From a virus: 64,000 bases of DNA. The notes beneath the pieces are model-generated. The model saw only the letters and a program-made list of their open reading frames with translations, did no database searches and was not told where the DNA came from. Of the stretch, positions 1 through 64,000 are shown in pieces. The DNA is taken from positions 1 through 64,000 of IMG/VR virus record IMGVR_UViG_3300042335_000815. The stretch is one strand, 5' to 3'. Made by a program: the position numbers and the translations under genes. The first letter of the stretch is position 1; each line of letters starts with the position of its first letter.

Positions 1-60
1 GCTGATCAGGTTGCAACATCATCCTCGGTATCCGCTAACATGAGTAACAACCTGATCAGC
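1..60. repeat. 13-bp perfect inverted repeat around a start codon
   Basis: GCTGATCAGGTTG at 1-13 is repeated in inverted form as CAACCTGATCAGC at 48-60. Each arm contains the palindrome TGATCA. The 34-base loop holds the ATG at 40, so an mRNA hairpin would place the start codon in the loop and the first codons in the stem. It could be a translational control hairpin or a protein-binding site. The arms are seen directly; the function is inferred. Confidence 0.6.
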
Positions 61-222
61 CCATCCAAAGTTAAGAGGTTCATCCTCGATTACGCATCCA
101 AGAACCGCGCGCACAAGTTCTCGCGCGTTTCGCAAACCGCCATCGACAAGGTGGAGGGCGCTGTCCGCAGCGCCTGCCGCCACATTGTCGACTCGGCACC
201 ATCGAAAGGAAAAACCCTGTGA
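40..222 (+). CDS. Small basic protein resembling a truncated histone fold
   Basis: Sixty residues, basic, with predicted helices. The order of features recalls an archaeal-type histone: a short first helix (about residues 8-18), a basic loop, a longer helix (about 30-50, with paired Ile/Val and Arg), then a loop ending SKGKTL, where archaeal histones have a conserved Lys-Thr pair. There is no third helix, so the fold would be truncated. If the likeness is real it would bind and compact DNA. No good ribosome binding site precedes the ATG, which lies in the loop of a 13-bp inverted repeat. The stop overlaps the GTG start of the next gene. The histone likeness is by eye only; another small DNA-binding protein is possible. 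Confidence 0.6.
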   Translation: MSNNLISPSKVKRFILDYASKNRAHKFSRVSQTAIDKVEGAVRSACRHIVDSAPSKGKTL

Positions 223-353
223 AGACTTACATCGTCTACGACGACACCGGCCGTGAGATCGCGCTCATCAAAGCGGGTTCTCACAACAGCGCCGAAAAGA
301 AAGCCATCAAGAAATACGGAGAGCGAGTCACCGTGACTTACACCGAAGTATGA
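219..353 (+). CDS. Hypothetical protein, 44 aa
   Basis: Starts at a GTG overlapping the upstream TGA, with AAAGGA about 10 bases before it, and ends in an ATGA overlap with the metallopeptidase gene, so the three genes look translationally coupled. The product is a short charged protein beginning MKTYIVYDDTG, probably two beta strands and a Lys-rich helix. I do not recognise a family. The overlaps on both sides are the main evidence that it is real. Confidence 0.55.
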   Translation: MKTYIVYDDTGREIALIKAGSHNSAEKKAIKKYGERVTVTYTEV

Positions 354-1633
354 ACAAACCAACTAAACTCAACCGCAATGCGGTGGCCGAACGCGTCGAG
401 CGTCAAAACGTACGCGTCGTTGTCGACCACCCGTTCTGGTCGTCGTTGCTCCTGCAAATGGGCATCGAACAATCCGACCACATCCCGACCGCCTGCACTG
501 ACGGCACCAAGATCTACTACAACCCGGCCTACTATGACGGCCTGACCGACCAGCAGATCTTCACCGTCCAAGTCCACGAGGTCGGCCACCCGGCCCTCGG
601 CCACCTCTGGCGCAAGGGCGACCGGGAGATGGAGAAGTGGAACATGGCCTGCGACTACGAGCTGAACAACTTCCTCATGGAGTACAACGATGAGGAAGTT
701 GCATCCGGCCGTCTCGCCCCGTTCGACTTCCCCGATGGCGCGCTCATCGACCCTGCGCTCAAGGGCAAGTCGGCCGAGGAGATTTACAATCTCATCCCCG
801 ACCCGCCGAAACCCCCGGGCGGCAAGCCCGGTGACGGCCCCGGTCAACCCGGCAATCAACCAGGCCAGCCCGGTAACCAGCCCGGCAATCAACCAGGCAA
901 TCAACCAGGCCAGCCCGGCAATCAACCAGGCCAGCCCGGTAACCAGCCCGGACCCGGCGGTATGGGCGACTTCACCGACCCCGCTAAAGCCGACGGCAAC
1001 AGCGAGGCCGAGTGGAAGAACCGCATCGCCCAGGCACACAACGCCGCCAAGCTGCAGGGTCGCGGCTCCGGTAGCATGGGCCGTCTAGTCGACCGCATCC
1101 TCAAGGGCGAGCAAGACTGGCGCTATATCCTGCGCGACCTGCTCTCCTCCGTGGCGGCCGACGACTACGACGAGCAGCGCCCTGATCGCCGGTTCCTCGA
1201 AGACGACATCTACCTGCCATCTCTCTACAGCGAGAAGGTCGGCGAGTTTGTTGTCGCCGTCGACACCAGCGGCTCGGTCTCCGATGACATGCTGCGCAAG
1301 TTCATGGGCGAGGTGCAGGTCTGCCTCGACACCGTCAAGCCCGAGAAGATCACGGTCATCGACTGCGATGCCAAGATCTACCAGGTGGCCGAGTTCGCCG
1401 AGGGCGACGACGTAGAATCCTTCAGCCCCAAGGGTGGGGGAGGCACCGACTTCAATCCGGTGTTCGACCACGTCCGCAAGATGGACATTCAACCCGAAGC
1501 GGTCGTCTACTTCACTGACGGCATGGGCGACTTCCCGTCCGAAGCTCCTCCTTACCCTGTCATCTGGGTCGACTACGGAGGCACCGACTATCCGTTCGGC
1601 GAGGTCGTCCGGGTCAACTCGTCGGCTGCGTAG
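350..1633 (+). CDS. VWA domain metallopeptidase-like protein (DUF2201/COG3864 type)
   Basis: 427 residues in three parts. The N-terminal domain has a zinc-protease motif HEVGH at about residues 76-80 and conserved acidic/aromatic residues after it. A Gly-Pro-Gln-Asn linker of short repeats follows at about 155-205. The C-terminal von Willebrand A domain has a metal-binding DTSGS near residue 304 and later Asp/Thr positions typical of a MIDAS. Proteins of this type usually work with a MoxR-family AAA+ ATPase as a chaperone or remodelling pair. Here the nearby DUF3150-like gene fits that triad, and the ATPase may lie just left of the window. Its role in the phage is unknown. The start overlaps the upstream stop (ATGA), and a terminator-like hairpin follows. 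Confidence 0.8.
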   Translation: MNKPTKLNRNAVAERVERQNVRVVVDHPFWSSLLLQMGIEQSDHIPTACTDGTKIYYNPAYYDGLTDQQIFTVQVHEVGHPALGHLWRKGDREMEKWNMACDYELNNFLMEYNDEEVASGRLAPFDFPDGALIDPALKGKSAEEIYNLIPDPPKPPGGKPGDGPGQPGNQPGQPGNQPGNQPGNQPGQPGNQPGQPGNQPGPGGMGDFTDPAKADGNSEAEWKNRIAQAHNAAKLQGRGSGSMGRLVDRILKGEQDWRYILRDLLSSVAADDYDEQRPDRRFLEDDIYLPSLYSEKVGEFVVAVDTSGSVSDDMLRKFMGEVQVCLDTVKPEKITVIDCDAKIYQVAEFAEGDDVESFSPKGGGGTDFNPVFDHVRKMDIQPEAVVYFTDGMGDFPSEAPPYPVIWVDYGGTDYPFGEVVRVNSSAA

Positions 1634-1711
1634 TTAAACCAATCGGACAAGCCGTGAGTGTCCTGAGCCAATAAACCCTCATTAATAACTGTGAGGCTTT
1701 TCAAACAACGC

Positions 1712-1752
1712 CCCCGCCCGTTGCTGGCAAACCACGGTAGGCGGGGATTTTT
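1712..1752 (+). terminator. Rho-independent terminator after the VWA gene
   Basis: CCCCGCC (1712-1718) pairs with GGCGGGG (1740-1746) around a 21-base loop and is followed by ATTTTT. It ends the rightward VWA operon about 80 bases after the stop codon. Confidence 0.6.
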
Positions 1753-1759
1753 AATCCCT

Positions 1760-1918
1760 ATGAATACACTAACTTCCAACCTTCAAACCCTGTCCACCCA
1801 CATCCTGCTCAACGCAGACTATGTCGAGGAGGACAGCACATCCAAATACACCGTGCTGCATATCGAACCTCATCTTTACGAGAAGTTCCTGCGGCTCCTT
1901 GAGTCGATGACTCACTAG
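1760..1918 (+). CDS. Hypothetical protein, 52 aa
   Basis: ATG start at 1760, chosen over a GTG at 1691 because the longer version would run through the terminator hairpin and begin with a compositionally odd Arg-rich stretch. The product is acidic and probably helical. No Shine-Dalgarno sequence is evident. No family is recognised. Codon use fits the neighbouring genes. Confidence 0.5.
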   Translation: MNTLTSNLQTLSTHILLNADYVEEDSTSKYTVLHIEPHLYEKFLRLLESMTH

Positions 1919-1929
1919 AAAATAACCCC

Positions 1930-1988
1930 TTGACACCCTGAGCCGGGGATATAGTGTTCCCGTAACTCAGGTGACAACCACCCAAACA
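1930..1988 (+). promoter_or_regulatory. Promoter region with operator GGTGACAACCACC
   Basis: An exact copy of the recurring 13-bp site lies at 1970-1982, in the direction of transcription of the gene at 2009. Two promoter readings are possible. One is TTGACA (1930-1935) with TATAGT (1950-1955), whose 14-base spacer is short and which puts the operator downstream of the start point. The other is a very weak promoter with the operator in its spacer and AACACA as -10. The operator is certain as sequence; the promoter choice is not. Confidence 0.6.
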
Positions 1989-2008
1989 CAACAACACAAG
2001 ATCACACC

Positions 2009-2896
2009 ATGAGCAACATTCGTAACCAAGCAATGTTAGTGAGCCTGAACATCGGGCTCTTCAACCCCAAGAAAATGGACCGCAGCGTCACACGCGAGGT
2101 CCTCATCAGCAAGAATGCTTCAGCCAACGCCGGAGCGTTCGTCAAAAACATCCTGCCCGACGAGGCGATCAAACCCATCCAAGCAGCGGCCTCCGCTCTT
2201 CGTGCATGGGTCTACACCCAAACGCTTCCGTGGAACGACGAGTCATTCCGTCTTCTGCCGGTGGCCCAGTGGGATTCGTTCACCGATCAACTCCGTGCGC
2301 GCATCGCCAGCGTCAATTCGTTGGTCGACCAGTTCTGCTCGCAGTACGAAATGCACCGCGACAAAGCCCTGCTGCAACTCGGAGCGCTCGCCGATCCCAA
2401 AGACTACCCGCCGCTGCACGTGGTGCGCACCAAGTTCTACGTCAACGTCAACTACACGCCGCTGCCCGACAGCCGTGACTTCCGCTTGGACGACATGCCC
2501 GAAGAGGCCATGTCCGAACTGCGTGAGCAGGCCGACCTGCGCGTGGCCGAGGCTGTCAGCGAAGCGCGCAACGATCTGTACCGCCGACTTAGCGAGCGGC
2601 TCGAACACATCGTCAAGCGCATGAACGAAGTGTCTGCCAAGAAGGAAGGCACTCGCATCCACGCCTCGCTGCTCACCAATCTCAGCGAACTCTGCCAACT
2701 GATCCCGGCGCTCAACGTGACCAAGGACCAGGAGCTGGAGAATCTCCGCCAGCGTGTCATGCACGAGATTGCGCCGTTCGACATCGACGACATCCGCGAG
2801 TCCGAGGACAGCCGCACCGAACTCAAGAAGAAGGCGTCGAGCATCCTTGAAGCCATGGGGTTCAACCCCGTCAACCAGCAGAGGGAGGCTGCCTAA
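2009..2896 (+). CDS. DUF3150-like protein, partner of the VWA module
   Basis: 295 residues, mostly helical, with long amphipathic segments in the middle and C-terminal half. The overall pattern matches my memory of the DUF3150 family, often encoded beside MoxR-type ATPases and VWA proteins in phages and bacteria. It probably acts with the VWA metallopeptidase at 350-1633, perhaps as a scaffold or substrate adaptor. No catalytic motif is visible. It is the first gene after an operator-bearing promoter region, so it may be switched with the lysogenic state. It has no clear Shine-Dalgarno sequence. Confidence 0.65.
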   Translation: MSNIRNQAMLVSLNIGLFNPKKMDRSVTREVLISKNASANAGAFVKNILPDEAIKPIQAAASALRAWVYTQTLPWNDESFRLLPVAQWDSFTDQLRARIASVNSLVDQFCSQYEMHRDKALLQLGALADPKDYPPLHVVRTKFYVNVNYTPLPDSRDFRLDDMPEEAMSELREQADLRVAEAVSEARNDLYRRLSERLEHIVKRMNEVSAKKEGTRIHASLLTNLSELCQLIPALNVTKDQELENLRQRVMHEIAPFDIDDIRESEDSRTELKKKASSILEAMGFNPVNQQREAA

Positions 2897-2945
2897 CACT
2901 TAGTACCTAGCGTCAACCAGACATTAGGAAGGAGGTGATGCTTTC

Positions 2946-3092
2946 ATGCTACCGATAAAACAGATGTTACCAAAGGCTACATATTCCGCAGCGATGGTTC
3001 TACTGACATCATCAACACTCGTAGCTCTCGATAGATCCCCGGGGGTCGCGCATCCGGGGGTCCATACAAAACGCGAGGCGGACATAGGTTAA
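2946..3092 (+). CDS. Hypothetical small protein, 48 aa
   Basis: Not obvious from length alone, but it has one of the best ribosome binding sites in the window, AAGGAGGTGA at 2929-2938, eight bases before the ATG. The product has a moderately hydrophobic stretch at about residues 12-28 that could be a membrane segment or signal, then a polar tail rich in Pro, His and Arg. The segment coding for the tail contains two copies of CCGGGGGTC. No family is recognised. Confidence 0.55.
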   Translation: MLPIKQMLPKATYSAAMVLLTSSTLVALDRSPGVAHPGVHTKREADIG

Positions 3093-3137
3093 AGAAAACG
3101 AGGGGCGCGCATTCGTCGATAACGCGCATTAACTTTT

Positions 3138-3368
3138 ATGGATAAAAACCAACAACGACTAACGCTGGCAGGAAACGCCCTTCAGGGACTGCTGGCATGC
3201 CAAAACCCCGAAAAAGGCTGGGACATCGGCGCACTCGCCGTGACCAGTTTGAAGATCGCTGACGCGGTGATCTATGTCAGCAACATGGAGAAACTCCCTG
3301 ACCTGGCCGACAGCCGGGAGCAAGAGCCATCCCTGGTTGTAACGCAGCCCACGATCATCACGCCGTGA
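3138..3368 (+). CDS. Hypothetical protein, 76 aa
   Basis: A soluble, probably helical small protein ending in a Pro/Thr-rich tail. The stop overlaps the GTG of the HNH-like gene, suggesting coupled translation. No family is recognised. Confidence 0.6.
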   Translation: MDKNQQRLTLAGNALQGLLACQNPEKGWDIGALAVTSLKIADAVIYVSNMEKLPDLADSREQEPSLVVTQPTIITP

Positions 3369-3580
3369 GTCGCGACTACCGCAGCGAGTACGACAACTAC
3401 CAAGGCACCGAGGAGCAGAAGAAGCGGCGGGCGATCCGCAACGCCGCTCGTCGCAAACTCGAAGCCGAAGGTAAGGTCCGCAAGGGAGACGGCAAAGACG
3501 TCCACCACGTCAGCGGCTTGCATAACGCGGCGGCCAACCTTCGCGTAGTCAGCAAGTCCTCCAACAGGAGCATGAAATGA
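3365..3580 (+). CDS. Small HNH-like protein
   Basis: 71 residues. The C-terminal half carries the pattern of the N-terminal half of HNH endonucleases: a DGKDVHH strand-turn, a short helix containing the Asn (HNAAANLRVV), then SSNRSMK. Small proteins of this pattern are common in phages. The N-terminus is a charged helix rich in Arg and Lys. It lacks room for a complete HNH nuclease with zinc knuckles, so it may be a nicking-type enzyme, a homing endonuclease remnant or just a DNA-binding fold. The GTG start overlaps the upstream stop, and the next gene starts in its own stop (ATGA). Confidence 0.65.
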   Translation: MSRDYRSEYDNYQGTEEQKKRRAIRNAARRKLEAEGKVRKGDGKDVHHVSGLHNAAANLRVVSKSSNRSMK

Positions 3581-3714
3581 CACCAGTCACCGTCAACAAA
3601 ACCGCTACTATCATCATCCTTGTCGCCGCTGCGCTGGCACTCGTCACGCTATTGCAGTCGTGTGACAACGACTACTTCGGCCGCCCGCCCGACGCTTACT
3701 CCTTATTGAAGTAG
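3577..3714 (+). CDS. Tiny lipoprotein with inner-membrane retention signal
   Basis: 45 residues: a short N-terminus, a hydrophobic segment (about residues 11-26), then a lipobox-like LQSC with Asp directly after the Cys. In enterobacteria Asp at +2 keeps a lipoprotein in the inner membrane. The mature part would be only about 18 residues. Small phage lipoproteins of this kind often block superinfection; that role here is inference. ATG overlaps the upstream stop. Confidence 0.5.
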   Translation: MTPVTVNKTATIIILVAAALALVTLLQSCDNDYFGRPPDAYSLLK

Positions 3715-3718
3715 TTCC

Positions 3719-4120
3719 GTGCCGCAAAACCATGCCACCAACTGGAAACATCAGGGGAGCAAGAACGAACTCTTGTTCATGGCCGAGTGCATGAAACGCG
3801 GCTGGAAAGTTAACATGCCCTTCGGTGACGACAGCAAATACGACGTGGTCGTGGATACCCCCGACGGTCTCCGCCGCATCCAAGTCAAGAGCTGCCACAA
3901 ACCCGATGTCCGGGGTCGTTATCGCATCAATCTAAAATACGGGCGGCGTTCCTCGGGCGCTTACTCCACCGAAGACTGCGACATCATCGCGGCCTACGTC
4001 ACACCCCTGAACCACTGGTTCCTTGTGCCGGTGGAGAAAGTCACCACGACACACCTGGACCTGGCGCACCACCACCACGATTGCCTGGAGGCCTGGGGGA
4101 ATATCCATGAAGAGGCCTGA
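3719..4120 (+). CDS. PD-(D/E)XK superfamily nuclease-like protein
   Basis: 133 residues. It has an early helix with Glu (NELLFMAE), then GDDSKYDVVVD followed by a strand reading IQVKS. That is the E...D...(E/Q)xK order of PD-(D/E)XK nucleases such as Holliday junction resolvase-like and homing-type enzymes; Gln replaces the usual Glu before x-Lys. The C-terminus is His-rich. Start is GTG, four bases after the previous stop. It could cut or process DNA in recombination. A non-catalytic relative cannot be excluded. Confidence 0.65.
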   Translation: MPQNHATNWKHQGSKNELLFMAECMKRGWKVNMPFGDDSKYDVVVDTPDGLRRIQVKSCHKPDVRGRYRINLKYGRRSSGAYSTEDCDIIAAYVTPLNHWFLVPVEKVTTTHLDLAHHHHDCLEAWGNIHEEA

Positions 4121-4229
4121 CATCATAGAGTTCTGGATCGGTGCTGCCGTGGCTTTGTTCGCTCTGGTCATGTCCAACGCAATTTTCTGGGGCAGCATTT
4201 ACTGGCTCTTCACTCGCATCTGGAAATGA
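4107..4229 (+). CDS. Small membrane protein, 40 aa
   Basis: Starts inside the end of the nuclease gene and ends in an ATGA overlap with the next gene. A single long hydrophobic segment (about residues 10-35), rich in Trp and Phe, indicates a transmembrane peptide. Function unknown. Confidence 0.55.
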   Translation: MKRPDIIEFWIGAAVALFALVMSNAIFWGSIYWLFTRIWK

Positions 4230-4579
4230 AAGCCCGCCGCATCACTATCCGCGAAAAGACTTTCGGCCTAATTGTCCGCGTCCAGGTCGGCGGCACCATG
4301 CGCTCGGCCAAAGCGGAGTGCGAACGCAGTTGCGACATCGAGCCAATCGGCAACCTGGAAGACACCAACGGCTGGGCCGTGGTCAACTGCTGCTACGCGT
4401 TTATCTACCTTCATCAATGGCCTGAGAGCCACAGGAACGGGACTTTCGGAACTCTAGTCCATGAACTCGGGCATGTCGTGCGGGGGTTCATGAAGAACAT
4501 CGGCTGTAAAGACGAAGAAGCCCTCTCCAACTTGGATCAATTTCTGTACGCCGAAGCCCACAAAAAGCTCGACAAGTAA
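4226..4579 (+). CDS. Small HExxH zinc metallopeptidase-like protein
   Basis: 117 residues. LVHELGHVV at about residues 75-83 is a zinc-binding HExxH motif in a helix. It is followed by a helix with Glu and Asp (DEEALSNLDQ) that could supply a third ligand. There are four Cys residues. It resembles compact phage metallopeptidase-like proteins of unknown target. Starts in the stop of the previous gene (ATGA). Confidence 0.65.
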   Translation: MKARRITIREKTFGLIVRVQVGGTMRSAKAECERSCDIEPIGNLEDTNGWAVVNCCYAFIYLHQWPESHRNGTFGTLVHELGHVVRGFMKNIGCKDEEALSNLDQFLYAEAHKKLDK

Positions 4580-4582
4580 TTT

Positions 4583-4768
4583 ATGACAACCACCAAACCG
4601 AAAGCCAAACGCAAACGGGTCTCAAAGCCCAAAACAACCCAACCCATCACGTCCGAAGCCACTTCATTCTTCGCCACAGCCCTGACCATTAAAGGCAGGT
4701 TCACGCTGGCCTGGATGCTGTTCAAAGCTGCCGTGCGAATCCTCATCAAAGGTCGCGCTCTTGTCTGA
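4583..4768 (+). CDS. Hypothetical basic protein, 61 aa
   Basis: A Lys-rich N-terminal third (four KPK-type clusters) followed by an amphipathic or membrane-like helix containing FTLAWMLFKAAV. It could bind DNA or membrane. Overlaps the next gene by one base pattern (TGATG). No family is recognised. Confidence 0.45.
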   Translation: MTTTKPKAKRKRVSKPKTTQPITSEATSFFATALTIKGRFTLAWMLFKAAVRILIKGRALV

Positions 4769-4914
4769 TGTCCGGGCCGTTGATCATCCTGACCGGGCTG
4801 ATTTACGCCTACGTGGCCTTTGAGCAAGGCTGGAAGGGCAACATCGGCATGTGCGTTGCCTACAGTGGCTACTCGTTCAGCAACGCCGGGCTGTATCTGC
4901 TCGCGTCTCGATGA
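4768..4914 (+). CDS. Small membrane protein, 48 aa
   Basis: A hydrophobic N-terminal segment (about residues 4-20) and a Gly/Tyr/Ser-rich rest. Both ends overlap neighbouring genes (TGATG upstream, ATGA downstream), which supports it being translated. Function unknown. Confidence 0.5.
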   Translation: MSGPLIILTGLIYAYVAFEQGWKGNIGMCVAYSGYSFSNAGLYLLASR

Positions 4915-5093
4915 ACGAAGGCGACATTCACTGGGTGTCTTGGACTATCGGCATGTTCACCGGGGTCGGTTTCTCGTGGTTGGTACGCAAGATCTGGGCG
5001 GAATTCTGGACAGAGTATGAACAGCGCGTCGAACGCCGAGCGCGTGAGCTGGCCTCCACCAAGTTCGCCGAGTTCGCAGGGATCAAACAGTGA
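4911..5093 (+). CDS. Small membrane-anchored coiled-coil protein, 60 aa
   Basis: ATG in the previous stop (ATGA). One hydrophobic segment at about residues 9-28, then a charged helix rich in Glu and Arg. The stop overlaps the GTG start of the next gene. Function unknown. Confidence 0.55.
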   Translation: MNEGDIHWVSWTIGMFTGVGFSWLVRKIWAEFWTEYEQRVERRARELASTKFAEFAGIKQ

Positions 5094-5350
5094 CCAACAT
5101 CCGTGAAAAACTCTGCGAAACCTACGGAGACGACCTCCTATTCATGGACGGCCCCGAGTTTGATGAAGCTATTCTCGGAGTGGCAGAACAACACGGAAGC
5201 GAAGCCGCTGTCGCCTACGATGTGGGCCGGGTCCTTGAAATATTGGAACGTGACATGTCCCCCGACGAAGCCCGTGAGTATTTCGATTTCAACATCGGCT
5301 GCGCCTACGTCGGAAAAAAGACGCCGGTCTACATAAACGCACTGGAGTGA
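5090..5350 (+). CDS. Hypothetical acidic protein, 86 aa
   Basis: GTG start overlapping the upstream TGA. Acidic, helical, ending with a short Tyr-Val segment. No motif is recognised. The stop overlaps the GTG start of the FkbM gene, so it is coupled to it. Confidence 0.6.
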   Translation: MTNIREKLCETYGDDLLFMDGPEFDEAILGVAEQHGSEAAVAYDVGRVLEILERDMSPDEAREYFDFNIGCAYVGKKTPVYINALE

Positions 5351-6006
5351 AAATTCTCAGCAACAACATCGCCATTCTTGAAGGAGACACCCACATATCC
5401 AAGTGGGTTGAAGAGTCCAGACGGCTCGACCACGACGACTACTCGCTTGGACTGATCCTGCCGCACATAAAGAAAGGCGACTGGGTAGTCGATGGCGGGG
5501 CCTTCATCGGCGACCACACGATTGCCTACCTCAAAGCCGTGGGCCCCGAAGGCAAGGTCTACGCTTTCGAGCCCAATCCCGCCGCCTATTCCTGTCTTTA
5601 CCACAACTGCCCGGACGCCGTGACCTTCAACGCCGGTCTGTCCGACCGGGAGTACTTTGCGGAATACAAATTTAATCCAAACGCCGGGGCAAGCCATGTC
5701 GGACGCGACGAGGGCAACACCCATCTCTTCACCCTTGATTCCCTGAACCTTCGACGCTGTGATTTCCTGAAGCTGGATATCGAAGGCTGCGAGCACGAGG
5801 CCCTACTCGGAGCCAGGGAAACCATTGCCCGGTGTCGCCCGGTCATGTGGATCGAAGTCAATGAAGCGGCGTTGGCTCGTCAGTCCAATACTCCCGCAGA
5901 ACTCTTGCGCTTAATTGAGAGCCAATACGAGTACTCGATCACCCCGTACCCTGGAGAGCGCGGCCCGCAGTACGACATTCTATGCACCCCGTTACCGACA
6001 TCGTAA
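5347..6006 (+). CDS. FkbM-family SAM-dependent methyltransferase
   Basis: 219 residues. The SAM-binding Rossmann core is clear: DWVVDGGAFIGDHT (motif I, about residues 40-53), the acidic end of strand 2 in YAFEPNP, and LKLDIEGCEHEAL with the FkbM-type DIEG near residue 140. FkbM enzymes O-methylate sugars and other small molecules. Together with the overlapping glycosyltransferase gene downstream it suggests modification of a surface glycan, either of the host or of the virion. Starts with GTG. The last 25 bases overlap the next gene. Confidence 0.85.
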   Translation: MKILSNNIAILEGDTHISKWVEESRRLDHDDYSLGLILPHIKKGDWVVDGGAFIGDHTIAYLKAVGPEGKVYAFEPNPAAYSCLYHNCPDAVTFNAGLSDREYFAEYKFNPNAGASHVGRDEGNTHLFTLDSLNLRRCDFLKLDIEGCEHEALLGARETIARCRPVMWIEVNEAALARQSNTPAELLRLIESQYEYSITPYPGERGPQYDILCTPLPTS

Positions 6007-6674
6007 TCCGCTCCTATCGCGGCGACTTTGGCTGGCTTGCTTACGCCCTGCGTAGCCTCCACGCCAAGTCTTCCGGATTCGGACAAATACATGTCGTCGT
6101 GCCCCAGGGTGACAAACACCTGCTTGCCGACCTTACGGCCGAAAAACTTTACGGATGCCCTGCCTATTCCGACGACTACCTCGGTCAACAGATTACCAAG
6201 CTCCTGGCTGACACCTATTCGGGTGCCGACTACATCATGCACTGGGATTCGGACACCGTTCTTATGGCACCGTTGACCCCGTCCGATCTGATCGTGGACG
6301 GCAAGCCGATCATTTACTACGAGCCCTATGAATCGGTAGGGCGAGAGCCCTGGCAGCCGATCGTCACGGAAATTCTGGGCTGGTCCCCAGAACACGAGTT
6401 CATGCGACGGCATCCGTTCGTCTATCCGCGTTGGCTATACGCGGAAGTCAGGGCGTTCCTAGAAGAGAGGTACGGTCAGTCGCTGGAAAACTACATTGTC
6501 AGTCGGCCCTACCGCAGTTTCACCGAGTTCAATGTGCTGGGGGCCTATGCCTGGGCCAGACACCGGAACAAATTCACCTGGCGCAATCCTCACGGCGACC
6601 CTGTTTACGTGCGCCAGTTCCGGTCCTGGGATGGCCTGGACAGCCACCGCGAAGAGGTCGAGTCGCTGGTATGA
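5982..6674 (+). CDS. Glycosyltransferase-like protein (DUF6492-like, GT-A fold)
   Basis: 230 residues. The N-terminus TDIVIRSY and the HWDSDTVL segment (a DxD-type metal and nucleotide-sugar site, about residues 87-91) fit a GT-A glycosyltransferase. The rest, rich in Tyr, Trp and Arg, matches what I recall of DUF6492 proteins. An exact copy of the phage operator lies inside this gene at 6108-6120. It probably acts with the adjacent FkbM methyltransferase on a glycan. A second GT-like gene is at 42328-43209. Confidence 0.75.
   Translation: MHPVTDIVIRSYRGDFGWLAYALRSLHAKSSGFGQIHVVVPQGDKHLLADLTAEKLYGCPAYSDDYLGQQITKLLADTYSGADYIMHWDSDTVLMAPLTPSDLIVDGKPIIYYEPYESVGREPWQPIVTEILGWSPEHEFMRRHPFVYPRWLYAEVRAFLEERYGQSLENYIVSRPYRSFTEFNVLGAYAWARHRNKFTWRNPHGDPVYVRQFRSWDGLDSHREEVESLV
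6108..6120 (+). promoter_or_regulatory. Operator-like 13-mer inside the glycosyltransferase gene
   Basis: Exact GGTGACAAACACC, in the direction of transcription, encoding Gly-Asp-Lys-His. No promoter elements flank it, so it would act as an internal roadblock (stoperator) if bound. Confidence 0.55.
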
Positions 6675-6769
6675 ATTTTAGCAGGAGCAGGATGGGACTT
6701 ATTAGCGAAACCGATGCTCATGCGAGGGACGCAGCCGAGACCCTTCGTCTGCGTTCCGCCTCTTTATAA
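6671..6769 (+). CDS. Possible short peptide, 32 aa
   Basis: ATG overlaps the glycosyltransferase stop (ATGA) and the stop codon abuts the next ATG. The product is Ser/Arg/Ala-rich with no motif. It may be a leader that couples translation of the next gene, or not be a protein at all. Confidence 0.3.
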   Translation: MNFSRSRMGLISETDAHARDAAETLRLRSASL

Positions 6770-6967
6770 ATGATCCACGAGTTCCGCAACCCTGTGCCGG
6801 TGAAGACCGAGATCGGTTACGGCTGGCTCATGTACGTACGGGACGGGGGCACCTTCGCCAACGACGTCTTCGCGGTCGTCATGGAAAAAGACGGCGGCAT
6901 CCGGCACTTCCGCAGTGAGCAATTCACGGTCCTCCCAAACCCCACGTTTGATATCGAAGAAGGGTAA
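6770..6967 (+). CDS. Hypothetical protein, 65 aa
   Basis: The last gene of the left rightward block. A small beta-rich protein with aromatic residues; no family is recognised. It converges with the structural block: its stop is 4 bases from the stop of the minus-strand gene 6972-7565. Confidence 0.55.
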   Translation: MIHEFRNPVPVKTEIGYGWLMYVRDGGTFANDVFAVVMEKDGGIRHFRSEQFTVLPNPTFDIEEG

Positions 6968-6982
6968 AACCCTACTTCTTCC
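6956..6982. terminator. Hairpin at the convergent gene junction
   Basis: GAAGAAGGGT and ACCCTACTTCTTC form a near-perfect inverted repeat that contains both facing stop codons. There is no U-run on either strand, so termination is only suggested by position. Confidence 0.4.
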
Positions 6983-7565
6983 AACAGTGTGCAGGAAATT
7001 CTTCCCGCATCTCCGGACTTACCCCCTGGTCCAATGTTTCCTTGGGCACCCACACTTGGGCCCGGTTCACGCAGCCACACACCTGACAGTTCTTCAGTTG
7101 CCCGTCATGCGGAGTTGCCCGCTCCTTGATCACGTCAAACATGTGCCCAGCAATGTTTGTGCAGCCGAAGCATCCAACCGCGTCCACGTTGTAGGGGCAA
7201 GCCGCGCAGATCGCCGCCCTCCGATCAGCCTCTTCTGGCTCAACCAAGGTAGGGTTGTTAAGCAACCAGTGCTTCACCACCTTCAGGAAGTTGACCACGT
7301 CCATGACCCCCAACTGTCGCTTCTCGACGCTCGGGGGTTCCTGCTCTACGCACACTGGGTCGCCCCAGCCCTGTTGTTTGCAGACGTCTTCTCCGATCTG
7401 TTCCTCGAAGTTCGGACCCAAAGTAATGCCGTTGGCTACCCGGTAGCCGCGCACCCTTTTAACCAGCTCATTCCAGCTTTTCGCTTTGATCGTCGTTCCG
7501 GTAGGCTCGTGGGTATAAACCCATCCGTTTTTCGGGACGACATCCCTACGTAGTAAACGCAACAT
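6972..7565 (-). CDS. Cysteine-cluster (zinc-binding) protein, last gene of structural block
   Basis: 197 residues from an ATG at 7565 (a GTG at 7580 is also possible). The N-terminal domain has helix patterns; the C-terminal third carries CAAC, CFGC, CQVCGC and a final CW, a probable zinc-binding module. A second protein of similar plan is at 19206-19817: both share a W/L helix, an ExR.xxC entry to the cluster, and a CGC. These are probably paralogous or from one family, and their co-expression with tail genes suggests a virion or assembly role. That role is inference. Confidence 0.65.
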   Translation of the reverse strand: MLRLLRRDVVPKNGWVYTHEPTGTTIKAKSWNELVKRVRGYRVANGITLGPNFEEQIGEDVCKQQGWGDPVCVEQEPPSVEKRQLGVMDVVNFLKVVKHWLLNNPTLVEPEEADRRAAICAACPYNVDAVGCFGCTNIAGHMFDVIKERATPHDGQLKNCQVCGCVNRAQVWVPKETLDQGVSPEMREEFPAHCWKK

Positions 7566-7570
7566 AATAT

Positions 7571-7690
7571 ATGAAAACACTGTACTTAACTTGGGTCTTC
7601 GCTGCGGCTTTGGTCGGGGCTGCGACCATGTGCTCCCTATTCATCTTGCCCTTCGTTCTGATCCCGATTCTTCTTTCGCTTTTGAAGTAG
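7571..7690 (+). CDS. Possible small membrane peptide, 39 aa
   Basis: An ATG-led reading frame with two hydrophobic stretches. It lies between two minus-strand genes and overlaps the end of the 2607-residue gene, so it would need transcription against the block. Composition is membrane-like, but the location makes it doubtful. Confidence 0.2.
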   Translation: MKTLYLTWVFAAALVGAATMCSLFILPFVLIPILLSLLK

Positions 7691-10600
7691 GTGGTTCCGC
7701 AAAGTCTGTAGCCGTTCACGGCCGTTAGGGCGCGTTAGCACTTCTTGGTACGTCTGCTTGGTGGGGGCATAATCAACAAAGCGGTCGTTGACCACCTGCG
7801 CCACCATGTCCTGAGAAATGTTGGCGTTGCGCAAGGCCAACACAGCCTTTTGTTTGGGCATACCGAGCTGAAGTGCCGACTGGTAGTTTTTACGCAGTTC
7901 TTCGAACAAGTCTCGTTTGGCGCGGTTAGCGTTCTCGTAAGCCGCCGGAATATCCTCGACGCTTACAGTTCCTCGGCTCAACAGCGTGTCGCTGAGCAGT
8001 CGCGTCGCCTCGGCATTGCCCGACATAAATTTTCCGGCTGCTCGGCGCAGTGTAGTCTGTGAATCCAACTCGGAGATACGCTGACCAAACGCGGCGCTGT
8101 AGACTTCGTCGCCAAAGCTGTAAACCTTCCCGGAGGGAGAAATGTCTCCCCGAATGCCGCTGACCATGTTCGGAATCGTGGTAACCAAAGTTCCAGGACC
8201 AATGGCCTCTACCGCGTGCATCATTTTTCCGTAGAGCTGGTTGGCGGCAGTGTCCTGCTCGTTGACAATCGGACGCCCGTCGGCGGTGCGGTTGCGCATG
8301 ATGTCAGCCATGGCTCCGACAAACAACTGCTCGGAGTAAACCGGGCGCAAGGTTTCCGTGGCCCAGGCGGTGAACGGATTGCTGCCGCCTTTGAATGCCC
8401 GGGATGCCGCGATCATGGGTTCCACAAACACTTGGTTCGGGTCCAAGTAACTCAGGTCCAAGTAACTCACTTTGCCCTGGTCCTTGGCTCTTAAGAAAAT
8501 CAACTGCGCGTTTTTCTGCCAATCAGGCAAAGACGTGCGCACCGCCTCTTCGTCCTCGTCATCGTAGCCAAGCGCCGCTTTCATCGCCATGGCAAACGCC
8601 GGGAGAACTGACGTGGCAACCAAAAATCCCGCAAGTCTCGACGCACCATTTTTGATCATGGCGTTGTTGTTGGTGCGGTATCCCTCGGCTATCTCCTGTT
8701 TACCCAACGAGATGTTGTTGCCGGTCGTACGCAAGATTTCGCTCGTCCAAGTAATAAACGGAGCAAAAAGCGGGACTCTACGAATGCGCTGGGTCAGATC
8801 AGGGGAAAGACTATAAGTCGGCACCAGGTTGCGGACGTTCTGGGCCGCTGCTTCTTCAATCTGTGTTTTATTCCAAGTCGGGTGCGCCGCCTTCTGTTTG
8901 GCTTGCTCCATCTCCCAGGCATACATTTTCCAGATGTCGTCGACGCCCTGATAAATGTCCGCAAGTTTGCTCGCCCCCTTGTAGACGGCTTGGCCGGTGC
9001 GGACGCCAATCTTTTCCAGAGCCGAGTCAAATTCCGAACGCTTGAGAAGTTCATTGATCTTCTCGCCTTCGGTCGACTCCTCATAAAGTTTCTTGAGCAG
9101 GGTGCCCCGGACGTTGTCGCCGATGACGCCCAGCTCCAAAGCGCGCTCCCGAAGCGCTTGATACGCGGTGTTGCCTCCCAGACCGGCATTAAGTCGGGCC
9201 ACTCGGAATCCGTCGGCCAAAGCCTTGCCCATGGAGAGCGGGTCGCTGAGATTGTAAAGCCCGCGCCCGAGAACGATCAGCGGGTTACCCAGGAAATTGC
9301 GCACAAAAGAGCGAGGCACGTAGCCAATCGTCTTCATAGCCATGGCCGTGGCCGTCATAAAGCTCATGAACCGCGCCCATCCTGCTGTGTTTTGGGGCTG
9401 CGTCATTTGCACCAGCGCGTCGCGCAGCTCGACCGGGCCGTAAGCTCCGTAAAGCGGGGAAATTGAGTCGGGGCTGGCCGTGCCCTTGGGAATCAGCGAA
9501 ACGTATTCGGGGTTCGGATTAGGGTCTTTTGAGACCCCCGCCTTCCAGATGTAGCCCTCGGCGATGCCATTGTTGAGCAGCTCGGTAGCCACATCGTGGT
9601 GGGCCATGAATGCGGCCATCTTGCCGGTAGTCTGCGTAAAGTTGGTCTCGGCGTTCTTGATCTCGCCCCAAAACTCGCGAAGCTCTTTGGGAACCTGGCC
9701 ACGCACCTTGATGATGTCCAAATCCCTGCGCCCCGGAATCCTGCGGCCCTGAGTAAAGAAGCGGTATGCGTCTTGATCGGCAACGGTCAGGTAACGAAGC
9801 ACCAAGTCCGAAGCTTTGCGGGACACGGTGTCGGTGTCGGCCTTGGCCAAAGCGATCGCTTGCTGGCGCGACAGCGTCTGATTGTTCTGCTTGGCTTTGC
9901 GACGGATCTCGGTGGCGTATTCTGCGATGGCCCGCTCCACGGCGAAGCGTTCAAAGGCCGCGCGGACCCGGACATGCTCCCTCGTGGTTTTCGGCAGTTC
10001 GTTGATCGCCTTCTGCCGCTCGGCCGGATCTTGAATGTCTCGGATAGCATCGGCGATCTCCCCAGCACGGACCATGTTGTCCTTCCACTGCGGGCTTTCA
10101 AAGATCGCGTAGGAACGATGAAGGTACAGTTCCAAGTTTTCCTCGAAGACCGGGATCAAGTCCTCGGACATATAGCCCTCAGTCATCATAGTGACACTTA
10201 ACTCGTCAATCTTTGCACCCATGGCATCTACAGCCTTGGCCACTGGAGCTGGGAGTTGGGCGAGCGCGTCGCGGCGGTCGATCCGAGCCTGGTCGCGATT
10301 GTCGCGCATATACTGGAGGCGCTGCACCTCGCGCGCATCTTTGTCCCGAATCTTTTTGAGGTCGGTGATCTGCTGATCCGTGAGTCTATTGTCCGTGGAG
10401 CCCAAAGCCTGGTTAATCAGGTCAAGCGGCACCGGGTTCTTGCCGTAAGCTTTTTTGACGGCCCGGCGAAACTCGTTGACCAGGAACTCCGCATTGGCCG
10501 TGGCCTTGGCAATCTTCTGCGAAGCCTTGAGCATGATGTCCCGCTCTTTGGTCGTGAAAGCACCAGAAGACAATAGCCCGCCCGGCTTGCGCTGGACCTG

Positions 10601-13600
10601 TCCGACACGTTTACCACGGATGCGAATGCCGGGACGTGCGGCAACAATGCCTCCGGTCGGCGGTTCGTAGATCGTTTCAGTGCGTCGTCCATTATCAGCT
10701 ACGAGACTCTTTTCTTCCAAAATAGCTGAAGTGAATAGCGCTTTTTCTTGGGCTTTATTAGCCACGCCGTTGAATACAATGCGGTCGCCGTCTTGCTGCA
10801 CCACGCGCAGCCAGCCCATGCGCTTCATATAGTCGGTGACTACTTCGTAGCCTCGATCGAAAGCGTCGGGACTATTCAAAGCATCCTGCAAAAGCGCGTA
10901 GGCATTGGGATCGTTCATGGAGAGGAACTCCAGCGCGGCGGCTTCGTGTCCACCGAACTGACCCATCTCGGCCTCCCAACCCTGCACTTGGTCGCCAGCG
11001 GAAATTGTTTCAGCCGCTACCCAGCTACCATCGGGACGCAGCCAGCCGTTGCCCGGCGGAAGTGTTGCGTCAATGTCATCGATGTCGAGCGTCGGTTGCC
11101 CACGACGGCGCGCGAATGCCAGGTCTTCCCGGGATACAGACGCAGGGTTTTCTGTAAATTGGCGCTCGATCTGAAGCACCCGCATTTGAGACTCCAGCGC
11201 GTTGATGGTGTGCGCCAACACAGGGTCACGAGCCACCTCAAGTCGCGCTTTAAGTCGGTTGACCAAAGAGCGGAGAAACTGCATCACCTGTTCAAAAAGA
11301 TTCTGCGGCAAATTCTCGGGAGCCAGATCCTCAGTCGTCTGGCCATTACGCATCCGCTGCACCAGCATGCGCAGGTATTCGGAGCCAACAGACAGGTCGT
11401 CGAGGCTGTCGAGGATCTCCTGTCGCTGGGCGGGGTCGGTAAATTGGTCGGCGGTGCCGACATAGCTGTCGATAACCCGCTGGCGCACGTTGTCCGGAAG
11501 TCGCTGGGCGATCGCCATGATGATCTCTTGCGGGATCGTCTGGCGCTCGACCATGTGGACGTACTCTTCGAAGAGCACGGCTTTGAGGAAAGGCTGCGCC
11601 TCTGCTGCAGAAAGCCCGTTCAACTCTTGCTCTAAGAGCAGCGGGTTCAGGAAAATCTGATTGCGGAACCGGGGGTTGTACCAAGCTGATGCGGTGTGGT
11701 CGGTGCTGTAGGTAATCTTGGCTCCTGGAAACTCGGCGCGTAGACGGTCGACGGCCGAGCGGTAACCTGAAGCCGCTCCCTCGGGTGCTTCTAAAATGGC
11801 ACGGATCTCAGGCAAGGATTCAGCCAGGGCCGAATCCGGCAACGTCGTGTTGCCTTGTTCAAAAAACGGACGGAACTTCCCTGCATAATACTCAGCCAGT
11901 CGAGTAAACTGGGTCGGCGTAAAGCTCGAAACATTGCGGACCCCGAGCGCCCGGGCCACCAATTTCATCCACGACGTCTGCTCGGAAATGTAAGGCGTCT
12001 TCTGCTTCGGGCTCGAAGAGACGATCTGGTTGGTGTTGCCGGTGTCGACGTTGCGGAAGTCCTCTGCCGTGAAAGTCCAGTAATCGACGTCGTTGGCTTC
12101 GAGGTCATCGATGACGTTCTGCGGGGCCAGATCCAAAAGCTCTTGGGCCTCGGCTTTAAGCTTGGCTACCGCTTTCTTAGAGATCCCTTGGGTCAGGCGC
12201 GGGCTGTTGACGATGTTATATGCCTGATCGTAGTTCATCCCGGTCGACGCGCCCCCGATCGACCCCTCTAAATCAGCCGGTTCATCGGCTGCCACGCCCT
12301 CATCGATGGCGTCGGCTTCTTTGATGGCCGCTTCACGCGCGTCACCAATCTGCGCTTCATCGCTGTCGGCCAAACGATCTTGGGCCGCGACAGTTTCCCC
12401 GCGCGTCAAAGTTCCTGTCTCCGTGATCGGTGCGTCCAGCGAGACTTGTTTCGGAAGGTTCTTGATGCGGTCGAATGCTTTTTCATTCGCGAACATCCAG
12501 ACCTGACGTGCGCTGTAGTTATTGCGATCGGCGGCAGGACGAATTTTGTCCTTAGTCCTTTCGTTGACCCAAATGGACAAAGCCTTGGAAGCCAGCTCGG
12601 CGCTGGAAAAACGCTCGCCGATCTGCGGCGAAACCGGGGCCATGCTCGTCAGTTGCGCTTCGATCTCCTTGTAAAGATCCAGGTCGCCCTTGTTGAACTT
12701 GCGCGATTGCGCCGCCATTTTCTTGGTCTCTGTGTCGCTGACCAAAGATCTTTCCACGGTGGTCCCGGGGCGCTGGGCTTTCACGCCGCGCTCCAGTTGT
12801 CCTGGAAGCTGTACAGTTACCCCGCGAGAAACAGCGGAAGTAACCCGGCCTGTCTCCGGTTCAAACTCGATTCCCTGAACCACTGAACCCCTGAACCCCT
12901 GAGGTATTGTCGGGATAAGCCCTTGGTCCAGTTGACGTGCGGTCACGTCGGGGTTGTTGACAAAGACAGGTTCAGTCCCGGTCTCCGTAATGCGAATTGG
13001 CACGTTGTCGATGCCGTCGAAATCCTTGGTGAATTCCAGATTTTCGTCATACGCGATGCCGTAGTCGGCGGCTACTTGACGCGCGGCTTCACGACGCACA
13101 GCCTGACGTTGCTCGACCGGCAGCGGCTGCACCGATCCTTGCTCCCCGAAACGTGCGTTGATTGTAACGCTGCTCGGAACGGCCCCCTGTTTGCGCGACT
13201 CCGCGATTAGCTCGGAAGCATTCTGCGGCAAACTGGCTACTAAAGGATTAGCAGCGGGCGCTGGTGCCAGATTGGTGTCAGCAGCAGGTGCGGGCTCGGC
13301 CTCCAGACGCTGGCGCACCCGATCGCGGATCTCGGCGATCGCCTTGTTGACGTTGGTCTTCGGGTACCAGCCTTTACCCTGAATGTCCTTTTTGATGTCC
13401 AGAGCCTTGCGCCCCGTGATCTTGGTCCCGGCGTTCCGGGCTTCTTGGACCAGGGAATCTTCGTAGGCCTGAGCGTCGGGACTCGGAGCTGGCGCGATCA
13501 GGGGTTGCGGTGCTGGAGCAGGGGGTTGCTGGTTTCCAGGAAGTGCGGCGGTCGGTTGGGCAGGAGCGGCCTCTGGCGCAGATGGGGCGGGTGCTGCGGA

Positions 13601-15460
13601 TTGTTGGGGCGCTGCAGCCGGTTGCCCTGTTGCTGGTCCTTGAGGCAAGGTGTTTGTCACCCCTGGCGCAGAAGAAGCGGGTGCGGGGGTTATAGGAGCC
13701 GGTGTGTCTTCAATCACAGGTGCCGGTGCAATAGTGGGAGCTACAGCAGCGGGCTCAGGAGCAGGCTGTTGCTGTTGTTGAACACCCGCAAACACATCAG
13801 CCGTTTCGTCAACCTCCGGTTCGACATTGAGATTGTTTGTAAAGTCTTGATTGCCCATGCGCTGCGGAGGCAGGACCGCATCGGTCCCGGTCGGCAACAC
13901 GTTGACCGGAGCTTCGGTCGGTCGTGCTGGTGCGGGTCTCTGTTGCACATCGGCGAACACATCAGCGGTCTCGTCGACCCCGGGCGCAGTCGCTGCGTCG
14001 TCGGTCAAGGTCTGCACTCCCATGCGTTGGGGCGGGAGCGCTACGGTGTCTGGGGTGACGGCACTATCGGTAGTTGCGGTTTCCGCTGGCGCAATAGCGA
14101 CCGGTGCTTCCGTTACTGCAGCAGCAGGTTCCTCCGTGGCACCTTCTTGATCCTCTATATCCTCGACCTGCTCCTCGATCTTCTTGTCATCGGGTTGCTG
14201 CGAGAGCAACTCGTCATCCGGACCAAAATCCTTGTCTAACTGCGCCTTAATCTCCGTGACTTTGGCAGCGGTTTTTTCGGGAGTTTCCCACCAGCCCTGT
14301 GTCACGGCTTCAGCGGTCAACGGTGAGTTATTCTCTCGCAGTTTTTCTACAGTCTGCCCCACCGCGCTGAAGCCACCGCCAAGCAAAGTGCCCAGACCCA
14401 CAGCGTATTTGATTTCTTTTAAGCTGTCGGCCACCGCTTTGTCCGGATTTCGGATAAAGCGCTCGTTCAGATCCTGTAGTGATTGGTCCGCGCCTTCTTC
14501 AATACCTTCGGACGCGGCTTCGGTAATGACCTCGCGCAGTCGGCCTTTCAACCCCTGAGCCCCTGAATTCTTGAGCACGGATTCCACACCTGTCTTACCC
14601 CCGAGCATGGTGATCAGGTAAGTCGAGGCTCCGGCGTTCAGGGCTTCAGGGGTAGCCTTGGCCTCAGCCTCCTCACGCGAAAAGCCCAAGTCGGTGTATT
14701 CCTTAATGGCGTCATTCCAGGTTCCGGAAAAAGAGCGTCCGGAGCCCAGGGTCGAAGCTATGCGAAGCTGGCGTCCGGATGGCCCTAAAAAGTTGTCGAC
14801 TAGATTACCGACAACGCCTTGCATAACTGTCGGAGTTTGGCGGGCTATCGTTCCGGGAACTGAAGCTCCTCCTGTCGCAATAGCTGCGCCCACGTCCACT
14901 ATAGCGTCCGCTCCCGCTGTCGTAAGCTGTTCGGCAAAGTCGCCGAGTTCGCCTCCGCCGAGCGCCTGTCCTTTTTGTTGCAGAGAGTCTATGTCCGCTT
15001 GGTTGGCTTGCGATACGCTGCGAAGTTGGTTTGTTAACCACGACTCGACTTTTAGGTCTGTGCCAAAAGCTTTGTTGAGCCCTTGCGCCACCAATCCGGG
15101 AGTGTAGTCGATAGCTTTCGATACGCCCAGCAACGCGTCGGCAGCAACTTGATTGAGGCGATAAGGTGTTCCAGCCAAGGCATACCCGGCCCGCCCCGTC
15201 GCATCCTTGACATCTTCAAAACCGCCGACTTTGTTCTCCTCAAATACCGCTTGGGAGATTTGCGGCAGCTTGGTTTTGACTAGGCGGGTGAACCCCTGCT
15301 TGGTCTTTTCGTTGTCCCACCAGCCGTTCTCGGAGCCGTAAGATTTGGCGTCGGATAGCCATTTGTTGAAAACCCCCAACTGCTGCGTAGGGGTCATCTT
15401 TGTGTAGCGCTCGTCGGACTCCAGGTCCTTCCAGCGTGGCGGCATCAAAGAAGAAGCCAT
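7637..15460 (-). CDS. Giant internal virion protein, 2607 aa (polyvalent-type)
   Basis: The largest gene. The N-terminal ~420 residues are helical with Gly/Ala segments. A long Pro/Ala/Gln-rich low-complexity linker follows at about 430-680. The middle has a segment near residue 1295 reading FEEYVHMVE, like the E..H helices of metallopeptidase-like domains in such proteins. The C-terminal ~1000 residues are largely helical with membrane-like stretches (for example LAGFLVATSVLPAFAMAMK). Giant proteins of this plan are ejected ahead of or with DNA by podoviruses and resemble the large polyvalent proteins. It follows two other internal-protein-like genes. Likely roles are a transmembrane conduit and delivery of activities into the host; none is proven. 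It contains an operator-like site at 13649-13661 and a 15-bp tandem duplication at 8441-8470. Confidence 0.75.
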   Translation of the reverse strand: MASSLMPPRWKDLESDERYTKMTPTQQLGVFNKWLSDAKSYGSENGWWDNEKTKQGFTRLVKTKLPQISQAVFEENKVGGFEDVKDATGRAGYALAGTPYRLNQVAADALLGVSKAIDYTPGLVAQGLNKAFGTDLKVESWLTNQLRSVSQANQADIDSLQQKGQALGGGELGDFAEQLTTAGADAIVDVGAAIATGGASVPGTIARQTPTVMQGVVGNLVDNFLGPSGRQLRIASTLGSGRSFSGTWNDAIKEYTDLGFSREEAEAKATPEALNAGASTYLITMLGGKTGVESVLKNSGAQGLKGRLREVITEAASEGIEEGADQSLQDLNERFIRNPDKAVADSLKEIKYAVGLGTLLGGGFSAVGQTVEKLRENNSPLTAEAVTQGWWETPEKTAAKVTEIKAQLDKDFGPDDELLSQQPDDKKIEEQVEDIEDQEGATEEPAAAVTEAPVAIAPAETATTDSAVTPDTVALPPQRMGVQTLTDDAATAPGVDETADVFADVQQRPAPARPTEAPVNVLPTGTDAVLPPQRMGNQDFTNNLNVEPEVDETADVFAGVQQQQQPAPEPAAVAPTIAPAPVIEDTPAPITPAPASSAPGVTNTLPQGPATGQPAAAPQQSAAPAPSAPEAAPAQPTAALPGNQQPPAPAPQPLIAPAPSPDAQAYEDSLVQEARNAGTKITGRKALDIKKDIQGKGWYPKTNVNKAIAEIRDRVRQRLEAEPAPAADTNLAPAPAANPLVASLPQNASELIAESRKQGAVPSSVTINARFGEQGSVQPLPVEQRQAVRREAARQVAADYGIAYDENLEFTKDFDGIDNVPIRITETGTEPVFVNNPDVTARQLDQGLIPTIPQGFRGSVVQGIEFEPETGRVTSAVSRGVTVQLPGQLERGVKAQRPGTTVERSLVSDTETKKMAAQSRKFNKGDLDLYKEIEAQLTSMAPVSPQIGERFSSAELASKALSIWVNERTKDKIRPAADRNNYSARQVWMFANEKAFDRIKNLPKQVSLDAPITETGTLTRGETVAAQDRLADSDEAQIGDAREAAIKEADAIDEGVAADEPADLEGSIGGASTGMNYDQAYNIVNSPRLTQGISKKAVAKLKAEAQELLDLAPQNVIDDLEANDVDYWTFTAEDFRNVDTGNTNQIVSSSPKQKTPYISEQTSWMKLVARALGVRNVSSFTPTQFTRLAEYYAGKFRPFFEQGNTTLPDSALAESLPEIRAILEAPEGAASGYRSAVDRLRAEFPGAKITYSTDHTASAWYNPRFRNQIFLNPLLLEQELNGLSAAEAQPFLKAVLFEEYVHMVERQTIPQEIIMAIAQRLPDNVRQRVIDSYVGTADQFTDPAQRQEILDSLDDLSVGSEYLRMLVQRMRNGQTTEDLAPENLPQNLFEQVMQFLRSLVNRLKARLEVARDPVLAHTINALESQMRVLQIERQFTENPASVSREDLAFARRRGQPTLDIDDIDATLPPGNGWLRPDGSWVAAETISAGDQVQGWEAEMGQFGGHEAAALEFLSMNDPNAYALLQDALNSPDAFDRGYEVVTDYMKRMGWLRVVQQDGDRIVFNGVANKAQEKALFTSAILEEKSLVADNGRRTETIYEPPTGGIVAARPGIRIRGKRVGQVQRKPGGLLSSGAFTTKERDIMLKASQKIAKATANAEFLVNEFRRAVKKAYGKNPVPLDLINQALGSTDNRLTDQQITDLKKIRDKDAREVQRLQYMRDNRDQARIDRRDALAQLPAPVAKAVDAMGAKIDELSVTMMTEGYMSEDLIPVFEENLELYLHRSYAIFESPQWKDNMVRAGEIADAIRDIQDPAERQKAINELPKTTREHVRVRAAFERFAVERAIAEYATEIRRKAKQNNQTLSRQQAIALAKADTDTVSRKASDLVLRYLTVADQDAYRFFTQGRRIPGRRDLDIIKVRGQVPKELREFWGEIKNAETNFTQTTGKMAAFMAHHDVATELLNNGIAEGYIWKAGVSKDPNPNPEYVSLIPKGTASPDSISPLYGAYGPVELRDALVQMTQPQNTAGWARFMSFMTATAMAMKTIGYVPRSFVRNFLGNPLIVLGRGLYNLSDPLSMGKALADGFRVARLNAGLGGNTAYQALRERALELGVIGDNVRGTLLKKLYEESTEGEKINELLKRSEFDSALEKIGVRTGQAVYKGASKLADIYQGVDDIWKMYAWEMEQAKQKAAHPTWNKTQIEEAAAQNVRNLVPTYSLSPDLTQRIRRVPLFAPFITWTSEILRTTGNNISLGKQEIAEGYRTNNNAMIKNGASRLAGFLVATSVLPAFAMAMKAALGYDDEDEEAVRTSLPDWQKNAQLIFLRAKDQGKVSYLDLSYLDPNQVFVEPMIAASRAFKGGSNPFTAWATETLRPVYSEQLFVGAMADIMRNRTADGRPIVNEQDTAANQLYGKMMHAVEAIGPGTLVTTIPNMVSGIRGDISPSGKVYSFGDEVYSAAFGQRISELDSQTTLRRAAGKFMSGNAEATRLLSDTLLSRGTVSVEDIPAAYENANRAKRDLFEELRKNYQSALQLGMPKQKAVLALRNANISQDMVAQVVNDRFVDYAPTKQTYQEVLTRPNGRERLQTLRNHLLQKRKKNRDQNEGQDE
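8441..8470. repeat. 15-bp tandem duplication in the 2607-aa gene
   Basis: GTCCAAGTAACTCAG is followed at once by GTCCAAGTAACTCAC. It adds five residues in frame (YLDLSYLDP on the minus strand), so it is a recent in-frame slippage event. Confidence 0.7.
13649..13661 (-). promoter_or_regulatory. Operator-like 13-mer inside the 2607-aa gene
   Basis: Minus strand reads GGTGACAAACACC exactly, in the direction of transcription. Unlike the other four exact internal copies it is read in a different codon frame, so it is not explained by one protein motif. Confidence 0.5.
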
Positions 15461-15463
15461 AGC

Positions 15464-16282
15464 TCAGGGTTCGAAATAGCTGTCGTTGGGGATCGTGGTC
15501 GGAACAGACGGAGTGGGTGCGTTCCTGTTTCTCCGCTTGCGGGGATCTAACAAAGTCTCCAACTCGGAAATCTCCGTGAGTAAGTTAGCTTTATCTTCGT
15601 CGAGGACTTGGGGGTCAGCAGCGCGTTGATTGAGCATGCGCCATTTGTCCAAAGCAAATTGGCGTTCTTCGGGGGCCAATCGCTCGGCCTCCAACTGCGC
15701 CCGCACAACGCCCATGCTCGCGCGGTCGGGAGTCCCATCCGGCAACCGGGGGATGTCAACACCGCTGGCTGCGAGCGTGGCTTCGTTGGTGTCGCTGATG
15801 CTTTTATCCACAGCACCTGCGAGGGCTGTTTTGGGGTCGGCGGCTTCGGGTCCGCTCATTCTGCGGTTGAAGTCACTCAAAGCCCCAAGCTTGGCTGCGT
15901 CTATCGCTGCAGTGGCGGTTGTATCGAGCAAAGATTTCCGCTCTTCATAAGCAGCGTTAAATTCATCGCTTCTGCGCACGGCCGGAAAACGGCGGTAGAT
16001 ATCCGTGATGCTTTTAGGATCATTGGCATTCTGTAAAGCGTCATAGGCATCTGTTAGTTGCGCTGCAGTCTCTATTTGCTGGCGCTGCTTGTAGTTCTCC
16101 TCGGCCAAACGGCTGGCATTGAGAAGTTGCTGTCCTAAAACTGTTGCCTCCTGCGAGCGCGCGTTGAGTTCAAATTCCTTAGCCGATACCGCCCGGCGCA
16201 CGTTATCTTTAGAAATTCCATAACGTGCCCGGATAGGGTCGTAGCCAGACTTCTCAAAAGCCCAATCTTTAAGCATACTCAT
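15464..16282 (-). CDS. Probable internal virion protein, 272 aa
   Basis: Helical, charged, Ala/Gln/Glu-rich, with long amphipathic segments and a Pro-rich C-terminus. It lies directly upstream of the 2607-residue gene, three bases apart, and just after another similar gene. By position and composition it resembles the smaller ejected or internal core proteins of podoviruses. No specific family is recognised. Confidence 0.6.
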   Translation of the reverse strand: MSMLKDWAFEKSGYDPIRARYGISKDNVRRAVSAKEFELNARSQEATVLGQQLLNASRLAEENYKQRQQIETAAQLTDAYDALQNANDPKSITDIYRRFPAVRRSDEFNAAYEERKSLLDTTATAAIDAAKLGALSDFNRRMSGPEAADPKTALAGAVDKSISDTNEATLAASGVDIPRLPDGTPDRASMGVVRAQLEAERLAPEERQFALDKWRMLNQRAADPQVLDEDKANLLTEISELETLLDPRKRRNRNAPTPSVPTTIPNDSYFEP

Positions 16283-16283
16283 T

Positions 16284-17621
16284 TTATCGAATGTTGATGT
16301 TTGAAAAATAACCGGGCAGTAAGTCCGAAATTGTGCCGCCCGAAGTTCCGGTGAACGCGGAAATCAGAGGCTCTTGTTCTGAAGTGCTGGCCCGGGCTGC
16401 GCGGTCGATCCTTCCACGAGACTCTTCCTCTTCCTTCAGTTGGTCCAAAGCCCACTGGAGTTGTTCTTCCCCAGAAACACTATTTAAATAAGACATGTTG
16501 TAGTTGGCGTTTTCCACGGCCTGCCAGAATTCTCCGTTTCGCTCCCGACCATCCAAAATGGACTCCGCCGCCGACCGACTCAAATTAGCCGCTTGTTGAC
16601 GGAATGTTTTCAGGTAGCCCTTGGCCTGCGCCACTTGGCGTTTTTCTATTTCATTGTCAGCCACAAACTTGGCAAATCTCCGCGCTCCCGCTTCTTCATT
16701 TTCTTTCCTGCGTTCGGCGACACGCTTTTCGCGTTCCGGCGCGGTGGCGTTAAATTTCTCCATGTCCGGACGGGACTTGTCGGCTTTGGCACGACGATCG
16801 GCTTCGGCACGAAGATCCATGAGATCCACCTCGCGAACTGCGGCGTTCGCAGGGCGAGACGTTGTCACAGTCGGGCCGTTGGGGTCAGAAGAAACCGTCT
16901 CTGTCCGAGTCGCGTTTGTCCGGACGGCCGCTCCGCCTGCTAAAGCGGCTGCGTCACCTTCAGTTGTCCCTGGCCCCTTAGGTAACCCGCGCGCAACCCG
17001 GTCACGGTCGCGAGCGTTTTTGGTAGCTTGCTCGATCGCAGAAATATTACCTGACGCCCTTGCCGCAGCTACCTCTGGGTCAGCCGACCAGTCTTTGACA
17101 ATGGCTATACGCTTAGAAGTTGGGTTCCTTTCCCAATAATCCTCGGCGCTTAGACCCTGGCGCTGCACGGCTTTCTCGGCTTCTTCCGCTTGTTTATCCC
17201 GCCGTTTAGGGACAGATACGCTGTTATTCCCCGCACGCCGCCCCGAGTACTCATCGGCATCGCGCAGGAATTCCTCGGCGTTGCCGATAAGCCGGTCGCG
17301 CTGACGTCCATACATCTCCCGGGCCACGGGCGGCAAATCCGAACTAGGCTCTGCTTGCAAAGCCTCGTCGACCGCCTGCATGGCACGGCCGCGATCAGCG
17401 GACGCGGCCGAAAAGCCACGCGCGGCCGTGGCCGCATTGGCCCGGGACATGGCGCGAAGCGTCGGATCTTCGCCCCGGTTCCAGCGGCTGATGGCCAGGG
17501 TCTCGCCGACTCCGGTTCTTTCCAGATCCTCGGCGATGTCCTGAGCTTGAGCAGACCGGCGCAAGCCCCGGCGATATTGATCGCGGATCTTTGCGTCGGA
17601 AGATGTTGTCGTGCGGGCCAT
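16284..17621 (-). CDS. Probable internal virion protein, 445 aa
   Basis: Strongly charged, helical protein rich in Arg, Ala and Glu with coiled-coil-like central parts (about residues 260-330) and disordered Thr/Ser/Pro stretches between. It shares the block with the 272- and 2607-residue proteins, with a one-base gap to the former, which suggests co-translation in a fixed ratio. No enzyme motif is seen. Confidence 0.6.
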   Translation of the reverse strand: MARTTTSSDAKIRDQYRRGLRRSAQAQDIAEDLERTGVGETLAISRWNRGEDPTLRAMSRANAATAARGFSAASADRGRAMQAVDEALQAEPSSDLPPVAREMYGRQRDRLIGNAEEFLRDADEYSGRRAGNNSVSVPKRRDKQAEEAEKAVQRQGLSAEDYWERNPTSKRIAIVKDWSADPEVAAARASGNISAIEQATKNARDRDRVARGLPKGPGTTEGDAAALAGGAAVRTNATRTETVSSDPNGPTVTTSRPANAAVREVDLMDLRAEADRRAKADKSRPDMEKFNATAPEREKRVAERRKENEEAGARRFAKFVADNEIEKRQVAQAKGYLKTFRQQAANLSRSAAESILDGRERNGEFWQAVENANYNMSYLNSVSGEEQLQWALDQLKEEEESRGRIDRAARASTSEQEPLISAFTGTSGGTISDLLPGYFSNINIR

Positions 17622-17625
17622 CGTG

Positions 17626-18207
17626 TTACTTGAGGCCGCTTACGGTGAAGTTACCGCCGGTATTACCCGGAGTGCCGCCACCCGAAAATTTACCGAACAT
17701 GTCTCGGGCGCGTTTCCATGACTCGCGTTGCCAGGAGCGTTGCTCATCTTCCCACGCGTTGTCGCGTTCTCGTTGCTGCATGTTCGAACTGAACTGCTGC
17801 TGTTCGCGTCCCTCGCGGTCCTGCTCCATTTGACGCTGCTCCATTTCCCAAGCGCGGTCCATCGCAGCGTTCTGACGCTGCTTAAACAAAGCATTGTCGA
17901 TTTGCATGGCGTTAGCTGCACCAAAACCAGTCATACCGGTTCCGGTGAGGTCATTACCGCGCATCTGCATCGCGCCCTGCATCGCACGATTCCATTTTGG
18001 ATCTAAACGAGTCTCGCCCGTCCATTTGTCCACTGAAGTTGGTATTACCGAACGGCCGCCAGCGTTAACATTGAATCTGCCGCCGCTGTTTGTGTAGTTG
18101 CGTATAGCGCTGGTGGTGACAAAGTCCCTATACCCCTGTTGAACTTGCGGGCTCGCTGAGTTGCCACCCGCCATTAGTCTACCTTTACTGCCTAGCCATG
18201 TGCTCAT
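17626..18207 (-). CDS. Probable internal or tail-associated protein, 193 aa
   Basis: Start chosen at the ATG at 18207 (begins MSTWLGSKG), which overlaps the upstream gene by a few bases; an extension to 18249 would overlap by 38. The first half is Gly/Asn-rich and the second is a Gln/Glu/Arg-rich coiled coil (about residues 100-165) with a Gly-rich end. Sits between the adaptor-like gene and the internal protein genes. Confidence 0.55.
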   Translation of the reverse strand: MSTWLGSKGRLMAGGNSASPQVQQGYRDFVTTSAIRNYTNSGGRFNVNAGGRSVIPTSVDKWTGETRLDPKWNRAMQGAMQMRGNDLTGTGMTGFGAANAMQIDNALFKQRQNAAMDRAWEMEQRQMEQDREGREQQQFSSNMQQRERDNAWEDEQRSWQRESWKRARDMFGKFSGGGTPGNTGGNFTVSGLK

Positions 18208-18211
18208 ATAA

Positions 18212-19171
18212 TTAGTATTGCGTCTTAACCCGCCCAAGCCCGAAACCATGCGGACTGAAGCGTAGTGTGTTGAATTGACTGCCGCGCGCTTCCTTCAACT
18301 CTGAATTCAGGAGCGACAGTGCCCGTTGAAAATACTCGGTGGCACGTTCGAGATCGTTCGTGTCCTCGTATTTCAAAGAGATAAGACCCAGTTTTAGGGC
18401 CCCCATGTTGTCGGGGATGATGTCGTCGTTCTCCGACAAGACCGGCACGAAACGGCGTTTGCACAAAGCGCGCACCGATGGCACCTCGCTGTTGTTGGCC
18501 TGCACCACTTTGTAGCGGCGGTATCCTATGTTGGTCTCGCCCGGCTCGTACTCGCCGATCTGGGTTTCCTGACCCTGTGAATTCACGGCCCAGAGGGTCA
18601 GGTAGCCGTTGGTCAGGGGTTTCAAGACCCCGGTGATCGAGGAGAAATACTGGGTGGTTGTGTTGGTCTCCGAGGTCAGATTGAGCAAAAGCCCCTCTGA
18701 ACCATCGGCACCGTATACGGGATTTCCGTCGGCATCGTTGCCCTTGAGCACCACATAATTGCCCGTATCCCGGTCGGATGTGCCAGGGACCTTCACGCGC
18801 AGACGGAAAGAATCATAGGGCGGATCGCGGAAAACAGGGTGGTTGTCACCCGCGTCTAAAACAAGATCCGGCCCGCTGTATGCCGAGCTGGAAATTTCGC
18901 CCGGCCCACCCGGGACGAACGAATACCAACGGCTGAAAGGGGTGCGCGGCACCTTGGCCACGGTGACTCCGAGGATAGCTTCGCAGCGGCGGGGGAGGGT
19001 CACGTAGCCTTGTGTCGCGTCCAGATCCACTTCAACCAGCATGCCCTTCCACCGCCCGCTGACAAAAAAGCGTTCGCAGGCCTCGTTGACCCTTGCAGGC
19101 ACCGAAGCATCATCAGGCCCGTTGGGGCTGATGTGCTGATGAAGGAGTTGTCGTGCCTGCGCCAAAGTCAT
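18212..19171 (-). CDS. Tail adaptor (gp11-like tail tubular A type) candidate
   Basis: 319 residues. An N-terminal helix pair (AQARQLLHQH ... VNEACERFFVSGRWKGM) followed by YVTLPRRCEAILGV and a C-terminal helix (KLGLISLKYEDTNDLERATEYFQRALSLLNSELKE) fit the plan of podoviral head-tail adaptor or tubular A proteins as I recall them. Position before the internal proteins agrees. A clean promoter precedes it, placing the predicted transcript start only about four bases before the ATG. An operator-like site is inside at 18838-18850. Confidence 0.6.
   Translation of the reverse strand: MTLAQARQLLHQHISPNGPDDASVPARVNEACERFFVSGRWKGMLVEVDLDATQGYVTLPRRCEAILGVTVAKVPRTPFSRWYSFVPGGPGEISSSAYSGPDLVLDAGDNHPVFRDPPYDSFRLRVKVPGTSDRDTGNYVVLKGNDADGNPVYGADGSEGLLLNLTSETNTTTQYFSSITGVLKPLTNGYLTLWAVNSQGQETQIGEYEPGETNIGYRRYKVVQANNSEVPSVRALCKRRFVPVLSENDDIIPDNMGALKLGLISLKYEDTNDLERATEYFQRALSLLNSELKEARGSQFNTLRFSPHGFGLGRVKTQY
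18838..18850 (-). promoter_or_regulatory. Operator-like 13-mer inside the adaptor-like gene
   Basis: Minus strand reads GGTGACAACCACC exactly, extended to GGGTGACAACCACCC, in the direction of transcription. Encodes Gly-Asp-Asn-His-Pro. Confidence 0.55.
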
Positions 19172-19181
19172 GTAAGAGAAG

Positions 19182-19209
19182 AATATAAAGTCGCGTTGTA
19201 TAGTGTCAA
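19182..19209 (-). promoter_or_regulatory. Promoter TTGACA-16-TATATT before the adaptor-like gene
   Basis: On the minus strand TTGACA (19209-19204), a 16-base spacer and TATATT (19187-19182). The expected start point is near 19175, four bases before the ATG at 19171, so the mRNA would be practically leaderless. No operator lies in it; it overlaps the 3' end of the upstream gene. Confidence 0.6.
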
Positions 19210-19817
19210 GCTACGGCGGCCCATTTGTTTACAGGACAACTCGCCGTAGCCATACGAAGCTTAGCCTGAGTAGAGCAACCGCATTTCATGCAACGTCCGG
19301 TCCCCTTGAAGCCGTTGGGATTCCAAAATTCACAGCCTCTGCAGACCCCGAGACGGGCTTCCAGAGTCTGAGGGTCGACGACTTTCATTCCTTTTTTGGC
19401 CCATTCGGTCAGGGAGTTAATTAATGTTTTCGCCTGCGTAGTAAGACTCGGTAGTTCCGAGACGGGGACAGCCTTGTCCGATCCCGGCAGTTGTACATTC
19501 ACCCTGACCGGCGCACCGTTCCAGGTGTTGATAGCCGCCCCGGTACGGCGACGGACATGCCCGGCAAGTTCTCGAACCGTGTATTCCGATACGTCGAAGT
19601 AAGGCTTACCTTCGACCAGTCCAGGGCCGTCGGACAACTCCATTACATAGTCGACTTCCGAGTGCTCCAGACGCGTGAGTCCTTTGACGAAAGGGCCGGG
19701 AGGCAAAGATCGGCTTCGGAAAAATACAACTGTGCCGACAAACGAATTGAGAACTCCGCTGAGTTTTTCAACGTTGTGTGAGGTAACAAGAACTACGGGT
19801 TTAGTGGTTACTAGCAT
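19206..19817 (-). CDS. Cysteine-cluster (zinc-binding) protein
   Basis: 203 residues. The N-terminal ~70 residues look like a Val/Thr-rich beta domain. A middle helical segment leads to a C-terminal cluster CRGC, CMKCGC and CPVNKW. The order of the cluster and the preceding helix match the protein at 6972-7565, so the two are likely paralogues. The present gene sits between the cysteine-rich protein and the adaptor. Possibly a structural zinc protein of the tail or an assembly factor. Confidence 0.65.
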   Translation of the reverse strand: MLVTTKPVVLVTSHNVEKLSGVLNSFVGTVVFFRSRSLPPGPFVKGLTRLEHSEVDYVMELSDGPGLVEGKPYFDVSEYTVRELAGHVRRRTGAAINTWNGAPVRVNVQLPGSDKAVPVSELPSLTTQAKTLINSLTEWAKKGMKVVDPQTLEARLGVCRGCEFWNPNGFKGTGRCMKCGCSTQAKLRMATASCPVNKWAAVA

Positions 19818-19818
19818 A

Positions 19819-20895
19819 TTAAGAGTTCGGGCCGAGACACTCTTCTGGAGGGCATTCTTCTAACGTAATCGTGATTTCAAAATCCGGGTCGTTCAGACCA
19901 CAGTCTTCGAATTTGTAGGTCACTGAATTGGTACCGGCTCCGCCAAATGAACAGTCCTGTAAAGTGCTTGTTCCTACTTTCCCTTCACAGAAATCGCGTT
20001 CCGGGCAAACCACGCTCAAACTCACCGAGGCGCCCATTTCAGCAGCTTCCCTCATTGACCCAAAGCGGCACGCGTTGTCCCAATTGGCGTTCATGAATGT
20101 TTTGCAAGTAGGATTACCGACCACTCCTCCCGAAACGTTGACTACAGCAAAGCAACCCTCTTCGCCTTCGTCGCATTTGTGGCACGTTTGAGAGACACAC
20201 CCGGTAATACCGCACCCGGCGTCTTGACTGTACACGTCTTGTTCTACACTATTATCGCAGTCCTTTGGGGGGCTCGGCTGCCATCCCGGTCCTAAAAAAC
20301 TGCAGTCGCATTCGCACGTGGAGTCGCAACCAGTCACCTCTTGAATCGTTTCTTCGTAGCAGTTTTCGCAGCCGGGGGTTGTCGAGCCGCGCCGCACGGT
20401 TTGCGTGAAAGGTTCCCAACAGCAAAACGCTGTGCATTCCGGCTCGAACGTCGGCGCGCCGTCATACACACACTCCGAGCAATCCCCGTCGTTTTCGAGG
20501 CACCGGTAACAAGTGACCGTTAGACAGCCGCCCGCCGGAAGACCCACGTTGTTGGATGATACCACTCTTGTTTCCACAGTTTTGCAGTCAGTTGGACGAG
20601 TGCTGGTCCACTCATCTCCGATCCAACTGCACTCGCACGGACACTCTTTGCATCCCTGCACTTCCTGTTCTGTTTGCTGCTCGCAGCTTTCACAGTTTGG
20701 GGTGTTGGAAGCCCGCGTCACCGTCTGTGTGAACATGTTCGGTGTAGGGTAACCGCCATCGTCGCCCTCTGTTTTATACTCACAAATGTCGTAGCACTCC
20801 GGCTCGAACGTCGGCTCTCCGTCAAAACTGCAGCATTCGTCAGCGTTTCCGCAGGCGTTGCAGCAGCAAGGGCATTCTATAGTGCTAGAAGACAT
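19819..20895 (-). CDS. Cysteine-rich repeat protein, 358 aa with 44 Cys
   Basis: About 12% Cys. Two repeats of roughly 110 residues are visible, each running from D-G-x-PTFEPEC through FTQTV.R.S.TP.C..C, a CxCxC cluster, a W...P.DC segment and a TC..C end. The W...P.DC...V portion recalls thrombospondin type 1 modules, but the match is weak. The C-terminal third has fewer Cys. No signal peptide is visible. Such Cys density suggests disulfides or metal sites in a particle-exposed protein. Located between a collagen-like protein and the zinc-cluster protein. Confidence 0.7.
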   Translation of the reverse strand: MSSSTIECPCCCNACGNADECCSFDGEPTFEPECYDICEYKTEGDDGGYPTPNMFTQTVTRASNTPNCESCEQQTEQEVQGCKECPCECSWIGDEWTSTRPTDCKTVETRVVSSNNVGLPAGGCLTVTCYRCLENDGDCSECVYDGAPTFEPECTAFCCWEPFTQTVRRGSTTPGCENCYEETIQEVTGCDSTCECDCSFLGPGWQPSPPKDCDNSVEQDVYSQDAGCGITGCVSQTCHKCDEGEEGCFAVVNVSGGVVGNPTCKTFMNANWDNACRFGSMREAAEMGASVSLSVVCPERDFCEGKVGTSTLQDCSFGGAGTNSVTYKFEDCGLNDPDFEITITLEECPPEECLGPNS

Positions 20896-20897
20896 GG

Positions 20898-21272
20898 TTA
20901 AACACCGTCCATAATCAGCGTCACATTGCTCCCATCACACTCAATAGTTGCGCCGTTAATGGCAGCTTTGATGGCTTCAATGTCTGCCAATATCTCATTC
21001 AAAGTTTCTTCGTCGCACACCCCGTCGTCGCCATTAGTGCCGTTGATGCCGTCAACACCAGGTTCACCCTGCGGCCCTTGTGGCCCGCGCGGTCCGGTTT
21101 GCCCTCCGCCGCCGCCGAAACCGCCCCCGACGCCGCCCAACTGAGCGCTCGCCGATCCGGGAGATACCGAGCCGCTCGCAGTATAGCGCGGGTCCCCGCG
21201 ACGAAACGCTCTGAGATTAAAGGGGCCTAATGGTCCGAAAGGTGGGATCTCTTCGTAGTTTGAACTATTGTC
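20898..21272 (-). CDS. Collagen-like short fibre protein, 124 aa
   Basis: Start chosen at ATG 21272, just past the previous stop; a longer frame to 21347 would overlap the upstream gene. Contains about ten Gly-X-Y triplets (GPRGPQGPQGEPG ... GTNGDDG) after a Gly-rich stretch, then a short helical, acidic C-terminus with two Cys that could act as a trimerisation head. Phage collagen-like segments form trimeric rods in fibres. Confidence 0.7.
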   Translation of the reverse strand, partial: DNSSNYEEIPPFGPLGPFNLRAFRRGDPRYTASGSVSPGSASAQLGGVGGGFGGGGGQTGPRGPQGPQGEPGVDGINGTNGDDGVCDEETLNEILADIEAIKAAINGATIECDGSNVTLIMDGV

Positions 21273-21280
21273 CATGGGTG

Positions 21281-24200
21281 TCAATTCACGTAAGCTTGGC
21301 CGATGTGCGCCACCAAAGCCGTGACTCGCACCAAGCCGTACCGCCATGACTCAGTGTCGATAGAAATGATATAGCTTCCGGCCGGAAAACTGGTGTGCGG
21401 GGCGGTTGCTGGTATGCTTGACGGGCTAAATCTGCCCGTAAAAGAAGGGGCAGTCGCGGTCAATGTTCCACCGCCTGCGTTGAATGGTGTAAGATTCACA
21501 GTTTCGGTTGTTATGTTGATCTGCCCGTGAAGCGTGGGGGGTATAGTGGTGATGCTCGACTGTAAAGTGTTGGAGAATGACTCGCCCGAGCCGGTGCTGT
21601 TGTTGCCCGAACTGATATCAAACGACGCGGACGAATTGACGCGTCGTGTTACACTTCCGCCGACAGCGGTGATTGTGACTGGTTCAGGAAACAAAGACGG
21701 AAACTCTGCTGCATTGACTTTGGCTTTGACTGCGTCAAATCCCGCGTCGGTTTTATCTAAAAAGAAAATGTGCCGAGTGGCCGGAACAGGCCCCGTATAG
21801 CCATTTTTAATTCTCCACCGCATGTCGATTGTGTTGGAGCCCGTGCCGGAAGCCTCGATAGACCAGCTTGACCCGGTTGAGGTGGCTGATCCTGTAGAAC
21901 TGCCAAAAACACTGATGGCGGTTACCTCTATGAGACGATCGGGCAACTCGACATTCACATAAGCTGCAAGCTGGTAATGCTGGGCCAAGACCGCCGCCCG
22001 ATAAGAATTGACGTTCAGCTCGCGGACTGTCGAATGGAGTACCGTGTCTGGTTGAACTGTAAGCCGATTGGTGCCGAGATTGGCGTTGGCCGGAGCGACC
22101 ACTCTGGTGGTGAAGGGGATGATGATGTCGAGCTGCTCGTCATAAACCTGACCAGACAATGTCGAGGTGTCAGCCAGCGCAACGTGACGCGAAACAAACT
22201 TGCCGTCGCCAAGTTCTTCTTTTGTAAATGAAACTGTTCCGAACCCGGGAACGATCGAAGTGTAGGCCGAGTCACCGTAGCGCTCGACAACGCTCGCCGT
22301 ACCTCCACCCAGCTCCCCGGTGAACTGGGTTCCGCCTGACAACGTGGCAAATCCAGCGGGATCTCGGGTCGCGACGCGGGTGCGCTTTGTAAACTCGGTC
22401 TGCTGGGCTTCGCTCTTGGATACTTCTCCTCCCGACAACGTCAACTCGGAGCTTACAGTTCCCGCAGTTGTCGACTCCGTGATAAAAGTGGGGAGAGCCG
22501 CCCTGAATTTTTCCGGGGTGACGTCCGGTGCCGACAACTCCAAGCTCTTGTTTTCAAAGACGCTGGGCACCTCGACTTCCGTCTTGACCGTGCGGCCGTC
22601 GCCCAACTCCTCGACCTCGCCGCTGACGATCGTGGCACTGGGCTGAATCGTCTGGGGTTGATCCAACAGCGTAAGCCTTCGTGTCGCAAGCTGCCCATTA
22701 TTGGTGATGACCTGCTCTTCCAGAACCGGGGATTCGGAGATATCGCGGGTGCGCGTGCGGGTACGCTTGGTGAATTTGTTTACCTGCTGCTCTGATTTCT
22801 CGAACTCGTTCGGGCTGAGCGATCCTGGCATAGCCGCCGTTCCGGCACCGGTTGATTCAGTGATCTGCTCGGCCACCGAGGCCTTGAACTTGGTCGGGGT
22901 AAGATCTTCTTTAAGTCGTGTAAATGCCGCACTGGTGAACACCTCGGCCTTGGTGTCCTCGGTTTTTATAGTCAAACCGTCTCCGATGTTCTCGACCGAT
23001 CCGCTGACGGTGGCGCTGGGGGCCAAAGACTGCGAGCCCGAAGCAAGCGTTTTGACCCGGGTTACCACAACTCCGTCGTTGTCGATCAAAGTGTCGCTCG
23101 GGGTCAGGGTAACCGGAAGGCTGGAAACAGGGCGGGTAGTGACCGAGGTACGGACTTTGTGCTCCGTGATGCGCTGCCGGGCCCGGGCCAGCTCGCCAGC
23201 GGAAAGCGTCGGCATGCTGATCGAGGTGCCGGTCTCAACAACTTCGGATGTCTGCGTCGGCACCGCTCCGCGAAACTCCTGCGGAACAAGGTCAGGTTTT
23301 TCCACGGCCAGACGCCGCTCGTCAAAAATGGACGCGACCGAGACTTCCGTCTTGACCGTGCGGCCGTCGCCCAGCTCTTCGATACTACCTTCGAGCAGTG
23401 TTGCACTCGGAGATACAGTTTGCGGCTGGTCGGAAAGTATCAGCGTGCGTGAGGCAAGCTGACCGGTGGGGGTCACCACGGACTCTGTCAGGACTTTGTT
23501 CTCGCCAAGCTGCCGAACACGGGTGCGGGTTCGTTTGAGAAATTTGTTTACTTGCTGCTCTGATTTCTCGAACTCATCGGGTGTCAGGCTCGTGGGCATG
23601 ACCGCCGTTCCGGGAACTGTCTGCTCGACAACTTCTTCGGCGATAGAGGCCCTGAATTTTTGCGGAGTTAGATCTTCTTTGGCTTTGACGAAAGAGGCGC
23701 TGCCGAACACTTCGGCTTTAGTAAGTAAAGTTCTTACGGTCTTTCCGTCGCCAATGTCCTCGACGGTGCCGCTTATGGTGGCGCTGGGAGTAATCGGCTG
23801 GGCACCTTGAGCCAACGTCCGCACTACGGAAACTTTAACGCCGTCATTATCCACCTGCTCCCCTAGATCAAGAACTCCGGAAGTGGTCGCGTTGCGCGTG
23901 ACCGTGCGGGTGCGCTTAGTAAACTTAGTTACCTGCTGCTCTGTTTTGGAGATCTCGTTGCCGCTCAGTGTGATTGGTTCGGCCACGCCCGGTTCAGTCA
24001 CCTCGGTAACGCTATCCGGTACAGTGGCGCGAAACTCAGCCGGGACCGTCTCCGGCTTTTCCTGTGCAAAGGATTGGCTGCCGAAAACTTCCTCTTTAGT
24101 CAGAAGAGTTTGGACGGTCTTTCCGTCGCCCAGATCTTCGACAGTGCCGCTGACAGTCGCCGATGGACTAATCGGCTGCGCCCCTTCGGACAGCGTGCGG

Positions 24201-26254
24201 ACGACGGAGATTTTGACTCCGTCTTGGTCGACCTGTTCCCCGAATTCAAGAGCACCTGAAGTCGTGAAATCACGAGTGACCGTGCGGGTGCGCTTAGTGA
24301 ACTTAGTTACCTGCTGCTCGGTCTTGGCTCTTTCATTTCCGATCAACGTGACCGGTTCAGCTTCACCCGGCTCGGTAACCTCGGTGACTGTTTCCGGAAC
24401 CGTAGCGCGGAACTCGACAGGAATATTTTCCGGTCTCTCTTTGGAGAAAGTTTGCGAGCCGAACACCTCGGATTTGGTGTCTACTGTGCGGACTGTCAGG
24501 CCGTCGCCGATACTCTCAACACTCCCGCTGACGGTCGCACTGGGTGTAAACGTCTGCTCTCCGGAAGCCAGAGTCTTGACGCGGGCAACAGAAACTCCGT
24601 CGTTGTCCACCAAAGTGTCTGAAGGAGTAAGCGTTACGGGCAGCGCGGTGGACGGTCTGGTTGTTACCGAAGTGCGGACTTTGTTGGCCGTGATTCTTTG
24701 CTCGGTGCGGGCAAGTTCACCGGGCTCGAGCGTAGGCATGGTCGCCGTGGTTCCGGTTTGCACCACCTCGGTGGTTTCGGTAGGGATCGCGCCGCGAAAC
24801 TCTTGCGGAACAAGATCTGGCTTTTCTTTCGCCACGCGGCGCTCATCAAAGACTGACGGAACGGTGACCACGGTTCGCACAGTGCGTCCATCGCCGAGTT
24901 GTTCAATTTCGCCCTGGAGCAATGTAGCGCTGGGCGTCACGGTCTGCGGCTGGTTTGAAAGGGTCAGCGTGCGCGTGGCCAACTGTCCTTCGGGCGTAAG
25001 GACAAACTCGTTGAGCGTGGAAGTGGTGCCAATGGCCCTCTCCTGCGTACGCACCCGCTTGCGGTCCAGGGTCAACTGCTCTTCGGTTCTGGAAATCTCA
25101 TCGCCCGAAAGCGAAGCAGGCATAGCTGCGGTGCCTGGAATGGTGCGCTCCTCGACAGTCTCGGTCACCGTGGCGCGGAACTTCGGCGGCGTAAGATCCT
25201 CCTTGGCGCGGGTGAAAGAGGGTTGGTCGAATACCTCATCGACTTCGGTCGTGACTTTGATCGAGCGTCCGTCGCCCAGATCAGTCACTTCGCTAGACTC
25301 GACAAGGGGGCCGGTGTCAGCGGTCTGGATGCTGTCATCCAAGGTGCTGGTAACTGTGGCGAGCTGCCCGCTGCGTGTTGCCGTAGTCTCGGTAATGACT
25401 CGCGGGTATGTCGGAGAAGTCCGAGACCGGCGGGAAACTTGTTTAACAAAGAGGGATTGTTGGGTTTGGCTGGCAGAAATATCTCCTTGCAACAAAGTCG
25501 GCTGCTCTGCTGTTCCGGGTACTAGCTCGCTGGTTTCGACATCAGGTACAGCAGCGCGGAACTTCTGCGGCAGCATGTCGGGCCGCTCGGCGCTGAACTG
25601 CTTGCGGGTGAAAATCGAAGGGACTTTACGGACCTGCTCGGTGACAACTCCGGCGTCCTCGGCCTGAGCCGACGGACTTGAAGTAGCCGAAGCGGCGGGT
25701 AAGGAATAGCCAGCCGAAGACTTGCGCTGGGTGGTGACGGTGACCTTTTGACCGGCCTCATTGGTCTCAAAGCTTGTCAGGACAGGACCAGGCAAAGTTT
25801 CAAATACCCGACTGACCTTAACGTAAAGACTGTTAAGTTCGCCCTCGACGGGCTGCATCTCTTCCTCAACCAAAAAAGCGTCGGGAAAAACAGAGTCAGG
25901 CGAGCCGTCGGCGAGGGGAGTGTAGCTTGCGCGCGGTTCCACATACGTCCGGATGTATACAGGGTGGCCTGGGCTGCCAGAGCTGTACTTGATGGCGTAG
26001 TTGTATGCGTCCTGGTCGGAGCGATCGGTGGCGTAGATACGGCGGACAAACTGATCCGAACCATCCAATGGTTCCTGGTAGACTAGCTTAGCTCCTTGGA
26101 ACCGAGTCTGGTCCGGATGCGGCGTGCCATAGTCGAGCGGTTTGTATCCGGGCAGGCGCGAGTCGACGTCGACTACGACGACCAGATCCTCGACGTTGGG
26201 CGTCGGGAAACTACGGATCGGCGTGTCAGGGGCGACTGGACGTTTTGCTCCCAT
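21281..26254 (-). CDS. Giant repeat protein, 1657 aa, probable tail or fibre component
   Basis: Nine related segments contain [LI]GDG, from about residue 323 to 1345, spaced about 128 residues apart. Each unit has an EV/E...LGDG.TV.T strand, a V.PE.FRA or T..KFRA segment, TE...G.A.P.....SG.E..K.EQQ, and an Arg/Thr-rich strand (FTKRTRT). The N-terminal ~250 residues are different and could be the particle-binding part. The C-terminal ~300 residues are Ser/Thr/Gly-rich. The repetitive beta-type build suggests a long extended fibre or tail accessory structure. It is not a coiled-coil tape measure. Adjacent units share blocks of identical wording, which implies recent duplication or recombination. 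Confidence 0.7.
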   Translation of the reverse strand: MGAKRPVAPDTPIRSFPTPNVEDLVVVVDVDSRLPGYKPLDYGTPHPDQTRFQGAKLVYQEPLDGSDQFVRRIYATDRSDQDAYNYAIKYSSGSPGHPVYIRTYVEPRASYTPLADGSPDSVFPDAFLVEEEMQPVEGELNSLYVKVSRVFETLPGPVLTSFETNEAGQKVTVTTQRKSSAGYSLPAASATSSPSAQAEDAGVVTEQVRKVPSIFTRKQFSAERPDMLPQKFRAAVPDVETSELVPGTAEQPTLLQGDISASQTQQSLFVKQVSRRSRTSPTYPRVITETTATRSGQLATVTSTLDDSIQTADTGPLVESSEVTDLGDGRSIKVTTEVDEVFDQPSFTRAKEDLTPPKFRATVTETVEERTIPGTAAMPASLSGDEISRTEEQLTLDRKRVRTQERAIGTTSTLNEFVLTPEGQLATRTLTLSNQPQTVTPSATLLQGEIEQLGDGRTVRTVVTVPSVFDERRVAKEKPDLVPQEFRGAIPTETTEVVQTGTTATMPTLEPGELARTEQRITANKVRTSVTTRPSTALPVTLTPSDTLVDNDGVSVARVKTLASGEQTFTPSATVSGSVESIGDGLTVRTVDTKSEVFGSQTFSKERPENIPVEFRATVPETVTEVTEPGEAEPVTLIGNERAKTEQQVTKFTKRTRTVTRDFTTSGALEFGEQVDQDGVKISVVRTLSEGAQPISPSATVSGTVEDLGDGKTVQTLLTKEEVFGSQSFAQEKPETVPAEFRATVPDSVTEVTEPGVAEPITLSGNEISKTEQQVTKFTKRTRTVTRNATTSGVLDLGEQVDNDGVKVSVVRTLAQGAQPITPSATISGTVEDIGDGKTVRTLLTKAEVFGSASFVKAKEDLTPQKFRASIAEEVVEQTVPGTAVMPTSLTPDEFEKSEQQVNKFLKRTRTRVRQLGENKVLTESVVTPTGQLASRTLILSDQPQTVSPSATLLEGSIEELGDGRTVKTEVSVASIFDERRLAVEKPDLVPQEFRGAVPTQTSEVVETGTSISMPTLSAGELARARQRITEHKVRTSVTTRPVSSLPVTLTPSDTLIDNDGVVVTRVKTLASGSQSLAPSATVSGSVENIGDGLTIKTEDTKAEVFTSAAFTRLKEDLTPTKFKASVAEQITESTGAGTAAMPGSLSPNEFEKSEQQVNKFTKRTRTRTRDISESPVLEEQVITNNGQLATRRLTLLDQPQTIQPSATIVSGEVEELGDGRTVKTEVEVPSVFENKSLELSAPDVTPEKFRAALPTFITESTTAGTVSSELTLSGGEVSKSEAQQTEFTKRTRVATRDPAGFATLSGGTQFTGELGGGTASVVERYGDSAYTSIVPGFGTVSFTKEELGDGKFVSRHVALADTSTLSGQVYDEQLDIIIPFTTRVVAPANANLGTNRLTVQPDTVLHSTVRELNVNSYRAAVLAQHYQLAAYVNVELPDRLIEVTAISVFGSSTGSATSTGSSWSIEASGTGSNTIDMRWRIKNGYTGPVPATRHIFFLDKTDAGFDAVKAKVNAAEFPSLFPEPVTITAVGGSVTRRVNSSASFDISSGNNSTGSGESFSNTLQSSITTIPPTLHGQINITTETVNLTPFNAGGGTLTATAPSFTGRFSPSSIPATAPHTSFPAGSYIISIDTESWRYGLVRVTALVAHIGQAYVN

Positions 26255-26257
26255 AAG

Positions 26258-26791
26258 TTACCACCAAGGATTCTCTACCAACATCAAAGGAACTCGGCTA
26301 ACCTTAGCCCGGCTCATCTCGGCTTTCGTAAGCGCGTAAAAAGCCTCCCAATTACCATCTGGCGGTAAGGTAATGCAACCGAGGCTGGAAGTGGTCGAGC
26401 GACCTCCGCGATGGATGTTGATACCGAACCAGCCTGTGTCTTCGCCCTTATTCTGCCGGATCACGGTAACAGGGGCCGCTTGGACCAAGGCAGGGTATTG
26501 AAACCTCTTGGGTTTGCTTATGTTATGGGTGCCCAGACGGTACTGCCACACACCAGGCTTGAGCGTTGCGACGCCGGGGCGTGTGATCGAGGGATCGGTG
26601 TTTGCGTTAAAAGAACAGCATCCGTTTTTCGACCAGACGAAAAGCCCGTCGTCGTATATATTAATGTCATTAAGCTTGGGGCGAGGACCTAGCTTTTTGT
26701 AATACCCACGCACCGCAAGAAGAGCGACAGGAGCGTCAAGAGACTCCACCAGTTTTTCAACCGCTTCCTTAGTTTGTTTAGGGCGTTTCAT
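26258..26791 (-). CDS. L,D-transpeptidase (YkuD-fold)-like protein
   Basis: 177 residues from the ATG at 26791, which sits in the stop of the upstream gene (ATGA). The motif H-x2-G-x6-S-x-G-C, seen as HRGGRSTTSSLGC at about residues 128-140, is the catalytic signature of YkuD-type L,D-transpeptidases, with Cys as nucleophile. Such enzymes act on peptidoglycan peptides; in phages homologues are annotated as wall-active. No other obvious endolysin is seen in the window, so this may be the lysis or entry peptidoglycan enzyme. There is no signal peptide, so export would need a holin or virion delivery. Confidence 0.8.
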   Translation of the reverse strand: MKRPKQTKEAVEKLVESLDAPVALLAVRGYYKKLGPRPKLNDINIYDDGLFVWSKNGCCSFNANTDPSITRPGVATLKPGVWQYRLGTHNISKPKRFQYPALVQAAPVTVIRQNKGEDTGWFGINIHRGGRSTTSSLGCITLPPDGNWEAFYALTKAEMSRAKVSRVPLMLVENPWW

Positions 26792-29700
26792 TTGTATAAA
26801 GGCACACGGAATGTGTTGGTTCCTATTTGGATTTGCATCCAAGAATTGACAGTAGAAGTGTTGGCCGGAGCGGTGTTGGTACTAAAAACCAAGGATTGAA
26901 AGTCGGCGGCGTTGGTGCTCTGCAACGGGCCCCAGCCAAGTCCCAGATTTGACCGCGTCGTGGAGGCAGCGGAGTTGGCGAACGCTATCCCACGGTTGAC
27001 GGTCAGGTTACTGCTGGCTACGTACCAAATAAGCTCCCCGCTTCTATAATATCCGAAATCATCGACACCGGCACCCACACCACGGAAACCGGTATTGGTT
27101 TGCCCGATCATCAAAGTGTATGTGTTCGTCGTGGCCGTGGTGCTCGCGCGAATGCTGCCGAAAGTCACCCGGTTCGTAGTGCCGAGTTCGAGGTTGGTGC
27201 GTATAGTGGCCGCGCCACTTGAGTTGTTGGTGCCAAATAAAATGGCTGAGTTACTGCCTGAAAAAACTATATTACCGCGCACAGTAATATTAGACTGAAA
27301 TTCTACCGGTAAATACCAAGAGCCTCCAAATCCAAACAGTTGATTGGTCCCGTCTGCTACCCCGCCGCTAACCATATCTATCGTAAAACCACCTCCGGCC
27401 TGAAGCACGTCCGCGTCGACGCTACTAAACCTAACGTTGCTACTTGGGCCAAGTCCTACAGCGCTTCTAAAATTTGTTACATCGGTGTTTGTCAGCCAAG
27501 TGGCGCCAAGTCCGAGGTTAGTTCGCGAAATGGCTGCCCCTGTTGCCGCTGTTATACCTGAAAATTGCAGTACTCCGGTATTGCCAGAACCATGTCGTAG
27601 TGTTACTGGGCCAGCGAATCCGTGAGCAGCGTAAGATTCTAAGCCTGTCCCTAGAAAGGCCAACATATTGGTGCCTTCTCTGGTATAGACGAGATCGCTC
27701 GGACCGCCGCCAACTCCACGAATTCCTGTGTTTGTCGGCCCCAGGGTCAATGTGAAAACGCCGCTGCTGGCATTTTGCTGAGCGCGTATGGTGTTAAATG
27801 TTACATTGTTCGTAGCGCCAAGTCTGAGGTTGGTGCGGGTAGCTCCTGTTGTATTGCTGTCGCCAAATGAAACAGGAGAAGCAAATGAAATTGATGATAC
27901 AAAAATTCCTGAGCTAACATCAAAAACATCATTACCGTCAGCTTGAAGCATTGTTCCGCCCCCATACGTTGTAAATCCAATGTCGTGAATTGCCACGTTG
28001 CTCGTGAAGGTAATATTTGGGGCCACAACGCTTCCATTACTTGTGTATCCAAGTAAAGAGGTTGCCGCATTGATGTTGGTCAGGGCTGACCATCCGAGCC
28101 CTAAGTTAGTTCTTGATTGGTTAACAAGACCGGAGCTGTTTGTGCCAACAAAACGAAGTGGCGCATACAAATCCACGTTATCCTTGGTCTGTAAACGAAG
28201 GTTGCCGTTGTCGCGCATTTCGGCCCAGTTATCCACGCTGACGCTGAACTGGGAGAGCCCGAGATTGGTGCGAGCGGAGGCAGCATTGGTTCCGCCCGTG
28301 CCGCCATTGGCTAAAGCCACAATTCCGGAGACATTGGAAGCAAGAGGAACGCTACCGGTAACATTAGACCCGGCGACACTGGTCAGACCGGAGCCGTTCC
28401 CGCTGGCCAAGTTAGATAGAATAGTAGAGGCAGGCTGAAACGCGGTCGTCGGTTGGGTGGCGGCCGATCCAAGTCCGACGGCCGTGCGGAAGTCGGAGTC
28501 AACGAGAGCCGAAACGGTGTTGTTTGTGTTGATGCGCAAAAAACGAACGGCGCTCGGGTTGGCCAAAGTGAAAAGATTGGCCCCAACGGTGGTCGCGCCG
28601 AGGCTAGTCCGAGCGGAGGCCGCGTTGGTCCCGCCCGTGCCGCCGTTGGCGAGGCCGACTACTCCCGTGACATTGGTGGCAAAGGCCACTGAACCGCTGG
28701 TGGACAGTTTCCCGTCCAGAGCAGTCTGAAGCCCCGATACGTTGGAAATGGCAAGGCTCGGAAGATCGGCCGACTCGATAGCCCGGAAAGCGGGGGCCCC
28801 GCCGCCAGAGGGTGCGGAGAAGAATTGACGAGAAGTTTGATTGGCCAGACTTAGCGCGAATGTTCCGCTGGTGGTGATAGTAGACGTGGAAAGATTGAAG
28901 ATATTTGGCACCGACATGCCCACAGACACGACCGAGCCAGAACCGGTGCCGACGGCGATAGCTGTTCGGAAGTCCTCGGCCGAAAGCGTGGAGACAGTAT
29001 TATTGCTGTTGAGCTGCAGAAATCGAATAGCGCCAGGGTTTGGCAGCGTAAGAATATTTGCTCCTACTGTAGTGGCTCCTAGCGCCGAGCGCGCACTACT
29101 TGCATTGGTCGCCCCAGTGCCGCCGTTAGCCAAGCCAACTACTCCAGTGACATTAGTGGCCAGCGGGGCTGTCCCGGTGATATTTGAGGCCAGAGCCACC
29201 GTGCCCACCACTCCGGCAGCGGATATGTTCGTCAACCCGGCGGCGTTTGAAATCGACAGGTTGCTTAAAACCAAAGAAGCAGACTGAAAAGCCGAAGCAG
29301 GGCTTGTGGCGGCCGTGCCGAGCGACAAAGAAGACCTCGCCGCAGCAGCGTCGGCGACTGTGAATAGTGAGTTGCCAAGAGAAGTAGCCCCGAGGGCGAT
29401 ACGAGCGGCGGCGGCATTTGTCGCGGTTCCCACGGCGTCGCCTACAGCCGTGAAGCCGAGGTTTGTCCTGGCGGCGCTGGCATTTGTGGCACCTGTGCCT
29501 CCGGAGTTCACCGCCAAAACTCCGGTAATATTTGTTACTACGGCCGTGGGAAGGTTGGATGAAGGGATTACGCCGACAATGTTTGTGGCCCGCAAATTAG
29601 TAAGCACGCCGCCGTTGCCCGAAGCAAGGTTCGTCAGAGTCGACGAAGCAGGTTGAAAGGCAGTGGAAGGGTTGGTTGCAGCCGTGCCAAGTCCCAGATT

Positions 29701-30492
29701 TGACCGCGTCGTGGCGGCGTTGGTAGTGTTGTTAAAGGCTAAGGCATCGTAGAACGTGACGAGGTTTGTGTTTGCCAAAAACACCGTGTTTCCATTCGCG
29801 TCCGTCATGGAAATGAAGTCTCCACCCGCGCCGATAGACGCAAAGTTTGTGCCTATAAAAACAACCGGAGAAAGGCGAACTTCTGTATTTGTGAAAGTCA
29901 GCGTGCCGGTATTGGCAACCACTTGGCCGTTGGTGGCGAGGCCGAGCAGAGATGTTGCCGCATTGGTGTTGGTCAGCGCAGGCCATCCGAGGCCGAGGTT
30001 GATGCGGGCAGCGGCGGAGTTGGTCGCCCCGGTCCCGCCAGAAGTCACGGCAACGATTCCGGTTATGTTGGTCGGAGCACTCAGACCGACAATGTTGCTG
30101 GCCTGAAGATTGGTCAGATTAATACCGTTGTTGGCCGAAAGATTGGATAGCGTGGCCGAAGAGGGTTGAAAAGCTGATGAAGGACTGGTCGCCGCTGAAC
30201 CAAGGGAAAGGGTCGCCCGGGCTGAAGCGGTGTCAGAAGACGTAAAAAGAGCGCTACCAACAGCAGTGGCTCCCAGACCGACCCGGGCGTTAGACGCATT
30301 GGCGCTCCAGAAATTTGTCGGATAAATCAGAAGACCAGAATTACTGTTGACCATCACAGAGCGGGAAGGCTGCTGCACGGTCGGAACAGGCGTAGGGGTA
30401 GGGGAGCCCAACGGCGTATATTGGGCGTTTGTTGTGAAAACAAACGGCGCGAATATTAAGGAGAGGCTGGCGCTAAACTTGCGAATCGTCAT
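26788..30492 (-). CDS. Large Ser/Thr/Asn-rich fibre-like protein with signal peptide, 1234 aa
   Basis: Start at ATG 30492 (20 bases inside the upstream gene) is preferred, because it gives a convincing N-terminus: charged MTIRK, a hydrophobic core, and a likely cleavage after TTNA. The body has five copies of GGTG[AG]TN followed by a SAR.xLG segment, and many NLGLG.A and NITGVV stretches, a style typical of phage tail fibre shafts. The signal peptide is unusual for a virion protein and suggests periplasmic or surface export. It is followed by the L,D-transpeptidase-like gene. Confidence 0.65.
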   Translation of the reverse strand: MTIRKFSASLSLIFAPFVFTTNAQYTPLGSPTPTPVPTVQQPSRSVMVNSNSGLLIYPTNFWSANASNARVGLGATAVGSALFTSSDTASARATLSLGSAATSPSSAFQPSSATLSNLSANNGINLTNLQASNIVGLSAPTNITGIVAVTSGGTGATNSAAARINLGLGWPALTNTNAATSLLGLATNGQVVANTGTLTFTNTEVRLSPVVFIGTNFASIGAGGDFISMTDANGNTVFLANTNLVTFYDALAFNNTTNAATTRSNLGLGTAATNPSTAFQPASSTLTNLASGNGGVLTNLRATNIVGVIPSSNLPTAVVTNITGVLAVNSGGTGATNASAARTNLGFTAVGDAVGTATNAAAARIALGATSLGNSLFTVADAAAARSSLSLGTAATSPASAFQSASLVLSNLSISNAAGLTNISAAGVVGTVALASNITGTAPLATNVTGVVGLANGGTGATNASSARSALGATTVGANILTLPNPGAIRFLQLNSNNTVSTLSAEDFRTAIAVGTGSGSVVSVGMSVPNIFNLSTSTITTSGTFALSLANQTSRQFFSAPSGGGAPAFRAIESADLPSLAISNVSGLQTALDGKLSTSGSVAFATNVTGVVGLANGGTGGTNAASARTSLGATTVGANLFTLANPSAVRFLRINTNNTVSALVDSDFRTAVGLGSAATQPTTAFQPASTILSNLASGNGSGLTSVAGSNVTGSVPLASNVSGIVALANGGTGGTNAASARTNLGLSQFSVSVDNWAEMRDNGNLRLQTKDNVDLYAPLRFVGTNSSGLVNQSRTNLGLGWSALTNINAATSLLGYTSNGSVVAPNITFTSNVAIHDIGFTTYGGGTMLQADGNDVFDVSSGIFVSSISFASPVSFGDSNTTGATRTNLRLGATNNVTFNTIRAQQNASSGVFTLTLGPTNTGIRGVGGGPSDLVYTREGTNMLAFLGTGLESYAAHGFAGPVTLRHGSGNTGVLQFSGITAATGAAISRTNLGLGATWLTNTDVTNFRSAVGLGPSSNVRFSSVDADVLQAGGGFTIDMVSGGVADGTNQLFGFGGSWYLPVEFQSNITVRGNIVFSGSNSAILFGTNNSSGAATIRTNLELGTTNRVTFGSIRASTTATTNTYTLMIGQTNTGFRGVGAGVDDFGYYRSGELIWYVASSNLTVNRGIAFANSAASTTRSNLGLGWGPLQSTNAADFQSLVFSTNTAPANTSTVNSWMQIQIGTNTFRVPLYK

Positions 30493-31369
30493 ATACAGTC
30501 CCCAGTGCGAGTACGTTGGTGTTGTTGGAAGTGTTGATTCGGGCCTCGTGCCAGTTACCGGTGGTAACATTGCGAAGAAGCAAACGTCCGTTCGTGGCCA
30601 CCTTGAATCTGTCTTCCGAAAGCGTGAAGCCGACCGGAGGAACCTCGCCGAGGGACAGGGATGTGCCTCCGGGGCCGCGCAGCAATACGTTGACCCACGC
30701 GTTGCTGTTTTCGTTTTTGATCTGGAGGATTCCGTTCTGCACACGGACGAAATCCCCGCTGACGTTCAGGGTGTCCACGGGGCCTAAAACTGTCCCGCCC
30801 ACGCCGAAGGTGGCTTCGTTTCCGGAACCGTAGACCACCAGTTCTTTCCATTCGGGGCCGTCCAGACTGCGAACCAGGATGCTTCCGGTGTCGGAAACGC
30901 CCACATAAAGGGCCCCGAGGTCGATGTCGTTGGCGCGGAACCCGCTGTTGAGAAGCTCGTAATCAAACTCGGCTTCGACAACATCGGAGCCCGTGACAAC
31001 CCGGAGCACGGCCAAAAAATCAACTTTGGGTAGGTCGTTGCCCGGTGCCGCGTCCAGTTTAAGAGCGGTGCGGTAAGCCTCGCCGGTCACAGACACCTGG
31101 CCGACATAAGTTGCGAAATCGGGTGTTATCATGCTCGGGACGCGCGAGAAGGTAGCCAGGTCCCAAAGGGCTTTGACGTCGCGACGCCGGGGACGCTTGA
31201 TCAAAAGGTGCAGGGAGCAGGGAGGGACCTTACGACCCGCGCTGCTGTAGACATGCACGCGCAGCGTATAGAGGTCGCCGTAGCGGTCGCTCCAGCCCGC
31301 AAACTCGCGCTGGTCGCCGACCCACCGTGAGAGGCGTCCGCTATCGAGGTCTAGGGCGAGGCTTTTCAT
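30473..31369 (-). CDS. Probable fibre or tail-tip accessory protein, 298 aa
   Basis: Beta-rich with regularly spaced Gly and Asn. The N-terminus has a short motif (LALDLDSGRLSRWVGDQREFAGWSDRYGD) I do not recognise. Lies between the lysis-like small genes and the 1234-residue protein. No enzyme motif. Its assignment rests on context and composition. Confidence 0.5.
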   Translation of the reverse strand: MKSLALDLDSGRLSRWVGDQREFAGWSDRYGDLYTLRVHVYSSAGRKVPPCSLHLLIKRPRRRDVKALWDLATFSRVPSMITPDFATYVGQVSVTGEAYRTALKLDAAPGNDLPKVDFLAVLRVVTGSDVVEAEFDYELLNSGFRANDIDLGALYVGVSDTGSILVRSLDGPEWKELVVYGSGNEATFGVGGTVLGPVDTLNVSGDFVRVQNGILQIKNENSNAWVNVLLRGPGGTSLSLGEVPPVGFTLSEDRFKVATNGRLLLRNVTTGNWHEARINTSNNTNVLALGTVYDDSQV

Positions 31370-31448
31370 CCTGGGATTTTTTCGGCTTCTTGCGCTTGAT
31401 CTTCACCCAACGGGGCAGGTCTTCGAGCTTGTCGGGGTCGAGTTTCAC
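31341..31448 (-). CDS. Small basic peptide, 35 aa
   Basis: GTG start in the stop of the lipoprotein gene, and its 3' end overlaps the next gene by 29 bases. Rich in Lys, Arg and Pro. No family. Overlaps give modest support. Confidence 0.35.
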   Translation of the reverse strand: MKLDPDKLEDLPRWVKIKRKKPKKSQDEKPRPRPR

Positions 31449-31588
31449 TTAACGACCGACTTGCCGTCTCCAGGGGCAGCCGAGACGGTGAGTTTCTTGT
31501 TGAGAAAGTCGTATCCGACGCTGAACTGCGGGAGCGTCGCGCACCCGGCCAGAAAACCCGCTGACAGAATCACGAAGATCAGCCTCAT
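31445..31588 (-). CDS. Small lipoprotein, Rz1-like spanin candidate
   Basis: 47 residues with a signal and a good lipobox: MRLIFVILSAGFLAGC. The mature part is about 32 residues. ATG is in the stop of the upstream membrane gene (ATGA). In this place, after two small membrane proteins, an outer-membrane spanin or another lysis lipoprotein is likely. No partner inner spanin gene overlaps it, so this is not certain. Confidence 0.55.
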   Translation of the reverse strand: MRLIFVILSAGFLAGCATLPQFSVGYDFLNKKLTVSAAPGDGKSVVK

Positions 31589-31761
31589 TTACGCGAGAAG
31601 CGGGCGATGAAGTTAGCAACGGCGCGGAGAGTCTTCTCCGGCTGGTCCCCGGGGATCAGAGAGAACACGATGATAAGAACGGCTAGGATCGTGTTGACGG
31701 CTCCGAGAAGCTCCAGCCAGTTGAGGCCTTTGAGGGTTTGGATGATGTTGATTATGTCCAT
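31585..31761 (-). CDS. Small membrane protein, holin-like, 58 aa
   Basis: One strong transmembrane segment (about residues 17-38, ILAVLIIVFSLI) between short polar ends with a basic C-terminus. Its promoter ends about nine bases before the ATG, so the mRNA is nearly leaderless. Context with a hemolysin XhlA-like gene and a lipoprotein gene suggests a lysis cassette. Which of the two membrane proteins is the holin cannot be told from sequence. Confidence 0.5.
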   Translation of the reverse strand: MDIINIIQTLKGLNWLELLGAVNTILAVLIIVFSLIPGDQPEKTLRAVANFIARFSRK

Positions 31762-31769
31762 AGGATTAT

Positions 31770-31797
31770 ACTATAGAGGTGGTTGTCACCCCTGCAA
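31770..31797 (-). promoter_or_regulatory. Operator-bearing promoter of the holin-like gene
   Basis: Minus strand: TTGCAG (31797-31792), a 16-base spacer holding GGTGACAACCACC (31790-31778) exactly, and TATAGT (31775-31770). A TATAAT one step further on overlaps. The ATG at 31761 lies about two bases past the expected start point. A bound repressor would occupy the spacer directly. Confidence 0.75.
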
Positions 31798-31806
31798 CAG
31801 AATAGT

Positions 31807-32022
31807 TCAGTTAGGCGGGAAGATATGCTTGAAAGATGTGATTACAAAACTGACCACGGCCCCGATGGCGGCAGAAAAACCAACAAAGTGAGACCGGGTT
31901 TGTTCCAAGTGCTTGAGACGCTCGTCGTGCTTCTCGAAACTGCGTCGGAACGACTCCTGGTGCTCCAAGATCAGGTCGACCTTGGTTTCCAGCCTAGCCA
32001 ATCTTTCGCCGTCTTGACTCAT
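31807..32022 (-). CDS. Hemolysin XhlA-like small membrane protein, 71 aa
   Basis: A charged coiled-coil N-terminus with heptad spacing of Leu (ARLETKVDLILEHQESF) and a C-terminal hydrophobic segment (about residues 48-66). This layout is that of XhlA-type holin-associated proteins. The start at ATG 32022 is preferred; a start at 32058 with a GGAGGAG downstream of it is possible. No Shine-Dalgarno sequence precedes the chosen start. Confidence 0.6.
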   Translation of the reverse strand: MSQDGERLARLETKVDLILEHQESFRRSFEKHDERLKHLEQTRSHFVGFSAAIGAVVSFVITSFKHIFPPN

Positions 32023-32121
32023 TTTAGAAAGGGCAGCACTCCTCCGACCCGACGACATGTCGGTGGGGTTGATTCCATAGTTGAGCGGGTCGGAAGCATT
32101 CGTTCTTAATATGCTGCGGGG

Positions 32122-32652
32122 TTAGGATTCCTGCAACTGAGCCACCGCCTCCGCACTCGCCTCTTCAAACGTAGCCGTAGGACTTCCAAAGCTCTCCGCT
32201 GGCGCAGCGACAGGGTTCATCGCCCAGCCAAGCATCACGGATTCCAACCATTGCTTGCAGGCCGTCATCTTCGGGCCGAGGGGCTTGCCTGCTTGCATGA
32301 GGGCCATCTCAAGGCGTTGAAGGGCGGCGATCTGGTAGGCGCTGAAATACTGCGAGACGATTTGCTCTGCGGTGTAGGTCGCCACATACGGCACAGGCGG
32401 CGGCGGGATCACATAGCTCTCGTCCACAGGCAGCGCCGCTTCGATCATGCCCTTGACTGCGGCCTCGTCCAACGTGTCGAGTTCGGGGCCGTCCGCTTCG
32501 TAGATCGTCAGCTTCGTAGGCCAGCCATGCTCGCGCACTTCGATCTTGCCGCTCTCGTCGCGGGTTATTTGGTAGGACAGGCCGTGCCATGTCTTGCCGT
32601 CAATTTGGCGGGGCTGGTCGAGGAGGACGTTGTAGATTTCGGAGGAGTTCAT
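32122..32652 (-). CDS. Tail-fibre-associated protein or chaperone candidate, 176 aa
   Basis: Directly downstream of the 1046-residue fibre gene. An N-terminal beta-rich domain, then a Pro-rich hinge (IPPPPVPYV) and a helical C-terminal domain. Size and place are those of fibre assembly proteins, or of a small fibre-tip protein. No motif distinguishes them. Confidence 0.45.
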   Translation of the reverse strand: MNSSEIYNVLLDQPRQIDGKTWHGLSYQITRDESGKIEVREHGWPTKLTIYEADGPELDTLDEAAVKGMIEAALPVDESYVIPPPPVPYVATYTAEQIVSQYFSAYQIAALQRLEMALMQAGKPLGPKMTACKQWLESVMLGWAMNPVAAPAESFGSPTATFEEASAEAVAQLQES

Positions 32653-32655
32653 AGC

Positions 32656-35600
32656 TTAGGCGACTCGGTAAAATGCGGTGGCACGCCATTGGATCGTCTC
32701 GGAGGCCGCGCCCGTGACTTCCAACTGAAGTGCGTGGTTGACCGTATCCGCCGTCAGCGCGAAAGACCAAGTTGGCGAGCCTGCGCTTTGGTCGGTGCCG
32801 AGCGTCTGCACAGTGCCTATGAGCGAGGTGTTGTTGCTGCCGTCCCTACGGATGCCGAGGAAGCGGCGGGCGACGAGCCATTTGTCCTGCGTGTCGGAGC
32901 GGCGGGCAACCAAGAGGATGTCTACGGCCAAGGCGGTGTTGGCGGCGATGGTGAAGCGGTCTGATGCGGTGCCGCTGGCATCCAGAGTGAGGATGGTCGC
33001 CGTGGCGTTGGTGGTTTGGCCACCCCAAAAAACAGAATTAAAAGGGCGAGCAAAAAAGCAGCCGCGCAAATTTGCAGCAATAGTTGCTCCAACAGATGTG
33101 CTATTTTGAGCACTTGCCGATGATCCTTGGCCCAAACTGGTAGCGGAGGTGCCGCTTGCGTTTGCGCTTCTCCCAAAAGCGGAGGCATTACTAGACGCGG
33201 TGGAAGCGCTATTTCCAACGCACGTTGAATCTGTGCCACTTCCAGTGCTTGATCTTCCAATCGAAATAGCAGCAACTCCTGCATTAGCTCCCTGTCCTAT
33301 GGCAACTCCGCCCTGATTCCCAGCGGTGGTATTTTGACCAATCGCCACGGCACCATCCCCCCCGCTGGCTACTTGCGTGGCCGCCGTCCGTGACGGCTGA
33401 ATGTTAATCGCATTGGTTCCCAAAGCCGTAGTAGTCGGAGCCAGCCCGACATAAAAAGCCCCCGTAGGCCGCGAGAGCGGGTTGGCGTAGACGAGCTTGC
33501 CCGCCGTATCGTCCCACTTGATGAAGGGGTCTGCGGAGTCGATGGTGCCGCCGTCATCGGCAACGAGATCGCTGCCGCTCACGCTCAAGACATCTGCGGT
33601 GGATGCGCCGACTGCGGTGATGCCCGATCCCGTAGCCGACAACTCCCCCGCCGAAAGCGAAAGGCCCGATCCAATTTGGATCTCCTCTATGGCACCCGCG
33701 CTGGCGCTCGTCCTTCCCAAAATTCTTGCGGTGGATTGCGTGAGGCCCGATGAGGTGATGGAGCCAGAGGCGGCTGCGCCGAGGTTGGTGCGAGTGGTTG
33801 CCTTGTGAGTAGATGCGCTTGCCCCCGTGATGTCTATTGGCCCCGCCACAGCAAGCTCCGCGCCAACATCCACTGGCAGCGAGGACTGGATGTAATTTCG
33901 GCTCGCTCCTACGCCAATGCCGATATAAGAGTTATCTTTGTTGAAATAAAACGAGTTCGCTTGGTTGCCCGTGTTGTTGTAAACGGCAAAGCCAACATCA
34001 CCGCCTCCATTTCCTTCAATTCGCAAGATTTCGCCATCGCTTGGTGAATTAAGTTCTAAGCCAGCGAACTGCACGGAATCCGTTGTGCCAAGGTCTTGAT
34101 TGATATTGGCAAACGGATCGCTTCCACCAGCAATCGCGGCAACTCCGCCCGAAAGCGTAAGCTCATCGCCGTTATCGGGAACTTGTGCGCCATCGCCGCT
34201 CGTCTTGGTGGCTTGGTTTGACGGATTGGCTGCGTTCCAAGCGTCCAGCACGGTATCCACATCATCTACACCATCAAAGGTTAGGGTAATGCTATTGCCC
34301 GCCGTCCCTGCGGTGTCTGCCGTGATTGTTACTTCTTCGGAAAAAGTTTCACTGTCTCCGATGCCCGTGTAGCTGGCGGCAACGGCGGGTGTGCCTGCGA
34401 GGTGACTTGCGGCATGAAGATTCGGGTCGCGGTCATCCGAAAGCCGCGCATCGTTCCCCTCGCAAAAGCTCCCTGCCGCCGTGCCGAATGAACCCGCCTC
34501 AATTACGCCGTTGGTGCCTGTGCGAAGCGGGAGGTTGGCGGTGGTGCCGACATTTACTTCGGAGCCTGTGTGGGTGTGGGTATCGACGGGGATGAGCGCC
34601 CAACTGCCCCCGCTGCCACCACCCGAACGCAAGCGGTATCGCTGCCCTGTCGCCGTGATTGTGACGTGCGTGTTGTAAACAAGCGGCGAAAGATTTGCCA
34701 CGCTGCGAACCGTAATCGGGCCACTCATTGTGCTGCCGCTCACAATGACGTAGGTGTCGCCAAGCAGGGTGCCTTCCGCTTGTGTCGGCAGCGTCAGCGT
34801 GATGCCACTGGCATTAGTGTTGGAAACCACAAACTGCCTTGCGCGATTTGCTGGTAGTGTTTGATTGGCGCTGTAGGTGGCGCTTGCCACCGAGAAAATC
34901 GTTTGCCCATTGATTTGATGCGCGGCGAGGGCATCCGTCTCGCCTGTGTGGTGGGACGATCCGTGAAGCGTGGGCTGGCGGCTGTCGGAAAAGCGAGGGT
35001 CGCTACCCTCCGCAAACTGCCCAGCCCCCGTCCCAAATGCCCCGGCCTCGACCGCGCCCCCGCTGCCAGTTTTGAGCGGGAGGCCGCTGCTTGTGCCGAC
35101 TTTGAGGTTGTCGCCGACAAACAAAAACGTGTCGCGTGCGCGGCCAATTACGTCGGCAATTTTTGCCTTGTCCACATCGCCGCTCCACGCCGACAGCCAC
35201 GGCCACGCGGCGTTGTCATTGTCGCTGGATTCGATGATGTTGGCCGTGATGGGCGAGCCGTCCGTCATGTGCCAACGGGCATTTTCAAAAAACACACTGT
35301 AGCCAGAGGTTGTGCTGTAAACGGGCTTGGTGTTGATGAACAGGTCGGGCATCGGGTAATAAATGCCGTCACCATCGTCAAACGCACTCATCGTGAAGGC
35401 GGCGCGTGCGTCGTTTGTGCTGCTGTCGATTTCGGAGCCGTCGAGAATAACGGCGCCAGTCTCGCCATTAACCGAGGACACGCCGCTGGCCGGGGCCGCG
35501 CCCCATTCGGGAAGACCGCCGCTTGATACTTTGAGGATCTGGCCCGTTGTGCCGATGCCAAGGCGAATGGCCTGTGTGTCGTTGCGTGTGAGCAAGTCGC

Positions 35601-35796
35601 CCGCCGTGGTCAGCGTCTCGATGCCCGTTCCCGCTGGCCCTTGCGCCCCGGTTGGCCCTTGCGCCCCGGTTGGCCCGGCTTGGCCTTGGACGCCTTGATC
35701 GGAGAAGGTAATGTCGTACGAGACCACATTACCGGCAATAGCCCCGGTAGCAGTCTGGGTTTCACCCCAAGTGATCTCGTAAACCTTGAGTTGCAT
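32656..35796 (-). CDS. Tail fibre protein with collagen-like and YadA-like repeats, 1046 aa
   Basis: The N-terminus (about residues 35-55) has collagen-like GPTGAQGPTGAQGPAG triplets after a short domain. The middle has SLPVD, GGVAAIAGGSD and Gly-Thr-rich repeats. Near residue 830-900 a run of about six short 14-residue units of the form S..xxAxGRSA.A.GT is typical of YadA-like or trimeric autotransporter head repeats, which form a left-handed beta roll. The C-terminal ~100 residues differ and are probably the receptor-binding tip. Three-fold fibre is likely. This is the best candidate receptor-binding protein. Confidence 0.75.
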   Translation of the reverse strand: MQLKVYEITWGETQTATGAIAGNVVSYDITFSDQGVQGQAGPTGAQGPTGAQGPAGTGIETLTTAGDLLTRNDTQAIRLGIGTTGQILKVSSGGLPEWGAAPASGVSSVNGETGAVILDGSEIDSSTNDARAAFTMSAFDDGDGIYYPMPDLFINTKPVYSTTSGYSVFFENARWHMTDGSPITANIIESSDNDNAAWPWLSAWSGDVDKAKIADVIGRARDTFLFVGDNLKVGTSSGLPLKTGSGGAVEAGAFGTGAGQFAEGSDPRFSDSRQPTLHGSSHHTGETDALAAHQINGQTIFSVASATYSANQTLPANRARQFVVSNTNASGITLTLPTQAEGTLLGDTYVIVSGSTMSGPITVRSVANLSPLVYNTHVTITATGQRYRLRSGGGSGGSWALIPVDTHTHTGSEVNVGTTANLPLRTGTNGVIEAGSFGTAAGSFCEGNDARLSDDRDPNLHAASHLAGTPAVAASYTGIGDSETFSEEVTITADTAGTAGNSITLTFDGVDDVDTVLDAWNAANPSNQATKTSGDGAQVPDNGDELTLSGGVAAIAGGSDPFANINQDLGTTDSVQFAGLELNSPSDGEILRIEGNGGGDVGFAVYNNTGNQANSFYFNKDNSYIGIGVGASRNYIQSSLPVDVGAELAVAGPIDITGASASTHKATTRTNLGAAASGSITSSGLTQSTARILGRTSASAGAIEEIQIGSGLSLSAGELSATGSGITAVGASTADVLSVSGSDLVADDGGTIDSADPFIKWDDTAGKLVYANPLSRPTGAFYVGLAPTTTALGTNAINIQPSRTAATQVASGGDGAVAIGQNTTAGNQGGVAIGQGANAGVAAISIGRSSTGSGTDSTCVGNSASTASSNASAFGRSANASGTSATSLGQGSSASAQNSTSVGATIAANLRGCFFARPFNSVFWGGQTTNATATILTLDASGTASDRFTIAANTALAVDILLVARRSDTQDKWLVARRFLGIRRDGSNNTSLIGTVQTLGTDQSAGSPTWSFALTADTVNHALQLEVTGAASETIQWRATAFYRVA

Positions 35797-36156
35797 CTAG
35801 ACGGCCTTGGGTCCGGCGGCCACAAGTTCAAAGGTTCCGGAGACTAGCGTGGCGCGGGTGCCCGAAGCCGTCTTGACCTTGATACCGCGATAATACTTGC
35901 CCGGCTCAATGAATTCCTCTGCCGGGACTGAGAGAGTGATCTCTCCCGACTCGGGGTCGGAAGGAGTGAAAGTCTTAAAAATGTAGGCCTCGTCGTCGGC
36001 CCAGTTCAGGTCTTTGGTGATGACCAGATAAAATTCCCAGCCGGTAATATCACGAGGCGTGGCGGGGTTGGTATCAGGTTCGTTGATTTTAACGACGGCC
36101 GCCCAGTCGTCTTTGACTGGGTGGACCACATTGTCGACGATATAAGGTTCGGCCAT
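35797..36156 (-). CDS. Hypothetical beta-rich virion protein, 119 aa
   Basis: An Ig-like or jelly-roll type pattern of alternating strands (for example GWEFYLVITKD and GEITLSVPAEEF). Lies between the capsid gene and the long fibre gene, and abuts the latter. Could attach the fibre to the particle. Not recognised at family level. Confidence 0.5.
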   Translation of the reverse strand: MAEPYIVDNVVHPVKDDWAAVVKINEPDTNPATPRDITGWEFYLVITKDLNWADDEAYIFKTFTPSDPESGEITLSVPAEEFIEPGKYYRGIKVKTASGTRATLVSGTFELVAAGPKAV

Positions 36157-36216
36157 TGTTTGAAGGTTGGAGGGGGAGGGCTGTTACACCCTCCCCCAAC
36201 AACATGAACTAACTAC

Positions 36217-37383
36217 TTAGCTGCAGGCGACCAGACCGAGGTCGGCAGCCTTACCCGGGCAACGCGCGTGCATGATCGCGTAACCCCACTCCGGACGAAC
36301 CGGCTTCGAGCCCGAGGACAGGACGCCACGGAAGTATCCGATGGTGCCATCCGGGTTCTCGTTGCGGTCGCGGATGTTGAGCCACTTGAAGTCACCGCGA
36401 TAGCTCACGGCGTCGAACTTAGTGTTGCCGCCAGGATTAGTGATCGGGGCCGGGATGACCGACTTGAACACGTCCTTGTGGAACACGATCGAGACTTCGA
36501 AGTGCGCGCCCTCGTAGGCCGGATTAACGACCCATTCGGTGACGCCGCCGACCGTCTGCTTGACGTACGGCTGCACTTCGACCCAGGCACCGCTGACGAA
36601 GTTGTAGCGGGGCATGAAGTCGTCGATGATGTGGTAATATCCCTTGTAGGTACGCTCCACGCCCAAAGGAGCGAGGAGATCGTTGGCCTTGGTGCTGTAG
36701 CGATAGTCCTCGCGATCCGTAGAAATACTGCGGATCAGGTCGTAGGAGGTTTCGCTGGAGCAGATCAGACCGAAGACCGGCGTGCCGTTTTCGCGGCCGA
36801 GCGGGTCGTTGCCAGCGCCGTCGCGAATGAGGCTCATGCGGACCTTATCCAGGACCGGCTGAACCAGTTTCGACGTCGGGATGGTGGTCGGGAACGCAGC
36901 CGAATTCTCGGGCAGCGCGCTGGTGACAACCATCTTGTGGTTGGCGATACGGACGTACTCGTCACGGTAGCGGTTTTTCCACGCATAGCTGGTATTCTCG
37001 GTGAGAATACGGAACACGTGGCTGAGCTGATCTTTAGCCCTCCAGGAGTAACGAAGATCGTTAACGCAGATCGCGGGCGACTGAATCGCCGTCTGCTGGA
37101 GGTTGTAGGTAGCCAGCTTCTGGTAGAAGTTGACGACCGAGGCCGAAGGCACGCAGGAGCCAGAACCGGTGCCGGTGCTGAATCCGACGTTACCCCACGA
37201 AAGAGCCGTTTCCGGCAGCGAACGGGAGTAGGTCAACACGGAGACTTCGTAACCCATTTGATCGGGCCAAGTTTCCTGTTCAACCAGTTTCAACCAAGGA
37301 CTTGTGTTGAGCGATTTCTTGTAAATGTCAGGGCCGATGCGTCCGCTCTCCGTCGCCAGCCACTCATTGATATCATAAGCCAT
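36217..37383 (-). CDS. Major capsid protein (candidate)
   Basis: 388 residues, well within the normal range for HK97-fold capsid proteins, next to a scaffold gene, and with a strong ribosome binding site (AAGGAGGAAT about 6 bases from the ATG), as for an abundant protein. The N-terminus (MAYDINEWLATESGRIG) and TW...ALSWGN segments recall podoviral capsid proteins, but no decisive motif is visible. Assigned by order (portal, scaffold, capsid), size and translation signal. Confidence 0.75.
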   Translation of the reverse strand: MAYDINEWLATESGRIGPDIYKKSLNTSPWLKLVEQETWPDQMGYEVSVLTYSRSLPETALSWGNVGFSTGTGSGSCVPSASVVNFYQKLATYNLQQTAIQSPAICVNDLRYSWRAKDQLSHVFRILTENTSYAWKNRYRDEYVRIANHKMVVTSALPENSAAFPTTIPTSKLVQPVLDKVRMSLIRDGAGNDPLGRENGTPVFGLICSSETSYDLIRSISTDREDYRYSTKANDLLAPLGVERTYKGYYHIIDDFMPRYNFVSGAWVEVQPYVKQTVGGVTEWVVNPAYEGAHFEVSIVFHKDVFKSVIPAPITNPGGNTKFDAVSYRGDFKWLNIRDRNENPDGTIGYFRGVLSSGSKPVRPEWGYAIMHARCPGKAADLGLVACS

Positions 37384-37653
37384 AAATATTCCTCCTTAAG
37401 GAAATGTTTAGGTTTCGGGTTTGGCGCGAAATGGTCGCGGGGCACACTTTGTGCCTGCGGTTTTCGTGCCGTGGATTTCTCCGTCCCGAGCCAGGGAGGA
37501 GGCAGGCCATGAGGACCCGCCGTTTAAGCTCTACAAATTGTGACTGCTAGAACGAGGTTATGGTCCCGAGCGAACCCGCATGAGTTTCAGTTCCTCATGC
37601 TAGAACGAAGTTACTATAATGGGTGTTTGTCACCCGTCAAATAAAAGTTAGAC
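37384..37653 (-). promoter_or_regulatory. Capsid gene leader with operator-bearing promoter and repeats
   Basis: On the minus strand: TTGACG (37640-37635), a 16-base spacer with GGTGACAAACACC (37634-37622) and TATAGT (37618-37613). The transcript leader is about 220 bases. It contains direct repeats GCTAGAACGAGGTTA (37546-37560) and GCTAGAACGAAGTTA (37599-37613, one mismatch), and a hairpin GCATGAG/CTCATGC at 37578-37600. The AAGGAGG site lies just before the ATG. A structured leader could protect the capsid mRNA or serve as a processing site. Confidence 0.7.
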
Positions 37654-38835
37654 TCAACCGAATCTTTTCTCGATCGCCTCAAGAAACCCTCCGGTTCCGG
37701 TATCCGGAACGCTGGTATCCGCGTTGCCGGATACTTTGGGGGTAGCCTTTTTATATTTGGAAAGAGCCTTCTCCAAATCGGCAACCTTGGCGTTGGCCTC
37801 GCCCAACTGGCCGACAACATGCGGCAAGAGCAGTCCGGAATAGACGGCGTAGGCACGTTCATCCGGAGGGGCGTCAAAGTAATTAGTCTCTTTGGCGAAG
37901 CGACGTGCGTCCTCCACCACTTTGGAGTCCAAAGCTGTGACAAACGTCTTGTCGCCGAAAAGCTCATTCCAAGTGCGGTCGACGGCTGCGCCCATTTCGG
38001 CAACGGCGGCTTTGGACTGCTCGGCTTCGTAAACAGCGCGACGTTGTTCCATCTCCTGCATCGCGGCGGATGCATTCGAGCGCAAAAAGTCCCGGCGCTT
38101 AGAGACGTCAGACAAGTCGTCCGACATACGGTAAAGACGGATGCGATCCCGCTCGCTGAAATCAGCGGCCATTTCAGTCAGGGCGTCACTGCCTTCAGAG
38201 ACCGATTCATCGTGTAGGGCGCTGACGAGTTTGCGGGTATCAATTTTGTATTTGGAAGCCAGAGCGGCGGCCGAGTCCAAAATAGCTTGGGTGGGCTCCA
38301 GAACAGCGCGCTTGAATTCGGGGGTTGCCTCCACACGGGTTATAGCAATCTCCTGTTCATACTCGCTCAACTGAGAGCGCAGTTGCTCCAGTTCTTCGGA
38401 ATTTTGGGAGCCAGACTTGGCTTCCTCGACGGTTTTTTCCAGTTCGGCTACCCGGGACTTGTAGGTCTTTAACTCGGACTTGAGTTCCTTGAACTTGGCT
38501 CCGGCGGACGCAGACATGTTCTTGGACTCTTCATCGTCCTCAGTCTCTTGCTCCGGTTCTGATTCCTTGGCGGGTTCTTCTTCCTTGGTTTCTGGCGTCT
38601 CCTCCGAAGTTTTACCTTCCTCCTGCTCTGCCTCGACTTCCCCTGCCTGTTTTTGCTCCCACGGAGGAGTCTCTTCCCCCTTCTCGAACTTTTCGAGGCG
38701 GTCGGTCAGCCAAGTGGCGAAGTCGCCATCAGATTGCGGTACATTGTCGACGGTGGACGAAGGCGTCTCCTGGGTGGGGGACGGCATCGATGTAGGTTCA
38801 GCTTGGGCCGGTGCGGCCTCGGTTTCGTTAGACAT
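37654..38835 (-). CDS. Scaffolding protein (candidate)
   Basis: 393 residues. The N-terminal third is very acidic, rich in Glu, Pro, Ser and Thr, and disordered. A predicted coiled coil follows at about 110-165, then helical segments. The C-terminus is Pro/Thr-rich with KKAT. This is the usual layout of phage scaffolding proteins and it lies directly upstream of the capsid gene. No protease motif is seen. Confidence 0.75.
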   Translation of the reverse strand: MSNETEAAPAQAEPTSMPSPTQETPSSTVDNVPQSDGDFATWLTDRLEKFEKGEETPPWEQKQAGEVEAEQEEGKTSEETPETKEEEPAKESEPEQETEDDEESKNMSASAGAKFKELKSELKTYKSRVAELEKTVEEAKSGSQNSEELEQLRSQLSEYEQEIAITRVEATPEFKRAVLEPTQAILDSAAALASKYKIDTRKLVSALHDESVSEGSDALTEMAADFSERDRIRLYRMSDDLSDVSKRRDFLRSNASAAMQEMEQRRAVYEAEQSKAAVAEMGAAVDRTWNELFGDKTFVTALDSKVVEDARRFAKETNYFDAPPDERAYAVYSGLLLPHVVGQLGEANAKVADLEKALSKYKKATPKVSGNADTSVPDTGTGGFLEAIEKRFG

Positions 38836-38838
38836 AAA

Positions 38839-39120
38839 TTATTGTTGGAAGGTGTTTTCCCACGGCTCGGGAAGCTTCTTACGCGGGTCCGTGGGTTCTT
38901 CGGTGAGCTTCTGCAAAGCCCGGTGAAAATCGTAGTAGCCTGCATTGCGCGCATGTTGCAAAGCAGCCGAAGTCATGGCGTCGGTTCCTGCGGACGGAGC
39001 CATACGCGGGAAGTTGCTGTGTAAAAGAACTTCGAGGGCATCGCGCATAGGCGCAGAAGCTAACGCTCGTCGTAGTGACATCCGGAGTTCCGGATCTTCA
39101 TTCCATTCTTTTAGAGTCAT
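38839..39120 (-). CDS. Small structural-block protein, 93 aa
   Basis: ATG at 39120 overlaps the upstream stop (TAATG); a longer frame starts at 39141. Helical with a Met/Leu-rich N-terminus and a repeat of Ala. Lies between portal and scaffold genes, where head completion proteins or scaffold helpers are often encoded. Not recognised at family level. Confidence 0.5.
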   Translation of the reverse strand: MTLKEWNEDPELRMSLRRALASAPMRDALEVLLHSNFPRMAPSAGTDAMTSAALQHARNAGYYDFHRALQKLTEEPTDPRKKLPEPWENTFQQ

Positions 39121-39356
39121 TACCAAGCTTTGCAGGCCCAATAGGCTGCACTAAGTTTGCTGTGATTTTTGGTGTCGCAGCCGTGTCGAGCACGGAAAGA
39201 TTTGCGGCGTTCCGGAATGTTTTTCTTAATAGTCATGTTCGGGTCGCCGAACATAATCGATTTGGTCTTACCCCCTTCGGAAGCGAGCACCTTGAATTTC
39301 TTACGTCCGTGGCCAGGCTCGCCCTGCTGAATCCTGCGCGGTTTGTTTACTTGCAT
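39120..39356 (-). CDS. Small basic conserved viral protein, 78 aa
   Basis: Start at 39356, directly after the portal stop. Contains KKFKVLASEGGKTKSIMFGD, FRARHGCD and a closing YWACKAW. This pattern of a basic start, GD, FRARH-x-C and YW-x-C-x-W is one I recall from small proteins of many tailed and large DNA viruses near portal genes. A zinc-binding or DNA-binding structural protein is possible. Function unknown. Confidence 0.6.
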   Translation of the reverse strand: MQVNKPRRIQQGEPGHGRKKFKVLASEGGKTKSIMFGDPNMTIKKNIPERRKSFRARHGCDTKNHSKLSAAYWACKAW

Positions 39357-39357
39357 C

Positions 39358-41604
39358 CTAGAAACGGGGTTGGCTGATCTTGCTTGCCACTTCCGCATCG
39401 CGAAGAGCCATCTTCTGGCGAATCTCGGCGGCGCGCATGTTGAGTTTTGCGCTGTGAACTTCCTGCATCATCTGCAGTTTTATCTGATGTTCCTGCAGCT
39501 TCTGCTGCAACCGAATGGCAAAATCGTCGTTCTGCTGCTGCTGTTGCGGTTGCCCACCCTGATCTTGCCGGGGTTGTTCCTGAAGTTTTTGGACGTGCTT
39601 GACGCTGTTGTTGACGATTTCTCCGAACTGCTGCAAAGCCTGGCGCAGCATAGCGCCCTCTTCGGGGATCGTCGTGTCCTGCGACACATACTCGACGTGC
39701 TGGGTGGTGTGCCCGAACACGGTGACCAAGAATCCGACTACTTCCTCCGGAGTGACTGCGCCCTCGTCGACTGACTGCGCCACTTCGCCAAGAGCGGCCA
39801 AATGGACCTTGGCGTGTTCGAGGTGATTCTCGTTGGGGAGAATCTGAATCTCCGAACCCGAGCGCATCTCGTTGTTTTCGAGCATGGCCACCTTGACGTC
39901 GATGACCGGGCGGGACTCCGCATCCGGAGGCGGGGCGTAGCGATCCGCCAAGTCATATCCGAAACGTGCAGCGACGCGGTCGCGAATAGCGGCCTTGCGC
40001 CCGTATTCATCAAAGCCAGGCATGAGCTGCGTAAGTTCGTCGGTGGCCAGAAGGCGAGCCGCTTCGGACCCCGAGCCGATCGCGCGCACTGGGCGCACGG
40101 AATCGATGTCAATTGAAGCGATGGCTTCCGGAGGAACTCCCCGCATGTAGCAACGCTCCTTGAATTCAAGAATTTCGCGGCTACCGGCCTCGCCCGCCAC
40201 GTAGCACCCGCAGACAAAACGCCGCACGGTCTCCTTGAGCACCCGGCCCCAGGGTTCATAAAATAGGTTCAGAGCAGCCAGTGACAGACGAGCCTGTCCG
40301 GAAAGAATGGCCTGAGTCTCGAGCTTGGTTTTCTCTCGGTTGTCGTTGATGGCTGACTTAGCTCCCTCATAGACGCCGGTCTTGACCTGCATCTGCGTCA
40401 CCAGATCGGCGAGGAACGGCATAGCCGACCTGCTGACGTCGGGCATGGCGCGCTCGACGACATTGACAGTGCCGGGAGCGAGGACCGAGTAAGGTCCATA
40501 GTAAGTAAAGTTCAGATCTTCCAGTGCCTGCTCATCGCTGGGCTGGAGCAGAAGGGTCGAACTCAGCATCGCCCCGTCAGCCATCTGGCAACGGAGGCGA
40601 TTGCTGAGTTGGATCTGGGGGAAAATTTTATAACCAAGGCCGCGAATTGAGTGATAGTAGCCGTTGGTTCCGATGCCAAAGGGGAAAAACACGAAAGCCG
40701 AATTGACGTGGCGATACAGGTTCTTCTTCACACACAGGAATTTCTCGGCGTCGTTGTTTTCCAGCGTCATATAATACGACACCGTGCCGTCAAACTCCTT
40801 GACCCAAGCGTGAATGACTTTGACTTCCGAAGCACCGGCTGTTCCGGCAAAGAGGTCGTTGTTCTTGAACTCGCGCTGCAGCGCCTCCCAGTCAGTGAAA
40901 GTGCCAATGGAGTTGGAGCCATTGGTTGCCTTGACCAGGGCTTTGCGAACCTCGTCGACATTCCAGCCCATGTCGGTCGCCGCTTCGGGGTCCTCGATGA
41001 ACTTGTAAAGCTGGTGGACCTGATAGGAGCGCACGCAAATGGCGACCTCAATCTCGTCCTCGCAGGCCAAGGTCTTGCGAGGGATTAGAAAATCGCCAAA
41101 CATCGACACCCGCCAACGCCAGTCGATGTCGTCCTCCCAGTAGGCGATGCCGACGCCGTGGGCCACAAAATTCTGGACCAAAAGCTGGTAGTTGAAATGA
41201 AACTGGGGCCAGGAACGTATAGCCCGCGTCAATTCCTGAGCCAGGATGTCGTTGTACTCGGCACGTTTCTTGGAGTCGCCGAACTCGGTTTTGAGAGTCA
41301 GGAGATGCTCGACCGAGTGGATAAGGTCGATGTAACCGGCCGTGGAACTTTCGAGAATGGCCGAAGCCTCGTCAAAGTTCACGTTGCAGCGGTAGGCCTG
41401 CCCGCTGGCGATCAGATCGGAGTCACTGTATGGAGGGACGCCATCGAACATAGCCTGGATCTCGGCCCTGTTCCGGGATGATTTGTCGTCCGCGTCTTTT
41501 AACTTTTTGTAGATCTCATGCAACGACTTCGAATCCTTGATGCGGTCCCTCGGAGGAGTACCGGATTCCGAAACGTTCTCTAAAAGCGTGTCAGTGGCGT
41601 TCAT
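39358..41604 (-). CDS. Portal protein (podovirus type)
   Basis: 748 residues. Order (after TerL and small proteins, before scaffold and capsid), size, and the helical C-terminal Gln/Met-rich tail after a beta- and alpha-mixed core fit podoviral head-tail connector proteins. The N-terminal ~60 residues include SKSLHEIYKKLKDADDKSSRNRAEIQ, a typical clip or adhesive helix. Glu/Gln-rich coiled segments near 660-740 would line the outer wing or crown. It starts in the end of the upstream gene. Confidence 0.8.
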   Translation of the reverse strand: MNATDTLLENVSESGTPPRDRIKDSKSLHEIYKKLKDADDKSSRNRAEIQAMFDGVPPYSDSDLIASGQAYRCNVNFDEASAILESSTAGYIDLIHSVEHLLTLKTEFGDSKKRAEYNDILAQELTRAIRSWPQFHFNYQLLVQNFVAHGVGIAYWEDDIDWRWRVSMFGDFLIPRKTLACEDEIEVAICVRSYQVHQLYKFIEDPEAATDMGWNVDEVRKALVKATNGSNSIGTFTDWEALQREFKNNDLFAGTAGASEVKVIHAWVKEFDGTVSYYMTLENNDAEKFLCVKKNLYRHVNSAFVFFPFGIGTNGYYHSIRGLGYKIFPQIQLSNRLRCQMADGAMLSSTLLLQPSDEQALEDLNFTYYGPYSVLAPGTVNVVERAMPDVSRSAMPFLADLVTQMQVKTGVYEGAKSAINDNREKTKLETQAILSGQARLSLAALNLFYEPWGRVLKETVRRFVCGCYVAGEAGSREILEFKERCYMRGVPPEAIASIDIDSVRPVRAIGSGSEAARLLATDELTQLMPGFDEYGRKAAIRDRVAARFGYDLADRYAPPPDAESRPVIDVKVAMLENNEMRSGSEIQILPNENHLEHAKVHLAALGEVAQSVDEGAVTPEEVVGFLVTVFGHTTQHVEYVSQDTTIPEEGAMLRQALQQFGEIVNNSVKHVQKLQEQPRQDQGGQPQQQQQNDDFAIRLQQKLQEHQIKLQMMQEVHSAKLNMRAAEIRQKMALRDAEVASKISQPRF

Positions 41605-42068
41605 AAGTTCACCGAGACAGAAAGACGCCGGTCGGCAGACAAGCTGTTGGCGCTAGGAGACACCAAACTTTCTCTGCTCCGAGTTAGCGCCGAGCGGTTG
41701 CGCTGACGCTCATCTTCATCCTCATCTTCTTGAGTTAAGGTCGCCGAAGGTGAGGTGTTTAAAGAAGACTGGTTCGCAGCGCCTCCCGCATTGGAAAAGC
41801 TGTTCATTGAACTAGCGAGAGCCGAGGGCGATTGCCGGGGCTGACGCACGCCGGGGTTAAGACCTAGACCGCCGCCCGGAACTGGAGGCTGCGTGCCCGT
41901 GGTCTGGGTCGTTGCGCTTGCCCAATCCAACCACCGGACACTTTCCGGTCCACGTGTCCGACCATTCCAAGCAGGTTCGGCTGTTGTGCTGATGTTATTA
42001 TCTCTATTCCATTGTTCGAGCGCTCTACGAAACTCTGGAGTATTGCCTTGGCCAGGACGCGGAATCAT
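41601..42068 (-). CDS. Hypothetical structural-block protein, 155 aa
   Basis: Ser/Asn/Thr/Pro-rich, probably disordered, with an acidic run (EDEDEDE). Overlaps the portal gene start by four bases. Possibly a head-interior or decoration protein. Not recognised. Confidence 0.45.
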   Translation of the reverse strand: MIPRPGQGNTPEFRRALEQWNRDNNISTTAEPAWNGRTRGPESVRWLDWASATTQTTGTQPPVPGGGLGLNPGVRQPRQSPSALASSMNSFSNAGGAANQSSLNTSPSATLTQEDEDEDERQRNRSALTRSRESLVSPSANSLSADRRLSVSVNL

Positions 42069-42331
42069 ACAATGCGAGTGTTTGTATCCACCCCGACCGC
42101 CGTACCGCCTAGGTCCGACATAGCTTTGTTTAAGCGGGTGTTACGTTTACGGCGAATACCACCAGTGGTCCGATCAACCTCATAGCCCTCTGGCGCGCTT
42201 TGAAAAGAGTTGCCTCCGGGGCCATAAACGGCGGAGTCGCGGTAGAAATCCGTGCCTCTATTGTGCTCGATAGGTTTGTCTCCGACGTAGTTGCTCCACG
42301 AACGCTGCGTGGTATTGGGACGGTCCTTCAT
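42065..42331 (-). CDS. Hypothetical structural-block protein, 88 aa
   Basis: A small, Arg/Asn/Gly-rich protein. Overlaps both neighbours by four bases (ATGA-type), so it is part of the packaging and portal operon. Role unknown. Confidence 0.5.
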   Translation of the reverse strand: MKDRPNTTQRSWSNYVGDKPIEHNRGTDFYRDSAVYGPGGNSFQSAPEGYEVDRTTGGIRRKRNTRLNKAMSDLGGTAVGVDTNTRIV

Positions 42332-43209
42332 ACTGCCTCCTCAAGCACTTTAATGCGTTTGCGGGTTTTCGGGAAAACGAGTTGCTCGGTGTCAAAACGC
42401 GGGGTCACGGCTTCAGGAGAGTCGAGGGGGTCGGGTTCAGGAGTGAGGCTCGCGGACTTGCCGCTGAGTTCATCGAGAATGAGCTTGGCCAGGCTGCCGT
42501 CTTTGCACCCGTGACACACCACCGCGTCCGCAGAAACCGGTTTGTTGGTTTGAAGATCAGGGTGGGGCATGTCGAAGTTGTCGGAAATAATCTGCCCGTT
42601 CTTTCGGCGGTAATTGCGGGTCTTCCAGTTGTGCTGCATGAGCTGGGTGTCGTGCAGATGCGGGAGGACTTCCCACTGAATCCAAACGTCAAACGCCGTC
42701 CCATTCTCGAACTTCCAGAGCGACGAACGATTGGTGAAGTCGCCCGGATAGATCGCGGTGCCGCACATGTGGTGGCCGTCGATGACAAGCTGGTTGTCCT
42801 TGTCTTTGTAAAAAGTGGCCTGCTTTGGCCCCATGAAAATGGCCTGCGACAAATTGTACTCGGTCTGCAGCGCGTCGAGCCACGCGGTCTTGAGCGGGGT
42901 GTTGTCCAGCTCGAACCAATACCAAGGCTGGTCGAGCAGGCCGTTGGCAAACATGTGCAAGATGGACGCGCGGAAATAGTAATTCGGGCCGAGGGGCCAT
43001 CCTTTGGCAGGGCAGTCGAAAATATGCGCCTCAGATTTACGGAACATCGGTGAAATTGCTTCACGAATGCGGTTCACGTCGTTCGCGTTTTCGGTCGATC
43101 CAACGACGAGAAGGTCATGGTGTTGATAAGGGCCGAAGGCCTTCATCAACGCCATGACGTCATCGGCCATGTGGACATCGGCCTCGCTGACAGGGATTAC
43201 GAGGAGCAT
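42328..43209 (-). CDS. Glycosyltransferase-like protein in the packaging block
   Basis: 293 residues. The N-terminus is a Rossmann-like strand (LLVIPVSEAD) and there are WYWFELDNTP (a DxD-like acidic site, about residues 96-105) and an IDGHHMCGTAIYPG segment. It looks like a GT-A or DUF6492-type glycosyltransferase related in style to the one at 5982-6674. Its place between TerL and portal genes is unusual: a tail or capsid glycan, or a lifestyle gene that rides the late operon. Four-base overlaps on both sides. Confidence 0.65.
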   Translation of the reverse strand: MLLVIPVSEADVHMADDVMALMKAFGPYQHHDLLVVGSTENANDVNRIREAISPMFRKSEAHIFDCPAKGWPLGPNYYFRASILHMFANGLLDQPWYWFELDNTPLKTAWLDALQTEYNLSQAIFMGPKQATFYKDKDNQLVIDGHHMCGTAIYPGDFTNRSSLWKFENGTAFDVWIQWEVLPHLHDTQLMQHNWKTRNYRRKNGQIISDNFDMPHPDLQTNKPVSADAVVCHGCKDGSLAKLILDELSGKSASLTPEPDPLDSPEAVTPRFDTEQLVFPKTRKRIKVLEEAV

Positions 43210-43628
43210 TACTTTTTACGCGGCTTTAACCTCATGACGCTGCCGGGGTAATCGATACCTATCGAAAAACCGTCTCCAATATTCTCAGAAGTCCTACCCC
43301 GAAAATAACCCCCCTCCGTGTTTTTATAAGCGTCAAAACCTTTTGGCACCATCATGCTCCTCATCCGAGCATCATAACTATATTCAGGATAGTCTTTCGG
43401 GCCCGGTTGAAGTTTGTCTGCGCGATCACGCTCCTTGTTATCCTTAAATCTAAAACCGGGGTTTTCTTTACGTATGGCATCTAGCTCCGCTACTTTCTCA
43501 CGCCGCCTAGCGATAGTCTTTACAGACTCCTCACGCGATTGCTCAGCAGACTCACGGCCCGCGCTGCCTTTGCTGCGCGGTTTAACTTTGTCAAAATACT
43601 CTCTGGCTTTTCGGAGTCCGTCGCTCAT
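43209..43628 (-). CDS. Hypothetical protein after an operator promoter, 139 aa
   Basis: Charged and helical (many Arg/Lys/Glu), ending in a basic tail. Its promoter is the operator-bearing one at 43641-43668, with the expected start point about six bases before the ATG. It is the first gene of the portal operon downstream of TerL. No family is recognised. Confidence 0.5.
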   Translation of the reverse strand: MSDGLRKAREYFDKVKPRSKGSAGRESAEQSREESVKTIARRREKVAELDAIRKENPGFRFKDNKERDRADKLQPGPKDYPEYSYDARMRSMMVPKGFDAYKNTEGGYFRGRTSENIGDGFSIGIDYPGSVMRLKPRKK

Positions 43629-43640
43629 GAATAAGGTTAT

Positions 43641-43668
43641 ATATTATGGGTGTTTGTCACCTGTGCAA
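43641..43668 (-). promoter_or_regulatory. Operator-bearing promoter of the portal operon
   Basis: Minus strand: TTGCAC (43668-43663), a 16-base spacer with GGTGACAAACACC (43661-43649) exactly, and TAATAT (43646-43641). The expected start point is about six bases before the ATG at 43628. The promoter lies partly in the last codons of the TerL gene. Confidence 0.7.
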
Positions 43669-45453
43669 GTTAAAAATTGCGCGGCCCTTCTGATTAAGGT
43701 TTCTCCCTGCCTTGGCCACGACATCGGCTTTTTGAAAGAATTTCTTATATCCATTTCTTTGGCTGTAAGGGTCGGAAGGGATCTTGTCGCTGGGGATCAG
43801 GCCGCAGCGGACCCGGCACAGCTCTAAGAGGATAAACGCGGCGTCTGAAATATCCGGACTCTTGCCGATCCTGGACTTCATGTCCTGCTTGGACTCCACC
43901 CGAATACGCATGCCGATACCCTTCTCGGTGGTATAGAGGCGTTCGGTCATCTCCCGGATCATGTCGCGGGGCACGCCAAAAAGCTGTTTGTTGCGGATCA
44001 ACTCCTTGCCGGTCCACCACAACTCGGTCACTCGGTTCGAATAGCGCTCATGGGCCGAGGAAGTATCGGTTAACGATACAGGGCGGTCGCTGGCCTTGCC
44101 GCCGAACTGGACGCGGAGCACGTCGCGGGACCAGACCGAATCGACCACGTCGCCGAAGGGAGCGCCGCCCCCGGAGGCATCGTAAGCCGCGTGTCTTGGA
44201 ACGACACCCCATGCCTCGCACTTGTCCCGAAACTGACGAGCGATCTGGAACGAACGCGGCTCGCTTTTGTTGGTCACGTCCTCGCGAAGCTCCTCGAAAT
44301 GGTCCAGGCACACCACCTTCTTGCCGCTCACATCTGAGCCGACAAAACCAAAGTAAAGAATACTGCGGTCGCCGTTGGCGCTGAAACTAGGGTCCAGGGC
44401 TGCAACCTTAGTTGGAGGCTCCAGCCACTCTACGCGCTGGTCTGCCCCGTGTTTGATGATGTCGGCCTCGCTGTAGATCGAGTCCTCTGATCCCGTCGGG
44501 CACCAGAAACCGCGATACATGCGCCAGTAGCCAGGGCTATTCGGACCCAGTTTGCTTGCACTTTCTGCAAGATTGTCGGGGGTAATCATCCACGGATAGA
44601 TCACGTGCCCGGCGACAATGTTGGGCGACTTGTGGGCGTCGAAGTGCAAGCAGCGCCCGCGCTCGGTCTCCCACTCTTCGTCTTCGACCGTGATCGAGCC
44701 CCAACCGTTCTTAGGAGTAGAGAACTGGCCAAAGGGGTCGTAGTAACTCGCGGGGTTGCCGATGCCGATGAGCTGGAAAAACGGGTTGTTGGACAAGTTG
44801 GTGTAGGCGGCCTGGAGGATGGACTCGCCCAGTTCAGGCAACTCATCGGCGATGAAGATAACCCGCTGCTGCTTGATGCCGACCAGTTTGCCGATGGCTT
44901 CTTTCTCCTTCTTGCGTTCGGCCGCGATCAAGCTGATGCCGCACCGATCGCCGTATTGTTTACCGCTGCCGTCGTCGAACCGGATCATGCCGACCGAGTC
45001 CACGAGCTTGCCGGGCAAACCGGGGACAGCGCGCCACAGGTCGGTGATCGCGCCCCAGATACGCTTGCGGGATTCCTTGAGTGAGGTCGAGGTAACCAGG
45101 ACCAAGGTGTTCCAGGGCGAGGAGAGAAACTGCACGATGGCCCACAAGGCGTAGGCCTGCGACTTGCCCGAGGACGCGCAGCCCGCCACGGCCAGATACT
45201 TGTTCTCCAGAGCAGATTCAATCATGCGCTCCAGCCACGGGGTCCACTCGACTCTTGTTCGAGAATCCGGATGGTTCCATAGCAGGTCCACCACCTGTTT
45301 GAAATGGTGCATAGGTCCGGGCGATTGCGGAGGTGGCTCGCGTAAACAAGTCAGCTCGACGGTCACGCGGGTGAGAAAGCCAGGCCATTCGCGCCCGTAG
45401 ATCATCACCGTGTTCGAAGACTTGGCCTTCGCGGATTTCGCTGATTTTGGCAT
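43657..45453 (-). CDS. terL: Terminase large subunit (TerL)
   Basis: 598 residues from ATG 45453. A longer frame to 45489 would run over the att arm repeats, so the shorter start is chosen. The ATPase half has a Walker A-type AGCASSGKSQ near residue 90 and a Walker B-type VIFIADELPE near 197. The nuclease half has ALDPSFSANGD near residue 350 and YDASGGG further on, RNase H-like Asp clusters. Packages DNA into the procapsid with TerS. It lies at the head of the leftward block, 63 bases from the att core. Confidence 0.9.
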   Translation of the reverse strand: MPKSAKSAKAKSSNTVMIYGREWPGFLTRVTVELTCLREPPPQSPGPMHHFKQVVDLLWNHPDSRTRVEWTPWLERMIESALENKYLAVAGCASSGKSQAYALWAIVQFLSSPWNTLVLVTSTSLKESRKRIWGAITDLWRAVPGLPGKLVDSVGMIRFDDGSGKQYGDRCGISLIAAERKKEKEAIGKLVGIKQQRVIFIADELPELGESILQAAYTNLSNNPFFQLIGIGNPASYYDPFGQFSTPKNGWGSITVEDEEWETERGRCLHFDAHKSPNIVAGHVIYPWMITPDNLAESASKLGPNSPGYWRMYRGFWCPTGSEDSIYSEADIIKHGADQRVEWLEPPTKVAALDPSFSANGDRSILYFGFVGSDVSGKKVVCLDHFEELREDVTNKSEPRSFQIARQFRDKCEAWGVVPRHAAYDASGGGAPFGDVVDSVWSRDVLRVQFGGKASDRPVSLTDTSSAHERYSNRVTELWWTGKELIRNKQLFGVPRDMIREMTERLYTTEKGIGMRIRVESKQDMKSRIGKSPDISDAAFILLELCRVRCGLIPSDKIPSDPYSQRNGYKKFFQKADVVAKAGRNLNQKGRAIFNLHR

Positions 45454-45459
45454 AAAATC

Positions 45460-45478
45460 TGTCAGCGTTTTGTCAGCG
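45460..45478. repeat. Left att arm repeats TGTCAGCG
   Basis: TGTCAGCG occurs at 45460-45467 and again at 45471-45478, in direct orientation, 11 bases apart. The same octamer makes up the palindrome at 45680-45697. Paired arm-type binding sites on both sides of a core are what tyrosine integrases use. Confidence 0.5.
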
Positions 45479-45515
45479 GGTGACCGCACACCCGGTTTTT
45501 ACTCTGTAAAAAAAG

Positions 45516-45537
45516 TGGAGCCATGGGGATTCGAACC
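45516..45537. other. attP: Putative attP core: tRNA 3' end
   Basis: The minus strand reads GGTTCGAATCCCCATGGCTCC followed by A: T-loop TTCGAAT, the 3' side of the T stem, and the acceptor stem of a tRNA. The 5' side of the T stem does not pair (CCCGG), and no tRNA body is present, so this is not a tRNA gene but a copy of a tRNA 3' end. It is the expected core for integration at a tRNA gene. The tRNA species cannot be told. It lies 172 bases from the integrase start. Confidence 0.7.
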
Positions 45538-45644
45538 GGGCCCTGCGACCGACAAACACCTTTTTTAAAAAGTTTTTGTAACAGTGTCGGATCAATGGGT
45601 TACCAGTAATATCGGTAGAACTCATAAAAAGATTTCTTGCATCA

Positions 45645-45673
45645 TGTGTAGGTTGTTGTCACCCTTTTAGCAA
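45645..45673 (-). promoter_or_regulatory. Operator between integrase and TerL
   Basis: The minus strand reads GGTGACAACAACC (one mismatch) at 45663-45651. Around it lie TTGCTA (45673-45668) and TACACA (45650-45645) with a 17-base spacer, directed to TerL. The plus strand has TTGCAT at 45637 but no -10 at good spacing. A weak promoter for TerL is likely; the integrase promoter is not identified. Confidence 0.5.
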
Positions 45674-45679
45674 CAAAAG

Positions 45680-45697
45680 TTGTCAGCGCGCTGACAA
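45680..45697. repeat. 18-bp palindrome before the integrase
   Basis: TTGTCAGCGCGCTGACAA is a perfect palindrome 11 bases before the integrase ATG. It is built from two TTGTCAGCG units in inverted order; the units recur at the left side of the att core. Likely an integrase arm site, or an operator by which integrase or an excisionase regulates the gene. Confidence 0.6.
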
Positions 45698-45708
45698 ATC
45701 ACATCGCT

Positions 45709-46884
45709 ATGAAACGCACCAAAAATCTGGCTTGGCCGTTGGTCAAAAAGACCCGCTACGGCAAAGTCACCATCTATCGTCAGGTCCGGGAAAACCGGGA
45801 ATCCTTCGCCGTAGCTTACAGGCTCGGAAAGACCCGGGTTCGTGAGACCACTAACAAACAAGAAGACGCCATCGAGCGTGCTGCCGTAGTCCTTTCCGCC
45901 TTCGAGAAAGGCGAGACTCCGCAGCCGATGGTCAAAAGCGTCGACAAATGGAAGCATGTCGTAGGCGACGTCCCGCTGGAAGAAGTGTTCCGCTCCTATG
46001 CGGAACAGCACAACTTGCTGCCCTCCGTCACCGTCAAGACGGTCGTCGATGAATTCCTCATAGTCAAGTCGCAAGATGGGCTTAAGCCCGACACCTACGC
46101 CACAATCAAAAGTCAGGTGTGTAAATTGTCGACCAGCTACGGGGCCAGTTTGATTAAGAATCTCACCACCGATGACTTGAACACGTTCCTGCGGGGTATC
46201 CCTGATCTCCGCTACCGGCACAACCACCGGGCCAACATCAAAGCGCTCTTCCGCTGGGCCCTGACCAAGAACTACGTGCGCTACATGCCGCAATACAACG
46301 GCACTGCGGCCGACGGGACCCAGGCCATCGCCTCCAAGCACTTCCAGAAAACTCCGGACATCTACACACCGGAAGAATTAAAACGACTGTTTGACGCGGC
46401 TAACTGGTCCATGATCCCGTGGTTGATTGCCGCCAACTATAGCGGCATCCGCAAAGCCGAGATCGCCCGGCTGCGTTGGGATGACATCGACTGGGACGAA
46501 GGCGCATTTGTGCTCAAGACAGAGATCACCAAAACTTCGAACCGGCGCATGGCCTACTTCCCACCGGGAGTCAAAGACGGCCTCAAAGAACTGGCGGTCA
46601 TGGCCAAACTACAGAACCGGACCAAACTCGTGCATGGCAACATCAACAAGCTTGTGGCTAAACTACGCGCAGACGCCGGGGTCAAACACCGGAAGAACGG
46701 ACACCGCAAAGCCTACATCACATACGCCATGGCCCTTACCCGCAACGCCGAAGAGATCGCCGAACAGTGCGGCAACTCAGCGCGAGAAATTCAACGAACC
46801 TACAAAGGCTTGTCGTCCAAAGCGATAGCCGAAGAGTGGTTTAAGGTGATTGACACCTCGGGCATTCAAACTAAAGTTTACTAA
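45709..46884 (+). CDS. int: Tyrosine recombinase / phage integrase
   Basis: 391 residues. The N-terminal part has an arm-binding domain and a core-binding domain (VKTVVDEFLIVKSQ). The catalytic domain has Arg in SGIRKAEIARLRWDD (near residue 245), then a HRKAYITYAMALT segment in place of the usual HxxR, and GNSAREIQRTYKG with the likely nucleophile Tyr near residue 365. The plan matches integrases common in Verrucomicrobiota and Planctomycetota as I recall them. Beside it is the tRNA-end core, so the phage is temperate or descended from one. No Shine-Dalgarno sequence is seen. Confidence 0.85.
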   Translation: MKRTKNLAWPLVKKTRYGKVTIYRQVRENRESFAVAYRLGKTRVRETTNKQEDAIERAAVVLSAFEKGETPQPMVKSVDKWKHVVGDVPLEEVFRSYAEQHNLLPSVTVKTVVDEFLIVKSQDGLKPDTYATIKSQVCKLSTSYGASLIKNLTTDDLNTFLRGIPDLRYRHNHRANIKALFRWALTKNYVRYMPQYNGTAADGTQAIASKHFQKTPDIYTPEELKRLFDAANWSMIPWLIAANYSGIRKAEIARLRWDDIDWDEGAFVLKTEITKTSNRRMAYFPPGVKDGLKELAVMAKLQNRTKLVHGNINKLVAKLRADAGVKHRKNGHRKAYITYAMALTRNAEEIAEQCGNSAREIQRTYKGLSSKAIAEEWFKVIDTSGIQTKVY

Positions 46885-46905
46885 CACAACACAGAACACA
46901 CCGCT

Positions 46906-47190
46906 ATGGCTAACCAACGAGATAAGAATAAAAGGATTCTCGGCGTCTACCTTGACCGAGAGACCTACCAACGACTGGGCAAACTGGCCCGGAGTAAGAA
47001 AACAACCGTGGCCGACCTGACTAGAATGCACGTCGAGCGCATGGTCGAAAAAGTCATCCTCACACCCGAGGATAAGAAACGTATCAAGGAAGAGCGTGCT
47101 CAAGCCGAAGCCAAACAAAAAGTTGCTTTGGCCAAAAAACGCACCTTCAACTCGCGCATGGAGCAGATGCGTCAAAAACTTGAGGGATGA
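46906..47190 (+). CDS. Ribbon-helix-helix DNA-binding protein candidate, 94 aa
   Basis: After a basic N-terminus, RILGVYLDRETYQRLGKLA starts a strand and two helices (to about residue 46), as in Arc/CopG-type ribbon-helix-helix proteins; then a charged Lys/Glu/Ala-rich coiled C-terminus. Proteins of this fold bind as dimers, often repressing their own promoter. It lies directly after the integrase and before the operator at 47229-47241. It is one of the two best candidates for the phage repressor, though it might also be a small accessory DNA-binding protein. Confidence 0.6.
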   Translation: MANQRDKNKRILGVYLDRETYQRLGKLARSKKTTVADLTRMHVERMVEKVILTPEDKKRIKEERAQAEAKQKVALAKKRTFNSRMEQMRQKLEG

Positions 47191-47220
47191 TATAAAAGAA
47201 GTAATATCCGGATCTCTCTA

Positions 47221-47250
47221 CGCCCACGGGTGACTACCACCCTTTAACAT
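47221..47250 (+). promoter_or_regulatory. Operator upstream of the second ribbon-helix-helix gene
   Basis: GGTGACTACCACC at 47229-47241 (one change from consensus, T for A). With the same layout as elsewhere the -10 is TTAACA at 47244-47249, and the -35 is poor. The expected start point is about 20 bases before the ATG at 47274. Confidence 0.6.
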
Positions 47251-47273
47251 AAACCCACCGCCAAAATACAAAG

Positions 47274-47420
47274 ATGTACCAAGAAGTAGCCTTAGAACTG
47301 CACGATGAAACCCTGATCAAACTCGACAAACTGGCTAGTGAGCGCGGGCTGACCCGCGATGAACTCATCAACCAGTCCCTGCAGGAATTACTCGATGAGA
47401 CTGAATCGTCTGGTTCTTGA
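47274..47420 (+). CDS. Short ribbon-helix-helix protein candidate, 48 aa
   Basis: MYQEVALELHDETLIKLDKLASERGLTRDELINQSL fits a complete minimal ribbon-helix-helix fold: strand, helix (DETLIKLDKLA), turn (GLT), helix (RDELINQSLQEL). Too short for most annotation cut-offs. Lies 33 bases after an operator site and overlaps the excisionase-like gene by 26 bases. Strong candidate for an autoregulating repressor. Confidence 0.6.
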   Translation: MYQEVALELHDETLIKLDKLASERGLTRDELINQSLQELLDETESSGS

Positions 47421-47727
47421 TGCCGGGAACTCCGTTCGCATCACGATGCTGCCCGAAGGGCGCGTGTGCGTGGAGCTTGAGGACGTGCGTCCGGATGTCG
47501 TCCCATCCGGTCCGCAAGACCTCATCTTCGACGTACTCGACGTGGCCGAGTTGTTAAAGACGACGCAACGGCACGTGCGCAACTTGATGCACCGGGAGAA
47601 AAATCCACTGCCCTTTTACAAACTCGGGCGCAAAGTCCGTTTCCGCGAGGCCGACATCCAGCAATGGATGAAAGCCGCACCGGACAACCTGGCCCGTAAA
47701 TTCATAAAGGAGTTGAAAGCAGCGTGA
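47395..47727 (+). CDS. Excisionase-like helix-turn-helix protein, 110 aa
   Basis: Start at ATG 47395 preferred over 47359, which would overlap the upstream gene more. The C-terminal half, from DVLDVAELLKTTQRHVRNLM through VRFREADIQQWMKA, is the HTH_17/MerR-like fold used by phage excisionases and small regulators. The N-terminal half is beta-rich. Close to the integrase and ahead of the resolvase. It could direct excision or regulate. Confidence 0.7.
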   Translation: MRLNRLVLDAGNSVRITMLPEGRVCVELEDVRPDVVPSGPQDLIFDVLDVAELLKTTQRHVRNLMHREKNPLPFYKLGRKVRFREADIQQWMKAAPDNLARKFIKELKAA

Positions 47728-48170
47728 TCATCGCTATCGACCCAGGGAAATCGGGCGGTTTTGCGTTCGGCTGTCATCTTTCGACAGTTGAACTCAAAAA
47801 CATGCCCGAGACCCTGGGCGATCTGGTGGATCTCTTCCGCCAGTTCCCGCAACCCGCCACCGTCTACATGGAGAAGGTCGGTGGGTATGCGGGAGGAGCG
47901 GGCGCACCAGGCAGCGCGATGTTCAATTTTGGCAAGGGTGTTGGTCACCTCGAAGCGATAACCTATGCGCTCGGCTTCGAGACCCGGCAGGTGGCTCCGC
48001 AGAAATGGCAGAAGGCGCTGAGCTTGGGCAACTCCAACGGCATGACCAAGACCGAGTGGAAGAACAAGCTCAAGAACACGGCGCAGCAGCTTTACCCCAA
48101 TAGCAAAGTGACCCTCTCCACGGCCGACGCTTTGCTTATTTACCACGCGGCCCATCGCGGACTAATTTGA
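47724..48170 (+). CDS. RuvC-like Holliday junction resolvase
   Basis: 148 residues, GTG start in the upstream stop. The N-terminal AIDPGKSGGFAFG is the first catalytic Asp motif of RuvC/RNase H-fold resolvases; YMEKVGGYAG carries the second acidic residue (Glu), and an Asp at STADALLIY provides the third. It resolves branched DNA during replication or packaging. Overlaps the helicase gene by four bases. Confidence 0.8.
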   Translation: MIIAIDPGKSGGFAFGCHLSTVELKNMPETLGDLVDLFRQFPQPATVYMEKVGGYAGGAGAPGSAMFNFGKGVGHLEAITYALGFETRQVAPQKWQKALSLGNSNGMTKTEWKNKLKNTAQQLYPNSKVTLSTADALLIYHAAHRGLI

Positions 48171-49753
48171 AAAGCCTCTACGCCGCTCAAGAGCAGCACG
48201 TGGGACAGTTGGTCCGCGCGCTGAACAAGCACCGGGCCGCGTTGGATTCGTCGGACACCGGCACGGGCAAAACCTTGTGCGCGGTCGAGACAGCCAAGCG
48301 GCTCGGTGCTTCCATCTTCGTCGTCTGCCCGAAGATCGTCGTGCCGTCCTGGGAGCGCACGGCCAAGGAGCAGGGTTCGAAGCTGCTAGGTATCCTCAAC
48401 TACGAGAAGCTGCGCACCGGTAAAACTCGCTTCGGACATTGGTCGGGCAAACAGTTCGAGTGGAAGATTCCAAACGACTGTTTGATTATTTGGGACGAGG
48501 TTCATCGGTGCCAGGGGCTCTGGAGCCAGAACGCCAAGATGCTCATCTCGGCCAAACCTTGGCGCAATCTCCTGCTATCGGCCTCCGCCGCCGAAGACCC
48601 GACCGAGATGAGGGCGAGCGGATTTCTCCTCGGGCTGCACACCCTCTCCAACTTTTTCAACTGGGCTAAAGCGCACGGCTGCGAGGTAAACCCGTGGGGT
48701 GCGCTTGAATTCAAGCACCGCGAGCAGTGGGCCTTGGACAAGATCAACTACGAACTTTATCCGGAGCACGGCGATCGTATGACACGGTCCATGCTTGCCG
48801 AGCACTTCCAGGAAACGCGCATCATCACCGATCCGCTGGACTTCGGCGACAAGGGTGCGATCAAAAAACTTTATGACGAAATGGACCAAGAACTCTCGGC
48901 CCTCGAACAAAGGATCAAAGGCGACAGCAAAAACAAAGCAGCGCAAAAACTCGTCGCGCAGCTCCGCGCAAGACAAGCGGTCGAACTGGCGAAAGTACCA
49001 GCGACGGTTGAAATCATTGAGGACGAACTCCACGCAGGCAATTCGGTGGCCGTCTTCGTCAACTTTGATGCGACGATTGAAGCCATTGGGCAACGCCTCA
49101 AAGCGCCCTACGAAGTCATCAAAGGCGGTCAGAAAGCCGACGAGCGACAGTTGGTCGTGGACCGATTTTCAAGCGATGCTAATCACGTCGTCCTCTGCAA
49201 CATCGCCGCAGGGGGACTCGGAGTTTCGCTACATGACCAGCGAGGCGTGAGGCCGCGCACCGCGATCATCTCGCCGACATTCAACGCGAAGGATCTTTTG
49301 CAGACGCTCGGACGCGTGGATCGTGCGGGTTCCAAGAGCCAATCCGTGCAGCGCATTCTCTTCGCGGCCGGGACGGTGGAGGAGAAAGTTGAAACGAGCG
49401 TTCGACTTAAATTAAAAAATCTGGCCGAACTGCATAAAGGTGACTTGACACCCACACCCGACAATGTTGTATTAGGGGTACAAATGAAGGACACCGCACC
49501 ACAAGCCGTAGTGGCCCCTGCGAGCGAACCGGCCCACGCCAAGCACGGCCCCTCCTCGCTTAAGTACAAGGAGATCTGTCCGTCATTCGCGAATCGCGAA
49601 GGCTCCAACTGGGCTTCGGACAAGGGCGACCGGATTCACGCGGCCATGGAATTTGATGACCCGTCCAAGTGCGCCAACGACGAGGAACGGGCGATCTATG
49701 AATCCCTGCAGGGGTTCGTCGGAAACATCATCAAGCGGAGGACGGGGAAATGA
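48167..49753 (+). CDS. SNF2/DEAD-type helicase fused to a nuclease N-terminal segment
   Basis: 528 residues, with TTG as likely start. Superfamily 2 helicase: Walker A TGTGKTL near residue 28, DEVH near 110, and the C-terminal lobe ending in GRVDRAGSKSQSVQRILF. After this, from about residue 445, comes a segment with HGPSSLKYKEICPSFANRE and GDRIHAAME, the N-terminal Cys-containing part of Cas4/DUF2800-like PD-(D/E)XK nucleases. The catalytic half is separate at 50760. So this is a helicase-nuclease fusion carrying half a nuclease. ATP-driven unwinding coupled to an exonuclease is likely. Confidence 0.8.
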   Translation: MKSLYAAQEQHVGQLVRALNKHRAALDSSDTGTGKTLCAVETAKRLGASIFVVCPKIVVPSWERTAKEQGSKLLGILNYEKLRTGKTRFGHWSGKQFEWKIPNDCLIIWDEVHRCQGLWSQNAKMLISAKPWRNLLLSASAAEDPTEMRASGFLLGLHTLSNFFNWAKAHGCEVNPWGALEFKHREQWALDKINYELYPEHGDRMTRSMLAEHFQETRIITDPLDFGDKGAIKKLYDEMDQELSALEQRIKGDSKNKAAQKLVAQLRARQAVELAKVPATVEIIEDELHAGNSVAVFVNFDATIEAIGQRLKAPYEVIKGGQKADERQLVVDRFSSDANHVVLCNIAAGGLGVSLHDQRGVRPRTAIISPTFNAKDLLQTLGRVDRAGSKSQSVQRILFAAGTVEEKVETSVRLKLKNLAELHKGDLTPTPDNVVLGVQMKDTAPQAVVAPASEPAHAKHGPSSLKYKEICPSFANREGSNWASDKGDRIHAAMEFDDPSKCANDEERAIYESLQGFVGNIIKRRTGK

Positions 49754-50124
49754 CTGAGATAGAAATCTTGGACATCGATCAGTTCGCGTGGGGCACGTCG
49801 GCACGTACGACAGACCCTGATACTTCGAAGGCGGCGGCCTCATCTCAAAAAAACAATCTACGTTGGGGGTCCCAAAGGCATCGGCTCCTGCAACTGTTTT
49901 ACGAGCTTGGAGAGATGACAGACGAGGAAGCGGGAAAAGCCTCCGGCCTCTATGACGCAAGGGCCTGTTACTGGAAGCGGTGCGGGGAGCTGCGAGATTT
50001 TGGACTTATCGCCGACACAGGGAGAACCCGGATCAGTGGATGCGGAAATGAAGTGCTCACCTCTACGATCACCGAAGAAGGCGTCTCAAGGCTTAAAGAA
50101 ATGGAAGGTCAGGGAAATGAGTAG
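49750..50124 (+). CDS. Winged-helix-like phage protein, 124 aa
   Basis: GSQRHRLLQLFYELGEMTDEEA followed by RCGELRDFGLIADTGRTR suggests a winged helix-turn-helix of a type frequently seen in phage replication blocks. Begins with TSARTTDPDTSKAA, also common at the N-terminus of that family. It sits between the two nuclease halves. Likely DNA-binding. Confidence 0.65.
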   Translation: MTEIEILDIDQFAWGTSARTTDPDTSKAAASSQKNNLRWGSQRHRLLQLFYELGEMTDEEAGKASGLYDARACYWKRCGELRDFGLIADTGRTRISGCGNEVLTSTITEEGVSRLKEMEGQGNE

Positions 50125-50551
50125 CACCCCACGTACTGACGAGGCCATCGAGCGGTGGCACCAGGGCAAGGTCAACATCCTTGAGGAGATAGCTAAGCTC
50201 GAAATCGATTTGAACCTCGCCGAGGCCGAACGCGTGGAGCTGGCCAAGCAACTGCAAAGCGAAAAAGAAATGTACGCCGCGTGTCAGAACGAATGTGAAG
50301 AGCAAGCCCGACTACTTGGCATGAGCGGGGAGCGCGAAGCCGCTTTACTCACCAAAACCGGCTACTGGGAGTCCCTGATTAACTGGCTCGAACAAGTTCA
50401 GGAAGCCTACAAGGGCCGGGACCGCGACGACCTTACACAACTTTACGCGCGCGGCCCTTTCGCCGGTTGGAGCCAAGAGAAGATGGTCCGGCTGGCCGAT
50501 GAGCTTTGGGAGAACGAGCAGAAATACCCGCTACGAGGAGACAGGAAATGA
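50117..50551 (+). CDS. Coiled-coil hypothetical protein, 144 aa
   Basis: Start ATG 50117, eight bases inside the previous gene. N-terminal long Glu/Leu-rich coiled coil (about 20-70), then a helix-rich Trp-containing domain. No family is recognised. It lies in the insertion between the two nuclease halves. Confidence 0.6.
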   Translation: MSSTPRTDEAIERWHQGKVNILEEIAKLEIDLNLAEAERVELAKQLQSEKEMYAACQNECEEQARLLGMSGEREAALLTKTGYWESLINWLEQVQEAYKGRDRDDLTQLYARGPFAGWSQEKMVRLADELWENEQKYPLRGDRK

Positions 50552-50763
50552 GCGAGCCGAACTACATTGTCGGCAAAGCTGAATTCGTCCCCTACCCCGA
50601 CTGGGTTTGCAAAACATGCGGAGACAAGTTCGGGCGCGGCATGCCCGAAGGACATCTCGCCACCTGGCACATCGAGAAGTGCGACATCTGCAACCAAGAA
50701 GTCGAGGTCACAGAACCACGGGATTTTCGCCACATGAAGAAGTGGCCGATTGAAGACAAATGA
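50548..50763 (+). CDS. Zinc-finger-like protein, 71 aa
   Basis: CKTCG ... H ... H ... CDIC forms a CXXC and a CxxC pair with two His between: a likely zinc site. Starts in the upstream stop (ATGA) and overlaps the nuclease start by four bases. Small DNA- or protein-binding module. Confidence 0.6.
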   Translation: MSEPNYIVGKAEFVPYPDWVCKTCGDKFGRGMPEGHLATWHIEKCDICNQEVEVTEPRDFRHMKKWPIEDK

Positions 50764-51638
50764 CACACATCGCCAAAGACTATCGTGAAGTAAGGGTCCA
50801 GATAGACCTGGGCCATGGACGCAGCACCTTCGGGACCTGCGATCGGTTCGTTGTCTACTCCGACAACACGGCCGACGCCATCGACTATAAGACCGGCTAC
50901 GGCAAGATCGATGACGCCGAGATCAACATCCAGGGCCAGGCCTACGTGCTTGGCCTATTCCAGAAATTTCCACAGGTGACAGAAATCACCATGTGGTTCC
51001 TTGTGCCAGCGCGGGACGAGGCGAGCATGCACGCGTTTACTCGGGACGACATACCGGCCATTCGGCTTCGTATCTCGACCATTATTGAGCGTGCGGAGTG
51101 TGGTGGGCACTACAATCCGCAACCGGGCGTGTGTGATTACTGTGGGAATCAGGGTCGCTGTCCCGCGCTGGCCTCTAAAGTCCTGACCATCGCACAGAAG
51201 TACCAAGAGGACGGCCTCCCGATCCCCGAGTCCGTCCATGGCAGCGAACAGGATGACCCGGTCAAAGTGGCAGCGCTTATGACACTTGTCCCGATCGTGG
51301 AGTCCTGGGCCAATGGGGTCCGCAAACGTGCCACCGAAATGGCCGTGGATCATGGGATGGAGCTTCCGGGGTTCAAGGTCATCGAGATGTCCAAGCCCCG
51401 CTCGATCACCTCGGCGCTCGGAGCCTACGAAGCGGTGCAGGAAGAGGTTGGTCTGCGCGACTTCATGACCTGCGTCGACAAGGTTTCGTATCCGAAACTC
51501 GAAGAACTTTTTGCCAGTAAGGCCAAAAAAGGCACGAAAGCGAAAACCCGCCAGATCCTGGAAGGGAAATTGCGGGACCTGGGAGTCCTCCAAGATGAGG
51601 GGGTCTCCTATCAACTAAGGAAACAAAAGAACCAATAA
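50760..51638 (+). CDS. PD-(D/E)XK exonuclease, catalytic half (Cas4/DUF2800-like)
   Basis: 292 residues. EVRVQIDLGHG, FGTCDRFVV and DAIDYKTGYG (about residues 9-50) are the D...D-x-K core of this nuclease family; the conserved C-terminal Cys residues CDYCG...RC (near 120-130) would form the iron-sulfur or zinc site. The normally preceding N-terminal part, with its Cys and GxxxH motif, is missing here and is found at the C-terminus of the helicase. So the enzyme is split by a three-gene insertion. It may work as a complex with the helicase. Confidence 0.75.
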   Translation: MTHIAKDYREVRVQIDLGHGRSTFGTCDRFVVYSDNTADAIDYKTGYGKIDDAEINIQGQAYVLGLFQKFPQVTEITMWFLVPARDEASMHAFTRDDIPAIRLRISTIIERAECGGHYNPQPGVCDYCGNQGRCPALASKVLTIAQKYQEDGLPIPESVHGSEQDDPVKVAALMTLVPIVESWANGVRKRATEMAVDHGMELPGFKVIEMSKPRSITSALGAYEAVQEEVGLRDFMTCVDKVSYPKLEELFASKAKKGTKAKTRQILEGKLRDLGVLQDEGVSYQLRKQKNQ

Positions 51639-51657
51639 ACCAATAGAACCAAATAAA

Positions 51658-52416
51658 ATGACTGTATCGTTCAAAGAAGCAGCTCCGGCTGCAACCCAAG
51701 CTTCCTCCACGGAAGTTCAAATCGTGCCTGCGGGTGACAATCACCCGAAGGAGATAGTCGCCTCCAACACTGCCATTCCCGGCGGGGCCAAGGGCATGCA
51801 AGGTGAATTCACCGCGCGCGACATCCAACTCCCGCGTCTGTCCCTCGTCCAAAAGATCGGCGACTTGGCCGATTCCGGTCTGATGCCCGGCTCGTTCGTC
51901 TTCAACAAGGAAGTCCAGCTCACCGACGGCAAGACGCCGATCGAGATGACGGTCCTTCGCTTGGTTAAACAATACCGGCAGAAGCTCGAATACGGCGACC
52001 CGGCAACGCCCCTGGTCTTCGACACCCAGCAGCAGGTCATCGACAACGGCGGGACGCTCCGCTACGGCGAACCCAACTACTTCCAGGAAGTGGCTCACCT
52101 CTTCGTGGCCGTCGCCAAACCGGCGAACCTGGCCGAGGAGCACGGCGCGCACTTCTACCGCCAACACGGTGGCAAGTACTACACGCTGGCCGTTTACTCG
52201 GTGGCCTCGACGGCCTTCACCGCTGTCGGCAAGAAAGTCATCACGGCGGGTTACAACCAGCTCCGTGACGGCCTCTGGCTCGGCAAGTGGGCGCTGACTT
52301 CCAACCTGCAAAAGAACACCAAAGGCTCGTGGTTTGTCCCCGATGCCAAGTTCGACGGCATGCACGACAAGGAAGCTGCGGCTTTCTTTGAAGGCATGGT
52401 GACCAGCAGCCAGTAA
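51658..52416 (+). CDS. Probable single-stranded DNA-binding protein, 252 aa
   Basis: Lies between nuclease and DNA polymerase. Disordered N-terminus (about 45 residues), then a beta-rich core with many aromatic and basic residues (for example FTARDIQLPRL, EMTVLRLVKQYRQKLEYGD), as in phage ssDNA-binding or recombination accessory proteins. The assignment is by place and composition, not by motif. An exact operator lies in its early codons at 51733-51745. Confidence 0.5.
   Translation: MTVSFKEAAPAATQASSTEVQIVPAGDNHPKEIVASNTAIPGGAKGMQGEFTARDIQLPRLSLVQKIGDLADSGLMPGSFVFNKEVQLTDGKTPIEMTVLRLVKQYRQKLEYGDPATPLVFDTQQQVIDNGGTLRYGEPNYFQEVAHLFVAVAKPANLAEEHGAHFYRQHGGKYYTLAVYSVASTAFTAVGKKVITAGYNQLRDGLWLGKWALTSNLQKNTKGSWFVPDAKFDGMHDKEAAAFFEGMVTSSQ
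51733..51745 (+). promoter_or_regulatory. Operator-like 13-mer near the start of the ssDNA-binding gene
   Basis: GGTGACAATCACC exactly, extended to GGGTGACAATCACCC, 75 bases after the ATG and in the direction of transcription. Encodes Gly-Asp-Asn-His-Pro. A repressor bound here would block transcription of the DNA polymerase block. Confidence 0.6.
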
Positions 52417-52551
52417 TTCAACTTGTCCGGATGGAGCGCATGCTACTCGGGGAGATCCCGTTGGGCCGCCTTATGTGTGTTGAGCTGTTAGCTCACATGC
52501 GGTGTGACGCGGTGTGAAACAAAGCTCTGTCCGGACACTTACCTCCCTAAA
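52417..52551 (+). promoter_or_regulatory. Leader before DNA polymerase with repeats and a hairpin
   Basis: 135 bases that contain TGTCCGGA at 52424-52431 and again at 52528-52535, a hairpin TGAGCT-GTT-AGCTCA at 52481-52495, and a 10-bp direct repeat GCGGTGTGA(C/A) at 52499 and 52509. No promoter is clear. It may bind protein or control translation of the polymerase. Confidence 0.45.
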
Positions 52552-54306
52552 ATGGAAACAGCAGCGGTCGATTTTGAGACCTACTACAGCAAAGAAGTGG
52601 GCATCGAAACGCAGGGCGTGTGGCATTACTGCCGCCATCCTGAATTCGACGCCTATTTAGTCACGATATCCACCAGCACCGGCCAGAAATACTGCGGACG
52701 TCCCGAGAATTTCGATTGGTCGCAGATTTCGGGCGAAAATTGGCGTTGGGTCAGCCACAACCGGAGCTTCGACAAGCCGGTCTACGAGAGTCTTTGCGAG
52801 AATAACGTAATTCCGGCGCTATTTCCGCAGGTTTGGGACTGTACGGCCGATTTGAGCGCCTTCCTCGCCGTGCCGCGCAACCTCAAGGGCGCATCGGAAG
52901 CCCTTTTGCAGGCCAAAATGTCCAAAGACACCCGCAACAAGATGAAAGGCAAGCGCTGGGAAGACATGGACGAGGCCTTCCGCCGCGAAGTCGAGGAATA
53001 CGCCATCAAGGACGCCGATTACTGCCTCGAACTCTGGCAGAAATACGGCTCGGAGTGGCCTGAACAGGAGCAATGGCTGTCGCGCGAGACCACGCGCATG
53101 TGCCTGCAGGGTGTTCCGATCAACAGGACGTTGGTGCGCGATCGCATAGAGCACCTCAAAATTTTATTGTGGGAGGCACAGCAGAAACTTCCATGGGTGC
53201 AGGAGGACAAGAAGATCCTGTCGCCGCTGGCCTTGGCCGAAGAGTGCCGGAAGGTCGGTATCCTTCCTCCTCCGTCGCTGGCCGAGGACAGCGAGGAGTG
53301 TGAAGCGTGGGAGAAACAATACGGCGCGCAATACCCGTGGATCGCGGCCATGCGCCAATACCGCAAATGCAACGGACTGTTGCGAAAGCTGGAGACGATG
53401 GAGCAGCGCACGCGTCCGGACGGATGGATGTCATACGGGCTCAAGTATTACGGGGCTACCACGGGCAGGGACTCAGGGGATGCGGGGCTCAACATGCAGA
53501 ACTTGCAGCGCGCCGAGAGCTACAACGTCAACGTACGCGGGCTCATCGAAGCACCGGAGGGTATGTCTTTGGTTGTCGCGGATCTGTCCCAAATCGAACC
53601 GCGATGCCTGGCATGGCTGGCCAAAGACGACGAAATGCTGGAGTTCATCAAAGCCAGCACCGACCTCTACGAAGCACAAGCCCGGGCGTGGGGATTCTGG
53701 GACAAACCGGAGTCACTGCGCACGGATACAACCGGTATTCGCCACCTGGTCAAACAGCTCAACCTGGGTCTCGGCTACGGGATGGGCATCAAGCGTTTCA
53801 CCGATGTTACCGGCTTGCCGATTAACGAAGCCAGCCGCCTTGTCCATCTTTACCGCAGCAAGAACCCGAAGGTCGGAGAACTGTGGAGAATATTGGAAAA
53901 CAATTTTCGCAGCGCCGTCATCAAAAACGCAGAGAAATTCTTTGTCGAGTTGCCCAGTGGCCGGAAGCTGACCTACCGCGAGCCCAACAACAACGAAGGC
54001 CACTTATCTGCCAAAGTTGTGCGAGGGGGCCAATTTGTCCGACTTAAATGGTGGGGCGGGAGCCTCACGGAAAACCTTACCCAGGCCATGGCCAGGGACT
54101 GTTTTATGGAAAGCGTGCGCAAGATCCGCGAAGCCGGATTGAGCATCATCATGCGCGTCCATGACGAAGTGGTCTGTTGCGTCCACGACGATCAGGCCGA
54201 GGAGGCCAAGGAATTCATCACGCAAATCATGTCAACGCCGCCGGAATGGGCAAAAACCCTACCTCTGGCAGCCGAGGCCAAGATCACCAAGAGATACGAA
54301 AAATAA
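52552..54306 (+). CDS. Family A DNA polymerase with 3'-5' exonuclease
   Basis: 584 residues from ATG 52552; an ORF from 52504 is possible but would add an unlikely Cys-rich N-terminus. The N-terminal exonuclease has VDFETYY (DxE motif I). The polymerase has DLSQIEPR (motif A) near residue 343, KQLNLGLGYG (motif B) near 405 and VHDEV (motif C) near 537. This is the T7/Pol I-type replicative enzyme of many podoviruses, making phage DNA. Confidence 0.9.
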   Translation: METAAVDFETYYSKEVGIETQGVWHYCRHPEFDAYLVTISTSTGQKYCGRPENFDWSQISGENWRWVSHNRSFDKPVYESLCENNVIPALFPQVWDCTADLSAFLAVPRNLKGASEALLQAKMSKDTRNKMKGKRWEDMDEAFRREVEEYAIKDADYCLELWQKYGSEWPEQEQWLSRETTRMCLQGVPINRTLVRDRIEHLKILLWEAQQKLPWVQEDKKILSPLALAEECRKVGILPPPSLAEDSEECEAWEKQYGAQYPWIAAMRQYRKCNGLLRKLETMEQRTRPDGWMSYGLKYYGATTGRDSGDAGLNMQNLQRAESYNVNVRGLIEAPEGMSLVVADLSQIEPRCLAWLAKDDEMLEFIKASTDLYEAQARAWGFWDKPESLRTDTTGIRHLVKQLNLGLGYGMGIKRFTDVTGLPINEASRLVHLYRSKNPKVGELWRILENNFRSAVIKNAEKFFVELPSGRKLTYREPNNNEGHLSAKVVRGGQFVRLKWWGGSLTENLTQAMARDCFMESVRKIREAGLSIIMRVHDEVVCCVHDDQAEEAKEFITQIMSTPPEWAKTLPLAAEAKITKRYEK

Positions 54307-54308
54307 TT

Positions 54309-54626
54309 ATGGATACATCCCAACAACACGCAGAAGCCGTGGCCAAGTATCTTGGCCTTACCACAGAGCTGGGCAAGATGGCGCTCAAGACATTCCTTGA
54401 GTGCGCGATCCTGCTCGACGAAAAGAACCGCGACTATGGCCCGGGCAACATCAGCGCCTTCGGGGAAAAGGGCGTGATCGTGCGGGTCAACGACAAGATC
54501 GAACGTCTCAAAACTTTGGTCTGGGGTGACAAACACCCAGAACACGAGAAGGTCAGCGACACCTGGCTGGATCTGGCCAACTACGGGGTCATCGGCCTCA
54601 TGTGTCATAGAGGGGAGTGGAAATGA
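54309..54626 (+). CDS. DUF1599-like protein (nucleotide modification associated domain 1), 105 aa
   Basis: The block RDYGPGNIS.FGEKGVIVRVNDKIERLKTL ... DTWLDLANYGVIGL is characteristic of the DUF1599 family. It probably binds or acts on nucleotides near DNA-modification pathways. Two bases after the polymerase stop. An operator-like 13-mer lies inside at 54525-54537. Confidence 0.8.
   Translation: MDTSQQHAEAVAKYLGLTTELGKMALKTFLECAILLDEKNRDYGPGNISAFGEKGVIVRVNDKIERLKTLVWGDKHPEHEKVSDTWLDLANYGVIGLMCHRGEWK
54525..54537 (+). promoter_or_regulatory. Operator-like 13-mer inside the DUF1599 gene
   Basis: GGTGACAAACACC exactly, extended to GGGTGACAAACACCC, in the direction of transcription. Encodes Gly-Asp-Lys-His-Pro. 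Confidence 0.55.
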
Positions 54627-54811
54627 AAGCTCTCAAGATTATCTTCGGGTGCCTGCTCGGTTTCGCGGGGGCCAAGACGCTCACCGACCACTGGACTCGG
54701 GAACAGATGTCCAGGGAGTTGGACAACTGGAACCAAGAGGAATGGAAACAGGATCTCCTCGATGCACGGGTCCGGGAGTTCATGGACCAGATGGAAAGGA
54801 AACACCTATGA
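54623..54811 (+). CDS. Small membrane-anchored protein, 62 aa
   Basis: ATG 54623 with GAGGGGAG upstream. N-terminal hydrophobic segment (about residues 4-18), then a charged helix rich in Glu, Gln and Arg. Function unknown. Confidence 0.5.
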   Translation: MKALKIIFGCLLGFAGAKTLTDHWTREQMSRELDNWNQEEWKQDLLDARVREFMDQMERKHL

Positions 54812-54900
54812 CCCCGATCATAGGACTATTTTTGAGTTGGCTTGGACTCATCGGTTTCGGCGCTTGGCTGGCCGCGAACGGGAGGGATTCGAAGCGATGA
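54808..54900 (+). CDS. Very small membrane peptide, 30 aa
   Basis: AAAGGA site before the ATG; overlaps both neighbours (ATGA). One transmembrane segment (IIGLFLSWLGLIGFGAWLA). Function unknown; overlaps and ribosome site make translation plausible. Confidence 0.45.
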   Translation: MTPIIGLFLSWLGLIGFGAWLAANGRDSKR

Positions 54901-55115
54901 TCAGCGAAACAGCCATCAGGGTCTTCGAGAAACTCAGCGGCTGGACCGAGAAGTCCAAGTTCGAGGCCGAACACAACGGCTATGTCACCGTCGAGGAAGA
55001 CGTCATGACCGGCGAGGCCAACGCGTTCCTCTGGACCGTGGGCCCACTCGAAGACCACCACATTGACCATCTGCAATACATGCACCTAGGCGACTACGTA
55101 TTCGTTAAAAAATGA
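54897..55115 (+). CDS. Hypothetical protein, 72 aa
   Basis: ATG at 54897 in an ATGA overlap. Soluble, acidic and His-rich (DHHIDHLQYMH), perhaps metal-binding. The stop overlaps the primase-helicase ATG by four bases. Confidence 0.55.
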   Translation: MISETAIRVFEKLSGWTEKSKFEAEHNGYVTVEEDVMTGEANAFLWTVGPLEDHHIDHLQYMHLGDYVFVKK

Positions 55116-57241
55116 AATCATTCTACCTCCCCAATATGTCCGCCACGGACATGAAAGAAATGCCGATCCCGCCTTGGAAGGCGACGATCTCGCCCTACCC
55201 GGTTTCGACCAAGGACGAGTACGAGAAGTGGATCAAGGACAAGGGCACCGATCACTGCTTCTACACGGCGATCGAAGCGGTCAATCCGCACCGCCGCGTG
55301 AGTCTGGAGAACCCGGCCAAGTACATGCACGGGCTGGTGGCTGACTATGACGCCAAGCTCCCGGCCAACTTCAACCTGCAGGAGCTACTCGAACGCTGCA
55401 ACCCCGATGCCTTGCCCAGGGCTATAAGTAAAACTTTCAGCGGGAACGCCCGCATCGTCTGGGAATTCGCCAAGCCGCTGGTCGTGGACTGCCCGGACTT
55501 CACCAAGGCGATCATGAAGGAAATCGCCCGCAAGTTCAAACTGGCGAAGATCCTGCCTGGTCTTGATGAATGCACCTTCCGCACCAACCAGCTCTTTGAA
55601 ATCGGCCACGATTGGGTCGAAGTGCCCGGGGCTCCCGTGGTCGGAGAAGATGTATGCGGGGATCTCCTGATCGAGGCGATCGGCAAGGTCAACTGGAACA
55701 AGGTCGGCGAGACCGATGTCGAAATCCCGATGGAACGTATCGCGGCTGAAGTCGAGGCCCGCTGGCCGGGACGCTGGACCGGCGAGTTCAAGGTCGGGGC
55801 GAGGGGACCTACCTTCTGGATCGAGGACGGTATCGACCGCACCGGCTGTCAGGTCGGCGACCACGGCATGGTCTGCTACACCGACAGAGCGGGCAAAGCG
55901 TTTGTCCCGTGGGGCGAACTCTTCGGCAACGCCTTCGTTGAGAAGTTCCGCGAGGAGGTCATCGGCAAGGCCGTCATGGAGTTCTACTACGACGGCAAGT
56001 CGTATTGGTTCAAGAACGGCACCGACCGCTGGTACGACGCGCGCGTGGAGAACATCACCCGGGCTCTCCGGGTTCATGGGATCAAGACCGAGACCAAGAA
56101 GGGCGCGTCCCAGATGGACCGCGTCATCTACACGATCGAGACCCAGAGACGGGTGGACGCCGCCGTGCCGATTCTCTTCACCGACGAAGAGGTCGTGGAT
56201 GTCGGCAACGACCGGTTTCTTAACACCAACTTCCGCAAGCCGGTGCAGCCCGCAGCGGATGGATCGGAAACCATGTGGCCCTTCATCAAGAGCTGGCTCT
56301 GGCCGGTCTTCGGCGAAGAGCAGCTTCCTTACTTTTTAGCTTGGTTGAGTCGATTCTACAAGGGAGCCATCGAGAACGAACCGACCCAGGGCCAGGTGGT
56401 CGTGGTGGCCGGTGGCCCGAGCCAGGGCAAGACGCTGCTGGGCTGGAGGGTCGTGGGCGCGGCCATGGGAGGCTTTGCCGATGCCGCGATGTACCTGCAA
56501 GGCAAGACCAGCTTCAACAAGACAGCAGCCGAGCACCCCATCTGGAGCCTGGATGATCCCACCGGCATGATCGACTACGACAAGCACAAGGCTTTCGGAG
56601 AGTCGATCAAGGCCCACGTGGCCAATCCCCGGGTCAGCTACCATCCAAAGCACAAGGACTCGATCGAGATTCCCTGGTACGGACGACTCTTCATGACCTG
56701 CAACACTGATCCCCAGAGCCTCGGAGTCCTGCCACCGATGGACAATGCGGTCGCGGACAAGATCATGCTCTTCAAGTTAACCGACTACCAGCACCCGTTC
56801 GAAGCCAACCACAAGGTCGAGGCGGTCCTGGAAGCCGAATTGCCGCACTTTCTGCGGTGGTTACTCGAATATTCTCCGCCTGCAGAGGTCCTGTGGCCAG
56901 AGAATCAGAGGTTCGGGATCAAATCTTACCACAACCCCGAGATGCTCCACACCGCCGTCGAGGATAACCCGGCGACCCGTTTGGTGGAACTCATCGACAT
57001 GTGGGCGACCGCGATGCGGCGGGACAACAAGACCATGACGGAGTGGAAGGGGACGGCCACCGATCTCTATGCCCAGCTCACCGGGCTGGAGGAGGGACGG
57101 TTCAAGCCTCTCCTGAGCCGCTACACCACGATGCGGTTAGGCAGGGAACTGAGAACATTGGTCCAGAGAGGCGGGACCAGGGTTCAGAAGGCGTCCAAGG
57201 GCGGGAACGTGAGCAAGTACACAATCAGTGTAGTGGAATAA
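55112..57241 (+). CDS. Primase-helicase, D5-like (superfamily 3)
   Basis: 709 residues. The N-terminal ~230 residues have GLVADYDAKLP and a primase-polymerase-like alternation of strands and acidic residues. A middle beta-rich segment follows. A P-loop AGGPSQGKTLLG near residue 435 marks the C-terminal helicase; later FMTCNTDPQ resembles a sensor segment of D5 or SF3 helicases. It unwinds and primes phage DNA replication. It lies at the end of the block, just upstream of the repeat-rich origin candidate. Confidence 0.8.
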   Translation: MKSFYLPNMSATDMKEMPIPPWKATISPYPVSTKDEYEKWIKDKGTDHCFYTAIEAVNPHRRVSLENPAKYMHGLVADYDAKLPANFNLQELLERCNPDALPRAISKTFSGNARIVWEFAKPLVVDCPDFTKAIMKEIARKFKLAKILPGLDECTFRTNQLFEIGHDWVEVPGAPVVGEDVCGDLLIEAIGKVNWNKVGETDVEIPMERIAAEVEARWPGRWTGEFKVGARGPTFWIEDGIDRTGCQVGDHGMVCYTDRAGKAFVPWGELFGNAFVEKFREEVIGKAVMEFYYDGKSYWFKNGTDRWYDARVENITRALRVHGIKTETKKGASQMDRVIYTIETQRRVDAAVPILFTDEEVVDVGNDRFLNTNFRKPVQPAADGSETMWPFIKSWLWPVFGEEQLPYFLAWLSRFYKGAIENEPTQGQVVVVAGGPSQGKTLLGWRVVGAAMGGFADAAMYLQGKTSFNKTAAEHPIWSLDDPTGMIDYDKHKAFGESIKAHVANPRVSYHPKHKDSIEIPWYGRLFMTCNTDPQSLGVLPPMDNAVADKIMLFKLTDYQHPFEANHKVEAVLEAELPHFLRWLLEYSPPAEVLWPENQRFGIKSYHNPEMLHTAVEDNPATRLVELIDMWATAMRRDNKTMTEWKGTATDLYAQLTGLEEGRFKPLLSRYTTMRLGRELRTLVQRGGTRVQKASKGGNVSKYTISVVE

Positions 57242-57243
57242 AT

Positions 57244-57405
57244 ATGAGTATAGAAGAAATGACGAAAAAAGTAGGGGAGCTGCTGGCGCTAGTGTTTGGG
57301 TGCCTGTTCCTGATGGGAGCGTTCACCGTGGCCATTGGCTTTGTCGCCGGGGCGTCCCTGATGTCCTGGGCCTTTGTCACATGGGCCTGGGGGCTCATTC
57401 CGTAA
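57244..57405 (+). CDS. Small membrane protein, 53 aa
   Basis: Two closely spaced hydrophobic segments (about 12-32 and 36-51). Three bases after the primase-helicase stop. Function unknown. Confidence 0.5.
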   Translation: MSIEEMTKKVGELLALVFGCLFLMGAFTVAIGFVAGASLMSWAFVTWAWGLIP

Positions 57406-57412
57406 AGATTTT

Positions 57413-57494
57413 ACCGGGGACTGGGACCAAATAAAGCAACAAGCCCCTGGGGAGGTGGCCGCGCTAACCAGTCTTCAGTCCCCGGTATCTTTTT
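57413..57494 (+). terminator. Rho-independent terminator after the replication block
   Basis: ACCGGGGACT (57413-57422) pairs with AGTCCCCGGT (57477-57486), followed by ATCTTTTT. The 54-base loop contains a smaller CCCC/GGGG hairpin. It is the end of the rightward replication transcript. Confidence 0.65.
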
Positions 57495-57496
57495 AA

Positions 57497-57637
57497 CTAG
57501 GCCAGCAGGGAGGCCAGGTAGCTCAGCAAACGGCGGAACCGGAAGGGAGCCTTAGCTGCCCTCGGGTTGCGTCGCTCGAAATACCCGATCCCGCCGTAGG
57601 GGCCAATGACGATGCCATTCTCTGGTAAACGATACAT
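57497..57637 (-). CDS. Small hypothetical protein on the minus strand, 46 aa
   Basis: MYRLPENGIVIGPYGG ... with an Arg-rich helical tail. The ribosome binding site AAAGGAGGTGA seven bases before the ATG is near perfect, which makes translation likely despite the size. It is the only minus-strand gene between integrase and TerS, and faces the replication block. Function unknown. Confidence 0.6.
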   Translation of the reverse strand: MYRLPENGIVIGPYGGIGYFERRNPRAAKAPFRFRRLLSYLASLLA

Positions 57638-58993
57638 TTAAAATCACCTCCTTTCATGACCCGGGGAACATAGGCAGGAGGGATCAGGGGTCCAGGAACG
57701 ATGTTGTAACCATGGTGAGGCATTCCAGGGGATAAGGGGTGCTATAGTTTACAAAATGTGTGTTCATTAGTATCCAGTATACCCGGTCGGGAAGGTGATA
57801 ATTCAGTTACTCAGTGATCAGGGATTCAGTATACCCGATCTGGGCGCTGGTTAAATTGAGAAACAATTCTGCTGTCGTATTCTATAGGTGGGGTTCTTTT
57901 TTCAAAAATTCTACCCCACCCAGAGTTAAGTATCAGGGGATCAGGGGTTTAAGTGCCCAAGGTGGGGTAGGTGGGGTGGGGTGGGGTCGTTTTAAATTTT
58001 GCGGCCGCCAGACGGCACTCGCGGCCACGGGGGACCGCCGCCGCGCCTTTATATAATATTTTTAGAAATAAAAGTTAGGAACCCCACCCTACCCCACCTA
58101 AACCCATGTATAAGTCCTTGTAGTCAGGCACTTACAGCGAATTCGCTACCCCACCTTCCGAGGGGTCTACCCCACCTTCCTCTCTGTAGGATTAGGGTGG
58201 GGTAAAAATTCTACCCCACCTGTCCGTGATAAAAGGTTCTCGTGAGTCCGAAATAGGGAAAATTTTTTCTCAGACCATGTATATGTAGCATCGTCTGCGC
58301 GAATACCCCCGTGCCCACCCACCCGCGTGGTGGGGGCGCGCGCTCGCATATACGCGCGCTCCTGGCGGAGGCCATTAAGAAACACGCGGCGCAGCCCGCG
58401 CATGCACACACGCGCGCTTCTGTTCGCCCTCTGTCCGTGCCGCGCCACGCTCCGCGTGATCGCGTAGCGCGCGCGGTCTTCGTGCGCATTATGCGCAGGA
58501 AAGACGGGGGCTTGGATTTCGGTAGTAGTGGCAGCTTCGGCGATGTCGGAGCGGCTCTCGGCAGAGGGCGACGACCTTGATCGGTCTGATCTTTAACATT
58601 CCAACCAATGCTTCTGACAGGAGCGTCTGGCCAACCGAGTGGGTGGGTGACGTGGCTTGTCAGCGACAGAAAAAGCGGCGGTGTAAACGGCGGTCTCACG
58701 ACCAAGGGCCAAGGCAGTTTGGAGTCTCTGTGTAGCGACAGAGTTTCTGCTGGCAGCCGGAGCAAGATGTCTCCTTCCGTGCCGGAAAAACGGATGAAAG
58801 TTATGCGGTAGCAATCCATGCGGGCCATATGCCAACCCGAGCCGACACACCGACGCATGACCTACACCAAGACGCACACCGCGTCACCTAACCCTTAACC
58901 TGTTCCAACAGCGTTGCTGTTGGTTCAGTTCAGATCATCCATCGGGTGGTTTGAACTCGAATCAATAACACATCAGATAAAGAAAAGAATCGT
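57638..58993. other. Large non-coding region
   Basis: No convincing gene in 1356 bases. It holds the cluster of GGTGGGGT repeats (57887-58220), two copies of CAGTATACCCG near 57774 and 57828, several copies of GATCAGGGG, an AT-rich stretch (58050-58075) and, from about 58290 to 58500, a CG-rich stretch with many CGCGCG runs. Three weak reading frames here lack ribosome sites and codon bias. Likely a replication and control region. Confidence 0.6.
57887..58220. repeat. Iteron-like cluster GGTGGGGT/ACCCCACC
   Basis: Twelve copies of the octamer or its complement: 57887, 57913, 57961, 57970, 57975, 57980, 58081, 58091, 58148, 58169, 58196 and 58213. Some overlap by three bases in tandem, and two pairs face each other around AAAAATTC (57887/57913 and 58196/58213). 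An AT-rich run at 58050-58075 could be a DNA-unwinding element. The layout is that of an iteron-type replication origin. Confidence 0.6.
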
Positions 58994-59362
58994 ATGAACT
59001 CAATCATCCCTGTCACTGAAAACCGCATCACCAACCCCACTCTCGACAACGAGGGCGGATTCTCCGCGTCCTTGCTCCGCAAGACCTTGGTCGCGGCCAA
59101 CCCCGATTGGACGAAGAAGCAGATCCGCGAAGCGGTGAACACTCAACTCAAGGGCGAGCAGCAGATCGCCCTCGCCAACACCAACGAGGCCGTGCGCCGG
59201 GGCTACACGTTCCTGAAGCAGACGATCAGCAAATCTGGCCGTATGCACATCACCCTCACGCCTCCCTCGAAGGCGAGCAACCGCAAGGTCGCGCTCTCCA
59301 CGCTCTCGATCGAGGAGATCGAGGCGGAGCTGATGCGCCGCCGCTCGGTCGCGGTCGCCTAA
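58994..59362 (+). CDS. Hypothetical protein, 122 aa
   Basis: First gene after the non-coding region. Thr/Asn-rich N-terminus, then helices with many Lys and Arg (for example PDWTKKQIREAVN) and an Arg-rich C-terminus, perhaps DNA-binding. No family is recognised. No ribosome site is clear. Confidence 0.6.
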   Translation: MNSIIPVTENRITNPTLDNEGGFSASLLRKTLVAANPDWTKKQIREAVNTQLKGEQQIALANTNEAVRRGYTFLKQTISKSGRMHITLTPPSKASNRKVALSTLSIEEIEAELMRRRSVAVA

Positions 59363-59383
59363 CCCTCGCGGCTATACACACGG

Positions 59384-59401
59384 CCCTCCCTTCGGGGAGG
59401 G
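59384..59401 (+). terminator. Hairpin CCCTCCC-TTCG-GGGAGGG
   Basis: Perfect 7-bp GC stem with a stable UUCG loop, 22 bases after the stop of the upstream gene. There is no T run after it, so it may be a terminator of another type or an RNA-stability element. Confidence 0.45.
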
Positions 59402-59408
59402 TCGCAGT

Positions 59409-59591
59409 ATGGCAGCACACACAGGCAACCAATGCAAAAGCCGCAGGCCTATCTGCGGGAACACTCGACACATAGCCTCTACGGCTTCAATCCGAACCTT
59501 CGACCGCTGGCATGACCGGAACTGGTCTTACAACCCGGATCTGGACACTCGCCGGATCGCCCGCGAATCGGCCCGAAAAGCCAAGCCTTGA
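59409..59591 (+). CDS. Possible small protein, 60 aa
   Basis: The second half has coding-like codon use (GC at third positions) and reads RWHDRNWSYNPDLDTRRIARESARKAKP. The first half is less convincing. A start further on is possible. No family. It converges with the TerS-like gene. Confidence 0.4.
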   Translation: MAAHTGNQCKSRRPICGNTRHIASTASIRTFDRWHDRNWSYNPDLDTRRIARESARKAKP

Positions 59592-59624
59592 GTCCTCAAC
59601 CCCATGGCTCTACTCTGTTCGGAC

Positions 59625-60134
59625 TCAGTCCTCCTCTGAATCGCTGACAGATTCACGCTCGAACTCGACATCCAAGACATCATTCTCAAGCCGAGTCGGA
59701 GCCGCGCCGATCGTTCCGTGCATCCAACCGATGTTGACGACCGCCGTGTTTCCTTTCTCCTCATCCAAGCCGGTGGCCTTCCGAGCGATGTTGTCGGCAA
59801 TCTGCGCGTCCTTCCATGATCGCGGCGCTGGAAGAGATGCTGATTTCAGCGCCTTGTGCGCTATCTCATACATCATGCTCCTGTGTGCCGCACCCTTAGA
59901 CTTCCAGTCTTCTTCTAAAACTTGCGCCAGTTCCTCAATCGCTTGTGGCTGAGGCTCTTGTGCAATCGCTTCCTTCTTAATTTTATACCACCCAGCCTTA
60001 CCGATCTTCGTATAAACCGTATTTTCCGCGATGCTGAATCGCTTCGCTATCTCTTTCGGGTGCATCCCGTTCAGATAGCACACCTTCACAGAGTCCCATC
60101 TTTCCTTGGGTATGTTCGTTCGTATCTTGCCCAC
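59625..60134 (-). CDS. Terminase small subunit-like protein (TerS candidate)
   Basis: 169 residues. N-terminal helix-turn-helix (HPKEIAKRFSIAENTVYTKIG, about residues 23-45), then helices (EELAQVLEEDW, SMMYEIAHKAL, SWKDAQIADNIARKATGLD) and an acidic C-terminus. This is the usual TerS plan: DNA-binding, oligomerisation, and an acidic tail to contact TerL. It is about 14 kb away from TerL. It could instead be a regulator. GTG start, with a promoter whose start point is about six bases upstream. Confidence 0.6.
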   Translation of the reverse strand: MGKIRTNIPKERWDSVKVCYLNGMHPKEIAKRFSIAENTVYTKIGKAGWYKIKKEAIAQEPQPQAIEELAQVLEEDWKSKGAAHRSMMYEIAHKALKSASLPAPRSWKDAQIADNIARKATGLDEEKGNTAVVNIGWMHGTIGAAPTRLENDVLDVEFERESVSDSEED

Positions 60135-60175
60135 GAGTGACTACCACCTATACATGATCCCCTGTTCCCCTGCAA
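60127..60175. promoter_or_regulatory. Divergent promoters with shared operator
   Basis: Plus strand: TTGCCC (60127-60132), a 16-base spacer, TATACA (60149-60154). Minus strand: TTGCAG (60175-60170), a 17-base spacer, TATAGG (60152-60147), directed to TerS. AGTGACTACCACC (60136-60148, two changes from consensus) lies in the plus spacer and overlaps the minus -10, so one bound repressor could shut both. Confidence 0.65.
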
Positions 60176-60256
60176 CCGGAAACACTGAATCTCTGATCCC
60201 CTGATCCCTTTCCCGCTGGCCCTCTGCCAGCACAACAACAGAAAGACAAACACATC

Positions 60257-60388
60257 ATGCCACTGCATGCCCTCATCATCTCCGAGAACGGAGAGACCGA
60301 CGCGATCATCGAATCCATGGTCGCCCACAAACCCAACCTCAGCGCCGACGACATCCTCGACGCCATCGCCTGCCAACCCGTGGAATGA
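60257..60388 (+). CDS. Small protein, 43 aa
   Basis: Acidic, Asp/Ala/Ile-rich, helical. First gene of a 15-gene run of small genes after the operator promoter. ATGA overlap with the next gene. Function unknown. Confidence 0.5.
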   Translation: MPLHALIISENGETDAIIESMVAHKPNLSADDILDAIACQPVE

Positions 60389-60546
60389 AGACCCCCAATT
60401 CACCGACCACCATGGCCTTCATCTCGACGACACCGGTCACCCGGCTGCGCATCGAGCAGGCCCAACCCAAGCCCGAGCGCAAGACCGAATACGTCTGGCG
60501 TCCCGGCTCCAAGCACATGGTTCGTGTGCCCTGCGTCCATGCGTAG
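60385..60546 (+). CDS. Small basic protein, 53 aa
   Basis: Thr-rich N-terminus, then a basic part with KPERKTEYVWRPGSKH. Overlaps upstream by four and downstream by eight bases. Function unknown. Confidence 0.5.
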   Translation: MKTPNSPTTMAFISTTPVTRLRIEQAQPKPERKTEYVWRPGSKHMVRVPCVHA

Positions 60547-60658
60547 GCTCGTCGCAATCATGGTCTGGCTGGCCTATCTGGTCGGCCACAATCCCCTGGG
60601 CCACTGGTTCTATGAGACCAGCGGCTCGCTCGAACTCTGGCTCGACGAACGGGCGTAG
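60539..60658 (+). CDS. Small membrane protein, 39 aa
   Basis: Arg-Arg N-terminus and one hydrophobic segment (LVAIMVWLAYLVG), then an acidic end. ATG lies eight bases inside the upstream gene. Function unknown. Confidence 0.45.
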   Translation: MRRLVAIMVWLAYLVGHNPLGHWFYETSGSLELWLDERA

Positions 60659-60669
60659 AGTTTTTTTCC

Positions 60670-60699
60670 TTGCGGTGACAACCACCCGCAAGCCATAAC
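60670..60699 (+). promoter_or_regulatory. Operator GGTGACAACCACC with extended palindrome
   Basis: Exact site at 60674-60686, within CTTGCGGTG ... CACCCGCAAG, a larger inverted repeat. TTGCGG overlaps its start and CATAAC lies 18 bases on, so a weak promoter of the usual layout is possible. A degenerate copy (two mismatches) is at 60716-60728. It precedes the gene at 60747. Confidence 0.6.
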
Positions 60700-60746
60700 C
60701 GAAAACACAACTCAGGGTGACAACCCTACAACACATCGCAACACAC

Positions 60747-60971
60747 ATGAAAACTCCGCATCGTCGTGCCTCGTCACGGCATTTCTCGATCACACCCGCC
60801 GCTCGTCCCGAGCACTTCCAGTATGGACGTGTCGTGACCGAGCAACGCAACCACCAGACCACGATCCCGTGGAAAATGTCCGTGGGCCGCTATCTGGCTC
60901 TCGGGGCCACCCTCAACGAAGCCACCGCCGATCTCTTCGCCAAGGTGATCAGCGGCAATCCGCTCGCCTAA
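60747..60971 (+). CDS. Hypothetical basic protein, 74 aa
   Basis: Arg/His-rich N-terminus, then a helical part. ATG at 60747 is preferred to the GTG at 60717, which lies in the degenerate operator copy. No family is recognised. Confidence 0.5.
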   Translation: MKTPHRRASSRHFSITPAARPEHFQYGRVVTEQRNHQTTIPWKMSVGRYLALGATLNEATADLFAKVISGNPLA

Positions 60972-60975
60972 CGCC

Positions 60976-61275
60976 ATGGGCGCATCATTCAACTACCGCC
61001 TCTTCGGCGATTTTCTGGACAGAAAAACCATCGCCAAAATGTGGGACGACATGTGCGAGCAGTCCCGGCACGACCACGGCCATTCCTATTCCGGAGACAT
61101 CGGCACGCTGCGCGGAAACGTGCAGTGGCACGAGGAAGTGCTGCCCGCACAACACCTCGCTTATGCATTCGTCCTGCAAAACCACAAAGAGAAGTGGGAC
61201 CCGCCAGTGGCCGCTCCCTACGTAAGCGAAACCGGCCACAAAATGTGGCTCATCGGAGGCTGGTGCCGCTCATGA
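60976..61275 (+). CDS. Hypothetical protein, 99 aa
   Basis: His/Trp-rich (for example DHGHSYSGDIG, WHEEVLPAQH), so a metal site is possible. Four-base overlap with the next gene. No family. Confidence 0.55.
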   Translation: MGASFNYRLFGDFLDRKTIAKMWDDMCEQSRHDHGHSYSGDIGTLRGNVQWHEEVLPAQHLAYAFVLQNHKEKWDPPVAAPYVSETGHKMWLIGGWCRS

Positions 61276-61514
61276 ACCAAGTCAACCCGCACAACATGAC
61301 CAAGCCCGAGCTGCGCAAGTGGGCCAATGATCTCTGCGACCAGTGGAACTGGAACGCGGGGACCATGGACATCGTCGAGCAACTCCAAGCCGAGGGCATC
61401 CAGCCCGACAGCCGCGAGTTCGAGGTCTTGTCCAAGGAGTTCAACAAGTTCTTCAACAACCCCACGGTGCCTCACATCGAGATCATCAAGGAGCTACTGG
61501 AGCGCGACGAATGA
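61272..61514 (+). CDS. Hypothetical helical protein, 80 aa
   Basis: ATGA overlap upstream and downstream. Begins MNQVNPHNMTKPELRKW, possibly a short SAP-like or HeH DNA-binding start (ELRKWANDL), then acidic helices. Assignment is tentative. Confidence 0.5.
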   Translation: MNQVNPHNMTKPELRKWANDLCDQWNWNAGTMDIVEQLQAEGIQPDSREFEVLSKEFNKFFNNPTVPHIEIIKELLERDE

Positions 61515-61996
61515 ACATCACACCAACGCCGACGCTGGAACCCTTCATTCGCCCCGAGTGTGTTGTGGCCATCTACGGACACGAGACCAAAGAGATCAAG
61601 TGCATCGGACGCACCCGCACTGTCAACCAGACCGTGCTGCGCGATGTCATCGCCTACGACAGCTTCGAAGTGGCGAAAGAGAAAGTCGAAGAGTCCGCCA
61701 ACATGGCCCGACAAGTTGGGGCCACGCGCACCTATGAAGTGCGTCCACCCAAGCCCTCCGATGTAGCTCGGCTCCGCGCGACCGACATCGCCACGCATCT
61801 CTCGGAATACATTGCCTACATCCTCGCTCAAGAAGTCGAGAACCTCGCCTACTGCATAGACGAGAACGACTACTACGAGAGCAAGATCCACGAGGAGATC
61901 CTCGCCGCCGTCAAAGACACACTCGATCTCAGCCTCAACCCCGAGGACAACAACCCGGTCTCCATGGGTTGGGTCGGGTCCAACGGACTGCCATGA
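61511..61996 (+). CDS. Hypothetical protein, 161 aa
   Basis: Mixed alpha and beta N-terminus, then an acidic helical C-terminus with DENDYYESKIHEEILAAVKD. ATGA overlaps on both sides. Not recognised. Confidence 0.55.
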   Translation: MNITPTPTLEPFIRPECVVAIYGHETKEIKCIGRTRTVNQTVLRDVIAYDSFEVAKEKVEESANMARQVGATRTYEVRPPKPSDVARLRATDIATHLSEYIAYILAQEVENLAYCIDENDYYESKIHEEILAAVKDTLDLSLNPEDNNPVSMGWVGSNGLP

Positions 61997-62079
61997 ACCT
62001 CCACAACCAACTCCTCATCGCCGCGCTGGCCCTGTTTGCCTTCATGCAACTGGTCGACCGGCTCATCCCGACACCATGA
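61993..62079 (+). CDS. Tiny membrane peptide, 28 aa
   Basis: One hydrophobic segment (LLIAALALFAFMQLV). Overlaps neighbours at both ends, which is its main support. Confidence 0.4.
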   Translation: MNLHNQLLIAALALFAFMQLVDRLIPTP

Positions 62080-62423
62080 ACCCCTGCACCCCTGGCCCCT
62101 GGACCGTCACACCGCACTACGATGGATACCATGAGGACTCCTCGCACGGAGTCTTCACCATCGAAGAAGTCGAAGCCGAGGCCACCAAACTCTACGAGGC
62201 CGTGCTCGACGCCGAACCCGATTCGGCCGAGGAGCAAGACGCCGCGCAACAACTGGAGGCACTCCAAGACTCGACCGCCCGACTCATCGCCGCCGCTCCC
62301 GACCTGCTCGACGCACTTATCCTTCTTCACGAAGCCAGTGATGGACTGCTCGGCGAGTCCGAATGGATGGACGCCCGTCTGAAGCAGGCCAAAGCCGCCA
62401 TCAAGAAAGCCACACAACCATGA
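62076..62423 (+). CDS. Phage early-type protein, 115 aa
   Basis: N-terminal GPWTVTPHY, then an acidic helix, then ARLIAAAPDLLDALILLHEA ... AKAAIKKA. The closing pattern RLIAAAPDLL is one seen in many small phage proteins of unknown function. ATGA overlaps. Confidence 0.6.
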   Translation: MNPCTPGPWTVTPHYDGYHEDSSHGVFTIEEVEAEATKLYEAVLDAEPDSAEEQDAAQQLEALQDSTARLIAAAPDLLDALILLHEASDGLLGESEWMDARLKQAKAAIKKATQP

Positions 62424-62668
62424 ACAACACCACCTGTCCCGATTGCAATGGCACCGGAGCCGACGCCAACCACCACTACCCCGATGGTTCCGCTGCCGCC
62501 TGTCAAACCTGCGAGGGCTACGGCGATCTCGGTCCGTTGCCCACACGTGAGCAGTTCCACCGGTTCCTAAAGAAATGGGCCGAGGAACACGGCAAGGAAT
62601 TCATCGACATACCTCTGCGCGACGTCCCTCTCGACGACCTGCGGGGCGTGCCGACCCTGAACCCATGA
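62420..62668 (+). CDS. Zinc-ribbon (DnaJ-like CxxCxGxG) protein, 82 aa
   Basis: CPDCNGTG at about residues 6-13 and CQTCEGYG at 28-35 form one zinc module like those of DnaJ; then a helical tail. Probably a protein- or nucleic-acid-binding zinc module. ATGA overlaps. Confidence 0.7.
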   Translation: MNNTTCPDCNGTGADANHHYPDGSAAACQTCEGYGDLGPLPTREQFHRFLKKWAEEHGKEFIDIPLRDVPLDDLRGVPTLNP

Positions 62669-62823
62669 CCTCCTTCAAGACCTACGTGCGGCGCGTTCTG
62701 GCCCTGGGCCCGATCGACTCCCGCAAGAAGGCCCGACAATACCGCAACCTCTTCTTCGGCTTCCATGCCGACCACAAACCCAAACCCCTGGTCTCCTTGG
62801 CCAAGGCGTTTCCGAAACCATGA
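62665..62823 (+). CDS. Small basic protein, 52 aa
   Basis: Rich in Arg, Lys and Pro, with a helical centre. ATGA overlaps. Function unknown. Confidence 0.5.
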   Translation: MTSFKTYVRRVLALGPIDSRKKARQYRNLFFGFHADHKPKPLVSLAKAFPKP

Positions 62824-62996
62824 ACAATCCACTCATCATCCAAACCGCAGCCCACTTCAACGCCACCCATGACTACGACATGAACGCCGCGCTCGAACTA
62901 TCATCGCTCGTGCTGCGCCATGCCCACATGGTCCAACTAGCCCGCAAAGAAGCGGCCGATCCCCAACTCTCCTTACCCTTACTCGACACACCATGA
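62820..62996 (+). CDS. Small protein, 58 aa
   Basis: His/Ala/Leu-rich helical protein (AALELSSLVLRHAHMVQLARKEA). ATGA overlaps. Function unknown. Confidence 0.5.
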   Translation: MNNPLIIQTAAHFNATHDYDMNAALELSSLVLRHAHMVQLARKEAADPQLSLPLLDTP

Positions 62997-63247
62997 ATCC
63001 ACAATACGGCACACTAGTAGTCACCATCGGGAGCGAGCCCGCCCACGAAGGCATCCCCTGCATCCCTGCAACAACAACCCTGACCATCGACCCGCATGAG
63101 GTCCACATCTCCAGGCCCGGATGTCCGGGTATTTCGTGGGAGAAAGAACCCCTCGAACGCGTGGTCATCTCGTTCACTGACATCCACGAACTCGACGACG
63201 TGAGTCTCGACGACCTCAGTCCCTGCAGCAGTTCACCCACCCACTAA
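62993..63247 (+). CDS. Hypothetical protein, 84 aa
   Basis: Beta-rich with four Cys. Its C-terminus, LDDVSLDDLSPCSSS, resembles EDVSLDEFGLCISS in the next gene, so the two may be related by duplication. ATGA overlap upstream. Confidence 0.5.
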   Translation: MNPQYGTLVVTIGSEPAHEGIPCIPATTTLTIDPHEVHISRPGCPGISWEKEPLERVVISFTDIHELDDVSLDDLSPCSSSPTH

Positions 63248-63265
63248 ATCAAACAACGACACACC

Positions 63266-63613
63266 ATGAAATCCTGCACCATCGGGATGCCGCAAGAGCA
63301 GCGTCCCTTCAAAAGCAACATCGAAATCTACAAGGTCGGCGGCACAATCTACCGCTCCGCCGACTACCAATCCATGGGCGACGCCGTGGCTAACGGAGCC
63401 GCCTACACCTTCGGGGCCTATGAGTGCGACGGCCGCGCCGCCTACGACATCTTCGAGGCCATGTGCGCCGTGGCTGTTTGCCTGGAATTCGAAGCACACA
63501 AGGAAGACCTGCGCGGCGACGTAGTCATCAACGACCGCTACATCTTCGAAGACGTGAGTCTCGACGAGTTCGGTCTCTGCATCAGTTCGCTCGTCGAAGG
63601 ATCACACATATGA
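63266..63613 (+). CDS. Hypothetical protein, 115 aa
   Basis: Alpha and beta mixed, rich in aromatic and acidic residues, with several Cys. Shares a C-terminal DVSLDEF-type segment with the upstream gene. Overlaps the last gene by four bases. No family. Confidence 0.5.
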   Translation: MKSCTIGMPQEQRPFKSNIEIYKVGGTIYRSADYQSMGDAVANGAAYTFGAYECDGRAAYDIFEAMCAVAVCLEFEAHKEDLRGDVVINDRYIFEDVSLDEFGLCISSLVEGSHI

Positions 63614-64000
63614 AAGACAAACCATTCTACATGGAGCTGATCATCCGCTCCTCCGAGAAATACCACGACACCCGCCCCGACGAGGGGCACATCTACGTCC
63701 CGATCTACTACATGTGGCAGGAGGGACCCGACGACCAGCACTTCCAGTTCGAGCCCGACAGCGACAACTGCTGGGCTGAGGTTGATGAAGACAGCGGCGA
63801 CTACGTCATCCCCGCTGCGGGCCTGCCCTCGCTGCCCTTCAAGCCGCCGGTCATCGACTACACCTACGACACATGGAGTAAAGGCAAGCGTATCAAACGC
63901 AAGATGAAGGTCGTGCAGGTCTACCACCTGGGCTTCATGGCCGAGGTTCCCGAGCCGCATCGCCGCTACGGCGCTCCGACCGGAGCCACGCCCGAAAGCC
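63610..64000 (+). CDS. Hypothetical protein, cut by the window end (130+ aa)
   Basis: Open at the right edge. The visible part is rich in Tyr, Asp and Pro, with a central basic segment (SKGKRIKRKMKV). ATGA overlap with the upstream gene. No family is recognised. Confidence 0.55.
   Translation, partial: MKDKPFYMELIIRSSEKYHDTRPDEGHIYVPIYYMWQEGPDDQHFQFEPDSDNCWAEVDEDSGDYVIPAAGLPSLPFKPPVIDYTYDTWSKGKRIKRKMKVVQVYHLGFMAEVPEPHRRYGAPTGATPES

Follow-up and report, generated by a model that had tools for sequence, protein, structure and literature searches.

The window analyzed here, a stretch of 64,000 nucleotides from a virus record, encodes a PD-(D/E)XK exonuclease in two pieces. Sequence comparison confirmed that the tail of a SNF2-like helicase and the gene starting at position 50760 are two parts of one DUF2800/phrog_69 nuclease, as the original prediction had proposed; elsewhere, the tail and the short nuclease form one intact domain rather than independent ones. 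We consider it probable that the two chains reassemble, such that the helicase with the first nuclease piece and the protein encoded at 50760 would constitute one motor-docked nuclease, split by inserted genes. Relatives, which are contigs from IMG/VR, are indicated by L-numbers. The relevant features of the window are as follows.

48167–49483, plus strand: SNF2-like (SF2) helicase core (Helicase_C, E = 1.8e-9; phrog_62 DNA helicase, E = 1.2e-39).
49484–49753, plus strand: helicase tail, the N-terminal nuclease piece (split I, first part); over 72 residues, it shares 79% identity with the N-terminal end of the fused, intact L010 nuclease (E = 1e-40).
49577–49579, plus strand: codon of the cluster cysteine in the tail (helicase residue 471, C27 in L010), invariant in 42 of 42 aligned rows.
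49637–49639, plus strand: codon of the motif histidine in GDRIH of the tail (helicase residue 491, H47 in L010), invariant in 42 of 42 rows.
49750–50124, plus strand: cargo gene 1, 124 residues, perhaps a winged helix (phrog_18663, E = 4.9e-13; phrog_1123, E = 3.3e-5).
50117–50551, plus strand: cargo gene 2, 144 residues, coiled-coil-like (47% identity to L002/L042 cargo).
50548–50763, plus strand: cargo gene 3, 71 residues, zinc-finger-like (CxxC..H..H, CxxC; Pfam matches below the cut-off).
50760–51638, plus strand: second piece, 292 residues, with the catalytic part of the nuclease according to its DUF2800 and phrog_69 profile matches.
50841–50891, plus strand: codons of the catalytic FGTCD (D28) and D-Y-K (D42, K44), corresponding to D107, D121, and K123 in L010 and invariant in 42 rows.
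51132–51161, plus strand: codons of C-x2-C-x5-C (C125, C128, C134), corresponding to C204, C207, and C213 in L010 and invariant in 42 rows.

The full helicase ORF (48167–49753) encodes 528 residues, and its core shows weaker matches to SNF2-type defense helicases. Its TTG start codon overlaps the stop codon of a gene for a RuvC-like Holliday junction resolvase (47724–48170; phrog_1770, E = 2.8e-20), which is a member of the same packed operon. The window also encodes a tyrosine-recombinase-like integrase (45709–46884), which matches Phage_integrase and XerA-type models weakly and is a hint that the phage is temperate.

The tail begins with a conserved in-frame ATG at 49484, ends with a stop codon at 49751–49753, and contains ...HGPSSLKYKEICPSF...GDRIHAAM.... 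Family searches (Pfam and phrog) with the isolated tail gave no match. Its similarity to the L010 nuclease, which is itself covered by phrog_69 in one unbroken stretch (102–435), agrees with the proposal that the tail represents the N-terminal Cys/GxxxH portion of the enzyme. The nuclease-homologous part is formed by the C-terminal ~75 residues of the helicase (within 49484–49750) and begins at about residue 454, not at about residue 445 as had been proposed, the in-frame Met being residue 440. This ATG at the helicase/nuclease join (49484 in the window, 7743 in L006, 7758 in L010, 7737 in L016, and 7755 in L018) is kept in all 13 copies listed, while the linker varies, and its counterpart in L076 is the codon at which the separate nuclease gene starts. 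It is a possible internal start that could yield a free tail or a free nuclease, which we record as an observation only, because most copies do not have a clear Shine-Dalgarno sequence.

The 50760 protein matches Pfam DUF2800 (E = 1.1e-19) from profile position 117 onward and the phrog_69 exonuclease (E = 5.7e-26) from profile position 193 onward, and therefore appears to be without its N-terminal part. Together with a match to PDDEXK_1 (E = 1e-7), these results bear out the proposal that the D...DYK half and the Cys cluster lie in a separate gene. A PDB sequence search with query A3 gave no significant match, and a second DUF2800 was not found within the 64-kb window. The helicase tail and the 50760 gene are read in different frames and are separated by 1006 nt, with four stop/start overlaps along the way.

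With the nuclease piece as query, 20 IMG/VR contigs were retrieved. The original prediction had suggested looking for phages in which the two pieces are one gene, and this is the case in 14 of these first 20 relatives (L006–L014 and L016–L020), where core, tail, and nuclease lie in one frame without a stop codon. The fused ORFs encode ~810–900 residues, one of the 14 running past the contig end, and are ~74% identical to the window proteins. Further searches added fused copies in L028, L041, and L073–L075, and a distant one in L139, as well as two contigs (L076 and L078) in which helicase and nuclease are separate genes and the nuclease is whole. The distant fusion occupies positions 2198–4879 of a 71-kb viral contig; the helicase–DUF2800 fusion is therefore either old or of repeated origin. 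Among isolated phages (five examined), the DUF2800 family is one gene, and it is one chain in contigs L136, L137, and L141 as well. In a set of 53 phage records, none spans 80% of the helicase–nuclease fusion, a scan of genome contigs with query A1 found no relative, and tblastn with the tail gave no match in isolated phages; all close relatives are therefore metagenomic.

The window, L001–L005, L015, L042, and L058 share the same break point, with inserts of 322–1006 nt. Here, fused ...YVAQICKGRQVTKDFREV... aligns with split ...FVGNIIKRRTGK, which is followed by a stop codon, plus MTHIAKDYREV... at the start of the second piece; since the fused sequence is matched by both split ends, no part of the domain has been lost. 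Some fused relatives have GTGAC at the break site, where the split ones have ATGAC. In an AlphaFold model of the intact domain (mean pLDDT 78.6; ~90 near the break), the break falls in a loop between a helix (residues 61–78) and a strand (residues 83–97). Its confidence is low in the segment with the three cysteines (residues 196–206, pLDDT <50). A full-length model (pTM 0.44) was rejected as a basis for placing the nuclease on the helicase because packing between the domains is too uncertain. An assembly artifact was likewise rejected, as the split contigs come from several metagenome samples. In a phylogenetic tree, the split I clade is one branch within the fused ones, and its sister clade is fused.

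Both borders of the cassette are exact 4-nt NTGA overlaps in all contigs checked. Because overlaps of this kind are frequent at other places in this phage, those at the borders do not prove a special mechanism. A fixed insertion point, and the presence of homing elements in the clade (polA of L001), might suggest that the gene still yields one continuous protein, with the cassette acting as a self-splicing intron, intein, or split intein. We regard this as extremely improbable: Rfam gave no match at E ≤ 1, the break borders are stop/start overlaps and carry no Hint-like or intein sequence, and the upstream chain stops ~5 residues beyond the homologous part. Moreover, the cargo consists of packed protein genes that are wholly different between contigs and have no constant ends.

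The cassettes of split I hold one to four small genes, which vary from phage to phage.

Window: three genes (wHTH-like, coiled coil, and zinc-finger-like).
L015: a chimeric coiled coil, an ORF of ~85 residues, an HTH gene, and a zinc-finger-like gene.
L001: a zinc finger and a 156-residue ORF.
L002/L042: two coiled-coil ORFs.
L003–L005: one of the coiled-coil ORFs of L002/L042.
L058: a 101-residue ORF and a coiled coil.

The proposed count of three intervening genes is right for the window; the labels that had been given to them hold only in part. Cargo gene 1, which had been called a winged helix, has no Pfam match, is absent from all other split contigs, and matches only phrog_18663 and phrog_1123, which are families of unknown function; its start forms an ATGA overlap with the stop codon of the tail. 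The coiled-coil gene has no convincing family match. The C-terminal half of its product is 97% identical to a protein part in L015, where it occurs under a different N-terminus. The CxxC/H motifs of the third product fit a zinc finger, but its Pfam matches are only sub-threshold. The same product is 85–91% identical to cargo in L001 and L015, and a homologue in the fused clade is encoded directly upstream of the helicase. The window and L015 are 98% identical over the 3.75 kb of flank that ends at the stop codon of the tail, and their cargo sets differ, meaning that cargo turnover is recent. PADLOC returned only cross-matches to SNF2-type helicases and sub-threshold matches.

One idea is that a homing endonuclease gene caused the split and afterward gave way to other cargo. 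Phage genes in pieces of such origin are known, for example nrdA with mobE in Aeh1 (PMC2988022), and the polA insert of L001 contains an HNH endonuclease gene (phrog_3377, E = 2e-49). Searches with the genes of the six cassette types, however, revealed no homing endonuclease, and we think this origin somewhat unlikely. It concerns how the split arose and is compatible with reassembly of the two chains. As to the polA gene of the close relative L001 (9716–12517), its in-frame insert of ~330 residues (CLSGETQ... to ...VMIAHN/C) has intein-like motifs and no Pfam or NCBIfam match for an intein, and the HNH endonuclease ORF (236 residues, 11565–12275) lies inside it in another frame; it would be unusual for an intein to have its endonuclease in an overlapping frame. 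The polA gene of the window is without an insert of this type.

In a second, distant group, clade T (~20 contigs: L044–L056, L097–L119, and L140, which are partly the same contigs), helicase, tail, and nuclease each have a gene of their own. The break lies in a hairpin after strand 1 (HKELRVEIRHG, a stop codon, then M..IFGTVDR), some 15–20 residues beyond the break of split I. A homologous small gene of ~67–84 codons at this break was recognizable in 11 of 12 contigs examined; in the twelfth, L103, the script chose another frame. In L118 and L140, this gene family (PIYxFKMNxNL...; L097 3787–4014, L118 1538–1741, L140 3841–4047) overlaps the tail and nuclease genes by up to almost 50 nt. Its product is perhaps a third subunit.

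Since clade T is an early branch and is also split, the split state could be ancestral and the fused gene a later joining. Against this, the two breaks lie at different points (one before strand 1, the other after it), DUF2800 is single-chain in the isolated phages and the three contigs mentioned above, and the tree with single-chain outgroups needs two state changes, a single split clade being rejected (AU test, p = 0.001), so we consider an ancestral split very unlikely. By this comparison, the nuclease was split twice independently, and the difference in break point fits two origins, with some caution needed because of the long outgroup branches in the tree.

To compare the motifs, 42 rows were aligned, comprising fused, single, and both split kinds (eight of split I and 12 of split II). 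Ten residues are invariant (L010 nuclease numbering): C27, H47, D107, D121, K123, Q137, Y141, C204, C207, and C213. The nuclease motifs H, D, D/E-x-K, and Q-x3-Y are thus all present and in split phages divided over two chains; in the clade of the window, the helicase chain carries C27 and H47 and the second chain the other eight residues. The four cysteines span the domain. For helicase core, tail, and nuclease, dN/dS is ~0.1 among split phages and similar among fused ones, and as judged from these ratios both pieces are under strong purifying selection. The dS of the helicase is lower than that of the nuclease, a hint at exchange of nuclease pieces between phages, which we do not claim because the bootstrap intervals (nearly) overlap and polA differs too.

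It could be argued that the pieces no longer cooperate, the tail being a leftover or having a new role and the 292-residue protein acting alone or being dead. The second piece has, by itself, the D, D-x-K, and Q motifs. Yet the low dN/dS of tail and nuclease has persisted after the split, the tail Cys and His and the second-piece residues are invariant in all split rows, and the division arose twice with both pieces retained. Loss of cooperation therefore seems unlikely. The invariant residues on both chains, together with purifying selection on both, suggest instead that the split enzyme would assemble on the helicase.

For the reassembly of the two chains, we envisage the following scenario. 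The ancestor would have been a fusion of a SNF2-like helicase with a DUF2800 (RecB/Cas4-type) exonuclease. One break in the ancestor of the window's clade would have occurred when small genes entered the coding sequence at a surface loop that links the N-terminal helices of the nuclease domain to strand 1. The helicase chain retains the motif histidine and one cluster cysteine, and the second chain has the metal-binding D, D-x-K, QxxxY, and three cysteines. Both chains could be produced from one message by reinitiation at the overlapping ATGA codons and would then jointly form a single active nuclease fold that docks on the helicase, keeping unwinding and cutting coupled, as in the fused relatives. 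Because the gene would work in two pieces, the break would be a tolerated site for gain and loss of small genes. We infer the nuclease activity, polarity, and metal cluster of the split enzyme; the metal of the four cysteines may be Fe-S or zinc, and the chains are possibly stapled together by the shared cluster. A more far-reaching and tentative reading, to which we give slightly less than even weight, is that of a natural two-chain iron-staple helicase–nuclease in which active site and cluster are each completed by two polypeptides, with the cluster holding the nuclease to the motor, the enzyme being split twice and the break of one clade being a hotspot for translationally coupled small genes.

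The nuclease alone, the helicase fusion, split I, and split II make up a natural series, which allows testing whether the helicase needs a covalently attached nuclease and whether two chains can share a metal cluster. The series also bears on how phages tolerate genes inserted within an enzyme gene, and the two independent break points indicate places where a Cas4/RecB-type nuclease is divisible. For annotation, the tail alone escapes profile searches, and split genes get called as unrelated ORFs. No description of a split DUF2800/Cas4-type nuclease was found in the literature, as judged mostly from titles and abstracts.

The split nuclease is located in the duf2800-gp2.5-polA neighborhood, which is known from phages (PMC8093625). 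It is homologous to the phage DUF2800 (PF10926)/phrog_69 exonuclease, with the same motifs, the same four cysteines, and the same position beside an SSB-like gene and polA. Unlike the DUF2800 proteins of the isolated phages examined, which are one chain without a helicase, the window enzyme consists of two chains, the first of which is fused to a helicase. The best Foldseek matches to the intact-domain model were Cas4-like ACE1, AdnA, Cas4 SSO0001, MGME1, AddAB, and RecE. In iron-staple nucleases (AddB, Cas4, and Dna2), four such cysteines, spread across the domain, bind a cluster on which structural integrity depends (PMC7430649, PMC3466216), and the related phage nuclease family DUF3799 was crystallized with zinc (PMC3466216). 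The window enzyme resembles AddAB, Dna2, bacterial Bad (PMC7430649), and Cas4 (PMC3466216) in being a RecB-family nuclease with an N-terminal Cys and C-x2-C-x5-C, and its fused relatives resemble the iron-staple helicase–nucleases in that the motor carries the nuclease. AddAB, AdnAB, and Dna2 have an SF1 motor and a single-chain nuclease, whereas the motor here is SNF2-like (SF2) and the window nuclease is on two polypeptides, a motor joined to a complete nuclease in one chain being found only in the relatives.

The split nuclease is a further case of a known phenomenon, phage genes in pieces. The split NrdA of Aeh1 (with mobE) is fully functional, and the split 43A/43B proteins of phage 25 co-purify, homing endonucleases being involved or suspected in these splits; further examples are topoisomerase 39/60 with mobA in T4 and 43A/43B in 44RR (PMC2988022). 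As in those cases, the gene is whole in relatives and split by an insert, and the products presumably assemble. What sets the present case apart is that no homing endonuclease was detected in the cassettes, that their one to four cargo genes change between close relatives, and that the same enzyme was, by the tree, split a second time independently, with other cargo. The mitochondrial cox2 gene of Campsomeris (PMC5374615) is similar in that the gene for an enzyme subunit became complementary genes through an ORF-bearing insert; it differs in belonging to an animal organelle, in being known from a single lineage, and in having a putative nuclease in the insert (PMC5374615).
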